Shown here piece after piece: positions 1 to 64,000 of a DNA stretch of 64,000 nucleotides. Position numbers and translations under genes: made by a program. This stretch comes from Selaginella tamariscina (Eukaryota > Streptophyta > Lycopodiopsida > Selaginellales > Selaginellaceae), in assembly GCA_003024785.1 (NCBI GenBank), contig PUQB01000187.1, positions 247,501 through 311,500 on the forward strand, given 5' to 3'. The notes under the pieces are model-generated. The model worked only from the letters and a program-made list of their open reading frames with translations, was not told the DNA's origin and ran no database searches. The number at the start of each line of letters is the position of its first letter. Positions within the stretch are counted from its first letter, which is position 1.

Positions 1-8
1 AAAAGAGG

Positions 9-551
9 GGGATTAATCCCGCGATAACTCTCTCAACTGATAATGATTTACTTGAATTTATTAGAAAAGAGTTTGTCGGGATTAATCTCGCCAACCATTT
101 TAGGAGGCAGAGAAGGGTGGCGGGATTAATCTCGCCACTTCTGTTTTAAATATTTGTGGGCAGATTCATCCCGAATCTCTTTGAAATCATAGTTTCGGAG
201 AGAGTTGTGGGGGATTAATCCCGCCGCTTATTCCCCGTTCAGAGTTGTGGGCGGGATTAATCCCGCCGCCTATTCTCCGTCGTCAGTGTTGTGGGCGGGA
301 TTAATCCCGCCCCCTCTTCCTCGTCGGAGGAATTTGCGCGGGATTAATCCCGCCGACTCTCCGACGAGGAAGTCCGGCGGCGGGATTAATCCCGCCGCCT
401 CTCCGATGGGAGAGTCGCGGCGGGATTAATCCGCCGACTCTCCGAGGGTAGAGTCGGCGGGATTAATCCCGCCGACCTCTCCATCGAGAGTGTCGGCGGG
501 ATTAATCCCGCCATGTTCCTCGTCGGATGGAGTCGTGGCGGGATTAATCCC
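9..551. repeat. Tandem array of 13 palindromes, ~42-bp period
   Basis: The core GGGATTAATCCC, usually extended to GGCGGGATTAATCCCGCC (a perfect 18-bp palindrome), recurs at 9, 78, 122, 161, 211, 253, 297, 340, 382, 422, 459, 498 and 540. Copies at 78, 122, 161 and 422 are imperfect. Centre-to-centre spacing is mostly 37-44 bp, close to four helical turns. Linkers are GC-rich and partly self-complementary, for example CTCTCC facing GGAGAG. The array stops about 145 bp before the DUF7869 reading frame and may continue left of the window. It is not a CRISPR: linkers are related to each other and the repeat is fully palindromic. Confidence 0.93.
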
Positions 552-696
552 GCCCATCAGTTGTATTAATAAAGCATGAGATATTATCTTTATACATAAT
601 TATGTATTATTGCACATGCATATTATTAAGCAACCGCAGTTATGATTTCTTAGAAATATTGCATAAACAGATATCATAAATAACACAATTATTTAT

Positions 697-3600
697 GTGC
701 AGGACAATATGTATAATACTGGAGATAAAGTATGTCTTCTTCGGAACAACGAGATAGTTGGCACTGGAACTGTGGAAGTTCGAGATGATAATGCATCATG
801 TCACAATATTGCCCAAGGATCTTGTGTGTACGTATGGGTGAACACCATTTTCAAGCATGTTGAGGTTCGGGAATGGAATTTGAGGAGGGTTCTCCTGTAT
901 TGTGGAATTTGGATGAAGTCAAGGCTGACACAGAATATAGAGTCACAAACAAACAGTAGCACGAGTTTTCCAGATGATGGCTTGCCTGCTGTGATGGATG
1001 AGGTGATTCTCTTTCTTCATGAGATTGAGGTTGGGAGAGGCATCATCACAGCTATAAATCCAATGGAAGCAGTGTCAGAAGAGAAACTAGGGTCCGACTT
1101 CGTGGGTGTAGTTGTGACAGAGGTTTCACCTAATGGCACTTTGCATCCTGGATCCCTCGTGAGGTGGCGAACATCTGAATTAAGACGGCAAGATGGTTCA
1201 ACATATTCTGGGTTGGATTTCAATAATAACAACCCGGAAGAACAACTCATATTTGAAGAGGTTCCTTGCATTGGTCCTATTGTAAGAAAAAGGCGATTCA
1301 TGGGTTGCAGATCTTCCCCTGCAAGTTTCAGCAAGAGGGTGAAGATGGATCCTACATCTTCCGAAAGTGTTACGAGCATTTCCACGATTGACTGCAAGAA
1401 GAAGTGTTGTCAGATGGCAGACCGGAATGAAATTACCCAATGTAGACATGTCTTTCGTACGCTCACCCAAAAGCAAAGGCATGAGTTTGTATATGCTGCA
1501 CTAACTGGGTGTATTGATGGAATGGCCTCGGACACAGGTTATCAGAGTACATCCATGGTATTTAATAAGGTGGCCATCTGCTTCAAAGCTTGGTACAGTA
1601 TATACGGGATCCCAAAGACCACGTTCTACCGTCGGAGGGATGAGTGGCTAGATGGAGCGCGAACCTCAGTACATGGGAACACTCGCTTGGTCAAAACCCG
1701 CTCTCACATTATGGCAGCCATAGAGATACTCAAGGCTTTTGTGGAAGCAAATGCAGACAGGATGCCTCACAAATGCCGAACCACAAATGCAGGGGTCAGG
1801 GAAAATCTCAAGGTTTTGCCTTCAATCTACACTCAATTGAAGCTGTGTGAACATGTGAACAAGTGCCTCAGTTTGATGGGGCTGCAAGCAATCTGCACTG
1901 GTACCTTCAACAACATATGGAATACTCATTTTAAGGATGTGGAGATTGCAAAACACTCTAGCTTTTCCAAGTGTGACACTTGTACATCATTGAAGGCTGC
2001 AGAGGCTTGTGCAAAAACCTTGGTGGAGATCACTGCCATTCAAAAGAAGATGGAGGCCCACATGATTGCACAACAAACTTGCCGGTCTCAGTACTATGCA
2101 CACCGCATGCTTTCTGTGTCACCCATCAGAGTACCTGTGCTTGATCCATGACAAGATGGATCATTCAAAGACCAGCATTCCAAAGCTCGTTGCAACACCA
2201 AAGTGCCTTGGAAATGTCATGAAACTTCCGATTTCATTGACAGGTGTGCTAACACATGGACACGGTTGTGAGTCATATGGACACTTTTCACTTCCACATT
2301 GGTCTAGCGACTCCAATTTCACTATTGGGTCGTTGGCCATGTGTTTCAGAAACCTTGAAGCCCACTCACAGACAAGTCCTATCAGTGATCTCAAAGTGAA
2401 GAAACAACACCTTCAACCTTTACATAATGCTCTCATGAACACGTCTGCACTTGAGGCTACTTGGGAATATGAGAGGCATTGTCAGCAACCTGCACAAAAA
2501 ACAGATGGCCCTGTTGAGAGTTCAGGTTCAGTGGAGGGATCTAGCTCAAATAGTGTACATGTGTCCTCAACATCAAATAAGCTTCCTCGTCATTTGCTTT
2601 TACAGATGGATAATTGTGCAGGCGAGAACAAAAATAGGTAAATCATTTTACTTAAGGGTTTCTCAAGCTCATACTTACTTTTATTTTCTAGATATGTGCT
2701 AGCATACTTGTCAATGCTTGTTGCCAAAGGTGTGTTTGAAACAATCACGCTCAGTTTTCTTATGGTTGGTCACACTCATGAAGATATTGATGCGTTCTTC
2801 AGCAAGGTCTCCAACTCTACAAAAAGGACAAGTGCACTTACCTTACCGCATATGATGAATCTTTTTGAAAATTGCATCTCCAAAAAAAGTTGTGCTTTGC
2901 TTGTGACTGAGGTGCCAGACTTCAAAAAATTTCTCAAGGAGTATATAAAAGGGGAGTGATTCTTTAGTTGGTCACCTTGTGCCGCTACAATTCTTTTTCT
3001 CCATACGAGATGGTATACCTATTATGCAGTACAAGTTACGGCCATCAGAGCAGGAGTGGTTACCGAAAGAGGGGTTAATGCTCTTCAAAAGTGGAGAGAA
3101 TGGAAAGCCACTTCTCCCAGAAGGACAACCAGACCCTATTCCATTGAGTGCCCAGCTCAAGGAACAAGAGGTTATTATTGATGGCATCAAAAAATATGTG
3201 GCATGGGTTCAAAAATCGATGCCAAAGAATTCTGATAAGGCAACTGGTTACTCAGAACTATATAAGCATGTGGTGACTATTGGGAGACTGTTGTTCGAGA
3301 GTTGGAAGGGCCTACTGTCACAAGTACAGAATTGCAACACCCTTTTTGGCCTAAAACAAGGTGGCGAGAGGAGATTGAAATGACATCACTGAGCACAGAC
3401 GACATAGAAGCCAGTAGTGATGTGGAAGTGCAAACCCCACACTTTGTTGGACAAAGGAACCAAAAACCTAAAGCATACTTTGATTGCTGCCAGGATCTTC
3501 AAAAACTAATGATGGTTCTCATTACTCCAGATGCGTCATATAATCAGCCTATTTGGATGGGTCAAATTATCGACACACCTGAAGTAATCACAAAAAATAG

Positions 3601-3769
3601 TATTGTTAAGGTTGCATGGTTCAAACCACAAAAAAGGCGACACGAGAAGGAGAGCGAAAGATATAATGGATGCCTAGAGAAAACATGGTCTCCCAATCAA
3701 AAAGACCCAGCATGTTTTATAAATGTTAAATCCATTCGATATAGGTGGGATGTCAAGGAGAAACGTTGA
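697..3769 (+). pseudogene. DUF7869 (transposase-like) protein gene, frame-broken
   Basis: The first segment, 697-2130, holds a divergent N-terminus and a Cys-containing stretch (KCDTCTSLK). The frame then shifts and continues with the family hallmarks IHDKMDHSKT, GHGCESYGH and MDNCAGENKNR. A 54-bp GT-AG intron at 2638-2691 splits the Arg codon before YVLAYLSML, followed by GHTHEDIDAFF. Two further breaks follow, one near 2950 at an AAAAGGGG run and one at 3255-3285 before RELEGPTVTSTELQHPFWP, and the frame ends at 3769. DUF7869 proteins are plausible RNase H-like transposases of poorly studied elements; that role is inference. The breaks may be decay or consensus errors. The first exon may begin at an upstream acceptor (TGTGCAG ending near 702). 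Confidence 0.7.
2638..2691 (+). other. 54-bp spliceosomal intron in the DUF7869 gene
   Basis: Starts GTAAATC and ends TTTTCTAG. Removing it restores N-K-N-R-Y-V-L-A-Y across the junction, with the codon split after two bases, which matches the expected family sequence. The same mini-intron size is seen in the gene at 18940-23533. Confidence 0.85.
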
Positions 3770-4250
3770 TAAGTCACAATTTATTTAATATTCATAATTT
3801 TATAAACTCTTTAATAAATAGTACCAAATTGTTTACTTACACTATAAAATTTAAAAACGATATGGAAGATTGAATATTTTATAGGATTGTATATTTATAT
3901 ATTACTACTACAAATTTTTAATTAATAATGTTACATTTAAATATTAATATTTTAATAACAACATCAATATTTATATATGTACTCTTATGCTCTTCCTTAA
4001 TTGTTATATTAGGCAATATTATATAATTTAATACTTTCTACTTTTATAATGTTATTAATTTTTGTTCAATGAATGCTATAATTTATTAAAGGGTCGAATA
4101 CAAAATAGAATATTCTAAAGAATATTTTGTTTTAAATATATATTCTAAAGAATATTCCTTTAATATTAGAAAATGCTAATTAAATAGCTAAAATTGTTAA
4201 TTATTAAGAAATGGGACTATAGCCATGCCCATTTTAGTTACAACTTGCAT
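3770..4250. other. AT-rich spacer, no gene seen
   Basis: No credible reading frame. Contains two perfect GAATATTC palindromes at 4108-4115 and 4150-4157 in a short inverted arrangement. I see no second copy of the 1-552 array here that would mark the other end of the DUF7869 element. Confidence 0.6.
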
Positions 4251-4252
4251 AT

Positions 4253-4950
4253 GAGTATTTGCTAAGTAAACTCCTCAAGACTAGGTTTGGACAACCTAAG
4301 TATAACAACTTCACAAGTGCGTCATGAAAGGGCTCCCACTAATGAGCTTAGGTTGTTCACCCTTGGATCCCAAGGAGAACACCCCTAGCCAAGTGTGCCA
4401 TTAGCACACCTAGTTACGAGACCTAGCCTCCATTGAGTTGATGCCCAAGGTTTAACACCTTGATGTGAGCACAAAGTATGCTTGCTTACTAGAGTATCCA
4501 ACCCCTTAGCATTAATCTCAAGAGACAACCTCAAAAGGTGTGTCTTAGGCATTATACTATGTTGCCATTTAGCCTAGTGTCACATGAAGATGTGACACTT
4601 TTTTCAGATATGGGCTATCATGCCATAACCCCTTGTATTCAAGAGTTGCACCAAGTGCCACAATGTGGCTCTCAATGCCAACTCTAGAACCCCTCTATTA
4701 TCCCTCAAGAACTCGATAAGGAAACCCTGTCAACAAAAAATCCACAACCAAATTGGACAAGGACATGAATGTGGCTTGCTTAGTTTTAAGTGTTGCTCTT
4801 AGCTTGACGTGGAGGAGGAGGCTAGAGACAAGCCTTAACCTCTGACTCTTGGAAAGTGCATTTTGACAAGACCTCTCAGGCATGGATTCACCAACATTAA
4901 GGGTAGGCTACCCCGAAGGTGGGACATACCCTACTGTCTGGAGGATAGGG
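4253..4950 (+). repeat. Repeat A copy 1 (5' part, truncated)
   Basis: Matches A3 (10800-11475) at about 80% by eye, in the same order: a block with GACTAGGTTTG, a block with AATGAGCTTAGGTTGTTC, a block with TGTGACACT, then a block with CATTAAGGGTAGGCTACC near 4900. It breaks off after GGTGGCAC at about 4957 and runs into DNA related to the Ty3 LTR at 9440-10060. Confidence 0.75.
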
Positions 4951-5310
4951 TGGCACATTGAAAGCCTTTTTGGATAGCAACATGTGGAGACCAGAGACAG
5001 CTCGAAGGAGGTCAGGTGGTCCTTGTGAGGGTCTCTAGTTTATGCATATTGGTGCCTAAAAAATTGGTTTTGAAGGCAAGTTCGAAATGGGTAATCAGTG
5101 GGAAGGAGAGAATAATACCTCTGAGAGTGGACAAACTAGGCAATCTTGCTAGGCCAAAGTCCAAGCTAATAGCCTCTAGTTCTTATTGCACTGACAATCG
5201 GCCTAAGAAGATTGTTAAGGAGTTTGATAATGAACGTTGCCACCTAGGAGGAGCAAGCCTAAGGGCAAAAGTTTTAATGGCAGCAAGGACAAAAGACACC
5301 TAAAAAGCTT
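4951..5310 (+). mobile_element. Ty3 LTR fragment, inverted relative to 9785-9905
   Basis: The stretch 4958-5060 (GAAAGCCTTTTTGG ... GTGGTCCTTGTGAGGGTCT ... TGCATATTGGTGCC) is the reverse complement of 9785-9900, which lies in the LTR of the minus-strand Ty3 element. The remainder to 5310 has no recognisable coding content. Confidence 0.6.
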
Positions 5311-5329
5311 CAAGAGATCGAGCATGGAG

Positions 5330-7025
5330 AGTGTCATAGTTTTTTACTACGACTCCTCTTTACTTTGGACGTTTGACTATTGTTACCTACTAAACTATGT
5401 TGACAAGCTCTAAATGTAGTAGGAAACAGGCTCGCTTAGTGCACTTGGGTATCTGGTGATGGTTTGGCTGGGTGTCATTAGGTATTTGCAGAAAACTCTA
5501 GGCGAAGCTAGAACTTACCTTTTAGAAAACTCTTACCCTGGTTTTCCATGTCCCAGTTGGGTTAATGGTTTAGTTCCGGTGAGTTTGGCATGTTGAATAT
5601 GTTTAGGAATACCCCTGGGTTTGACAGGTTAGGGTTTAGGGGTAAATGGGTCATTAATTAACTCACCAAGTATATTCCCTCTGAGAATAAGATTTTGTGC
5701 CAACCCACTTATGTAAATAGGAAAATGGGGGGGGGGGGGCTCTGTCACATATATTAAATAGTATATGTATGAGAGCTCTTGGGTTCATGACTGAGTTCGT
5801 TGCTCTTATGTCGGTGCAAGTTTTAGCTTGTGTCATTAAAGTACAACCCTTTGTTGTGCTGCCTTAACTTCCATACAATAGGGGTACGTCCCACCTTCGG
5901 GGTAGCCTACCCTTAACATTGGCAAATTCATGCCTGGGAGGTTCTGTTAGACTGCACGTTCCAAGAGGCAGAGGTAGAGGCTTGTCTCCAGCCTCCTCCT
6001 CCACGTTAAGCTAGGTGTAGCACTCACGGCCAAGTAAGTCACATCCGTGTCCTTGTCCAACTGTGAGCATGAAATCTTGTTTGATAGGTTCTTCTTAAGG
6101 GTTCACTAAGGGGTTCTAGAGTTGGCATTTAAGAGCTACGTTTGTGGCACTTGGTGCAACTCTTGAATCTAAGGGCTATGACATGATAGCCACATTGTGG
6201 AAGGTAATGTCACATGGAGATGTGATACTAGGCTAGGCGTCACACGATACAACGCCCAGGCACGCCCTTCGGGGTTGTGTTATGGACTTGTTGTCAAGGG
6301 GTTGGATACTCTAGTAAACAAGCATGCTTGTGCTTGCATTAGGGTGCTAAGCCTTGGGCAGCTGCTCAAGGGGTTAGGTCTTGTAACTAGGTGCGCTTTG
6401 GCAAACTTGGAATCTAAGGGTTAAACAACCTAAACTTGTTAGCAAGAGCCCTTTCATGAAGCATTCGCAAGGTCATGTACTTAGGGTTATCCAAATAAGA
6501 ATACTCGTGTCCACTTACGGGGCACACTCGTGTCCTCACTAAGTACTAGCCCTAGGTCTAGGATATGACTTGGCCACTCAAACCCTTTGGGGTTAATTGT
6601 GGTTCAGGGTACCATTGTCACCCTAAAGGGGTTGTACTCCCAGATGAGGGTGATTCCTCAAGAGGTAAGTGACAATGCCTTAGCTCTATCACGGGAGTAT
6701 GTGTGAAAAACATCTCCTTTGTGGGGTTAAGACATGAGCCTGTCTAGGTCTACTGGGATAGGATCCTAAAATTTACTCAGGATATTCTCTAGGGTTCGAA
6801 GGATGGTCATTCTAGGGGACTTAGGGTAAGACTCTAAGTCTTCTGTTTAACTAGGCATATGAGTTAAACTCTTGGGGTTATCTTGGAAAACTTAGCGTTG
6901 CTCACACAGGGTGATGACATTGGATGGCCATTAGGTAGTCACATGTTGCTACATGTTGGCCCTTCAAGTTAAAACTTTGACAAAGAGGAGCAAAGGAAGA
7001 CATCTCTAAACCACAAGGTAAATTT
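5330..7025 (-). repeat. Repeat A copy 2, full length, inverted
   Basis: Reverse complement of A3 over nearly its whole length. Ends are TGTCATAGTTTTTTAC at 5330 and GTTAAAACTTTGACA near 7000. The G run near 5728-5738 corresponds to C runs in A3 and A4. No intact reading frame is present, so it behaves like a solo long terminal repeat or a non-autonomous element. Confidence 0.78.
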
Positions 7026-7733
7026 CTGTTTGTTCTTGCTCGATAGGTAGACTACATGGCATGGGAGGAGCTACATGAACATGCTATTGTGGTGGAGGGA
7101 TGACTTGGTGAGCGTCCAGTGCAAATCCTCATGGATCGCAGGAGTGGTAATAACTTTGTGTCATCAAAGTTAGTTTAAGAGTGCAGCTTGCCCACAAAGA
7201 CTGTGCCTTAATATGAAATTGAGGGCTCAACTACTATCACACAAAGCTGGAATGCTTGTGTGGAGGAGTTACAGCTGGAGGTTGGCAAACTTAGCTGGTG
7301 GAGACTTTCTTTTTTGCAAAGCTAGCACGTGTGGATCTCATCCTTAGGATGAGTTGGCTGGAGCATGTGGATCTTAAGATCCAGTCGAGTAAAAGCTTGA
7401 ATATGGTGAAGTGAAAGACACTTGATTTGGAACAAAGCTTGAGCTTCAAACAAGTTCTTATACTGTCATCTCGAGTGAAGTTGTTGTGCAAAATTTCCTT
7501 GAGGAGTTTGCTAAGGTCTTCCCTCCCGAATTACCTCATGGCTTACCACTTGTAAGAGGTGTGGAGCATGAGATTGTGTTGGAACCAAATATGAAAGCTA
7601 TTTATCGTAGGCCATTCTGACTGAGCCATGTTGCAGAGCAGAAACAAGTGATGGAGCTATTGAAATATGGCTTCATACAACCGAGCAAGTCTTCATTTGG
7701 TGCACCAGTATTGCTACTCAGTCACAAGGGCGT
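7026..7733 (+). mobile_element. Ty3 protease/reverse transcriptase fragment
   Basis: Translation of 7500-7733 gives the start of a Ty3 reverse transcriptase domain: FPPELPHGLPLVRGVEHEI, a region resembling IYRRPF, then LKYGFIQPSKSSFGAPVLLL. The upstream part resembles the protease and linker region (LMDRRSGNNFVSSK). An in-frame TGA at 7618-7620 and the abrupt replacement by repeat A4 at 7734 show that this copy is dead and truncated by insertion. Confidence 0.75.
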
Positions 7734-7734
7734 A

Positions 7735-8345
7735 ACATTAAGGGTAGGCTAGCCTAAAGGTGGGACATACCCTTATTGTTTAGAAGTTGTGGCAGCACAA
7801 CGGAGAGTTGTGCTTTAACACACAAGCTTAGTTTACATTGATAGGAGAATAACAAGCTCTCTTTTAAACTCATGAACTTTCATTACATATACACTACCTT
7901 ATTTATGTGATGGAGCAAACCCCCCCCCCCCCCCCACCTAATTGTGTAAGTGGGCTAGCACATTAGTGAGTATACTTAACTTAACATAATCCTAAACCTA
8001 CCTCAAGGGGGGGTGGGGGAGGAGATTAGGGAGTGGGGTTAGAGCAACCCTAGGGTTAGGTCAACCCAAGGGGTGTTTTTAACCTTACTTGACACGCCGA
8101 ACTCACCACAACTATTAGGAAACCTAAATGGGATGTCAAAATCGAGAAAGAGTTCTTTATATGGAAATCCTACCTTCGTTTAGAGTTTCTTGCAAACCTA
8201 GCTGGATTATCCCTAAATATCCAAGTGCACTAAGGAGGGTTGTTTTTACAACACCTAGGGTTTGTCAACACAACTCGGTAGGTAACAACAATCAAACTCC
8301 AAAGTAAAAAGTAGAGTCATAGTAAAAACGGCACAATCGTTTGTG
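7735..8345 (+). repeat. Repeat A copy 4 (3' part)
   Basis: Aligns with the 3' third of A3, from CATTAAGGGTAGGCT to GAGTCATAGTAAAAACG. A run of about 17 C lies at 7919-7935 where A3 has CCCCCCTCCCCCC and A2 has a G run on the opposite strand. It sits directly in the broken Ty3 reverse transcriptase frame. Confidence 0.75.
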
Positions 8346-9440
8346 TGTTTGTGAACTTACTAATTCCAACAACTCAAGTAAAATTTGTGTTTGAGTACAC
8401 AAGAAACCTCTTGTTCACAACATCATGAATCACTTGGATGTCCTCGGCTAAAATTGTAGCTTTGGACTCATATACACACTCTATCAAGGCTACAATTCTA
8501 CTATTACCCACAATGAAAAATATATCATTAAGGTCAGGATCAACATCCGAGCATATCCTCCCACACGTCTTTACATATGCTATGTCGTTTGATGCTTCAT
8601 CTATCTGTGACATTTTTAGCAGGACTTGAGGGTGTTCAAAAACTTCCCCTTATTGTTCCTTGAGAATGCTAGCAGCTACCTCCGTGAATAATGATGTAAT
8701 GCAAATTAGAACTCTTGCATGCACTAGTTGATCGAACGAGGGAGTTAAGAATGAGATGCCCATGATTTCATTATCTTCAATAGCTTTGCATAGAGACCTC
8801 GAGGGAGGATATACACCCTCCAAATACCTCAACAATTCCCCAAAGTCCCATTTCTTCACTTTTGCAGCATTCACTATTTCTAGAGCAAATCCATACTCAT
8901 GTGATCTTGTTGGTGCTTCTCCTTGCTACCCATGAAACCCTTGCTGCCAACACCAGCTCTAGTTACATCCCTTGCGGGCTACTCCCTTGTTGCTATTATG
9001 TTTGTCAAGGCTAGCATTGGAATGATCCCATACCATCCAAATCATAATAACATACACTCTCTATACTCATCAAATCACTACTAGAATTGTTATATCTACA
9101 ACACATGCACTCAATTCGCAAAGAACCAATGAAGATGTTGTTATCCTTGCCAAGCTGCTCTCAATTTTTCACAAGAGGTTAATTATATTAACCATTATCA
9201 AGGTCAATTATATTGAGTTTTTCTTGAATAGATTTAGACTTTAAAGGGTTAGGGTTCCTATATTTTAGGGGTTTAGGTAATTGAATATTCCAAGGTATCA
9301 TGGAGGCATCATATAGTTAGTGTAGAGAATATTCTTGTATTTTGTTTTCCACATATCTTGGAAGTCTTAGAGATGAAACTCAAGCCCACAAATACTCGAT
9401 TTGTCATGCTTTAGACCTTTATTGGTCTTTTACTAAGATA
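8346..9440 (-). other. Unrecognised minus-strand coding remnants
   Basis: Two consecutive minus-strand frames, 8650-8874 (containing WDFGELLRYLEGVYPPS) and 8374-8613 (containing ARATILAEDIQVIHD-like sequence), read in the same direction with a stop between them. They resemble a degenerate gag-like or gene fragment, but I cannot assign a family. The rest, to 9440, shows no gene. Confidence 0.35.
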
Positions 9441-10055
9441 CTGTCACATGCCAGTCCAAGCCAATCCACATACAAAACAAAACCCAAATGAAATAATCCA
9501 AAAGAGCCTAGCCCTTTACATATCCAACATCAGCCAAACTGAACCTCATGGAGACTCTATATATATTGTAGAAACACACTACATAATGTAACATATTTCA
9601 TTAGAATATTCCCAATAATAAACTCTAGAGATGCTTAGAAGAAGGTGAAACATGTAGAAAACACCACAAGGATGATGAGACCAACTCACACCATCACAAG
9701 AAGAAAGTACAGGAAAATGCCTAACCCATACCCACTAGCACCAAACCCAAAACCCAAGAAGCCCACAAGTCCTTCTTCATTCTGAAGTTCCTGTTAGGCA
9801 CCAATATACACAAACTAAAGACCCTCACAAGACCACCCGACCTCCCCTGAGCTATCTCTAGTCTCCACACATTGCTCTCCAAAAAGGCTTTCAATATTAG
9901 GGTGTCTTCCATTATTCTCCTATTTCCCTTTTATACCCTTATTTCTCCCTTTTCCCTTTTTCCCTTTTTGGATTCTTCTAGATCTATGTACATGTGTCCT
10001 TATAGCTTTAAGGAATATTCTTTTTGAGGAATATTCTTTGATTTGTTATATGGGT
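9441..10055 (-). mobile_element. Probable 3' LTR of the minus-strand Ty3 element
   Basis: On the minus strand a purine tract GAGGGGAGGATTAT (about 10055-10068) is followed by TGACCCATAT. The repeat then runs about 610 bp to CATGTGACA at 9441. This order, pol end then polypurine tract then TG...CA repeat, is the normal 3' end of a Ty3 element. GAATATTC dyads are present at 10013-10020 and 10029-10036. The matching LTR at the other end is not in the window. Confidence 0.55.
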
Positions 10056-10079
10056 CATAATAATCCTCCCCTCATTAGC

Positions 10080-10345
10080 AAGTCCTTGTCCTCAAGGACA
10101 ATATAACTTACTCAATTGGTCCTGTATTGTTAACCTCATACATCCACAAAGAATCTACATGGGACTCATTCCTTATGAGTACTCTCTTTATTTGGCTAAC
10201 ATGAAACATTGGGTGCACCCTCACTCCTTCTGGCAGCCATAATTGATATGCCACCTTACTAATACACTCCAGAATCTCATAAGGACCTAAGTACTTGGGA
10301 AACAACTTATTATTGAGTCCCTTCTGTAAGGCCACAATGTCGAAG
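10080..10345 (-). mobile_element. Ty3 integrase C-terminal segment, separated from pol
   Basis: The minus frame 10108-10335 reads ALQKGLNNKLFPKYLGPYEI, then a VAYQLWLPEGVRVHPMFHVS-like stretch, the usual Ty3 integrase C-terminal region (KLxPxYxGPYxI...HPVFHVSxLK). Its N-terminal continuation is found only beyond repeat A3, at 12185 and above, so A3 inserted into this element. Confidence 0.85.
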
Positions 10346-10347
10346 TT

Positions 10348-12080
10348 TTAACTCGGAGGGCTAACACGTGGCTGCCAAGTGGCCTTCTGGCGTCAATTCC
10401 CTGTGTGAGCAACGCTAAGTTTTCCAAGATGACTGTAAAGTCTGACTCAGATGCCTAGCTAAATAAAAGACTTAAAGTAATACCCTAAGCCCTCTAGAAT
10501 GACCATCCACCGAACCCTAGAGAATATCTCGAGTAGACTTTAGGATCCTATCACAGTAAACCTAGATAGGCTCATGCCCTAACCCACAAAAGAGATGTGT
10601 CTCCCACATGCCCGTGATAGAGTTAAGGCATCGTCACTTACCCCTTTGAGGAATCACCCTCATCCAGGAGAAACAACCCCTTTAGGCCAACAAGGGGTAC
10701 CTTGAACCACGACTAACCCCTAAGGATTTGAGTGGCAAGTCATACCCTAGACCTAGGACTAGTACTTAGTGAGGACATGAGTGTGCGTTGTAGGCGAACA
10801 CGAATGTTCTACTAAGCAAACTTCCTAAGACTAGGTTTGAATAACCCTAAGCACATGACCTTGCGAGTGTCTCATGATAGGGCTTCTACTAATGAGCTTA
10901 AGTTGTTCAACCCTTAGATCCTAAGGAGAACACCTCCTAGCCATGTGTGCCAAAGCACACCTAGTTACGAGACTTAATCTCCCTTGAGCGGATGCTTAAG
11001 GTTTAACACCCTAGTGCAAACACAAACATGTATGTTTACTATAGTATCCAATCCCTTAGCAACAAACCCATCAAAAGGCGTGCCTCAGGCGTTGTATTGT
11101 GTGACGTTTAGCCCAGTGTCACATCTCCATGTGACACTACCTTCCCGATGTGGGCTATCATGCCATAGCCCTTAGATTTAAGAGTTGCACCAAGTGCCAC
11201 AAACATGGATCCTAAATGTTAACTCTAGAACCCTTAGTGAACCCTCAGGAATTGGGTAATGTGCACCCGTCAAACAAGATCTCACGCCCACGGTTGGACA
11301 AGGACACGAATGTGCCTTGCTTGGCCACGAGTGCTACACCTAGCTTGACGTGGAGGAGGAGGTTGGAGATAAGCTTCAACCTCTGCCTCTTGGAATGTGC
11401 ATTCCGACAAGACCTTCTAGGCATGAATTCGCCAACATTAAGGGTGAGCTACCCCAAAGGTGGGACGTACCCCTATCATTTGAAAGTTAGGGTGGCACAA
11501 CAGAGGGTTATGCTTTAATGACACAAGCTAGAGCTTGCACCGGGAGAAGAAGTAACGAGCTCAGTCATGAACCTAGGAACCCTCACTCCTACATACTACC
11601 TTATTTATGTGACAGAGCCCCCCTCCCCCCTTGTTTTCCTGTTTACATAAGTGGGCTAGCACGGAATCTTATTCCCAAAGAGAATATACTTTGTGAGTTA
11701 TTCATTGATCCTTAAACCCTAACATGTCAAACCTAGGGGTATTTCTAAACATATCCGACATCCCAAACTCACCGGAACTAGCCATTAACCCAACTAGGAT
11801 ATGAAAAATCAAAGTAAGAGTTTTCTAGATGGAAGTGCTAGCTTCGCCCAGAGTTTCTTGCAAATACTTAATGACACCTGGCCGGACCATCACTAGATAT
11901 CCAAGTGCACTAAGCGGACTCGCAAGCGGTATGTCTATACACGTAACAGATACATGTACATATGCGTTGGATTATTTTGATTGATAGATACACCTAGGAC
12001 TTATCAACATAGTACAATAGGTAACAACAGTCAACGTCCAAAGTAAAAGAGAAGTCATAGTAAAAACTATGACAATAATG
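10348..12080 (+). repeat. Repeat A copy 3, full length, nested in Ty3
   Basis: About 1.73 kb, splitting a Ty3 integrase frame. Ends read TGTCGAAGTTTTAAC and GTAAAAACTATGACA, imperfect inverted ends of TGTC...GACA type. ACAAT occurs at both junctions and could be the 5-bp target duplication, in which case the element would start one base inside. No coding capacity seen. Likely a solo LTR or non-autonomous LTR element. Confidence 0.75.
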
Positions 12081-12084
12081 TTCT

Positions 12085-14318
12085 GGCTTACATGTGTGGC
12101 AAATACCACTCAAAGATATACATAATCTCCCACCTGGAACTCATGGAAGCTTCTATGCTCATTAGCAAACTTAATAGCTCGACTCTAAGCTGCTTGTAAG
12201 TTCTTCTTGCGAATGTTCTCAAGCTCAATACTTAGATCTTTAGCTTCCTCATCCATGTTGCCCTGGGCCTTCTTACTTGCTAACCCCAACTCAAAAGCTG
12301 TCTTAGGATCCTGTTCAAATATAGCATAGTACAAACTTATCCCAATCCCATTGTTATTATAGGCAAACTCAAGTAATGGAATATACTTATCCCATTGGCA
12401 TTCCTTCTGGTTAATAGTGCACCTCAGTATATCTTCCAAAATTTAGTTCACCCTCTCTGTTTGCCCATTTGTTTTGGGATGATTTCCACTACATAGCTTA
12501 AACTTCACTTCCATGCACTTAGAAAAGCCTCTCCAAAAGCTAGAAGTGAACTTTAAGTCTTGATCACTTACAATATCATTTGGAAATCTGTGGATAGAAA
12601 ATACATGTTGTAAATACATTGTAGCCAGCTTTGATGCATTCACATTCTTCTCTAAGGGAACTAACTTGACAAACCTTGACAAACTTTATCAACTTATCCA
12701 CAATGACCCACACATGTTCATTTTGCCTCTCTGTCCTTGGCAAATGAGTGACAAAGTCCATAGAAAAACTGCCCATCGCATGTCTGGAATAGGCAATGGT
12801 ACTAATAGCCCACTTGGTTTCTCTCTGGGCATCTTTACTTGCTGACACTTATCACAAGTCCTATAATATTTTATGATATCAGCTTTCATATTTCTTCAAT
12901 AGAACCTCCTCTTAATCAACTCATACATTTTCTTCCCCAAAAATGACCAACCTTCGGGCAATCATGATGGAAATATAGTACTTGGTTAATCAAATAGTCC
13001 ATACAAGGAAGATACACTCAACCATTATAGTACAAAACTCTATCCTAAAATGAGAATGGTGGCTCTAGTTGTCCTCTGAGCTCCTGCACCTCGGCGTCTT
13101 GTGCTTGAACATGTTGAATTACCTAGCTAAACTCACTAACCATCTTTATTAATGCATTACATAAGCGTGTTTGAAAATTTCTAACCATTGTGGCTCTCCT
13201 TACGTGTGACAAAGCATTTGCCACCACGTTAGCCTTCCCTGCACAATGCTCATCAAGAAATTCCCCAAACTCCATGAGCCTAACCATTCAACAAGCTTGC
13301 CAAGAGTTTAACACTTTCTGTGTGAATAGATATACCAAAGGCTTGTGATATGTAAACACTTTGAAACTTGCACCATAAAGATAATGACTCCAAACTCATA
13401 ATGCATTAACAATAGCTAGTAACTCTTGCTCACACGTCGAGTATCATTGCTTTGCAAGATTCAAAATACGACTCTCATAAGCAATAGGCCTCCCCTCTTG
13501 CATAAGTACAGCTCCAATGGCCACTCCACTCACATCACACGATACCTCATAAGGCTTAGAAGGATCTGCAATACATAAATCTTGTGCACATACCAAGGCT
13601 TGTTTCAAAACTTGAAACTACTCTCCTCTAATGCACTCCATGCAAAGGGAACGTCTGTCCTTCACAACCTAGTTAACGAAGAAGTTTTCTTGGCATAATC
13701 TTTGACAAATCGTCAATAATAACCAGCCATGCCTAAGAAACTCTGTAACTCTTGTACATTGAAGAAACTGGCCATTGCTCCACCACTACCACCTTTTGTG
13801 GATCAATCTTAACTTCACTTGGCGTTACAATGTGACCCAAATACTCCACTTTGCACCGAGCAAATACACATTTGCTCTTCTTTGCGTAGAGCTTGTTTTC
13901 CCGCAACAACTGAAGAACTCTTCGCAAATGCTTCACATGCTACCTCATATTCTTATTATAAATAAGAATATCATTGAGGAAGATCACCACAAAGTCATGT
14001 AAGTAGCTACCAAACACCTTAGTCATCAACCGAGTGAATGTGGTTGGGGCATTTGTTAAGCCAAATGAAATAACAATGAACTCGAAATGCCCAAAGCTAG
14101 TGTTGAAAGCAGTTTTTTAGATATCTACCTCCTTCACAACAATCTAATGATACCCACTACACAATCTATCTTGGTGAATACTCTGGTTCCATTGAAACGA
14201 TCCATGATAGTATTTACACGTGGCATGGACATCTTGTCCTTCACTATTTGCTTGTTGAGAGCTCTATACTCCATGCACATCCTTATGATGCCATCTTTCT
14301 TCATGACGCCATTCTTAG
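12085..14318 (-). mobile_element. Ty3 pol (reverse transcriptase, RNase H, integrase), decayed
   Basis: Reading down the minus strand: reverse transcriptase from 14318 (RMCMEYRALNKQIVKDKM, FEFIVISFGLTNAPTTF, FLNDILIY, LRENKLYAKKSKC, VEYLGHIVT); an RNase H region near 13300-13600; the integrase zinc region (YYRTCDKCQQVKMPREKPSG); the integrase core (FPNDIVSDQDLKFTS, HPKTNGQTERVN); then ECQWDKYIPLLEFAYNN. The catalytic FxDD of the reverse transcriptase reads FLND, so the first Asp is lost, and several stops occur. The element is cut at 14318 by an opposite-strand chromovirus fragment. Confidence 0.85.
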
Positions 14319-14720
14319 ACGTACTTTGCCACCGCCACCACTTGTTGAATGCGACGGTGATTCCAAATATGAAGTTTATGCTATTTTAGACTCCAATCTC
14401 CTTTGTGGTAAGCTTTATTACCTTGTTGATTAGGTTGGTTTCTCCTAGTGACTACACTTGGGAGCCTATGGAGAATTTTGGGTAATGTTTTACAAATCAT
14501 TGCCACATTCCATGCTTAGTACCCAAACAAGCTTGGATTCCACTCTGGTCCGACTCGTGGAACTTGTTGCCAAAAGAGAGGGATGGTGTCATGACCATAT
14601 ATACCAAGTTGATGCTAATGCTGGTATATGCCAAAATGGAATACTCTCTAGAATTTTTAGGATAAGGAACCGATGGTCCAACAGATTCAAATCTAGAACA
14701 GAGGTCCAGATTCAAATCTA
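14319..14720 (+). mobile_element. Chromovirus 3' end: chromodomain and LTR start
   Basis: Plus-strand translation from about 14330 gives PPPLVECDGD, then ILDSNLLCGKLYYLVD, a stop, and VGFS, followed one frame over by TWEPMEN: a chromodomain like the one at 29640-29780. A purine-rich tract AAAGAGAGGGATGG lies at about 14572, followed by TGTCATGACC, probably the LTR start. Head-on junction with the minus-strand Ty3 element at about 14318. Confidence 0.65.
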
Positions 14721-17700
14721 GAACCAAATGTCCATATTCAAATTTATATTGGTGGAGATAAAAATTAGTAATAGTCTAGACTCTGTACTGCCGAGAAAAT
14801 TACAGGTATAACTATACAAGTGACATGCTTATTAAAGCCTACTTATTAAAGTTGGTACACTTGTAGTTTACTTGATTAAAATAGAGTCTAGACTTTTATT
14901 AGCTGTTATATACATATGCATTTAAAAATTAATATAGTTATATTTATTATTCTTATATTCATATTCCAACATTAATAATTTTCAACATTTCTTTATTTAA
15001 ATTAAAAATTAGAAAATATAAAGTTATTAAAGATTACATGTACACTTGTATAAATTGATATAAAATATTATAATTCTTGTTTTATGATTTTTTATTGATA
15101 TGATATGTATGTAAATTTAAAAATAAAACATAAATACTTAAATAAAGTTATGTAAACTAACTAAGGAAAGATAAGTTATATAAAAAAAACTATATACTAA
15201 ATTGACTAAATAAGTTTATGACAACCCAATGGTGAAATTAAGAAACCCAAATGGCAGACATTCCAATGTATAAAGATATAAAGAAACCCCAATCAATAAA
15301 TCAATGAACAAATGGAAAACCAATTTGTGAATCAAAGGGAATGTACAAAATATGCAAAAAAAATCTATTGAAAACCCAATGCTACATGAAAACCCCAATC
15401 TAAGGAAACCACAATGGTAGCAAACCATAATGAAACAGTGTCACAAACCCTAGTCACAAATTTTGAGGCTACATGTGTGCAGACATGTCTAGATGCACGT
15501 ACAATCTGTGTCCAAATTAAATTATCAAAATGATTTGAGAATAATCCAAACATCAAAGGCCTTAACGTGAAAAGTAAATTACTAGCAAATCAATGTGCTA
15601 ACTAATAACACCAAGATCGATAAGTTGCATAATAATTGAAAGCACTATAACTTAAACAATAATGATGAAGGATATATCATTGAATTGCGGAATAAATTAG
15701 AGTATAATAGAGTAGAGTAAACTTTAATCGTATAGGAATAATCCTGACATGAAAAAATTGATATGAACGGTATATAGCTAGCAGATTAATGAATTGTCAA
15801 AATCTAATTTATTGAGCTACAATATTGACATGTTTGCACAATCTAGAGTGTTGGTGAACGAATGATGACTGATTTGAATTTCAAATAAACATGGATATCA
15901 ACAAGCACAGAAAAATTCTGTATATAAGGAACGATGAACATTGCAACTAGGTTTTTTGTTCAGTCCCTTGTTCTTCAACAACATCTTACATAAAAGTAAA
16001 CTATCGTCATTGAAAACAGCACATAACTTATATTTGGTAAGATTAAAAATTCATTCTTTTACATTCAATATGCTATTATTTAAAGTGAGACTTCACTTCC
16101 CTTAATAAACATTCCCTTCAAATATTTTATTAAATACATTATAAAATATTGTTAATGTTTATGAGACTCATTTTGTGATTCAATTCGCATAAAAAATATT
16201 CCCTTAAAATATTTTATTTAAGAAAAGGATATTATTTTATAAATATATGCATGCATTTAAGAAAACACTCTTAAACTCAAAATTGTATAACTCTGATTGA
16301 CTTATTAACGAGAACATTCTTGTTATATATTTTCTTAATTATAATCATCCATACATGCCTTACGGAAACAATCTTGTTACACATTTATTTTGATTTGATG
16401 AAATTAGTGTCATTCAACATATGAATATATCCTTTCAAAGTTAAGTCTTGTTCCATTTTAAAGACATTATTAACCTAAATAAAGTGTAACGAAAATAGTC
16501 TCATTAACCTATTTGATTTCTCAATGAGAATAATCTTATAAATGATTTGTCACAAAATTTATATCAAACTAATCCTAACACAATCTCAATTTACCAATTC
16601 TAGAAATAATAACATTTTCGGAATTGACTTTATGAAGCTGACTCATCATGTTGGAGTGGTAATGAATGACAACATTATATCTTTATATTATCTATAAAAT
16701 GCCATTTGGTATCTTTGATATATGACAAAGCCTACAAAGAGGTTTTGCAAATCTTTCCCATTGCAAACACAATCGACTTCGAACTACACCACAAATATCT
16801 TTTTGCTTAGCCTTTTTTTGAGGTTGAGGGTGCTTAGGTTTCCTTGAAGTTAGGAACAATGTGCAAACTCACTTGGCATAGCCTCTAATTCCCCATTATG
16901 ATTCACAAAAGAATTATATTGGTAAGCATGGAGGTGGTGCTACTTGGCGAGAATGGTGTGTCAATTGCAAATGGGATTATAATAACTGCACATCTGAATG
17001 ACTGAATCAAAAATAGAACTCTTAAATGGTCTAAGATTGTTGTTTTGTTGACATCCATACATGATTCGACACTCCAACTTTTAAGTGAAAGACTTGTGCA
17101 ATGGTACATAAAGAAAGTTGTGTTCATATATGACATTAGTGAACCTTTGCAAGAGTTTTACACTAGAGATGTCATAGGTCATTCCATCAATAGGAAAAGG
17201 ACACATAAGATGGTATGATGCCAACCAAATGATTATCGATCAAAACCAATCAAATAGGAAAATGTATTGTTAGATGTTCATATGTCAAATGCCTAACAAA
17301 CCATAAACATAGCCAACATTATACATGGGTGAACATCGTCAAAGACTATGTGAATCAACAACCTTGTCAAATAAGCTTTCACATTAAAGACTACAGGTAA
17401 AAAACACCAGAAGCAAGATGATTTCATTCCTTTGAAGTTGTACGAAAGGCAATTCATACACAAATCAAAAGAGCTTCAATGACTAACTTTTTAAATAACA
17501 TTATTCTTCTTCCATGAAGAAAAAATACATACAATAAGAAGGAAAGTTTTAATGTCTAAGTTTTAAAACTATATTATTTTGCTCCCTTTGGGAAAAACAC
17601 AAACAAACTAGTTACTTATCCCAATAAATGCACGAAGAGAATGGCTTGTAATGATTATTATTTTAAGTAAGATGAATCTTTCATAATATATGAAATACAT

Positions 17701-18930
17701 TTCATAGCTATTTCATAGTTAATTCATTATAACTTTGTTTAATTAATAAAGTATATTTAAGAATATTTTATGGATATCCTCAATATTTATGTTACTTTTT
17801 AATTTTTAATTTATTTAAAAAATAATCTATATTTTGCCACTTTATTAATATATGGCTAAGTATCTTTAATATCTTATATCATTGAGCTTCCTAGATATGT
17901 TATTTATTGGACATCGTCCAATAATGTTCCAACTTGGAATACTACTTGAGAATATCAAATCAGTTCAAATATTAAAATAAAAAAATTTAATAATATACTT
18001 ATTGGTTTATCTTCAAGCAAACTATGAAGATCAACTCATAGATGGTCCTAATATGTAGCCTTAATTATTACAGTATAATAATTATTCATAGCTTCCTAAC
18101 ACGAACACAAACATAGCATTTAATTTTTTGGACATGAACCTCAAACACAGAAATGAACACGAATAAACATGAATAAAAACCGAATATTCTCTAAAGTATT
18201 TTGTTCATCACTCATCTCATATCTAAAAGCTTATACTTGGAGTAATTTGAAAGAAGAGCTGTGAAATAATAAAAAATAAATGAGAATATATGTATGTGTA
18301 ATAAATTAACAAATAAAAACTACAATATATTTAAACAAAAGCTGCAAATAAAAATAAAAATTAGATAATTTACATATATATTTAAACAATTCGAGTACCT
18401 TTGTTCACTCCTTGCTCCTCATATTGAATCAGCCCTACCCAACACATAAAAACAGAAGAATAAAAACCATATACTAGAATGTCTTTGAGTACATTTAATA
18501 AGTTTTTTTCTTTGAAAATGCATTACCAATTGAGGTTTGCCGGCCAGCCTATCTATGTTTTTTTACGCCATTCAAACCCTCCTCTTTTCTCCTTCAAGTT
18601 AGAGGGATTCATATTTGACTGTAGGGATTCGCCGACATTGTATTCCTCTGAGTGTTTATTTTGATGGCTTAGAACATATTTGAAATCATGTTTGAAAATT
18701 TCAATTTGGTGTGTTTAGGCTTATTTTTTACGCATCCAAAGGTGATAGACTTAAAAAGGTTTGCCGGGCAATCTTCCTTTTAGTTCGCATGTTTGGGTAT
18801 ATGTATTTCCACACACACACATATATATAAGAATAACAGTGTAAAATTCTATATACATACATACATATATATACTTAACACAATGTAAAATTAACTGAAA
18901 TGCTAATATTTCCACGCTTTATTGTCTTCT
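14721..18930. other. AT-rich intergenic DNA, no supported gene
   Basis: Only short, unconnected frames are present. A stretch at 16900-17470 has somewhat higher GC and might be old transposon sequence, but I find no domain. Contains CA/TA microsatellites near 18810-18880 and a (TA)n tract at 18961-19003 that forms most of the last intron of the neighbouring gene. Confidence 0.5.
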
Positions 18931-18939
18931 TTCAAAGAG

Positions 18940-18955
18940 TCACCTAAAAAAAATG

Positions 18956-19002
<47 letters not shown>

Positions 19003-22000
19003 CCTAATATCTTTTTTTGTTTTCTTTGTGAACTTATTGTTCTTTTGTTTCTTCTCTCCATCCCCCTTTTTTAAAGTATGCATAGTAATCTGACCGCCAC
19101 ATAAATTTTGGGGATCTTGAATAGCATATTCTATAGCACCAAGTACAAGATCCTTTGCCTCATGATAACCAATATTATTTTTGTACCTAAGTAAAGTGTA
19201 TACTTAATGAAAAATTATATTTTACATATATATCGGTTAATCACTAATACTACATTAGAAATATAAAGAATATATACTTACCCTTCTTCGAGCATCTGAA
19301 ACGCAGCACCACCTCCCGTTCCGATAGCAGCAATGCTATAGTCTATTAGGCTAAGGATCAAGAAATGTTAGTGTAGCGTAAAGAAATATGTAAAATAGAA
19401 AGAAACCTAGGGGAACCTCCGGAATCAAGTAAATATGCACAGTACTTCGCGGTTTCTTCTTCAAATCCCACCACCAAAACTTCTAGCATGTGAAAGGGAC
19501 TGCAAATAGAAAAAAAATCATTATACTTAAAACATCCACACAAAGAGACACGTAATTACCTATAACCTAGCTCGCGAGTAAAGTGAGTGATTTCATAATA
19601 AACCACATATATATATATATATATAGCTAGTTTACATGCAACCAATGCGAGAGACTTACTTTTGGGTTTTCTCCTTGCCTTTCAACTTCTGGCTTCCGTA
19701 CGTCTGCACGTATAATTTTTGCAGTTCCCCATTTATATAGTTCACGTGACTTAGGAATAAGCCTCGATTTGTTTTTAAACGGTTTTCCAGCTTTTTGAGA
19801 AGTGTTTCGCCATTGTTCAAGTGTCCTGAAATAAGTTATAAATAAAATTATAATAAATTGGATTAATAAAATAGTTTTTGTGTAATATTAATATCAACTA
19901 CATAATATGTATATATGTACAATAATATACCTTAAAAATTATTAAACCTAGCTAAGATTATTTTATACAACTTAATAATGATTATATAAATATATATTAC
20001 CACGTACCTGCGAATGCAAATAATATATTGTTACATTTGAAGACCTTGACACAGTTGACATTGACAATTTTAATATTGATTTTGTTGTGACTCGTAAATG
20101 GAATTCCTGGTTGATTACCCGACTTAAGTCCTTTTGCTGTTTTTTCGTGATGGGTAATGTTTCCATTCCCTCCCCAGCTATGATCGCAAAACGGTCATTC
20201 TTTACCAGTGCTATGGCTGTATGACTCTGGAAAAAAAAATATTATATTTAACATTGCGAGAAAGAGTGAGTGACGTACCCGAGGGAGTTCAGCATGTTTT
20301 CTTGAACGGCTTTTCTACAGAAGGAAACCATGAAACCATAAGTAAAAAAAAACAAATATGAAAGTATGAGTTAGTTTATGTGGTAAGGATGTTCACCTTG
20401 TCAGAATCTTCTAGAGAGTCGAGGTCGATGACCAAGTCGTTCCTAAGAGTGCAGTAACCCGCTTCGAATTCTCGTGCCCTTAAATAGCATCGATGTTATA
20501 CTTTGATCTAATGTTTTATTGAATTTTAACAATGCTTAATACTAATTAAAAATATAAAAGAGCAGGTGTAAATCTACAATTGTCCTTGTTGATACCGAAA
20601 CACCTATATTATACATACATGCATACCAATACGTGCATGTAAGTAACTAAGTTAAACACTATAGGATTGTCAGTAATAGATACGTTATGTATACATGTAC
20701 ACACAGACATCATTTTCATAACATGCAAAACACGTAAACACTCGTATACACAGGCAAGTCATATTGATATCAGAAAGAAACACGTTGTTTTCATCTAAAA
20801 GTTCAAAAAAAAAACATAAGATAATATCAAGATTGTCTACCATGTGTGTGTGTTATCTGTATATATACGTAGATTATATATCTACACACACCAACAAACA
20901 CAGGCACACCTGGAATGACGAGTGAAAATCTGCCGCTGTTGAGTGAGTTCAGCAGATTTGGCCTCCAGGAGCTGGAACGTAGCATCATTACGAGCAGCTT
21001 TTTCTTTCCTAGCCATATGCATCATTTGGGTTTTCTGGTGGAGCGGTCGCTGTTCTTCCTGTTGCTTGAGAAAAATGTTATTATACTTTATGCATATATC
21101 GTAAAGAATACATAGTTAGTTTATGCAGTAAGGATGCTCACCTCGCCAGAATCTTCTAAAGAGTCGAGGTCGATGAGCAAATTGTTCTTAAGAGCGCAGT
21201 TGTAGCCCGCTTCGAATTCTCGTGCCCTAAATAGCATCGGTGTTATACTTCGATATAATGCCTTATTGAACATTGTGCTTGTTGATACCGAAACACCTAT
21301 ACTATACATACATGCATACCAACATGCGCATGTAAGATGTTAACTATTCTAACACCATAGGATTATCAGTAATAGATACGTTATGTATACATGTACACAA
21401 AGACATGTCATGTTCATACACAGGCTAATGTTAAGTCACATTCATATAAGACAGGAACGGTTAACTAAAAGTTTAAAAAAAAACAACATAAAAATAACAT
21501 CTACAATGTGTGTGTTATCTATATATATATGCAATTATATATTTACACACATAAACAAACAGATTTTGACCTGGAATGACGAGTGAAAATCTCCGGCTGT
21601 TGAGTGAGTTGAGCAGATTTGGCCTCCAGGAGCTGGAACGCAGCATCTTTACGAGCAGCTGTTTCTTTCATAGCCATCTGCATCATTTGGATTTTCTGCT
21701 CGAGCAGTTGCTGTCCTTCTTGTTGTTTGTAACAAGAGAAGATTTCTCTGCCGCAGCCTTCTTCTTTCGGAGAAACCAGGCTCACCCAGAATTCTTCAGC
21801 GGCAGTCGCATCCTCCATGCTCGCATCTTCGAGGTTTCCCGGCAGCATATCGGAGCAATAGGGATCTCCAGCTGATCCATCAAGAAAGAATGCATCCTCG
21901 ACCGGAAGAAATCCTTCTTTCATTTCGAGTACTTGCGAACCATCTTCAAACGGCCTGTTCGGGACATGAACTGAATGAAAATCGATCAAGGATTCAAGTG

Positions 22001-23533
22001 TACCTCTGCTTTTCCGGATTTTTATGCTGTTGCATGATTCCGTTCGTCTCCAAAGTGGACATCTTCGAGTCTTTGATAGCATGCACTCTGCTACGGCTCC
22101 AAGACAACAACATCAACACAAGAAACAAAGGATGAAAAGAAATGATTCAAATTACCTGTGATTTCCCGGCAGCATATCGGAGCAATAGGGATCTCCAGCT
22201 GATTCATCAAGAAAGAATGCATCCTCGACCGGAAGAAATCCTTCTTTCATTTCGAGTACTTGCGAACCATCTTCAAACGGCCTGTTCGGGACATGAACTT
22301 CGAGTGAAAATCGATCAAGGATTCAAGTGTACCTCTGCTTTTCGGGATTTTTAGGCTGTCGCATGATTCCGATCGTCTCCAAATTGGACATATGCGAGTC
22401 TTTGATAGCATGCACTCTGCTACGGCTCCAAGACAACAACATCAAGACAAGAAACAAAGGATGAAAAAAAAAGATTCAAATTACCTGTGATTTCCCGGCA
22501 GAATATCGGAGCAATAGGGATCTACAGCTGATTCATCAAGAAAGAATGCATCCTCGACCGGAAGAAATCCATCTTTCATTTCGAGTACTTGCGAACCATC
22601 TTCAAACGGCCTGTTCGGGACATGAACTTCGAATGAAAATCGATCAAGGATTCAAGTGTACCTCTGCTTTTCGGGATTTTTAGGCTGTTGCATGATTCCG
22701 ATCGTCTCCAAAGTGGACATATGCGAGTCTTTGATAGCATTCACTCTGCTATGGCTCCAAGACAACAACATCAACACAAGAAACAAAGGATGAAAAGAAA
22801 TGATTCAAATTACCTGTGATTTCCCGGCAGCATATCGGAGCAATAGGGATCTACAGCTGATTCATCAAGAAAGAGTGCATCCTCGACCGGAAGAATTCCG
22901 TCTTTCATTTCGAGTACTTGCGAACCATCTTCAAACAGCCTGTTCGAGACATGAAGATCGGATGAAAATTGATCAAGGATTCAAGAGTACCTCTGCTTTT
23001 CGGGATTTTGCTGCTGTTGTATGATTCCGGTCGTCGACATCTGCGAGTCTTTGATAGCATTCACGCTGCTACGGCTCCAAGACAACAACATCAAGACAAG
23101 AAACGAAGGACGAAGAGAAAAGATTCAAATACCTGTCTAATGCTGTGCTGCTTTCAATCGTCTCCACAGCAGAGATCTGCGTTATTTTCAGGACCTGCCT
23201 GTTGCTGTCACAACATCGTTCACAAGGATGGAAATTGAGCAAGAAAGATTCAATTTTACCTGCCACTTTCGAAATTTGGCTGCAGATTGAGCATCTCCGA
23301 GGCGAAAATCTGCAATTTTTCGACGTTCTGAAGGGAAGAACTGGAGCTGCTGCATAGACATCATTCACAAGGATGAAAATTGAAAAAACAAGATTGACAT
23401 ACCTGTGATTTCCGATGTTCTGCATGTTGACAAGATTGAGCTCCTCCACGACAGAAAGCTGCGCTTTTTCGATATTTGGAGAAGGAATCGCGATTTCTTT
23501 AGTGGAACAAGAAGAGAATCGGACTGCTTGCAC
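18940..23533 (-). CDS. Exon-repeat protein with C-terminal proteasome-like domain (22 exons)
   Basis: Exons (high to low): 23533-23403, 23349-23260, 23198-23133, 23068-22991, 22939-22814, 22748-22662, 22610-22485, 22419-22333, 22281-22156, 22090-22004, 21954-21571, 21226-21142, 21064-20910, 20478-20397, 20314-20279, 20226-20119, 20044-20008, 19825-19660, 19499-19407, 19342-19282, 19186-19004, 18943-18940. Phases agree throughout, apart from one extra C at 19407-19410. From the first in-frame ATG (23425) this gives about 762 residues. Exons 4-11 are four copies of a two-exon module (IKDS..M plus LEMK.GFLPVEDAFFLD). Exons 11-14 hold a duplicated Gln-rich coiled coil and an acidic REFEAGY exon. 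Exon 15 is basic (KSRSRK). Exons 16-21 resemble a proteasome subunit: ALVKNDRFAIIAGEG, VFKCNNILFAFAG, NPFHMLEVLVVGFEEET, AAIGTGGGAAFQMLEEGY, GGQITM. Catalytic Thr1 and Asp17 equivalents are not evident. The start is unsettled: no ATG precedes 23425 in frame. Confidence 0.75.
20397..21710 (-). repeat. Duplicated coiled-coil plus acidic exon pair
   Basis: Unit 1 is the coiled-coil end of exon 11 (KDAAFQLLEAKSAQLTQQ) with the exon at 21142-21226 (AREFEAGYNCALKNNLLIDL). Unit 2 is 20910-21064 (NDATFQLLEAKSAELTQQ) with 20397-20478 (AREFEAGYCTLRNDLVIDL). The introns between are also homologous (TTATGTATACATGTACACA and TGCATACCAA blocks at 20620-20710 and 21310-21400). The exon at 20478 uses an AAG acceptor where its twin uses TAG. 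Confidence 0.9.
22004..23068 (-). repeat. Four tandem two-exon modules (320-329 bp each)
   Basis: Unit = exon A (78 or 87 bp), intron of 49-51 bp, exon B (126 bp), intron of 65 bp. Unit starts are 23068, 22748, 22419 and 22090, a spacing of 320, 329 and 329. The first exon A lacks nine bases (Thr-Leu-Glu). Introns are as conserved as exons, so the copies are recent. The last exon B (in 21571-21954) reads through its donor site (GGAAACCTCG instead of GGAAATCACAG before GT) and is fused to the coiled-coil exon. Confidence 0.95.
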
Positions 23534-23599
23534 CGAGAACGGATCTATAGGAGAGCGGCGAGCTCTTCACTACCCTCCCATAACATTTCAAATTATCAA

Positions 23600-23715
23600 T
23601 TTATAGAATATTCCAGTGCCACATCATCCATATACGGAGAATATTCTATTATACGTCCAGTGCCACATCATCCATATACGAAGAATATTCTATTATACGT
23701 CACGTGTTAGGACAG
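23600..23715 (-). promoter_or_regulatory. Promoter-proximal 44-bp duplication with three GAATATTC dyads
   Basis: Two direct repeats, 23613-23656 and 23657-23700 (CCAGTGCCACATCATCCATA start), lie just upstream of exon 1. GAATATTC occurs at 23606-23613, 23639-23646 and 23683-23690. Each fits the nGAAnnTTCn heat-shock-element dyad. TACGTCACGTG at 23696-23706 contains ACGT-core elements. The regulatory role is inference from known plant motifs. Confidence 0.5.
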
Positions 23716-24959
23716 CAACTGCACATTACAGTTAGCATGTTTAACCATGATTAATTTGTTATAAAGCTAGGCATAACGTGGCGCCCTATCTAAAGACAGC
23801 GACATCGATCCCAATGATTAACAGAAATTCGAAATGCAACGGATGCCAGATAATAAGCGTATTTTTTCTTAACCCGTACGGAAGTATAATAGCACCTCTA
23901 ACTCTCGAATATACTTGAAATATTCTGTGGTATATATATATGTGTTTTGTATTTAAGGTGTTTGCCTTGTTCAAATGTATATGTATATGGGTTTAATAAA
24001 GTATTATACGTTCGGGTGTCTTATGGAGGTCGAGAGATGACACTGGAGCTCATCGCACCCATGTACTTAGGTTAAGGATTTAAAATTTTCAAAGTAAAAG
24101 GTCATGTTAAACATTATAACAACTTCTCTCATAAATCAAACTTAAATATAAATACTAGATAAGGTTGGTAGAGTATTTATAAACATAAACACTTAACTTT
24201 TAACCCAATTTTTTAATTGGTGAGTTTATCTTAACCCACATTAATCTATAGGATAATCATTAACAATGGTTAATTGTTGTTAAACTGTGATAATTTCAAT
24301 TAATATTATAAGTAAATTTTAGAGTTTAGGAGTTGAATTAACTTATAAACCCAACATGAGTCAACTTAGGTCAACTTAGGTTAGAAAACTAATTGTTGGA
24401 AACTTTAGACTGTTGGTGATGGACTAACAAAGTTCACAATGAACTAAAAGTTAAAATACTAAAAAATATTAAGCAAATGAAATTCACGATTAGCTATAAA
24501 AAAGGTTCATAACAAATTTAAAAACAAACGCAGTAATCTTTAGAGATTATTTAGAAAATGAAAAGACAAATGTAGTATACTTTTGTGATGAACCTAAAAA
24601 TTATAAACCACATAAGAATCGTGCTAACATAATAGCGGTTAGATGTATTAAACTCAGTGGACTATAAAAATGTTTTAACATTGTTAACATTGTATATAAT
24701 AAACAATAATTTTGTGGAACTATCTATAAATATTTATGTCCAAACGATCCCATTTACCTAAAAAAATGAGCAAAATACAATCTTTAACATGTATATAATG
24801 TGACATGAACAACTTTTAGAATTCTTCTCCTTGTATGTTGAATAAACTCATGTCCTACTTAATGTCAAAGATACATGTCTCCACAATGTCCAAACACACT
24901 TTTTTTTATTATTTTGGAATACACAAGCCATCTCAAAATGATTAATCAACAAGTTACAT
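23716..24959. other. Intergenic, no gene seen
   Basis: AT-rich with no credible reading frame. Near 23909-23935 there is GAATATACTTGAAATATTC followed by TGTGGTATATATATA. It resembles GAATATCCTGTGGTATATAC upstream of the decayed copy at 50508-50527, in the same orientation relative to the gene. Confidence 0.55.
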
Positions 24960-25145
24960 AATGTCTTAAGTCACCAAAATATACCAAGATATTCTATTTT
25001 TATCTAAAAGATTTTACAATAGAATATTTTAATCTTATCCTAGAAGATTCTAAAACATTAGATGTCATAGAATATTCTAAATAAGAAAGAGTATTCAAAA
25101 AAAGTTGAGATATTAGAGTCTAGGTATTCCGAATCAACACAAGTT
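24960..25145 (+). repeat. 5' LTR (short, ~180 bp) of Ty3 element
   Basis: Matches 29884-30065: shared blocks include AATCTTATCCTAGAAGATTC, AGAGTATTCA, AAAGTTGAG/AAAGTTAAG and GTCTAGGTATT...CAACAC. Outer limits are approximate. Contains GAAGATTC at 25043-25050 and GAATATTC at 25070-25077. Confidence 0.65.
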
Positions 25146-25329
25146 GTGGCAATTCTCATTATTCTTTTTCTTCTTTTCTTCTTTTTGCTAAATTTTTGAA
25201 TTAATTCTGTTTTACTTTAACAATTTGAATTGAAATTTCTCTTTAACATTCAGTCATGTTTTAATTGCATCACGATGGCCTAACATAAAGAATATGATTA
25301 AGTGATTATAAAATTGGATGTTCTTTGTG

Positions 25330-28300
25330 TTAGGGTGCTAGATTTGGAGCAAGAGAAGATAATGGATATAGGAGAAGCAAAAGCTTATGAAGGAGTGGTG
25401 AAACATGTGAATAAACTCACGAGGTGAATTGAGCAATTACAAAATTAGTCACCAAGGCCAGATGCTCATGTGGTGGTAAAGAAATCAAAGATGAACTTAC
25501 CGAAGAAATTCAATGAAGCAAGGTTTCAATTTCGTGGATTCATAAATCAAGTTTATTTAATGATTCATTTAAATTATAGTCATTATTCAGATGATCGTTT
25601 GAATATGGGATTGGTCGGATTACTTCTCTTAAGAACTGCACAAGTGGTTTGCATGAATTCGTCATTACTTGACAATTTTAAAGAGTTTGTGAAGAAGTTC
25701 AAGAATTGTTTTGATAACATAAATAATAATCATATGGCAATCAATAGGATTCGTTGATTTAATCAAGGAAATCATTTAACATCTGCGTATGCCTTTGAGT
25801 TTCGTATTTTGGCATGTGAAGTTCCTTGGGATGAAGAGGCCTTGATAAATCAATTCCGTCATGAGTTTTGCAATGATGTCAAGGACTTCCTTCTAACTTT
25901 CCATGATGATCTAAAAACCCTATTTGAGGCCATTAATCGTGTTATACAGTGTGATAACCGATTATTTGAGTGACATTATGAATATCTTCAAGCACCCCAT
26001 TCCAGGGAGTATACATATATAGTAGCAGCAACATCACCCCTAGTGACACTCAACACAATGCCGATTCCTATTCTTGTTTCTATGATGGTCCAGCTCCCAT
26101 GGAATGTAAAGCAACTCAAGCAAGACGGATCAAAACAAAGAAGCATTGTTGTAGGACCAATGGTTTGTGTCTTTACTGTGGTGGTCCATGTCATATTACA
26201 ATAAGCTGCCCCAACAAACCCAAGTAAACCCATGCATATGATCAACCATGTTCTTCCCCAAAGTCCCAAGCCCTTGAGTTGGAGTAACAGTTTTAAAGTC
26301 CTTAGTAAGCTGGACGAGTAAGTAAATGAGTAAGTCTAGTCAAAGTCAGAGGTGTTTGGTTGAACAATCCTAGACACTGAGAATCCTTGCACATAGTTGG
26401 CTTTATCTCATTATCTCAAGTTAGTAAGTCCTTTGCAACACAAGTCCAACTTTCCACTGCAACAGGCCACAAGGCGATTGCCCCGACTTTGTTGGATTTT
26501 GGAGCCAATATTTGTTTTATGGATCATAATTTTGCTCATTGATTTTCTATCAAGTTGAAGAAGCTACCATATCGAGTTCTAGTCTCAGTCATGGATTCTA
26601 GACCTATAGCATATGGTGAAGTTGTCAAGGAATTCGAGCTAGTACATGTCACACTAAGAGAAACCTTATGCACAATCTTCTTCAACATGATCTGTAGTCT
26701 TGAGTACCCAGTTATTCTTGGCAACCATTACACAACCCATGTATCAATTGGCACAAGTGATGTTTCAGCTTACCACAAAAGGTGTAAGAGCCTGAGTTTT
26801 CAATGTCAAACTCTCACCTATTGCGGATATGCACAATTTCTTTAGATGAGTTTAAACAAGCATTGTCAGTTTTTGTAGTTGTGATCAACCCATCTCCCAA
26901 GTTCAACTTTGAGAAGGATGTCACCTTATTCCTTGTCAAGTATATAATTTTTGCTAATGTTTTTGACAATATTTAAGTTAGTAAGTTTTTAGAGCATCGA
27001 CCATATGATTGTCCCATTAATCTTATCAAGGAGCTCAACCTCCTTGGGAACTCATTTATGGTCTTTCCCTAGTAGAGCTTGAAGCCCTTCAAAAGTACAT
27101 TGAAGAGAACCTTTTCACTAGGTTTATTCGATATTCTTAGTCTCTAGCTAGTACACCAATCTTCTTTGTTAAAAAGAAAGATGGATTATTACGTTTGGTA
27201 GTGGATTATTGTGGCCTCAACAAGATCACCATTCATAACAGGTACCTTCTACCATTAATATCTAGTTTATTAAAGTGACTCGCTAAAGTTAAGTACTTCA
27301 CCAAGATTAACTTGTAAGGTGTGTACAACTTAGTCAGGACTCTGAGTGGAAGACTGCATTTCATACATGTTGAACATGACTTTCATGCTCCTCGAAAGTC
27401 TTTGAGTAGATTAAAATATCATCAAGATAAATGATGACAAACATGTCCAAAAATTCACGAAAGATGTCTTTAGCTATGTGCTGAAAAATGGCTAGTGCGG
27501 CATCACTATATACTTAAAGTGCCCATATCGGGTTTTGTAGAAGTTGCAGGACAATGGCCTTTATGCAAAACTCGAGAAGTGTAGTTTTAAATAGGATCAT
27601 GTGGAGTTTTTAGTCTACATGGTATTGTTTGAAGAAGTGGTTGTGGACCCTACTAAGGTCAAAACAATGTTGGATTGATAAGCACCACGATTGGTCCACA
27701 ATGTGCAATGTTTTCTTGTGTTTACCAACTTTTATCGCAAATTTATTAAGGACTACTCCAAAATTGTATTGTCACTTACTAGGTTGACCCAAAAGGATAA
27801 GTCCTTTGAGTGGAGTCTGGAAGTAGAGATAACATTTTAAGCTTTGAAGTAGGCTTTCACATTTGCTCCAATCCTGGCACATCCAGACATGCAGAAGCCC
27901 TTCATTATTGAAGTTGATGCATCAAATTTTGCATTGGGTAGTATACTTTCTTAGGTTGGTTCTGATGATTAACTTTATTCAGTTGTTTTTCATTTCCATA
28001 AGTTTCTACCACTAGAGATTAACTATGAGGTACACAATAAAGAGTTGCTGGCTATCATGGATTCATTTGAGAAATGGAGACATTTCTTGGAGGGATTACC
28101 ACATCAGGTGATAATATACAATGATCATAAGAATCTTGTGTACTTCTAGAGTGCTTGTGTTTTGTCTCATCAATAGTTTAGGTGGGCTCAATTCCTAACA
28201 CAGTTCAATTTTGTCATCATGTATCATCTAGGTTCACAATAGGGTAAGGCAAATGCCCTCTCTCGACATTCATACTTGGCTCCTCAACTTGGTGATCCAG

Positions 28301-29880
28301 CATTTGATCAGCAATTGTAGGTTCTTTTGGGCTTAGACCAATTGAAGATCATGGTTGCATAAGTATCAACAGCTCCAAAGGACTCCAATCTTCCTACAGC
28401 AATTTGCATAGCTTTACTTGTGGATCCCTTTGGCCAGGATGTCTTGAATCACATTATTTCAGGTCGTGCGTTCAATTCTGAGTCCAAGTATTGCCATACA
28501 GATTACGAGCGGTTAAAGTTTCAAGATAGCTTGTTGCATTATAATGGCCTTGTTTATGTTCTGAATGGTCATTTTCAAGTTTTGTAATTTTGCCATGATG
28601 CTCCTGCAGCAGGTCATTTTGGTGCTTGTAAAACACTTGAATTAGTTACATAAGATTATTGGTGGCCAAAAGTTCAAAACAATGTTGCGGATTTTGTTCG
28701 TAATTGTGATGTATGCAAGTCCAAGATTCCTTGTCATCGTCCTCATGGCTTGCTTTAGCCCTTGTCAATTCCCAATGGTCCTTGGAGGTTGATTTCCATA
28801 GACTTCATCACTGATCTTACACAATTAAAAGGTTTTGATGCTGCATTGGTTGTAGTGGACAGGTTTTTAAAGATTGCACATTTTCTTCCATGCACCAAGT
28901 CTATCACAAGTGAGGAGACAGCAGAAGTGGTGTTTCAAGAGGTTTTTCAACTTCATGGTCTTCCAAATGATATCATGAGTGATTAAGGACCTCAATTTGC
29001 TGCTAAGTTTTGGAGACTGTTGCTTGAGCTTTTGAACAGCGGCTGCAAATTGTCATTTAGGTATCATCCACAAACCAATGGACATATAGAGTGTACCATT
29101 CAAACCTTAGAATAGTACCTTCGGTGTTTCATTAATTATCAACATGACAATTGGGTTGAGCTCTTGCCTCTGGAGTTTGTGTACAACAACTCAATACACG
29201 TTTTTACATGTAAGACATCATTCTTCACCATTACAAGACATCCTCGTTGGTCCTTGCACACTTGTGTGAAGACTCTAATCAATTTTGCTGTGGAGGGTCA
29301 CTTTGCTCGTCTTCAACATATTCATGAGGAGCTAGTTCATTATCTCCATTGTGCTCGAGATGCACACAAGGTAGTAGCATATCATCATCGTACTTTTCAA
29401 GTTGGAGATCGGGTATGGCTTCTCAGATGCAACTTACAAACCACTCGACTTTGTCACAAACTTGATTATTAGCATCTTAATCCTTTTACTATTATCAATA
29501 AGATTAATGATGTCATCTTCCAACTTTAACTTTCAAGCTCCATAAAGATCCACCCCATTTTCCATGTGTCTGTTTTAGAATCTTATGTCCCCAATACCAT
29601 TCCTCATCGCATGGCACCACCACCACCTGTGAAACTTGATGGTAAGATGTAGTTGCTATCTTGGATTCTAAGCAGATTTGGGGTAAGCTCTATTATCTAG
29701 TGGATTGGGTTGGTTACTCTCCTAATGATGGTACTTGGGAGCCTGTGGAAAACCTTGTTCATACTCAAGAAGCAGTCCCTTATTTTCGGTTGTGGATCTT
29801 GTTTATACTTCTGTGTTTAGTGTTTTGTGCTTATGTGCCTCCTTGTCAACGTCCTCGTTGACGTCCAACTCCAAAACTAA
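25330..29880 (+). mobile_element. Ty3/chromovirus gag-pol, full order but with many stops
   Basis: In order: gag (25470-25975, with LPKKFNEARFQFRGF and ILACEVPWDEEAL); a CCHC zinc knuckle, CLYCGGPCHITISC, near 26165-26215; aspartic protease (PTLLDFGANICFMDH, where the usual DSGA reads DFGA, near 26490); reverse transcriptase, RNase H and connection over 27050-28300; integrase (WWPKVQNN, CDVCKSKIPCHRPHG, a PWRLISIDFIT core at 28780, HGLPNDIMSD, YHPQTNGHIE at 29065-29095); chromodomain (KLYYLVDWVGYSPNDGTWEP) at 29690-29750. Frequent in-frame stops (for example TAA after IMSD at 28984) show it is no longer autonomous. Confidence 0.88.
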
Positions 29881-29883
29881 ATA

Positions 29884-30065
29884 ATGTTAGAAAAAATTAC
29901 CAAAATTAATCAAAACTAACATATCACTAGTATATTTCAATCTTATCCTAGAAGATTCTAGAATATTAAATGTTAGAAAATATTCCAATTTTATTTAGAA
30001 GAGAACATGAGAGTATTCATAAAAAGTTAAGGTAAAGTCTAGGTATTTAGATTCAACACCAATTG
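29884..30065 (+). repeat. 3' LTR of the Ty3 element
   Basis: Pairs with 24960-25145. Contains GAAGATTCTAGAATATT at 29951-29967: three correctly spaced alternating GAA/TTC units plus a partial fourth, the textbook heat-shock-element arrangement. Identity to the 5' LTR is perhaps 75-80% by eye, so the insertion is not recent. Confidence 0.65.
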
Positions 30066-33000
30066 TAGTATCTTTTAAGGATATGGATAGATTAGATTTT
30101 ATTTTATCATTAAATCATTGATAAATTAAAATAGTTATCCTAAATAAGTTAATTTAAGACTTATGCATCTTAGTATTACGTTGTTTAATCTTTTTTATAA
30201 AGATTATAAACTATATACATATGCAATTACTAAAAAAGTTGAAACCAAAGTACGTTTTTATTATTAATATATTATTTATGTCTTTCTTCAACCGAATTGT
30301 GGATATATATTATATAAATATGTTTGTATATAATATGTGTATGTGCTTGACTAATGTGTTTATACGCCTTAGGTACAATGTGCATATGTAGTATATAAAT
30401 ATAATTATCTTCATTTAAATCCTAAACAGAACGAGTACAAGTAAAATTATAAATATCCATAAGTCAAAAATTCAATATAAATTAATTTTTAAATCTCCCC
30501 AAAAAAGTTATATCTTTATCATAAGTACATGAAGTTTTGTAAAGTTTCACGATTTCTTGATTTGAGAATAAAATTATAATTTCTTTAGAAAGATTAATTC
30601 TAAGTATAAATATAGATTTTAGTGTAATAACACTACATTAATATTAATATTAATATCTTATGACATTATAACATCCTTTTTATAACCTATTAAATTTATT
30701 ATACAAACTTTAAGGTTTCTTATTTTGGCCATTGTAATTATTTAAGACAATTATACATGTTAACCTTTGTTTTAGTCATTCCAAATTTACAAAGTTTTAT
30801 ATAAATATACAAACATTTTAGAATCTTCATTCCACTCATTTTAATTTTTTATAATTTTTTGAACCCATCGTTTTTAAAAATTGGTTGCATATAAATTTAT
30901 CGATTTATTTTTGAAAACATATGTTATTGTTTTGCTTATTTATTTAATATGTTATAAATTCATGTAAATTTTTGACAATTGTTTTCGTTATTTAATATGT
31001 TATATGTAGGTTCGTACTCTTCCTAATGGCAATATAACTTGATGTAAATAATTTTTTATTCTATCATGTGGTATTATAATATAATTATCTAAAGCGTATA
31101 TTTTTGAATCAAAAGTTAAATTAAATAATCATTTGTGACACTTTATTATTTAGAAATTAATAATTTAATAAAGTACCTTAATTATACTTTGGAAACACAT
31201 ATTATTTATCAGCATTAAACTTCTATTAATATTAATACTTACTTCTTCTTTAATTTCATTATAATTTTATTATCCATCAATCTATTAAAATCTCCCCATT
31301 TCTAATTATATATAATTTATTACTCATTATTTCTTAAAATTAATTAAGTTTTTACTATCTATCAATTTATTAAAGTTTCATTATTTTATACCTAATATAA
31401 TCATAATAGTGATGTTTATAAATATTGGATTCCATTTTTAAAATTATGTTTAATAAATATGCAAATGTAAAATTAGTATTTAAATGAGAATTCTTAGTGC
31501 TTTCATTATACAATAATTGAATTCTTAACTTTACATGTTATATAATTTAAATGATCAAAATGTACATCATGATATATAATAATATAAAGATTATATAGAA
31601 TATATCTTATATATATATATATTAGTACATATTGAGGTGACATTTTAAATTTTTTTTGTATATAAATAAAAATTTCTCACCCTATACACAATTTTTTGAG
31701 TTGAATATAAAACTTCTTATAGTTCCACACTTTGTTGTGTTTTCTATAAAGAGCATCCTCATCATATATATATATATATATATGAGATTCTTTTTTAGTA
31801 TTTTTCATAATATTGTTATTCTCATCTTCAATCTTCAAAATTAAAATAATGATTCAACTCCTATAAAAAAAATTAAAATATTAATAATATATTGTATAAA
31901 AGTGTAAACAAGCTTTTTTAACTCAAAATAATTAATGTTGTCTTTATACCTACATATGTAATGACAATATGATATAAAAATATTTATATTTCACATGTAT
32001 ACTTACTTAATATATTGATTAAATAATAATAATACATTAAAAATGTAAAGAGCATGTTTTTATTATAGCGTAACATGTTTAATATTTTAACTTAATAAAT
32101 AAAAAATAATGACTTATATTCAATTTAGACAAGAGATACATGATAAACAACTTCTTGACAAGTTATTTTTTCAAAAGTGTTCCAATAAGAAATTGAATAT
32201 GTACTTAAAAAGTTATTATATAACTTTGGTACGTATAACTTAAACGACTTGGGTGAGAAATAGGTAGAGTCAAGGAATTATTGTAAAAATCCTTAAGAAA
32301 ACGTTCCAAACAGGACTAATGAATTTAATTATAAAAGTTTTATCAGTGGGAAGGGATTTACGGTGATGGTTTTAAAACATACATATATTAAGATTCACTT
32401 TTCATTCATTATTTTTATGGTAACTTACCTTTAATTCCAATAAGTATTTTTATAACATATATATATTTATAATAACACAATTTAATATGTTATGAATTAA
32501 CAAATATAGATTTATACTTAAAAATTCTTTAGAATGTTTGCTTTTTTAAATTTTAATATATAGCAATCACAATTTTATTTCATCTTTTTCTTCTTAATGT
32601 ATTTATCTTTTAACACGATTTTTAATTGAACTACCTAATGTGAAAAATTATATGAAGATACTTAAGAACATTTAAAATTAAAAACACACATACAATACAA
32701 TATGTGATATACATTATGTAATGATATCTACATATTATATAATAACAATGAAAAAGATAAGACTTATAAAGTTTTTAATGGCAATGGGTATTTCACTTTT
32801 TTGACTCCATTGTTTGTTTTTTTTTAGTTTTAATATATGGCAATCACAATTTTATTTTATCTTTTTCTTCTTAATGTATTTATTTTCTAACACGATTTTT
32901 AATTGAACTACCTAATATGAAAAGTTATATGAAGGTACTTAAGGTGGTTTTATTTAAATAAAAATTAATTGAACCTAAATGTTCTTAGAGCCATTTAAAA

Positions 33001-34139
33001 GTGATTAAAAATTAAATATGCAATTTCAATTATGTAATTATCATTACATAATGTATATTACATATTGTATTGTATATGTGTGCTTATTTTAATTTTAAAT
33101 GTATTGTATAAATAATAATAAAAAAGATAAGACTCATAAAGTTTTTAATGACAATGGGTATTTCACTCTTTTGACTCATTTGTATCTTTTTTATATATAC
33201 TCTTTCACGCACACACACACAATGAATTTATGTTGTTAAACCATAATATTTTACATAGTCGTACATGTAATGAACAACAATTATGCAAATTAAAAATAAT
33301 ACTAATATTATATAAGGTATTGTATATTTTAAGTTCAAGAACAAAATTGGAATTTATATTTATGTTTTCAAAAAAGATTAATGTCATAAAATAATGAATG
33401 GTAATTGTGTTTAAATGTACAAATAAAGTATTAATGTGTTACACATGCTTATAACACAAAACACACATATTCATAATATTCTTATAAGTTATAATTATGT
33501 ATATTTAGATTTACATATGTACATGTTTATACGCAAACTTTAAAAACTTAATTGAGTTTTATCTTCTTCTTAAATTTTGAATTCTTTATTACTTTTTAAA
33601 TACATATTAAACTTTTACATTAATATACATCTACATAATAATATAAATATATATTTATATACACATTGACTTGACCATTGTTATATCATTGAAACAGTAA
33701 CTTATTTATATAATTTTACAATATTATAACATATAAATATAAATGAATAGGATTTACTTGTTAATTCTTCTTAGAGTTGAGATTTGTAAGTTCATATACA
33801 CTGAATTATTGCCTATATATATATATATATAGCTTAACTATTTTAAATTTATTTTTTTAATCTAATTTAATTCAGTTTAATTATAATTATTTTAGGACAC
33901 TTGAATAATGGCTAATAACTTTTGGAAATTGTTGAAAAACTATATAATCACAATTTAGCATTATTTAAATGTGAGTTATATAAATGAATAAGTATCGAAA
34001 GGAAAAAACACAAGTAAGTGTATATATTTTTCTGTGTATAATGTTGTCTTTTATGTAGAACATGTTACATATGCCATACATTTTAGGAAGAACACAACCG
34101 TGTGGGTGTGTATGTCTTTGTGTATAATGTTTTTGTTTT

Positions 34140-34183
<44 letters not shown>

Positions 34184-37100
34184 TAGATACACATCACATA
34201 TTTTATTTATTAAACTAGACGGACAAAACAATAGTTATCACACAAACTTGTTTTTGTTCCTATCTTTTACACATGTTGCTATATACTAATATTTCCTTAT
34301 TCATATCCTATTATATACATACTCATACACACAATATATATATTGCTAAAGACTTGTGTTTTGTCCCAAGTATCCCAAATTTTTAAATTACACTAAGAAA
34401 AACATTGCCAACCTACATGTATCTTATAGGTTTACTTTATATAAGCCTTTAAACCCACCCAATTCACAAGGTTGAGAAACCACCTACATGTTCATAAGCT
34501 ATCATGTCCCTTACAGTTTTTCCTCTGAAATGAATACTCCAATCCTTATATATTAATAATTATATGGATAAAAACAATCTGATTACTTATAAGTGCTTAC
34601 TCATTTTCTCATTTACTCTTTTCTTTTAAATTGTCCTGAGCTTAGATATTGAACTATCAATATAAAAATCTATTTATAAAAATATACTTTATATAGATGA
34701 AATATATATAAAAATAAAATGTTTTTATTTATGGGTGTGATCACATTATAATTGAATATGAAATCTTCGTATGCATGTCGTGGAATTGTATATAACCCAT
34801 AATATATATTACGGTGGTTTCAATGCATTGGAAACTGTTGTTGTTGAGAGACCTGAATAAATAACCAAATAGGCTATGTTATAATATTTAACAAAAAAAC
34901 ATATAATACTAAATATAATTTAAAAAAATACCTATAAGCTACAAGTCTTTTAAGGTTGTAGATGTTGGAAATGCTCTAATATATAAGATCATGCCATCAA
35001 TATTAATAATGTAGTTTATATTTTCATGCACAACATATTGTTATATTGCACATACATAATATTCATGAGCTGTTTAACACACACTGACACTTTATATTCT
35101 TGTATTCATATATTTGTGGGTTGTTTAACACACACTATAAGCATTCCAACCAGACTCTTGGCCATTGATAACTTGCACATGATCCTTCCAATATAGATCC
35201 AATCAACATTAATAAGTCACCTAGTCTTTGATAATGGCTCACTTTGTGATCTTCATTCTATCTCTTCTCCATGTACCATTATGCTTCATTGCATCAAACC
35301 ATATTGCATCTCTCCAAACTATCAGATGAGCAAGTTGCATTTTATGCAAAGTCATCTCCACATGCATTAAAGATTGTCGAGTGTTTCTATCTTCGATGCT
35401 ATCTATGTTAGCCTTACCACAACCTTATCACAAGAGTGGAGCTCTTGTTTTCGAATATAATAAAGCTACATTGGACCTAAGAAACTCCAATCCTTTCCCA
35501 CGAGCATGTATATCATCCTATTCAATTTTGCCTTTGATACCTAGAAATGAATAACCATACCTAGTGCTCACAAACCCGACCATTTTCCTTTCAAATGTTT
35601 GATATACATTATCACATTCCTGCAGTGATTTGCTACCCCTACCCTGTACTTTGTGTAATGAGAGACCCTCCATGTGCATACGGCATACCCTAGAATTGTT
35701 TACACCCACTGGTATGAATTTGTACAAAAAAAACCTAATTTTCAACCCAATTTCATATATGCACATACACATTAAGGTTGTAAAAAAATAACTACTAAGT
35801 TAATATACATTAAGGTCACAAATAAATACTTTATAACTAAGTATAGTGTGGACCTTATTAGACATTTGAGATACACTTTTAAAACTGTATAATTACCTAT
35901 ATAAAGTTGTTGAATTCACCACATTTTTTGAAATTATAAATTTTTTGAAATACACATTTAAAATGTATGTATTTTAAGTTTTAGGGTTTTTGTGCGAGCA
36001 AGGCCTCTTAAGCACCTCATATGGTAAATATTGATGACCTATTCAAGTTCACGTTATTACGTTTTATTTATCAGGGCCAAAGCATAAAATAGAATTAAAC
36101 TAAAAATTTAGCAATTCTTTTAAATTAAGAAAAAAACAATAATATTTGCCCTAAAACATATATGATATTATTAAAATATTTTAAAAATTTATAAGTAATA
36201 ATTCTTATCTTCACCATATACTAAATTATCATATTATTATAAATATATCTAAGGGAATTAAAATTCATTTAAGACATGTTGCTATATAATCACTGTGAAC
36301 TATAACTTTTATTTATTAAAATCCTATTTAAGATTTAAATTCTCTTTAAGAAATACAATCGTATAAAGTTTGAAAATAAAGTAAAACATCTTAATAATAT
36401 TAATGATAAAACATTTCATTTAAAATTTTAATGATATAAATTTTAAAATATATTAATATTATTGAAGGTAAAGGTGCATTTAACTAAAGTTTTATTCAAC
36501 ACAAGTGTGTGTATATTTATTTAAATGATACGTCAGTGTTTACCCATGCAGAGCCCATTTTAATTCTTAATATGAATAATATGTGTAATTTTTTTAATAT
36601 GTATGTGTATACTATAAAATTTTAAACATAAAACATATGTTAAAATGAAATTAAGTTATATTTTACGATTTGAAGCTTTTGTTTATATGTTAATGTAATA
36701 AACAATACATTGAAAGCTCTGTAAGAAATTATTATATATTTTGGTTATTGTTTATTAAACAAAAATAATGCACATATCAAATATTTTAAACATATATATG
36801 TATATTTATATTAAAGCGTTGAATGATAGACTATAACTTTATTACACATACACTAAACATATTACACGCATGCATATTCATGTTAAAAATTTAATGGGTG
36901 AGCTCTCACATAACACACATGCTGGAATCATATTTAAATTCTAAAGATACTATTTCCAAAGTTTAAGAATCCAAAGTAAAGCATATAGTTAAAATATACT
37001 ATATTATATCCCTGATGGAATAATCTAATTTTTTACTGATTAACATTTCTTAAATATTATGAAACATAACATATATACTTTCCAATCAAACTTAAAAAAT

Positions 37101-37440
37101 CCATTTTAATAAAAAAATAAAATGAAATATTACTAGTATATTTTAAATATATTTAAAATATATTGCTAGTAAAATAATATTTAAATTCTAAAGATAGTAA
37201 ATAAAGTGCATATACTTAGAATGTACTATATTACATCAAGACAATATACACAAATATATTTAGAAAGTGAAATAACATCACACATAGTTTATTAAGTATG
37301 TAAAACAGATCTAATACCAGATCAAGAAAATTGAACAAAAAATGAGTAATTCATCAACCTTAAAATAGCATTTCTTATTAAACTGTTTGTAAATTTTGAC
37401 GGGTTTTCAAAAATTATTTTATAAACAGCGTTAACAGGCA
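30066..37440. other. 7.4 kb AT-rich intergenic region without genes
   Basis: Only microsatellite-type frames occur, for example the (TA)n at 34145-34177. 35150-35560 has higher GC and scattered stop codons and may be old transposon or gene debris that I could not assign. A duplicated and inverted segment at 32540-33190 is listed separately. Confidence 0.6.
32540..33180. repeat. Noncoding direct duplication with inverted arms
   Basis: Block TTTTAATATATAGCAATCACAATTTTATTT...TAATTGAACTACCTAAT at about 32545-32645 recurs at 32828-32925. Block GATAAGACTTATAAAGTTTTTAATGGCAATGGG at about 32756-32790 recurs at 33127-33161. Between them, 32684-32725 (ACACACATACAATACAATA start) is the reverse complement of 33040-33083. 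A pair of inverted arms inside a duplicated unit suggests a small foldback element or a duplication with a local inversion. Confidence 0.75.
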
Positions 37441-37540
37441 CATAGACACGTGTGCACTTGTTTATCTAGTAATCGAACGAGTAATCAAAAGGAAGGTTTA
37501 GGGTTCAAGTCCTGGGGTTCGCATTTTATCCACAGAGAGA

Positions 37541-38269
37541 ATGGCGATGGTGGCAGGCACAAACGCAGCCTGCTTGCCTTCCTGTATGCGGGACGACTCA
37601 ATACACACATGGTGCGTGGAGGAGCGCATTCAATGGCCGGCCAGCGTTTGCAGAAGAAGCAACACCGGTAGGTTCTCTAGAGGCAACAGAAATCTTGAGC
37701 TTGTTGCTGAAGATGGCCCATCAGGTAATCATTATAAAGAAGCACATTACACTATATATATATCTAATCGCCAATACATATGTATTCATATGCATAAATC
37801 AATTTAACAAAAAATAATTATAGAAATTTTTATAAACATACCTATATAATTCAAAATTATATAAATAAATATGTTAAAGAAGTGTTATTGGTGTTTATAA
37901 TTGAAGTAAAGTGTCTAAATGTTTATAATAGAATTATAATATGTTTTTCCACGAGTTAACAATACTCACTACAAACGTGTATTAAGTGTAAGTTATGAGT
38001 TCAATATTTTACTGTTTGAAAATTTCCTGCTTACGGATCTCCTATTTTGCGGCTTATTGGTGAAAATGGACAACAGGTGTATATACATATATACATATGC
38101 ATGTGTTTATCTTTTCTGTAATACATATATCCACACCACACATTCAGACACATGTATGTAAGTCTCTAGATATATGCTTTATATCAATACACTCTACTGG
38201 TTCTTTCCAGTGTCACACAGTATAGTGGGCATTTATACTCATATACATGTATATAAGTTCAGTCGTTTA

Positions 38270-38303
<34 letters not shown>

Positions 38304-39756
38304 GTTATGCTTATATACTTGTATATAAGTTCACTCATTATGTTGAATATCAGATTGGAGTTGTGCCTAGAGAGATGCGTTTCAGAGAGCAGAAAGTGCT
38401 GAACTGGATCTGGTAAACATTCAAACTCACACACACACACATCATATATCTTCTTTTAAATACATACACATACGGATTTCTGTGTGGTGTAGGTGCTTAT
38501 TGCACCGGATGCTGATCCCCCGGTGGCTAAGATAATGGATTACAGGTAATGTTTTTTTTGCTTTAATGACGAGATTAGTAACAGGTCGAGTATATTTACA
38601 GTGAATTCATTTCATGGCAGCAAATACAAGTATGAGCAGCAGAAGAAGAAGCGAGACCAACAGAAGAAGGCAGCTGGTAGTATCTATGAATACATACACA
38701 TTATGTATAGATCTTATGTATATATATCCACGTGTGTTTGTGTGTGTCTGCTCGCGTGCGCGATGTAAAGCTTACATTAGTATGGTGTTCTGGCAGCCAC
38801 TAAAGTCGAGCTAAAGGAATTAAAAATGAGGTATGCACTTTAAATGGTGACAGTATAGAACTTAAGTAGCACGTGTGTTCCAGGTATAACATTGATACAC
38901 ACGATTATGAGGTGCGTTTGAAGCAAGCAAAGAACTTCTTAAAAGACGGTGACAAGGTACTTTACACACACACACACACACATGTTGTCAACACATACAT
39001 ATACGAGTGTTTTGATACGTAACTTTTGATAATATATACAAAAATATATTATCAATACATTTTTATATATTTCATATGTTTTTCTATATATGCTTGGAAT
39101 ATTCTTACCTTTATTGATATGTGTATATACGAATATATAGACGCGCACAAGAATTTAATAGTTTATTTACTAAGAGATTGTTATCACAGGTGAAGTTGTT
39201 TATGCCGTTTAGAGGTCGTGAGGCCCAGTTTAAGGACCTTGGTGTTAAGCTGCTGAAGAAGTTCGAGGAGGATGTTGGTGAGGTACGTTTAAATTCTCTT
39301 ATATTTTCATATAAATACATATACAGACACGATGCGTATGGATATGCATATATGTATACAATGGACCCTCTGAACACACACACACAGGCAATATGCATCA
39401 TTATGTACACAATCTTGCAATATATATATCCAATGTCTTCCATGTGAGTCTCTCTCTCTCTCTCTCCCACACACCCACACCCACACACACGTCTGTAGGC
39501 ATAATACATATTGGTTCTATGATCAGTTTGGGACGGTAGAGAATAAACTATCGGACGAAGGAAGAACAATGTACATGACATTTGCTCCAAACAAGGTACA
39601 GATAGCCAAAGCACTGAAGAAATCCAAGGAGTCTACTAAGGCCAAGGAGGAACAAGAAACAAGAGTGAAAACGAAGAGAGTATTCCGGAAGAAGACGAGG
39701 AATATTCTAGTGAAGAAGCTCCTGAAGAAGCTGCACCTACTACTGTGCCTTCGTAG
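37541..39756 (+). CDS. infC: Translation initiation factor IF-3, chloroplast type
   Basis: IF-3 places initiator tRNA on the small subunit of bacterial-type ribosomes. Exons: 37541-37724 (transit-like N-terminus), one ending at 38076 (ILRLIGENGQQ), 38354-38412 (IGVVPRE, AESAELDL), 38493-38545 (VLIAPDADPPVAKIMDY), 38621-38676 (KYKYEQQKKKRDQQKKAA), 38797-38830, 38884-38956 (YNIDTHDYEVRLKQAKNFL), 39190-39282 (VKLFMPFRGREAQFKDLG), 39527-39756 (LSDEGRTMYMTFAPNK and an acidic tail EEDEEYSSEEAPEEAA). These are the IF-3 N and C domains plus the acidic extension of plastid forms. Two one-base breaks: near 38370 (ATGCG where ATGGCG is expected) and near 39660 before the acidic tail. The start of exon 2 is unresolved. 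A telomere-box-like GTTTAGGGTT lies at about 37495. Confidence 0.88.
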
Positions 39757-40278
39757 CGATTCCTATACAAATTTGCCTTGGTATGTACGGTCTGCGTGGT
39801 TAGCATATGGAAGTTTTAATTAAACCACGTTATCTTTCATAGCCTACACACTAGTCAGTTCGCACGCACACATATCTCACGAATTGCTTGCTTGCTTGTG
39901 TATGTGTGTGTGTGTGTGTGTGTGTGTTTCATGCGCACGTACATGTATTATGCTTATATTATACGATTTTGAGTTGTATATAGTGTATATGCGTCAACTA
40001 GCTTAGGTTAGGGTTTTTTGTGTGGAACACGAGCGAACGGCGGACGAAGCAATTGCGGGCGCGCTTGTTAGAAATGGAAGTATTAGGCAGAGCTCTTCCA
40101 TGCATTCTGGCCTGTAATCTGCTACAATCTACGTGTTCGGGATTCAATAGGTAGCGATTCTGATATTCGGAGTGATTCACAGATCAGGATAGGGACGAGA
40201 TTCGCCGATTTCGCCAAGAGCAGATCTCTCTAGGTTCTAGGGTTTGTGGCGATTCCCAAAAGCAAAGCTTTGTAAAAA
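39757..40278. promoter_or_regulatory. IF3-shugoshin intergenic and 5' leader
   Basis: A GT microsatellite lies at about 39899-39928. TTAGGTTAGGGTTTTTTG at about 40003-40020 and TTCTAGGGTTTGTGG at about 40235-40249 contain telomere-box cores (TAGGGTTT), common in leaders of plant growth and translation genes. The GC-richer stretch 40020-40278 is probably the shugoshin 5' leader. No separate gene is supported. Confidence 0.45.
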
Positions 40279-41463
40279 ATGGGCACTGAGAAGCTTGCGA
40301 AGCGGCCTCCCTCGACGCCTAAAGTCACAGAGGAGGAAGCTTTCTAACATTACCAATCTGCCCAGTTGGCAAGAGTCCGTTGAAGAACCCGCCCGCCTTC
40401 CTGCAAAAAAGACCAAGGATTTGGAGCTGCAAAAGGTAATCTATGCTAGAGTAGAAACCAACAATATCAGGAATGTTTTGCATTGTTCTGATTAATTACA
40501 TAAAACTATTCTAGTCAATTAAGTAAGTTGAGTAATAATAATGCGTTTTCATTTCTTTTTATGAAAGGAGGTTCAACAATTAAGGAGTCTTGTTTCTACA
40601 CAAGCCTCGAAGCTCGAGTTCAACCTAGAGCAGAAGTCGGCTCAGAATGAAGAAATTATATAACACTACTATCGACAGATGTTGATAGAAATAAAGAGTG
40701 CGCGCGTGCGTGTGTCTGTGCTTTTATGGAAAAACATTCGACTGAACAGCAGAATGCAGGAGCTGGAGCAAGGTTGTTAAGCTCTTTTAATGCATTTCAT
40801 TTTAAACTGACATTTTGTTCTTAACAGTTGAAGCTTCTACAGCACGAGTATACTCAAATGTCTAGAATACACAAAACCGAACTACAGGTAAAGTTTTGGA
40901 TAATGATATATGAGATCGATTATAATTTGAATAATACACTTCGTATTGATCAAAACGATCTTAGACTGTATGTTCTTACAGAGTAAAATCGAACAAGCAA
41001 ATGGAACAAAAGGGTCAGGAATGCCGGAAACGGCCTCCTCCAAGCACAGAAAAAGTTAAGCATAGAAAATCCCGACATTCTTCAACCATGGCTAGGTAAA
41101 TCAAATAATTTGTATGTGCTAATGTGAGCGCGTGTGTGTGTACATAGCTTTACGTACTTGGCCGGGTATCGACAGATAATAAATATATCCCTAGCAATAT
41201 ATACAATCACACACATAAGCATATGTAGATATACATGTGTTTACAGGCAAGCAGAAACGAAAACACTCTTTGTTAAATGCACGCGGATCGAGGAAACAAC
41301 AACAACAGAGACAACAACAACAGAGACAACTACAACGAGTGTTACTACAAGCTATCAAAGACCACTCAGCACCTCGGGCAGGCCATTGAGGAAGGCAGTG
41401 GAGACCATAACGTCGTATAAGGAGCCCCCCCCTTTAAATACCAAAATGCGACGGCCGTTCTAG
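40279..41463 (+). CDS. SGO: Shugoshin-like protein (centromeric cohesion protector)
   Basis: Shugoshin protects centromeric cohesin by recruiting PP2A. Exons: 40279-40435 (MGTEKLAKRPP; KLSNITNLPSWQES), 40568 to about 40662 (EVQQLRSLVSTQASKLEF), a short one near 40740-40773 (RMQELEQ), 40828-40887 (LKLLQHEYTQM, the conserved LQHE coiled coil), 40982-41095 (KQMEQKGQECRKRPPP; HRKSRHSS), 41247-41463. The last exon ends with GRPLRKAVETITSYKE followed by LNTKMRR, the plant shugoshin C-terminal motif. It also has a Thr-rich stretch encoded by ACA/ACAG repeats (41294-41333). One-base breaks near 40345 and 40985 are needed to join frames. The protein is short for a plant shugoshin. Confidence 0.82.
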
Positions 41464-41544
41464 AGTAAGCACTATATACATGATATCTAAATATATTGTC
41501 TACGTTCATATAATTTCTCAAGAGAGAGAGAGAGAGAGAGAGGG

Positions 41545-41696
41545 AAACGTAAAGTCTAAGTGATAGTAATAGGGATTCATGCATTCCTGAGAAGCCTCTG
41601 CTCCTCACGTTCAGAGTAACTAGATATATTCAACTTCCTCATTGATATAATTTTCCGCATAGAGAAACATAAAGTCTAAAGGATAGTAATAGGGAT
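41545..41696. repeat. ~60-bp direct duplication at the 3' end of the next gene
   Basis: AAACGTAAAGTCTAAGTGATAGTAATAGGGATTCATGCATTCC at 41545-41587 recurs as AAACATAAAGTCTAAAGGATAGTAATAGGGATTCATGCATTCC at 41664-41706 (quoted here only as aligned blocks; each is best viewed at its position). The second copy contains the stop codon and last codons of the minus-strand gene, the first is a displaced copy downstream of it. A (GA)n tract lies at 41522-41541. Confidence 0.85.
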
Positions 41697-42436
41697 TCAT
41701 GCATTCCGCTCTTGACGACGGAGAAACCTCTGCTCCTTCTTCTTATATTCAGCCAGCATCTGTTCGCGGGTGAGGATGGGCACCCCATGAGGATAGAAAT
41801 CCAGGAGCCAACTGTGGTAGCGCCCCTTGTTAAGCTCGTGAAGTATAGACGCCTTACTCCACTTGTATCCAGGGTTCTTGTTCCACAGCTCCACTACGCT
41901 CACCCACGATCGCTTGTTGCCCAGCCCTTTGACGCTCACCACCCCTCTGTGGTCTGGCCCCCATATCTCCACAGTTTCGACGTCACGCATCATCCACGCC
42001 TCCCACTTGAGCTGCCGTCTGCATATCCATGTATGATAAATGAAAATGCTAAAGGATCATACTTACGCAAACGCCTTCCTTCGAGCACCATTCAGAGGTG
42101 CCAACACGTCGAAATGCTTTTCCTCGTCCTCTGTTAGCTCGAAATTCGGCACAAGGGTATGCGGAGGCCCCCTGTAATACACACTGTCACTTGTTCCCTG
42201 TGTAAAATACCATCACAAACTTACCTCTTGTCTTTCACAACCTCTGGCTCTTCGAACCTCATTCCGTACAACATCCCACCTGTGCAGAGAGGAATTTTCT
42301 CCACGATGGCCCTGATACACACTCATTGATTAAAAATAAGGAGATAAAAGAAGACTTACTTCTTTCCCGATTTCATGATCGAATAAGACGTAGGCTCGAC
42401 CAGCGAAGCCGTCCCTGAAGAGGATGCCTTGTTCAT
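41697..42436 (-). CDS. Unrecognised four-exon gene, 196 residues
   Basis: Exons 42436-42360, 42311-42225, 42171-42067 and 42018-41697 join in phase (591 bases, no frame break). The start is the ATG at 42436, in a Ser/Thr-rich N-terminus (MNKASSSGTASLVEPTSYS). Then IVEKIPLCTGGMLYGMRFEE; FELTEDEEKHFDVLAPLNGA; WEAWMMRDVETVEIWGPD; NKRSWVSVVELWNKNPGYKW; LNKGRYHSWLLDFYPHGVP; and a basic, coiled C-terminus KKKEQRFLRRQERNA. There is no signal peptide or membrane segment. Introns are 41-53 bp. I do not recognise the family. High Trp content and the basic tail would fit a nucleic-acid or ribosome-associated protein, but that is a guess. A telomere box (ACAAACCCTATAAACC) lies 5' of the start. Confidence 0.75.
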
Positions 42437-42439
42437 CCT

Positions 42440-44140
42440 TACAAACCCTATAAACCTAAATTGTTATAAGAAACCCCAACCCTAAATACAAGAGAATATG
42501 CTAGAATAAAAATATGGTACGGAAGGTGTATATACTAGGGTTTCAACCCATAAAGCTAGCCACTCTATATACAAACAGCTCAACGATCATCGACAATATA
42601 TCAGCACCATTCCTACCACCTCAGATTATTTTTAGAGTATACTTGGACTTGTCCGTGGTATATCTATAATAGGGTGAGGATAAGGGTGAAGGTGAGGGTT
42701 ACACTCACCTATATGGTATTAATTTAAATTTAATAATTTATTTATTTTAAATAAAATAAGTATAAATTAAAATTATAAGTTATTTTATATAAAATAAATA
42801 AAATTAAAAATCTTAATTATTTATATTAATATATTAAAAATATATTATTACCGTTACAATATAAGCCTATTTAAAATCTTGCCCTCGTGCCCCGTGACAC
42901 GGAAGTGAAAGGATTCTTAAATGTGAAGCACCAGTCTTGGTTCCACCTATGTTTAACATAACTTAAATTTAAATACATAATTAAAAAACTTAAATTTAAG
43001 TGTTTATATAAATTGAGATAAATCTGTACACAGATATACATACGCACGCAGCGTACTTCGTAGAAAAAATTTAAAAAGTGTATATAGATTTGTTTCACAC
43101 TCACATTTCAAAAAACCTTTAAGTGTGTCGGTTAAGTATTTTTACATTTATTGGGTGTTCAATTACTTATGTATTTACTATATATTCGCACATATACTTA
43201 AAATTAAAATTTATATTTATTCTCAAATTAGCACATATATTTTATTTAGTAATGTATGCATATACTAGCATATGTATGTACACACTGTATATATATATAT
43301 ATATTATATGTTAATATATATTATGCATTATGGTAACAAGTAATTTATATGGTATATTTAATTTTTATCTTTATAAAATTATATGCAACATGGAATATTT
43401 AAGGGGCATAATAAGAATACAATTTCAATTTAATATAAGTATTTTATTAATAAATATATAAATCTATATTATGTATTTATTGAAATATATAAATTTGTAA
43501 TATATTATTAATTAATGTTTAATATTGAGATATTATATATAAATTTTATGGTAAATATTACTAAGTATTAAAAGTCATATTATTTTTCATGCACGATACC
43601 CTATCCATTAAATGTTTAATGGTCCAATGTGTAACTTAAGTGACCTTCAAAAGTTTCTTTAAAATTACATAAGGTTATACATAAATTTAAGTAAAATTTG
43701 TTATGTAATTTTAATGTGAATGCAACATACATAACATTATAAAGAATTTTCCTTGACGTTTAACTGTAATACAACAACTGAAAAAAAAAGACTTAGGGGC
43801 CTTACTTAACTTATTTAAGCTATTTGAGTTGTAAATGCATTCATTGACCACTGACCACTTTGAAAATTAAGTGTTTGACTAGTAAAACCCAATATTCACA
43901 CTTAATTTCTTATTTAATAAAAATAAAGATAATATTATGTGATATATATATAAATCAACTCTAGGCATTTCCATAGTATATGAATAACCTTTTAAATATA
44001 TATTTATATATATAACAAAAAAATTTACTTTAAAGATTTACTTTAACACATTAAGGAATTATATGTAAATGACATGTCCTTAACTTAACATCTAAATAAA
44101 AGTCTGATATAAATATTTAATGACTTATTTAACTACTTAA
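42440..44140. other. AT-rich intergenic, no gene
   Basis: The promoter side (42440-42720) holds ACAAACCCTATAAACC and AACCCTAAATACA (telomere-box cores) and GAGTATACTTGG...GTGGTATATC near 42637-42667. From 42720 to 44140 the DNA is very AT-rich with no credible coding frame. Confidence 0.55.
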
Positions 44141-47100
44141 GTGTGTAAGGTCGCATGGTTATCTACAGCCATATGGACTTTAATTCCGACATAGTGACCT
44201 TGTATAAATATCATGTATGGGGAAGCTTTATATTTCACTCTTAAGCTTCTCATTGGTCAAGATGTTGGGCAAGTGGAGATGTTGGACAGGCTTAGAAGCT
44301 TCTGTGTTGTTCTCATCTTCTTCAATGAGAAAAGGTGCCTTCAACTGTTAGATGTGTTGCAATTGAGTTTGGCAAATCAAATTGCTCTCTTGCAAGGGAT
44401 TCATCAAAATGTGCAGCAAAATGCATGTCCATGCCCTTCGATTTTGAATTCTCATGTTTGTCTTGAGTTCTTCAAGAAGCAAATGTGTACCATTAGTGAA
44501 AACACTTTTAAACTATCATGGATGGTCAAAATCCTATCGATTGCAGGAGTTCCAATGTGTTTACAAGGACTTACCTTATAATGGTACAATAGTATCTCTA
44601 TTGCTGATTGACAAGACTGGAGTAGTTTGTCCCATCATTTCAAGCAGGATTTGGGCAAGCCAGAGGATTCTTCTACAATTGTTTGTGAACTTCATGACTT
44701 GAAGTAACTATCAAAAGAAACCGTTCAACAATTCGAGATCAAGTTTATTAGCCTTGTTAATCGCATGGATTTGAACATGATAGAACACGTGCGGCTAGGT
44801 TTGTTGTGGCATGCTCTTTCTCTTGACTTGGTTGGCTTGGTAGAAGGCTTTGGTCCCTAGATTGTGAAGGAAGTGCTGAGGATTGCACAACAATTTGAGA
44901 ACTTATCGAGAGCATTACAACACGTTTGTCCTATTCCTATGACTATGCCTACTCTCAGACCTTCTACAATCTCTGATCATATCTTAATGAAAGTGGGTGT
45001 TGTCCAAATGGAGACCAAATCCTCAGGCCAGGGTAGAGGATGAGGCCAATTTGTTGGTCAGCGAGGTCATGGTCGAGGGCACAACATTCAGTGTTATGAG
45101 TGCTAAAGACAAGGATATGTTGCAAGATCATGTGCAAATTGACGTTAAGTAACAACCATTGAACCTAAAGGAGAAGTTGTTAAAATGTTGCCTCAATTGA
45201 AAAACAAATGTCTAAGGTATCAGAGAACCCAAGGCGCTAGAGCTATTGCATCACCTTTGAGAAATCTGACTCATACATTTAATAATCACTTTTTTAGAGT
45301 ACCATTTTTTTTTCATACTTGTGCAAGTATAGGAGTTCCAATCAAGTTGCCTGATGCTAAGTGTTTCATATTTGAATTCTTGAGCGTGGTAGAAGGAATT
45401 CATGTTTCGACATTGGTGGATTTCGGATGTCCTTACACTTTCACACAATTCCTACCTAGCAAACTCTAACAATGGTGTTAGCTAATAAGAAATCCTTTGC
45501 TTGATTACATCGAATTGCACATGTGCCTTTGGTGTTGGGAGGATACACGTGCTTCTGTTGTGGGTGATGCCAAACCAAGTTCATGACAATATCTTGGGTG
45601 TCAATTAGCTTTGCATTGTCAAGGTGAGATGTAATTTTAAGACATGCACTTTATTTATTCTAAGATGCTTTCCATTGTAGGCTACAAGTTGTGCACCACA
45701 TGGGGTTGTGGCGGTGTGTAAGACGTCATGATGACTAAGGAGGAACCTTCTCCAAAGCAGTGAGCTGAAGACATCAAGAACATGTTGGCGAGACATTTGA
45801 ACATGTCTAGCCCATTACAAGAGATACAAATTCCCTATTGAACAACCAACCGATTAAACCCAATTGATTAAAATGAGGCTAAGGCAACGTTCCTTGAAGG
45901 AAAAAGATATCTTGAATCGTTTTGTGCAGGAGATGTTGGAGTTAAAGGTGATCCGTAACGGAACTACACTTAATTCCAAAGTCAGATGAGACTGAACGTT
46001 TCACTATTGATTTCCGACTATTGAATGATGTCTTCATTCCAAATTCATATTCACTACCATGAGTGGATGATTTAGTTGATGCACTAGGGAACATCATCAT
46101 CCTCGACATGGCTTCAGACTATGGCAAATCCCTCTAGCCTCTGAAGATGTAGTAAAAACACTATTTCGAACACCTTGGGGCCTATATGAATTCACTATCA
46201 TGCCATTTGGATTGGTTAGAGCCTAAGCAACCTTCTAGAGGATGATGGATGAACTACTGGAGGGATTAAAAGATTTTGCTCGTGCATACATTGATGACCT
46301 CCTGATCTAGTTAACTACATGGGAGGAGCACCTTCAACAGTTAGAGTGGGTTTTGCAATAATTAAAGTGGTACAGGTTGAAGTTGAAAAAGAAGAAGTGC
46401 AAGTTTGGATGTACCTCCTTGAAGTACCTAGGATTCATCATCATTGCGAATGGCATGAAGGCTGATCTTGAGAAGACCATGGTAATGCATGAATTCCCTA
46501 TTCCCAAGACTATGGCCGAGTGCATCATTTCTTGGGCAAAACAACCTACTTAGCAAGATTTGTTACTTTATTCTTAGATCTTATAGCCTAACTACAAGGG
46601 TTGTTAAAACAAGGAGCTTGGTTTTTGTGGTCTCTGAAATGTTAGAAGGCATTTGAAGATGTCAAAGCTTTACTAGGATCTCCACCTTTGTTATAGTATC
46701 CGGACTTTGAGGTCCTTTATCCTAGGACCAATGCTTTAAACATCGGGCTTGGAGCAAATTTGATGTAGGAAACTCCAGACGAATAGTGGTACCCGATTAT
46801 TTATGCAAGTCGAACCTTTAGTGATGCCAAAAAATTATTCCATCACATATAAGAAATGTTTGGTAGTGGTATGCGCATTCCAAAAGTTTCATGCCTACTT
46901 ACATGGTTTCAACACCTTGCTGGAGACAAATCATGTAGCAATCAACTCAATCATGGAAATGAGGAATGTGACTGGACGGCTTACTAGTTGGGCTTTGATT
47001 CTTCAAGGTTATTGAGTTGTTCATTGGCATGGGTCTAACATGGCGTGGATGTGTTATCTTGAGCTCATGTAGCAGTGACTGCACTTGTAGTGTTGTTGTT

Positions 47101-48450
47101 GGATGTACTTCTTGAGCACATGCTTCCTAGTTGGGAAGATATCGTGAAGGCCTAAAAGGTTAAGTCATGGATTTGAAGGTTGCAAGAAGTCTTGAACGGT
47201 GACATAACTTTCATGCATATGCATGGTCATTCAAGACGCTGAATGGTATGCTCATATTTATTGGAGATGGTCCCAAGTGTCACGGTGTGGCGCCTCCAGT
47301 TTACATCAACTTTTAGTTGTGGTTCTTTCATAACAACCTGATGTTTAAACATATGGGATTTCAACGATGTCTTGAGAGTATTTATATTGGCTTCGACTTC
47401 ATCAAGACTTGCATGAGTACATTCGTACATGTTTGAATTGTCAACAGCATAACGTGTCTACACTTTCTCCTGTTGCAGCCTTAAAACCAATTCGGGTTTC
47501 TCACCCGGATAGCTTATGACATCATTGAACCATTTTTCGTGTGGCAGTTTTGTAATTGTTACATCATTATGTGCTCTGATTATTTAACTTGATGAGTGAA
47601 AGTGTGCACTTTGCTAAATGCTACAACAACTTTTATCATCAAATTCTTACTAACTCATGTGGTGCTAAAACATAGTTGTCCCAAGAGAAACCTATTGGAT
47701 CAGGGTCTTGGCCTTGCGGCAAAAGCAGTAGCTTTGTTGATTGCAAATCTGCCAATTCTTTGCATCTTGCATCAGCTTGAGATTGATTGTTTAATGGAGC
47801 AATTAAAGAAAACTTTCAAAGACATGCTTGTTAAATATGTAAATCCCACCCATACGGATTTGGATATGTGGCTTCTTTATCTAGTCAACATGAATTTCCC
47901 TATTTAAGGCTTTGTATGATCGTGAGCTAGTGCTACCGTTGACAATCGGCTTGAATCCTCAAGAGGCATGATATATGAATGAGTGGATGTGGTTGGAATA
48001 TTTAAACCAAGTTCTTCTTTTATTTATGAGTTCTACTTTAGTACCAAAGTTCTTCTTTACTTTATGAGTTCTACTTTAGTACCAAAGTTCTTCTTTTACT
48101 TTATGAGTTCTACTTTAGTACCAAGTTAAAGATTTGGTTCTAGTCAAGGCTAGGGGATCAAACTCATATGACAAGACTTTGACCTTGTTGGGTTGGACAA
48201 GTAGTTAGGGACCCAAGTATATCGTTTGAGACATCATGATGGTGTACAAAAGTCCCAACATGTTACATATGTGTGTCAACTGCTTTCATTCTGCCAATGG
48301 ACAGTCATGCATGGAGAAGCACAATCTTGGGTGGAGTTCAAATCTTGAGAAGGGATTATGTAAGGTTGCATGGTTATTTACATCCCCTTATATAAATACC
48401 ATGTATGGAGAAGCCTTGAAGGAGGTCGTATTTCAGGCTTAATCCTCTCT
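44140..48450 (+). mobile_element. Second Ty3-type element, decayed
   Basis: Terminal similarity: TAAGGTCGCATGGTTATCTACA...ATAAATATCATGTATGG at 44147-44220 and TAAGGTTGCATGGTTATTTACA...ATAAATACCATGTATGG at 48360-48409 look like LTR pieces. Inside: gag (about 44240-45140, QQFEIKFISLVNRMDLN, and a degenerate knuckle CYEC...GYVARSC with a stop), protease-like STLVDFGCPYTFTQF at 45410-45460, reverse transcriptase (FTIDFRLLNDVFIPNSYSLP, TPWGLYEFTIMPFGLVRA, ARAYIDDLL near 46280-46310, intact YIDD), RNase H (46690-46930), and an integrase zinc remnant near 47400. Stops and frame breaks are dense. Confidence 0.8.
48004..48126. repeat. Three ~42-bp tandem repeats inside the Ty3 element
   Basis: The unit TTATGAGTTCTACTTTAGTACCAAAGTTCTTCTTTTACT (shown by its anchor TTATGAGTTCTACTTTAGTA) occurs at about 48021, 48062 and 48103, with small length changes in the T run. 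Confidence 0.9.
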
Positions 48451-48956
48451 CAAGTGAAAGTGGGTGTAAAAACCAGTAATGGACCCTTAAAAGTGCTTAG
48501 AAATAACAAAATTATTATAATTATTAAACGACGGCCATAAAGATACATTTTTATCTTCTACATACACATAATCTCATCTTCTTTAGTAACTCTGTCTCTC
48601 TTATACATACAGAAATTAGATAAGATATATGTATTCTTTTTACTAAACATTTTACTATATAAACAAGATTCGCACACATTTTTACAAGTATAAAAACATA
48701 TATATACATTACACACACATATCTATACATATATGTATGGATGTATATGTGTGTGTGTGTGTGTATTTGTACTTATAAGTATGTACATATATATTATTCA
48801 AATTTGTAAATTTTAAAGAGAAACTTAAAAGAAAACAAAAAGTTAAAACTTATTTACACCAAAATACTTTTTTGAAAATGTTATTATATAATTTACTAAC
48901 GAAGGAAATTGATAAAAGGTACCAAAATCATATTTTAGTTTTTATCTGTATACACT

Positions 48957-48987
<31 letters not shown>

Positions 48988-49139
48988 TATGTATATATGC
49001 AGATGTACGTTTGTATTTATGTCATGTGTATAAAGCTATTACATTTACACATGCAGTTTCCTCATTGTTTTCAGTATATGTGTAAACTGTATACAGAATA
49101 TGTATACATATGCGTAACTATCCAGTGTGTAGATGTATA
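48451..49139. other. Intergenic, microsatellite-rich, no gene
   Basis: GT and TA tracts at 48745-48763 and 48961-48985. No supported reading frame. Confidence 0.55.
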
Positions 49140-49194
49140 TATACACATTACCTCTCTAATGAAATGTAGAGCTTGCCATTTGCAGTGGTTGGAT

Positions 49195-49532
49195 TTGGGT
49201 CTGAGATACTAAATAATATGGTGGTTAAAAGCCCATCCCACTTCAGCCTCTGGAATTAAATAACATAAGCAACTAGGAGATTTCACATACATATGCATGC
49301 ATATGAATATATATACACATAAAGAAGCGCAGGCACAGACAAAAACAGACAACGATTAGGGGATAAGTCGAGTCCAGGCATGTTGAGAGATTGACAAGTT
49401 GGTGTAAATATATATGCATATACACACACACAAGTCAGTATGCATATATACAATGTTACCCTTTGGACTTTCTGAGTGGTTTTCCTTGAATTTTGTCACG
49501 CTTATCTTCTCATTCCATTCTTTCGTGTCATC
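49195..49532 (-). other. Two exon-like segments downstream of the decayed copy
   Basis: 49532-49460 is bounded by GATGCAG and GTAACA and reads DDTKEWNEKISVTKFKENHS in one frame. 49249-49208 follows AATTCCAG and, in matching phase, reads GEAEVGWAFNHHII then a stop. They could be the 3' end of the paralogue at 49930-50505 with a different C-terminus from the intact gene, or chance. Phase with the upstream coiled-coil exon does not match. Confidence 0.25.
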
Positions 49533-49929
49533 CTGCATCGAATATTAAATGAGTATATAACTAATCTTTCGAGCACGCACTATCCGTATGCATGTCCGTA
49601 CATACATGTATATGACCATATACATCTCATTATATTGCTGTGTGAGAGAGAGATGAAATGAGATGAGATAAAGTTTAGGATTTCGACTACATGCGTGAGA
49701 GAGGAGGTACGGGCTGCATTAATATAAAAAAAAGCATTATACACAGAAACATACTCACCCACACATCATAAACACACACACAGGAACACGTAGCACAGGC
49801 TAATGTCATATAATATAAGAAAGGAACGGTCTATAAGATATCACCAAGATCGTCTACAATATGTGTGTGTGTGTGTGTGCGTGCGTGCGTGTAAACAGAT
49901 TACACGCGCGTGCGTGGGCTCTATTTTAC

Positions 49930-50505
49930 CTGGAATGACGAGTGAAAATCTGCCGCTCAGCAGATTTGGCCTCCAGGAGCTAGAACGCGCCATCCGCTGT
50001 TTCTTTCATAGGCATCTGCATCATTTGGATTTTCTGCTCGAGCCCCTGCTGTTCTTCCTCTTGTTTGAGAATCCAACGTAACAAGTGAAAGTTTCTCTGG
50101 TAGGATCTTCGACTCTCTGCTCCGGCAAATCTTCTTCTTTCGGACTCATCCAGCATTCATCAGCGGCAGTCGCATTGCTCGCGTCTTCGAGGTTTCCCGG
50201 CAGCATATCGGAGCAATAGAAATCTGCATCTGATTCATCAAGAAAGAATGCATCTTCGACCGGAAGAAATCCGGCTTTCATCTCGAGTCTTCAAACAGCC
50301 TGTTCGTGACATGAATCTTGGATCAAAATCGGGATTTTGCTGCTGTTGCGTGATTCCGGTAGTCTCCAAAGTGGAGTCTTTGGCAGCATTCACTCTGCTA
50401 GGGCAACGATATCACACACAAGGACGAAGTTCCGAAATTTCGCTGCAATGCTGTGCTGTTTTCAATCTTCTCACGGCGGCGGAAATCTGCGATATTTCGA
50501 GGACT
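49930..50505 (-). pseudogene. Decayed partial copy of the exon-repeat gene
   Basis: Homologous to exons 3, 4 and 11 of the gene at 18940-23533, with only one A/B module. Seen: ISQISAAVRRLKTAQ, then [20 protein letters not shown], then KAGFLPVEDAFFLDESDADF and LPGNLEDASNATAADE, then KQEEEQQGLEQKIQMMQM and LLEAKSAERQIFTRHS. The exon A donor is deleted together with the end of that exon (sequence jumps from AATCCCG to the intron's ATTTTGATCC). A frame break occurs near 50060, and a TAG replaces the CAG of AFQLLEAK. Four repeat modules, or their later gain, distinguish the intact gene. Confidence 0.8.
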
Positions 50506-50986
50506 TAGAATATCCTGTGGTATATACTAGGGCTACAGCGTCACGTGAATGGACGGAATATACTTGCGCAGCTAGTCCAAGGCAGTTATGTAAAATTCAA
50601 ATTTAAATCCATCTGGCCGTTATAAATTTATCGTTACAAGTTATCGACCTTTATCCACGTGTTATTGTTGGGTCCTTTTTCCCCGTGTCATTATCTAACT
50701 CTGCCATATCAAATTACACGTTGGATACTTTCATTATCCAGTGACGTGTAAAACCTCAATATGTGGTGTCTGTGTTCGATATTGAGTGTTTAATTATTCT
50801 TTAACTAGTAATTTCATTTTATAATTTATAATAAAGAATGTGGTGTTACAATGTTATTTCATTTATAATGAAGAGAAAACCCTAAACGTCTTTTAAGGAA
50901 TCAAATACATATTGTTAGATTTCTACATGGTTAATAATGTTAAAAGTTTAATAAAAAATAAATAAACATAACAGTAGTAAACTTAA
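50506..50986. promoter_or_regulatory. Region between decayed copy and CCT1 3' end
   Basis: Holds TTAGAATATCCTGTGGTATATACTAGGGC at 50506-50534 (anchor CTGTGGTATATAC), resembling a motif 390 bp upstream of the intact gene (23923-23936). The remainder is AT-rich and should contain the CCT1 3' untranslated region. Confidence 0.4.
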
Positions 50987-53900
50987 TTAATCCTCCTCTC
51001 CCTGGTTATCTTCTTTATAAAGCTTCACCATATCATCAATACGCAATATAGTAATTGCCGCCTCAGTAGCAAACTAAAAAGCAGGCAGATTAGTTTATAA
51101 TTATATTTGGAAATCATTAATTAAGTATAATTATTTATACGTTGATTAAATTCCTAAAACTATGTATGTATATATATATGTCATGTATATAGGGACCTGT
51201 ATTATCTTCAGTTTGCCAATAGCTGGTTCCAAAAACTCCAGCCTCCAAATTATTCCTCAATGTTCCTTTCACAAGATCCAACCCAAATCTGCAAAATCAT
51301 ATTAATATATATATATAATAATGTAACAGTTAATAGAAGATTCTATATTACTGTATTACAGCATTTATGCTCATGTCTCATGCTCATTGTGTGCGTGTCA
51401 TATGCAATGTAATTATATAAATTAGATTATACATCCAGAATATAGAGATATTTCTGTGCGTATGTTCTGTAATCTAATCTGCAGTAATATATTGTGTATA
51501 TCATCATGGAAGCTTACCCAAAAATGCTGCTTGTCATGCTTCGTCTGTGCAGCGTTATGACATGAGCGTAGCTTTGCAACCAGGTCTGTTGAGTCTTTTG
51601 CAGCATTCACAGACAACACCTGCAAGAAAAAAAAATACATACCGTGTGTGTGTGTGTCTATATATATATATAATCATAACATATGTAAATTAGAATAAAA
51701 CGATATAAAATATGTGACTAACCTTTGGAATAACAAGAAGAGCTTCGGCAAATTCTGCAATGGCTAGCTGCTCACGTGATCCCAATGTGGTAAGCTAGGT
51801 TTTCCAAGTAAACAGATAAAGCCGCCTCTACTGCACCTCCTCCAGCTACCACCTACAAAACATAAAGGTGAACACACATATAGTGTTATTAAGAAATTCG
51901 TTTATAAAATACAGACTTATAACGTAAAGTAGCTTGTTGCGTTATATAACGTACCGCATTCGACTCTAAAGTACGCTTAACAATGCATAAAGCATCGTGA
52001 AGAGAGCGCTCCATCTCATCAAGCATGTGATTTTGCACCTCGGAGTATAATCGATACCTGAAACATCCGTTATATATTGGTTTATATAACGTGTTTATGT
52101 GCACATATATATGTGTGTGTGTGTCTGTATGCATGTATATATGTGCATACTTTATGTATACAGATATATGAGGATGTCTATTGTGATTCTGAAAACTTAC
52201 AGCCTTCGATGATTTTGCTCCTTTTATCATGATAACATCATCGTCTGCAACTTGTTCCTCAACAACTTCGTCAGCTGTTAATAAAATGAGCATTTTACAA
52301 GTATATAAACATCTTTATACATATATGAATATGTGTCATTATATATACATCATTTCACACATACGCACAAGCGTACCTAAGCCAAGATATGACGGCTCAA
52401 ATGATTCACCCCCTTCCATGTCAGCCAGAGTAGTAATCATAGTTGCACCCGTTGCCTTTGCCACGTGTCTCATGTCTTCCTTTGGTACACGACGGACAGC
52501 TATGGCACCTGCCTCTACAAAATACTAATGTAGAAACGCCCTCGTTAGACATACATGTAAGATGTACACAAATATATTACATGAACACATATACATACAT
52601 AGAGACATAAACGTACTATGACGTATATACAACAAACTAAATGAATTGACAACTCTTAGTAGACACTGTTAATAATATTAATACGACGTTTAATAATTAT
52701 TGAGTACTTCTAAATTACCATACCTTTAAAGACATATCGTCTATACCCTTAGTAGTAAGAATCACATTTGCACCAGCTTTAAGTATCTTCTCAATTCTCT
52801 CCTTCGTAATGTCCGATTCTCTGTTAGTAAAGTAGTTAACTAGAGAGAGAGAGAGAGAGAGAATTATCTATTGCTAAGAGATACCTTTGGCGAATCTTTT
52901 CCAGTTCTCGAGGGTCATTAACTAAAACCTGAACTCCCATTTGCATTTTTGCCTTTTGCAAGTTCACGTCTAGGCAAGCAATGCGTGCTGGAGAGACCCT
53001 TTGTGGCATTCCTTGTGCAGCACGTCCAGTGTTCAATGCATAGCCATTTAGTAAATAACTGTCTTTACCACTCTTCCCATGAGCTTTTAATATATTGATA
53101 GACTGCAAAAAGTAGTTAATTAATAAACGAAACCCACTAACTACAAAAATATTAAGCTGATCTTTATTTGTGAACATTAGATATATTCTATTGTGATTAA
53201 CTTGACTATAAGTTTAGCTTATAGATACACACACACATAGATATCTGGAGTTTGAAATTGTTGCATGCTGTTACATATCGACATGAATACACTTGATATA
53301 GTGTACATTATTCGAGTATATATTAAGTAATCTAGAATTAAACTGATCTATATTCGCAAACCTTGATAGGATATTTGACCTCCCCTTTATCTGTGACAGT
53401 TTTCACAGATTGGACGGCGTCCACTGCCTGAAGACAATCGTACATAATTATATATGGTAATATAGCTGCATATCGAGAATGAATATACCATTTTCGAAAA
53501 GAAGTCGCTGTCGGTGCCGATAATCTTAGATGACATGCTTGTCTTTGCACAGTTGATCAGAGTCTCCTTTCCTAGTTTCTCAACCTGCGATATGACATTT
53601 ATATTAATATATCAAGTATTAAACATAACTTATTTTATGTAGAGAGCAATACTTTATAAAGCATACCTTAATGGAGAGCTTCTCTTCAATGTACTTGCAG
53701 GCTTCACGCATTGAAAGCTGCATAAAGTTTTATAAAGTAACAAGACAAAACTATAATAAAAATAATAAAAATAATACTAAAATAAATAATTACCCTGAAT
53801 CCACTGATGATGGAAGTTGGGTGTATTTGTTACGTACTAAATCATTTGCTCTCTGCAGTTCAAAATGTCAAATATGTGTAGTAACATCGGTTTGAGTATA

Positions 53901-54797
53901 CATTAACAAAAGCTTGATAAAATTTATTAAAGAAAACAAAATCACATATATATACCTTTAAAAGCTCTGCCGCTATAATAACAACAGATGTAGTACCATC
54001 TCCAACTTCTCTGTCTATAAGTTCAGCCAGTTCGACCAAAACCTGATACCATGGTTTGTGTTATATATATATATATATATATATAGACATATATATCAGC
54101 CGCACCTTTGCAGCGGGATGTTCCACTTCAAGCAGCTTCAGAATAGTTGCACCATCGTTAGTGATAGTCACATCCCCAATGTCGTCTACGAGCATCTGGA
54201 AGACAGTATTATAACGAAAATAAGTTCAAACGTATAAAATGCCCACACCTACCGCTACCATTCATTTCTTTAACTATACAAAACCCTGTCTGATCGTACA
54301 TGGGTTAGGTATTTAGTTAATAAAACTGAAAAATGAATAAATCCGAATATATTTAATCACATATGCAGGTGAAAATATATGTATGATATAACATATCAAA
54401 TTTTTGGGTCCATTCAAAACAAATACCCATTCTTCATATTATATAATGAAGCCCACTTAGAAATATCATATCTATCATATAATGAACATTGGCTTAATGC
54501 ATTTTGATCTTGCGTATATAATATATATCTACATTCAGTTTGTGGGTTACCATATATGCAATATACAGCATTGATGCATTATGATATTGGATATCAAATT
54601 GATCCGAACCTTGTCAAGACCGACTGGGCCAAGCGAGCTCTTAACAATGTTAGCAATAGCCGCACACGCCATGACTGAAAACATAGATCAAACATAAATG
54701 AGAGGCACAGATAGAGACAGAGACTTGCCGTTCTGTGTGCGGACATCGGCGCCGGTCTGCCGCTCCCAAAGATGTCCAGCGTCTGAACCTGCGCCAT
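50987..54797 (-). CDS. CCT1: T-complex protein 1 subunit alpha (CCT1 chaperonin)
   Basis: One of eight subunits of the cytosolic chaperonin that folds actin and tubulin. Seventeen exons, 54797-54729 to 51073-50987. Hallmarks: [44 protein letters not shown] (nucleotide binding); [115 protein letters not shown] and an acidic tail. Six one-base frame breaks: GGG for GGGG at about 54767, AAA for AAAA at about 53834, extra A at about 52027, extra T at about 51793, extra T at about 51520 and about 51234. Correcting them gives 543 residues, normal for the family. Intron 1 has a GC donor (GCAAGT). Confidence 0.95.
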
Positions 54798-54977
54798 TCC
54801 TCCGCCTGTTCTTAGGGCTAGGGCAACCAAGAAAAAGAGAATATCCTCCTCACTCTAAAGCCCTAAACCACAAAGCAATTAACATTAAGCCATCATTCAG
54901 GTATATACTAGGACTTTAGCACTTTAGATATCGAGAATCTATGGTTTTTAACGGACATTAGGGTTCTTTGGGTTCCT
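54798..54977. promoter_or_regulatory. Compact divergent promoter, CCT1 / Cys-rich gene
   Basis: About 180 bp separate two divergent starts. Contains AAAGCCCTAAACC (telomere-box-like) at 54858-54870, GAATATCC at 54838, and GTATATACTAGGAC at 54901. Genes on both sides are presumably driven from this interval. Confidence 0.5.
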
Positions 54978-57900
54978 ATGGCGTGGCGAGGGAGGAGATC
55001 GGGATGGAGCTGGAGGACTATTGCGGGCGATTGCAGCATTTCTGGACATGCTTGTGTTGTCGGCGGGGTTTCAATTATCTGGCAAACAGGTTTTTTGGGA
55101 TCCAAATGGTGTCAGGAAAGCTCTACAATGGGCCCATTCATTTGAACAGGTATGTATTTGTACAAATGTGTGTATGTATGTATTGTAACAAGTTACATTT
55201 CTGTGTGTAGTATTTACATGTATGTACACTGTATATTATATTTATTGTTGTATATGCATTGTATATATATGTGTGTAAATTCATATATGTAGAATTCACG
55301 TCTTTGTGTACGAGGATTGCTTATCTATTATCTTCTTTGTTTGTCTATGTGTGTGTGTTATCTATCTATCTATCTACCTATCTATATATTTATAAGTAGA
55401 ACAGGCATATCACCTGTTCATTATGACCTAAATATGTAAGTAACTATACATGCAAACGTTTGACATGTGTGGCATATACGTATATGTAAGCTCAGCTATT
55501 TCTTACATGTATATATGTATATATACATCATTGTTTATATGTGTGTATATGTCATATATAGAATAACAATCCATATATACAGATTATATACAAGATCCAT
55601 ATATAGATTTCATATAAAATATATATGTGCTCCTGGTAGGTGTCTGTATGTGTATATTATCTATATGTTTGTGAAACGAATTCACACACAGGCACATACA
55701 CAGTATGCATATCATATATGCATGTTAAGTAATATATCGTTGCATATATATTTATGTATCACTTTGATGGGACAATTTGTATTCGAGTGTGTTGTGTGTA
55801 TTATATACACAAACAATCGTTTATTTCGCATATCAGCAATGTGGATGTGTGTATGTGTGTGTGTACTATTAAGTATATGTAAGAGGTACATGTGTGACTG
55901 TTCCTGTAGTCACATGTATGTGTATGTATAATATCTCATGCTCTAGATCGACTATGTATTTACATTCTTGATATTAAAAGCCATCCATATATAATCCACA
56001 ATGTCTGTATGTGTGCATGTAAAAATTCAAACATAGCTGTTCCTGGACGGGCTTGTATGTGCGTGTATTGTCTCTCTCTATATGTACACGTGCGTAAGCA
56101 TCCACACAACAGGCAATCCATATCTATGCACACATAAATATACAAATCCATATATGTTTGTACACACACCTGCATATATGTGTATATAAACCCATTCTCA
56201 GCAGGCAATGCAGAGATTTCCACGTTCCAAACGAGGGGATTCATCGAGAGAGGTACTCGACATAGCGGTTGCGGATCTGATAGACGTCACCCCTCATCCT
56301 CCCGGACTTCCACAGCTTTCTTGGTCACTCTTGTTGGATGCAAGAGCCATTCTTATCAAGGCCCTCGTTCAGTCTTTTGGCATTGATAATGGACAAATTC
56401 ACTCTCTTTTAATAGCTGCGATGTACCTGGTTTTCTTCAAGGAAATGAGAAGTAAGATTCAATATGTACATATACATGTAACATACACTTATACACTATA
56501 TACTTCATGTACATAGAATGTGCACCTCTGTATAGTATGCATGTGGTTATTTGATATAGCTCGTCTTTATTTGTAGAAAGACTAATGCAATTGCGGATGA
56601 AGAGGCTGGTGCACCTCAAGTTAGAGATATAGTTCGTGATGGGGAAAGCGAACAGGTTTATTAGTATGCTAGCTGATTTTATCTGTTGGTTTATAAGGTC
56701 ATTATTTGTGTCTATATATATAGTCAGATACATCATACAGACACAACCATATACATATCATACACACGAACAGACAAACACAGTCACGTATGTATGTATA
56801 AGTTTATCTATCATAAAACAAATATACATATAGTAACATATTCGCTATGTACAGCAGGTCTGGCAGGTATCTAGAAAAAGAACTTTCAACGAGCTGGATG
56901 AAGTTGAAAAGCTTCCGGAGATTGTAATGGAGGAGATTACTGAGAGGAGGGCAGCCAAGTCATGCATGGATTCATCAAGCAATGGTTTAACATTGTGTAC
57001 GGAGTGTATAATTTCGAGTAGTCTTTCGACAAGACAGGTAATTAACTATCGATACTAGGATCAAAATGGCAACCGATACTGCTCTCTCATAAACAATATA
57101 TGTACAGGTTATTCCCATATGGAGGCAGGAAAGGCCAAGTTTTAGTTGCTCATGTCGTTCTCCTCCTGAATGCATTTGTGAGAAATGGTGTAAAGAAGCA
57201 ATTTCATACTGGAATTCGCCTAAAACAATCTATAAACTAACTGGAGCTTTGAAGATTTTCGAGTCCGAAAAGGTATGTATACGCATATATTTATACATAT
57301 ACACAAACATACTCCATGTATACGTATGTACATATACACGTATATATACGCTTTGAATATAGGAAACGTGGAAGCCAGTTTTGGATTTGTTACGTACTTC
57401 TGCTTTGGGTGATGAGATCGTTGAAGTTGCAGAGCTTTGTTGCTGTATCTGTCTTCGGACAATTGGAAGCTCATTTTAAGAAGGCTGTTAACTGCATTTG
57501 TTCCACAAAATGCTTCTTTAGAGGAAAATCCTGCAAATCCACAGGTAGCACTCTCGCGCGTGTGTATCTTCGAGTGTGTGCACGCATATATATGTGTCGT
57601 GTGTGTGTATGAACATGTGCATCAGAGTATGTATAATAGGGGTATATCTGTACAAGTACGCATACATATACTTAAAGAACATGCATATCAGTAAGCAGAT
57701 CGATGTGTCCGTGTGTAGTGTACGTATTATATGGATACACATGAAAACACTCATAGAGTATACGTGTTCTTTGCAATCTGTACGCGTGCACGCGTGCCTC
57801 TGTGTGTATTAATCCAAATATAGGTATCTTCTCGGAGGCAAGAGGAAGTTGAGGATTATATGCTTGGTTTGCTGAAGTTGAGACGGGCAATCTGGTGGAA

Positions 57901-58248
57901 GCTGCCTCCAATTCTCACTGCAGCAGGTATACATACACATACATATACATAAATGTGTATCGATCTTTTACTATTCAATATAACAATAGATTAATTTTAG
58001 TTTGCCCAGGTTCAACAAAGAACTCTCGGCTTTTACGACACTACGTGGAGTCCATTAAAATCCATGTAGATTCCAAGAATGATTCGGGAATCTGTTTCTG
58101 TCACACTTGCTGTTGTAAACAGCAGTGTGAACAGTGTCGGGATGCTGTTCATCATAGAACGTGGTGCGCTTTATTTCTTAACACAATGAACCCCAAGGAT
58201 GCTGAACAACTCAAGAAGTTATACATCCAGACTTGCGGATTTGCATGA
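54978..58248 (+). CDS. Unrecognised Cys-rich multi-exon protein
   Basis: Exons: up to 55149 (IAAFLDMLVLSAGFQLSGKQ, FWDPNGVRKALQWAHSFEQ), 56205-56451 (EVLDIAVADLIDVTPHPP, LLLDARAILIKALVQSFGID, LLIAAMYLVFFKEMR), 56577-56655 (acidic, DEEAGAPQVRDIV), 56858-57037 (FNELDEVEKLPEIVMEEI), 57108-57272 (SFSCSCRSPPECICEKWC), 57363-57544 (WKPVLDLLRTSALGDEIVEV, LLLYLSSDNWKLILRRLLTA), 57824-57926 (EDYMLGLLKLRRAIWWKLPP), 58001-58248 (CFCHTCCCKQQCEQCRDAVH). About 400 residues, mostly helical, with two Cys clusters that could bind zinc. Frame breaks: at the start region, near 56450, and near 57437 (CTTTG where CTTTTG is expected). I do not recognise the family. Confidence 0.6.
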
Positions 58249-58487
58249 TTTTCGGTAGTGTATATATGTGTAAAATACATAGATCTGTTATACTTACGTT
58301 ATACATACACGTATAAATACGCATACAGCTAGATAATGTTATATATAAGTGTGTGTCTGTGTCTGTTGACTTCGTTGGCAGCAGGTAATACCTGGGGCAT
58401 ATGTTAATATTGTATAATATATACATATATAATATAGTATGAATATATTCATACCTGCCTAACTACACGTTTTACGTTTATGTTCAG

Positions 58488-58612
58488 CTGAAAAATCGTG
58501 TTGGCACGATACACGCACATTCTCAGTTGTGCGACAAAACTCGCACACAAGTCCAAATTTTCACAAGGACACCGTGGCCTCCTCCATCATTGGCGCAAAA
58601 TGCATTCTGTAA
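58488..58612 (+). other. Possible exon or 5' leader exon
   Basis: Bounded by TTCAG (58487) and TCT|GTAAGT (58612). It has an open frame with THILSCATKL or, in another phase, LKNRVGTIHAHSQL. It lies between the stop of the Cys-rich gene and the ATG of the DUF604 gene, so a spliced 5' leader of the latter is the simplest reading. Confidence 0.35.
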
Positions 58613-58694
58613 GTCTCGTCACAAACCATAATTATTTATCTATATACACATATACACACACAAGCTTTATAAATATCTGTATATATTCTCCATA

Positions 58695-60461
58695 ATGAAA
58701 CGTATGGAGAAAGCACAGGTATCAATATTTCAGCTCACTATAGCAATCTCAACAATCTTAACACTGTCTTCTATAGTGTTCCTCATTAGACAGCCAGCAG
58801 CTAGTATTATCTCAGTAACAAATGTTGATTCACAAATGTCCAGGAATGTGGAGCCGACAAGTCTGTACCATATTGTGTTTGGGATTGGGGCTGCCTCACA
58901 TGTACTGGAGAGGAGGAAGGAGTATATTAGCTCATGGTGGAGGCCTCATAAAACACGAGGCTATGTTTATGTTGATAAACCTACGAGCAATTGGTCGAGC
59001 AAATCTCTTCCAGAACTCAGGTGTGTGTGTGTGTGTCTGTGTTGCGTTGGATATAGTGTATATAGCACTTCAAAACTTGTTAGATGTAGCATATCTTATT
59101 TCTTACGCAAATAAGCGACTATATCATATACTATGTAGTAGTTCATAGTATAACACCATATATATATATTAGATGTTAAGTTGATAATTAGATGTTTTAT
59201 TATTTGTGAAAAGCTTTTGTATAGAATATCTGAGGACACATCGAGATTTAAGTATACATATCCACAAGGGAGCAGGTCGGCAATTAGAATATCCAGAATT
59301 GTGTCTGAGATTTCCGTCGTCGGCTTCCAGATGTTCGATGGTTTGTTCTTGGGGACGATGACACTGTCTTCTTCGTGGACAACTTAGGTAAACGTCGTGT
59401 GTGTGTGTGTGTATGTGTGCGTGTGTTATCTATTGCAAATTGATACTCAATAATAAACTCATCTCTGTCTGTCTGTGTGCACTCGCACATGCACATCCTA
59501 ACTAATGTTCTGTTTAGTCAGAGTTTTATCAAAGTACGACCACAGAGAATACTTTTACATAGGATCAAGCTCAGAGAACCACATACAAAATGTAAGAGGT
59601 TTTTCATCAAACATGGCATACGGGGGTGGGGGATTTGCCATAAGCTATGCACTGGCGGAGGCACTTGCGAGCATTCAAGACGAGTGTCTTGAGAGGTACC
59701 ATTTTCTGTATGGGAGTGACGATCGTATACAAGCGTGCATGGCCGAGCTCGGTGTGCAGCTCACGAGGGAACCCGGGTTTCACCAGGTTCTCTGTGTGTG
59801 TGACACATATAAGTTTCTTTTGTATAATATAAGATGTCAAATCTCATACTAAAATCAAATCACTACATAGCATTAAAGGATATATAAACATATGGAGTAC
59901 ACATGGTACACTTAAATCTCACCTCTACGATCTTAGTATATTTCGTAATAATCAAGTACAATGTATTGTAAGATGTTATATAAATAGTATAGCATTGTAG
60001 ATAGTAGTACACACATTGATATATTAAACACACCTTTAACATATGTAATGAATTTAATATAATTTTGTGCAGTTTGATATATCTGGAGATGCATCTGGAA
60101 TTCTAGCGGCACACCCCCTAGCACCAGCCATCTCTCTACACCATCTCAATATAATACACCCACTCTTTCCCAATATGTCACAGCAAGTCGATCCGTCACT
60201 TGATCTCCGCGGTCACAATCGATCCAGGCGGCATCCTTCAGCAATCTATTTGCTATGACAAAGCATCCAACTTGACTATACAGGTACTAAAACTTAGTAT
60301 TCATATATACTGGCTGTGATTATATTTTATACTGCACAATATATACTATGAGTTTAGAACTTATACATATACATGTTCTTTGAATTATATATATCTAGTA
60401 TATACATGCACACACAGTGCTGTGTACGTGATACTGTATGTATATATATATATATATATAT

Positions 60462-60502
<41 letters not shown>

Positions 60503-61463
60503 CAGACAGACAGACACACACACACACGTGCATATTCAATGCGTGTATGAATGCAGATACATGCACAGGCACAACCGAACCTATCTCCATTTCATTTATA
60601 GACAATATTCTAAATAAATGCCACTATATGTAATATTATAAGGCAGATGCTATTATGTGCACATCTTATGCGTACACACACACGTGTGTATGTGTGTTAC
60701 AAAGACTAACAATGTATTAACTACCTTTTAACAGATATCATGGGGTTATCTCGTACAACTTAGCCGCGGAATTATACCTCCAAGATTATTGGAGCTCCCA
60801 CTCCGTACGTTTTCCGGGTGGTACGGAGAGAGGATTGACTTAGGTTTCCCATTCAAAACCAGGGCTTTACCACCGGACATGTGTGACAGGCCGACGAGAT
60901 ACTACATGGAGAGTGTTCACGTAGTTGGTAGCGGTGATAATTCGGTCAGTAATTATACAAGGAACTGGAGTGGAAGGTAATCACCATGTGTGTGTGTGTT
61001 GTGTAGCAGAAGGAACTCGACAGGAATACATCTGTCTGTGACGTATGTATTTTGTGTATATTATGACTTATGATGTATTTATGCTCTCTCTCTCTACACA
61101 GCTCCAACAAATAATTCTGGTAGCAACTTTAGTTGTGAAGTTCATATTATGGTATATAAGTATAGTATAGTATACTAATATATCATACTATATTAAAATG
61201 TAGTATGTTATATATATTAATATTTTTAATAAACAGTAAGTATTTATTCCTTGCTTTATAGGTGTGCTAGCGTCCAACGACATGGTAAAGACTTAAAATG
61301 GGTCTTAGTGGACAAGGAAAGAATGAATGAATCTTGGTATAAGGTGAGGTTTTCGCGCGCACACACACACACACACATGTATATATACATCATAAATATA
61401 TTCTTAACATTAAATATTATCAAATCAGGTGCATATTTTATCTATATATATATATATATATAT

Positions 61464-61505
<42 letters not shown>

Positions 61506-61666
61506 TTATGTGTGTATGTGTGTATATATATAGATACATATAATGCATATTACAGGCACCAAGAAGACAGTGTTGTAGGATTATGGACGTCGGCATAGAG
61601 CATGGAATGCATGTACGTGTTGGAAAATGCAGAGAAATTTGTATAATGCGAGGTTTTACTCTTTAA
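58695..61666 (+). CDS. DUF604 / fringe-related glycosyltransferase (GT31)
   Basis: Predicted Golgi type II membrane glycosyltransferase. Exons 58695-59020, 59225-59387, 59518-59786, 60073-60283, 60735-60976, 61262-61343, 61556-61666; about 467 residues. Domain order: short cytosolic N-terminus, membrane anchor at residues 11-30 (FQLTIAISTILTLSSIVFLI), HIVFGIGAASHVLERRKEYI, SWWRPHKTRGYVYVD, SAIRISRIVSE, VRWFVLGDDDTVFFVDNL (Asp triad for the metal), YIGSSSENHIQN, AYGGGGFAISYALAEAL, LYGSDDRIQACMAELGV, REPGFHQFDISGD, LAAHPLAPAISLHHL, ILQQSICYDKASN, ISWGYLVQLSRG, LPLRTFSGWY, and C-terminal APRRQCC. Two one-base frame breaks: near 59316 before the GDDD motif and near 60196 (CC for C). Intron 5 and others carry long microsatellites. 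Confidence 0.92.
60440..60530. repeat. Compound microsatellite (TA)n(GA)n(CA)n in an intron
   Basis: About 24 bp of TA, then about 34 bp of GA, then GACA and CA steps, all within intron 4 of the DUF604 gene. A similar (TA)n(GA)n tract is at 61444-61503 in intron 6. Confidence 0.95.
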
Positions 61667-61765
61667 TTTAATTAAGGTAGTATATTTTGGAATATACTCT
61701 GCGGTTTATGTTCGAATATCCGAGGGGAATATGCGTTTAGGTCTAGCAGAGGGTTAGGGCAGGCT

Positions 61766-63002
61766 ATGGCGGATCATGGGCGCGAGCCGTGCCCGGACAG
61801 GATTCTGGATGACATCGGAGGCGCTTTCAGTATGGGAGCGATCGGCGGCTCGGTGTATCACTTCATTCGGGGTGTGTACAACTCGCCGCGAGGCGAGCGT
61901 CTTGTCGGCGGTGCACAGGGTGTTCGTATGAATGCGCCGCGAGTCGGAGGGAGCTTTGCTGTATGGGGCGGCTTGTTCTCGACATTTGATTGCACTATGG
62001 TTTACTTGCGGCAGAAGGAAGATCCCTGGAATTCAATCGCTGCTGGTGCTGCTACAGGTATAATGCACTAGTATATGCATACGTCTATCTAATTACTGTT
62101 CCATAAACATGCTATTAAGACAATGGTGTCATTATAAGTGGTGATCAGAATATAATGCAAGGCAGCAAAAATGAATATGTATAGCTTCCAACATATATGC
62201 AATACATGTATGTATCTGTATATAGATATTTCCTCCTTGTACAGGTGGGTTTTTGCAGCTGCGAGCGGGACCACGATCTGCGACCAAGTCTGCAATATTT
62301 GGTGGTGTGTTGCTTGCGCTCATAGAAGGTGCAGGCCTCATGCTCAACCGGGTCATGACTCAGCCTCCCCCCATTGAGGATCCAGTTCCACAGGTTTATC
62401 TATCTATACGTATATGCACATAGATACATGTAAGTTCTGACTAGCACATACATGCACATAGATACATGTAAGCTCTGACTCATGCAAGAATCTATCTATA
62501 CTTATATGCACATAGAAACATGTAAGCTCGGACTAGCATGCAACAGACACACATACAGAATATGGACCATACATGTAGTGAGAACTTCATTCATGACCCA
62601 GCCTCCATTGAGGATCCAGTTCCAGAGGTTTATCTATCGATACTTATATGCACATAGATATATGTAAGCTCTGACTAGCATGCAACATACACATACAGAA
62701 TATGGTTCAGAACCATACATACATGTAATGAGAACTTCATTCCACAGGTTACGGGACCACCAACGGGGATCTTCCCATTCTCGACTCCAAACACTGCTGG
62801 GATTCCCGGGGCTTCTTCTGGGATTCCGGGGGCTTCATCTGGAGAGGCATCAAGCTCGAGCTCTGAAAGCAGTTCCTCTTCTTCGTGGTTTGGTAGCTGG
62901 TACGGAGGTGGCAAGAAAGAGGAGCCAAAGCCGTACAACGAGAAGCTGGACAGTTTTGATGCAAATCCAGCACCCCCTATTCCAGGTTTCGAGGTCAAGT
63001 AA
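61766..63002 (+). CDS. TIM17: Mitochondrial inner-membrane translocase subunit TIM17
   Basis: Channel-associated subunit of the TIM23 presequence translocase. Exons 61766-62057, 62245-62393, 62748-63002 join in phase with no break: 231 residues, near the usual plant length. N-terminus [20 protein letters not shown], then [58 protein letters not shown], then [20 protein letters not shown]: the four-helix Tim17/22/23 fold with its Gly-rich packing faces. The C-terminal third is a plant-style extension: [10 protein letters not shown], a repeat of GIPGASSG, a Ser run, then [20 protein letters not shown]. The leader has GGGTTAGGGCAGG and GGAATATACTCTGCGG upstream at 61690-61705. Confidence 0.97.
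62394..62747 (+). repeat. TIM17 intron 2 built of duplications incl. an exon fragment
   Basis: The block CACATAGATACATGTAAG appears about five times in degenerate form (62416-62665). At 62592-62634 there is a near copy of the end of exon 2 with its donor region (CAGCCTCCATTGAGGATCCA), where CACAG|GTTTAT has become CAGAGGTTTAT and CCCCCC has shrunk. A second copy of ACATGTARTGAGAACTTCAT precedes the true acceptor. Confidence 0.88.
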
Positions 63003-63273
63003 GAGGGCTTGATTATATACTTCAGAAAGGTAGCGTGGTTTGCTTGCGGAACATTTTTATCATCATAAACACTTAGTTAAAAATCACTAATTATGATGTA
63101 GTTAGTTAAGTAAACGCTTGTTAGTATATTTTAATTTTATATGATTATTATTTTTCGTATATTTAAACATACATATAGGTCCGTAGTTAAAAACTGAATA
63201 TACTCTCAGCTTTTTGATTTGTGTTTTATAGACACCTAGACCAGGCCCCTCTAAGCGTTTGGACTGCTTACAT

Positions 63274-63307
<34 letters not shown>

Positions 63308-63335
63308 CACGCAAGCGTACCTTTGATTAATTGAA
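63003..63335. other. Convergent 3' spacer with (CA)n
   Basis: Between the TIM17 stop and the dehydrogenase stop on the other strand. Holds a (CA)n run at 63278-63303 and AT-rich untranslated sequence. Confidence 0.6.
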
Positions 63336-63847
63336 TTAATCAAGTTCAACCACGGCTCTTCCAACAATTTGTCCTATATCAAGAGCATTAAATATCTCGT
63401 TAACGTCTTTTAGTTTGCATTTTTGTGTGACAGCCCCAGTTAAGTTAATCGCCCCCATCTCAACAAGACCAAGTAATTCCGGAAGGTCCTGCCTTGCCCT
63501 TGCTCCATAAGACCCAATTATCTTAATCTGTTTAAACATAATCCAAACTTAAACGTATTAATGTGTTATTAATTAAATCTAACAGTGAATGTAAAATGAT
63601 ATTACTTATTACTTATCATAGTTAAACTATCGTTATTACAAAAGTCCATTGTTATAATTATGAGAGAAAGATGTACCTGTCTTCGAACGACATGAACCAT
63701 GTCAAACTCGGCAGTGGTGCCAAAGGAAGCCAATCCCACCATGACAGCTCGCCCTCCGTCTCTCACACTCATCACTGTTTGCTGAAATGTCTTTGGTTTT
63801 CCCAGTGCTTCTATTGCAACATCCACTCCCCTCCCCCCAGTAAGTTC
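63336..63847 (-). CDS. Zinc-type alcohol dehydrogenase family, last two exons (partial)
   Basis: Medium-chain dehydrogenase/reductase. Exon 63847-63677 encodes ELTGGRGVDVAIEALGKPKT, MSVRDGGRAVMVGLASFG and VVRRQ, the end of the Rossmann fold. Exon 63527-63336 encodes IKIIGSYGARARQDLPELLG, GAINLTGAVTQKCKLKDVNE and QIVGRAVVELD, the C-terminal catalytic-domain return. The two join in phase and end at TAA 63336-63338. The zinc-binding and N-terminal part lies beyond the window edge; nothing coding is seen in 63860-64000. Substrate cannot be inferred. Confidence 0.85.
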
Positions 63848-64000
63848 CTAAAACAATATTATATCTATATAGATCATTATACAGATACATCATACAAATC
63901 TTTTTTGAGAGAGTGTGTATGTGCGTGAGTGAGTGAGTGAGTGAGAGAGAGAGAGAGTATCTACGTATGAACTATACTTTTGAGCACCAAACAACACACA

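Follow-up and report, generated by a model that had tools for sequence, protein, structure and literature searches.

The window analysed here is a stretch of 64,000 nucleotides of Selaginella tamariscina (contig C490, 247501-311500), and on its minus strand, a strand that the initial annotation had left unstated, lies the gene that we call gene A (Table 1). The spliced model looks intact and is predicted to join an acidic front half, made up of repeats, to a divergent domain of the proteasome type, with 544 residues ahead of the 219-residue domain. All 21 introns, which range from 49 to 431 bp, have GT-AG borders. The chosen frame holds no stop other than the final TGA at 18942-18940, within exon 22, against 33 and 37 stops in the other two frames in a script check, and the one continuous frame that had been proposed for this region is thus recovered. 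Since the exon ends were picked by eye at GT-AG sites and the chain was then checked by script, it should be regarded as a model and not as the prediction of an independent program. The start codon is weak, and this counts against the reading that we favour below. The first in-frame Met (23425) stands 7 codons ahead of the end of exon 1, whose limit at 23565 is the position taken and not a defined end. Short ATGs upstream of this Met are out of frame, and so are the equivalents of the ATGs of the related copies D and F described below. Just upstream of the gene, a 44-bp element is present in two head-to-tail copies (97% matches, 23612-23701) and is possibly promoter-related.

Table 1. Features of gene A and related sequences; positions are those of the window unless a contig is named.
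Feature	Position	Strand	Basis
Whole fusion gene A, 22 exons, 763-aa product	18940..23565	-	splice model, GT-AG
Exon 1, sole in-frame Met at 23425-23423	23403..23565	-	splice model
329-bp tandem array, 4 copies, 94% matches	21835..23136	-	tandem-repeat search, splice model
Exon 11, last acidic repeat and first coiled-coil-like stretch	21571..21954	-	splice model
Exon 12, acidic tail AREFEAGY...LDSLEDSGE	21142..21226	-	splice model
Exon 13, coil-like stretch, second copy	20910..21064	-	splice model and self-comparison
Exon 14, acidic tail, second copy	20397..20478	-	splice model and self-comparison
Exon 15, basic linker KSRSRKHAELPR	20279..20314	-	splice model
Exons 16-21, proteasome-family domain, 219 aa with last Arg	19004..20226	-	PF00227
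Relic like exon 18 region, 73.8% over 145 columns	33850..33986	+	self-comparison
Copy E, degenerate front module, frame changes and stop	49924..50504	-	self-comparison
Copy D, front cassette and different C-terminus	C490 about 314-316.7 kb (L041 1950-4720)	-	genome search

The repeated two-exon module noted earlier corresponds to four exon pairs drawn from the tandem array. Each array copy holds one pair, an exon of 75 or 84 nt followed by one of 126 nt or by the start of exon 11, and the introns within the copies are 49-68 nt long. Each of exons 2-11 has a length divisible by 3 and is flanked by phase 2 introns, so that the frame survives the gain or loss of units. Exons with lengths that are multiples of 3 and with equal intron phases characterize a general class of tandem symmetrical-exon repeat proteins. 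The array of gene A, multiplied in tandem, resembles this class in both properties but differs from it in matching no known family. The front-half repeat has no Pfam family above the cut-off and no homologue in the protein search, and Pfam matches below the cut-off (Calmodulin_bind, CopK and DUF families) were taken as chance. The coil/acidic module is indeed duplicated, the stretches 20369-21068 and 21114-21729 being 74% identical at the DNA level; the coiled-coil label is our reading of the sequence by eye. The basic patch, DKKSRSRKHAELPR, is also present and is encoded by exons 14-15.

The membership of the back half in the proteasome family, for which the initial annotation had proposed a profile check with the spliced protein, is clear: exons 16-21 match PF00227 with E 2e-12 and 47.6 bits (cut-off 22.4) over profile positions 6-186 of 189. 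This E-value improved with the splice, two earlier and less correct versions having given 2.8e-7 and 7e-9. By sequence, the solved chains closest to the domain are proteasome subunits of both alpha and beta type, with a best E of 1.1e-4, and all 16 distinct sequences of solved chains at E <= 0.01 are proteasome subunits as named. A profile of 14 canonical subunits scored the domain at 36.7 bits, a value reached by none of 1000 shuffles. The domain appears slightly more beta-like than alpha-like by its profile scores, both with the archaeal models of NCBIfam (41.4 bits for beta, 30.4 for alpha) and with profiles of the canonical subunits (26.4 and 21.6 bits).

Few eukaryotic proteins are as highly conserved as proteasome subunits. 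The domain of gene A is like them in its near full-length PF00227 match above the curated cut-off and in its GxG and GG motifs. It is unlike them in its catalytic residues, which are not conserved, in lacking Gly-1 and in carrying an unrelated N-terminus. In a tree with 14 Arabidopsis subunits it could be assigned to none of them; 9 of the 12 inner branches were open and the domain fell beside another long branch, and assignment to a single subunit was rejected. Its intron positions match no single subunit gene among nine kinds, as roughly read from tblastn pieces. One intron, between EEG and YKNN just before the Y, also occurs in this genome's beta-5 and alpha-2 genes, within inexact tblastn boundaries. 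The 20S alpha subunit has an N-terminal helix with the SPxGRLxQVEYA signature; this signature is absent from gene A, where the residues ahead of the domain are those of the basic patch. Nor is there a short removable propeptide in the model. To the HslV and archaeal beta models the domain shows weak local similarity (24.9 and 41.4 bits), far under their cut-offs of 137 and 224; of the HslV equivalogs, TIGR03692 gave 22.3 bits for a cut-off of 157.75 and NF003964 gave 24.9 bits for a cut-off of 137.

The suspected loss of the catalytic Thr1 and Asp17 agrees with the profile alignment, in which Thr1 is replaced by His, Asp17 by Gly (with Glu adjacent), Lys33 by Arg and Ser129 by Thr. The HMM and MAFFT alignments both put His and Gly at the first two positions. 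Ser, not Gly, precedes the His of the Thr1 column. A one-residue shift of the first strand would bring a Thr, preceded by His, to position 1 and a Glu to 17, which again gives neither Gly-1 nor Asp17. With Thr1, Asp17 and Lys33 all replaced, catalysis by the domain is unlikely, as judged from these alignments.

We know of no proteasome subunit fused to a long repetitive extension. Among the titles and abstract openings searched, no description of such a fusion was found, and a term search within PMC12650242 gave no match. In a collection of 5.8 billion proteins, the domain drew 978 candidates, none at E <= 1e-3, the front module 18 candidates, none at E <= 0.01, and the full protein 7997 scored entries, none at E <= 0.01. 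Given the uncertain plant coverage of this collection, these negatives are weak evidence of rarity.

Within the genome, the domain search returned 11 matches, all on the contig of the window: five belong to gene A, five to a copy B and one to a copy C. Copy B is inverted and 98.9% identical to gene A over 4912 columns. It belongs to an inverted duplicate on the same contig (about 168-213 kb versus 298-248 kb, the latter inside the window) with 97-99% identity in most blocks, gap openings exceeding mismatches in 7 of the 13 collinear ones. The exons of A and B show 14 mismatches plus 16 gap columns; their introns show 27 gap columns and no mismatch. Copy B carries 9 single-base indels in exons 14-21, which counts against the reading favoured below. 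The assembly comprises 300,702,823 bases in 1391 contigs. A row for S. tamariscina in a table of the review PMC8558194 gives 150, 300.73, 37.4, PacBio and Falcon; under inferred headings we read the three numbers as the estimated size, the size of the assembly (Mb) and the GC percentage, with the method last. By that row the published assembly seems roughly double the genome in size. Copy B is probably the other haplotype or an assembly duplicate, although it may be a real recent inverted duplication. Given the near-identical inverted duplicate, the single-base indels and the apparently doubled assembly, we rejected it as independent evidence.

Copy C, 77-83% identical to gene A over the largest blocks, belongs to an older duplication with flanks of 76-80% similarity. 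In exons 14-21, 10 of the 12 indels aligned between A and C break the frame and several splice sites of C are changed, whereas gene A keeps all of them; by this comparison copy C is decayed. The exons of A and C have diverged faster than the introns. We rejected positive selection as the cause, because copy C is broken and G>A or C>T changes account for 94 of its 174 mismatches with gene A in exons 14-21. Elsewhere in the window, the relic resembling the exon 18 region sits within an AT-rich stretch (30001-34000, GC 0.19-0.20), where a possible scrap of exon 21 of the domain was also seen (31883-31948, E 0.047).

The front module gave at least 33 matches in the genome, of which 31 are on C490 and two others on C1059 and C593. 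The number of exon pairs differs among copies, being 4 in A, 2 in C (the second altered) and 1 in D, and the N-terminal array is in this sense expandable, as had been supposed. Copy D retains a single exon pair and a single coil, after which, from the donor position that gene A uses in exons 12 and 14, it splices in frame into unrelated sequence; the first exons of its C-terminus have no Pfam match at E <= 1. Copy E lies 3' of a TCP-1/CCT-type chaperonin gene on the same strand (50990-53213, minus), one piece of which matches Pfam Cpn60_TCP1. For copy G, on C593, the front part alone was seen.

In copy F, on C1059, the cassette splices in frame into an exon resembling the start of a proteasome domain. 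On the canonical profile this exon scored 8.6 bits, reached by none of 1000 shuffles (1 of 1000 for a longer joined version), in statistics that rest on a splice picked after the resemblance had been noticed. The score of the C-terminus of copy D, taken as a control, was reached by 772 of 1000 shuffles, and that of the second half of the copy F domain alone by 49 of 1000. Among 5211 six-frame ORFs from the loci at hand, the ORF of copy F had the highest score (7.3 bits) once the canonical subunit loci were set aside. In the same ranking the exon-16 ORF of gene A itself had 4.0 bits, so single exons are weak evidence. Against PF00227, copy F gave E 0.069 in one version, a longer one not being listed, and no match to the domain of gene A in direct pairwise comparison. 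The resemblance is suggestive, and that the domain of copy F is only weakly proteasome-like counts against the reading favoured below.

Selection was estimated on the front module, taken as the last exon pair plus the equivalents of exons 11 and 12, in six pairs of copies with uncorrected p-values. The dN/dS ratio was 0.39 for A-D (p 0.007) and 0.34 for D-F (p 0.016), and without significance 0.46 for A-F, 0.57 for C-D, 0.72 for C-F and 0.79 for A-C. The recent repeat copies within gene A show no constraint in six pair comparisons (0.55 to 2.05), three further pairs being undefined for want of synonymous change, and the two coil copies gave 1.36, which is not significant. From this pattern, the front module appears to encode protein and to have been retained in some copies at least, and the array to be young and loosely held.

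On these grounds we favour, with a probability of about one half, the reading that gene A is a fusion specific to a lycophyte lineage, whose proteasome fold is catalytically dead and whose product works outside the 20S core. In the spliced model its front half is built from phase-compatible exon pairs, multiplied in tandem, and an acidic coiled-coil-like module, and its back half is a strongly diverged proteasome-family domain that may fold as the Ntn sandwich of four alpha-beta-beta-alpha layers without cleaving. Such a front half would not be removable by Gly/Thr autolysis and would misfit the normal position of a beta subunit, so that the protein would be expected to work outside the core. 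There the coil might oligomerise it, the acidic array serve as a tether of variable length and the dead domain as a binding platform. In this reading the front half behaves as a cassette, its terminal phase-0 splice donor having been linked to different downstream partners. Of the pseudo-proteasome subunit with an expandable array that was originally envisaged, the continuous frame, the PF00227 membership, the unconserved catalytic residues and the variable array stand; the identity as a subunit is at most putative, and none of the 14 is assignable. If gene A is expressed, a proteasome fold would have escaped the 20S particle and been reused as a non-catalytic part. The symmetrical-exon array, with its unit number differing among sister copies, also offers a test of in-frame exon-repeat expansion.

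A wider extension of this reading can be put forward tentatively. The copies would form a gene family of a new kind, whose repeat-built N-terminal cassette keeps its splice donor fixed and acquires different C-terminal domains through exon shuffling. It would have carried inactive proteasome folds at least twice (A and F), in non-proteasomal pseudo-proteasome proteins of adjustable length.

It is possible, though we doubt it, that gene A is instead a functionless chimera, produced by segmental duplication and exon shuffling, still open because it is recent and decaying like copies C and E. The broken state of these two sister copies would fit, as would the unconstrained recent repeats, the lack of a clear upstream start codon and the concentration of the module matches on one contig. 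Set against this, all 10 frame-breaking A-C indels would have to fall on the side of C, an outcome expected about once in 1000 under equal drift (a figure that depends on the alignment), and the A-D ratio for the front module is low. Two separate genes or transcripts, the first covering the front half up to about exons 12-14 and the second the proteasome-like part, are unlikely. The matching donor of copy D leads to a different partner, which makes the end of the cassette a real boundary; but the domain has no start codon of its own (its first Met is internal, in GEGMETL, and the ATG of exon 15 lies in another frame), the junctions of exons 14-16 have GT-AG signals and keep the frame, and in copy F the same cassette runs in frame into a proteasome-like exon. 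It is still less probable that the domain replaces a canonical beta subunit in a specialised 20S particle, with the front half as an oversized propeptide or internal plug: the family membership and slightly beta-like scores agree with this, but Gly-1/Thr1 and Asp17 are not conserved, the branch is very long (2.64 versus a median of 0.99 in the tree) and 544 residues precede the domain. That the domain is still an active, non-proteasomal Ntn hydrolase, relying on the Thr of SHTAIALV and a Glu in place of Asp, would need the one-residue shift that both alignments speak against, and we give this hardly any credence, as the residue at -1 would then be His and self-release of Thr1 is not expected.

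The remainder of the window holds a DUF604/Fringe-like gene and a Tim17-family gene, both within 58632-62068 on the plus strand, with matching pieces near 59.5 kb and 61.7-62.1 kb, respectively. Long open frames at 667-3766 (plus strand; 494 aa and others) look transposon-like by eye, the 494-aa frame having no Pfam match at E <= 0.1. Tandem repeats with units of 39-44 bp occupy 201-554 at the left end of the window, and a 38-bp unit is present in 3 copies at 48009-48124.
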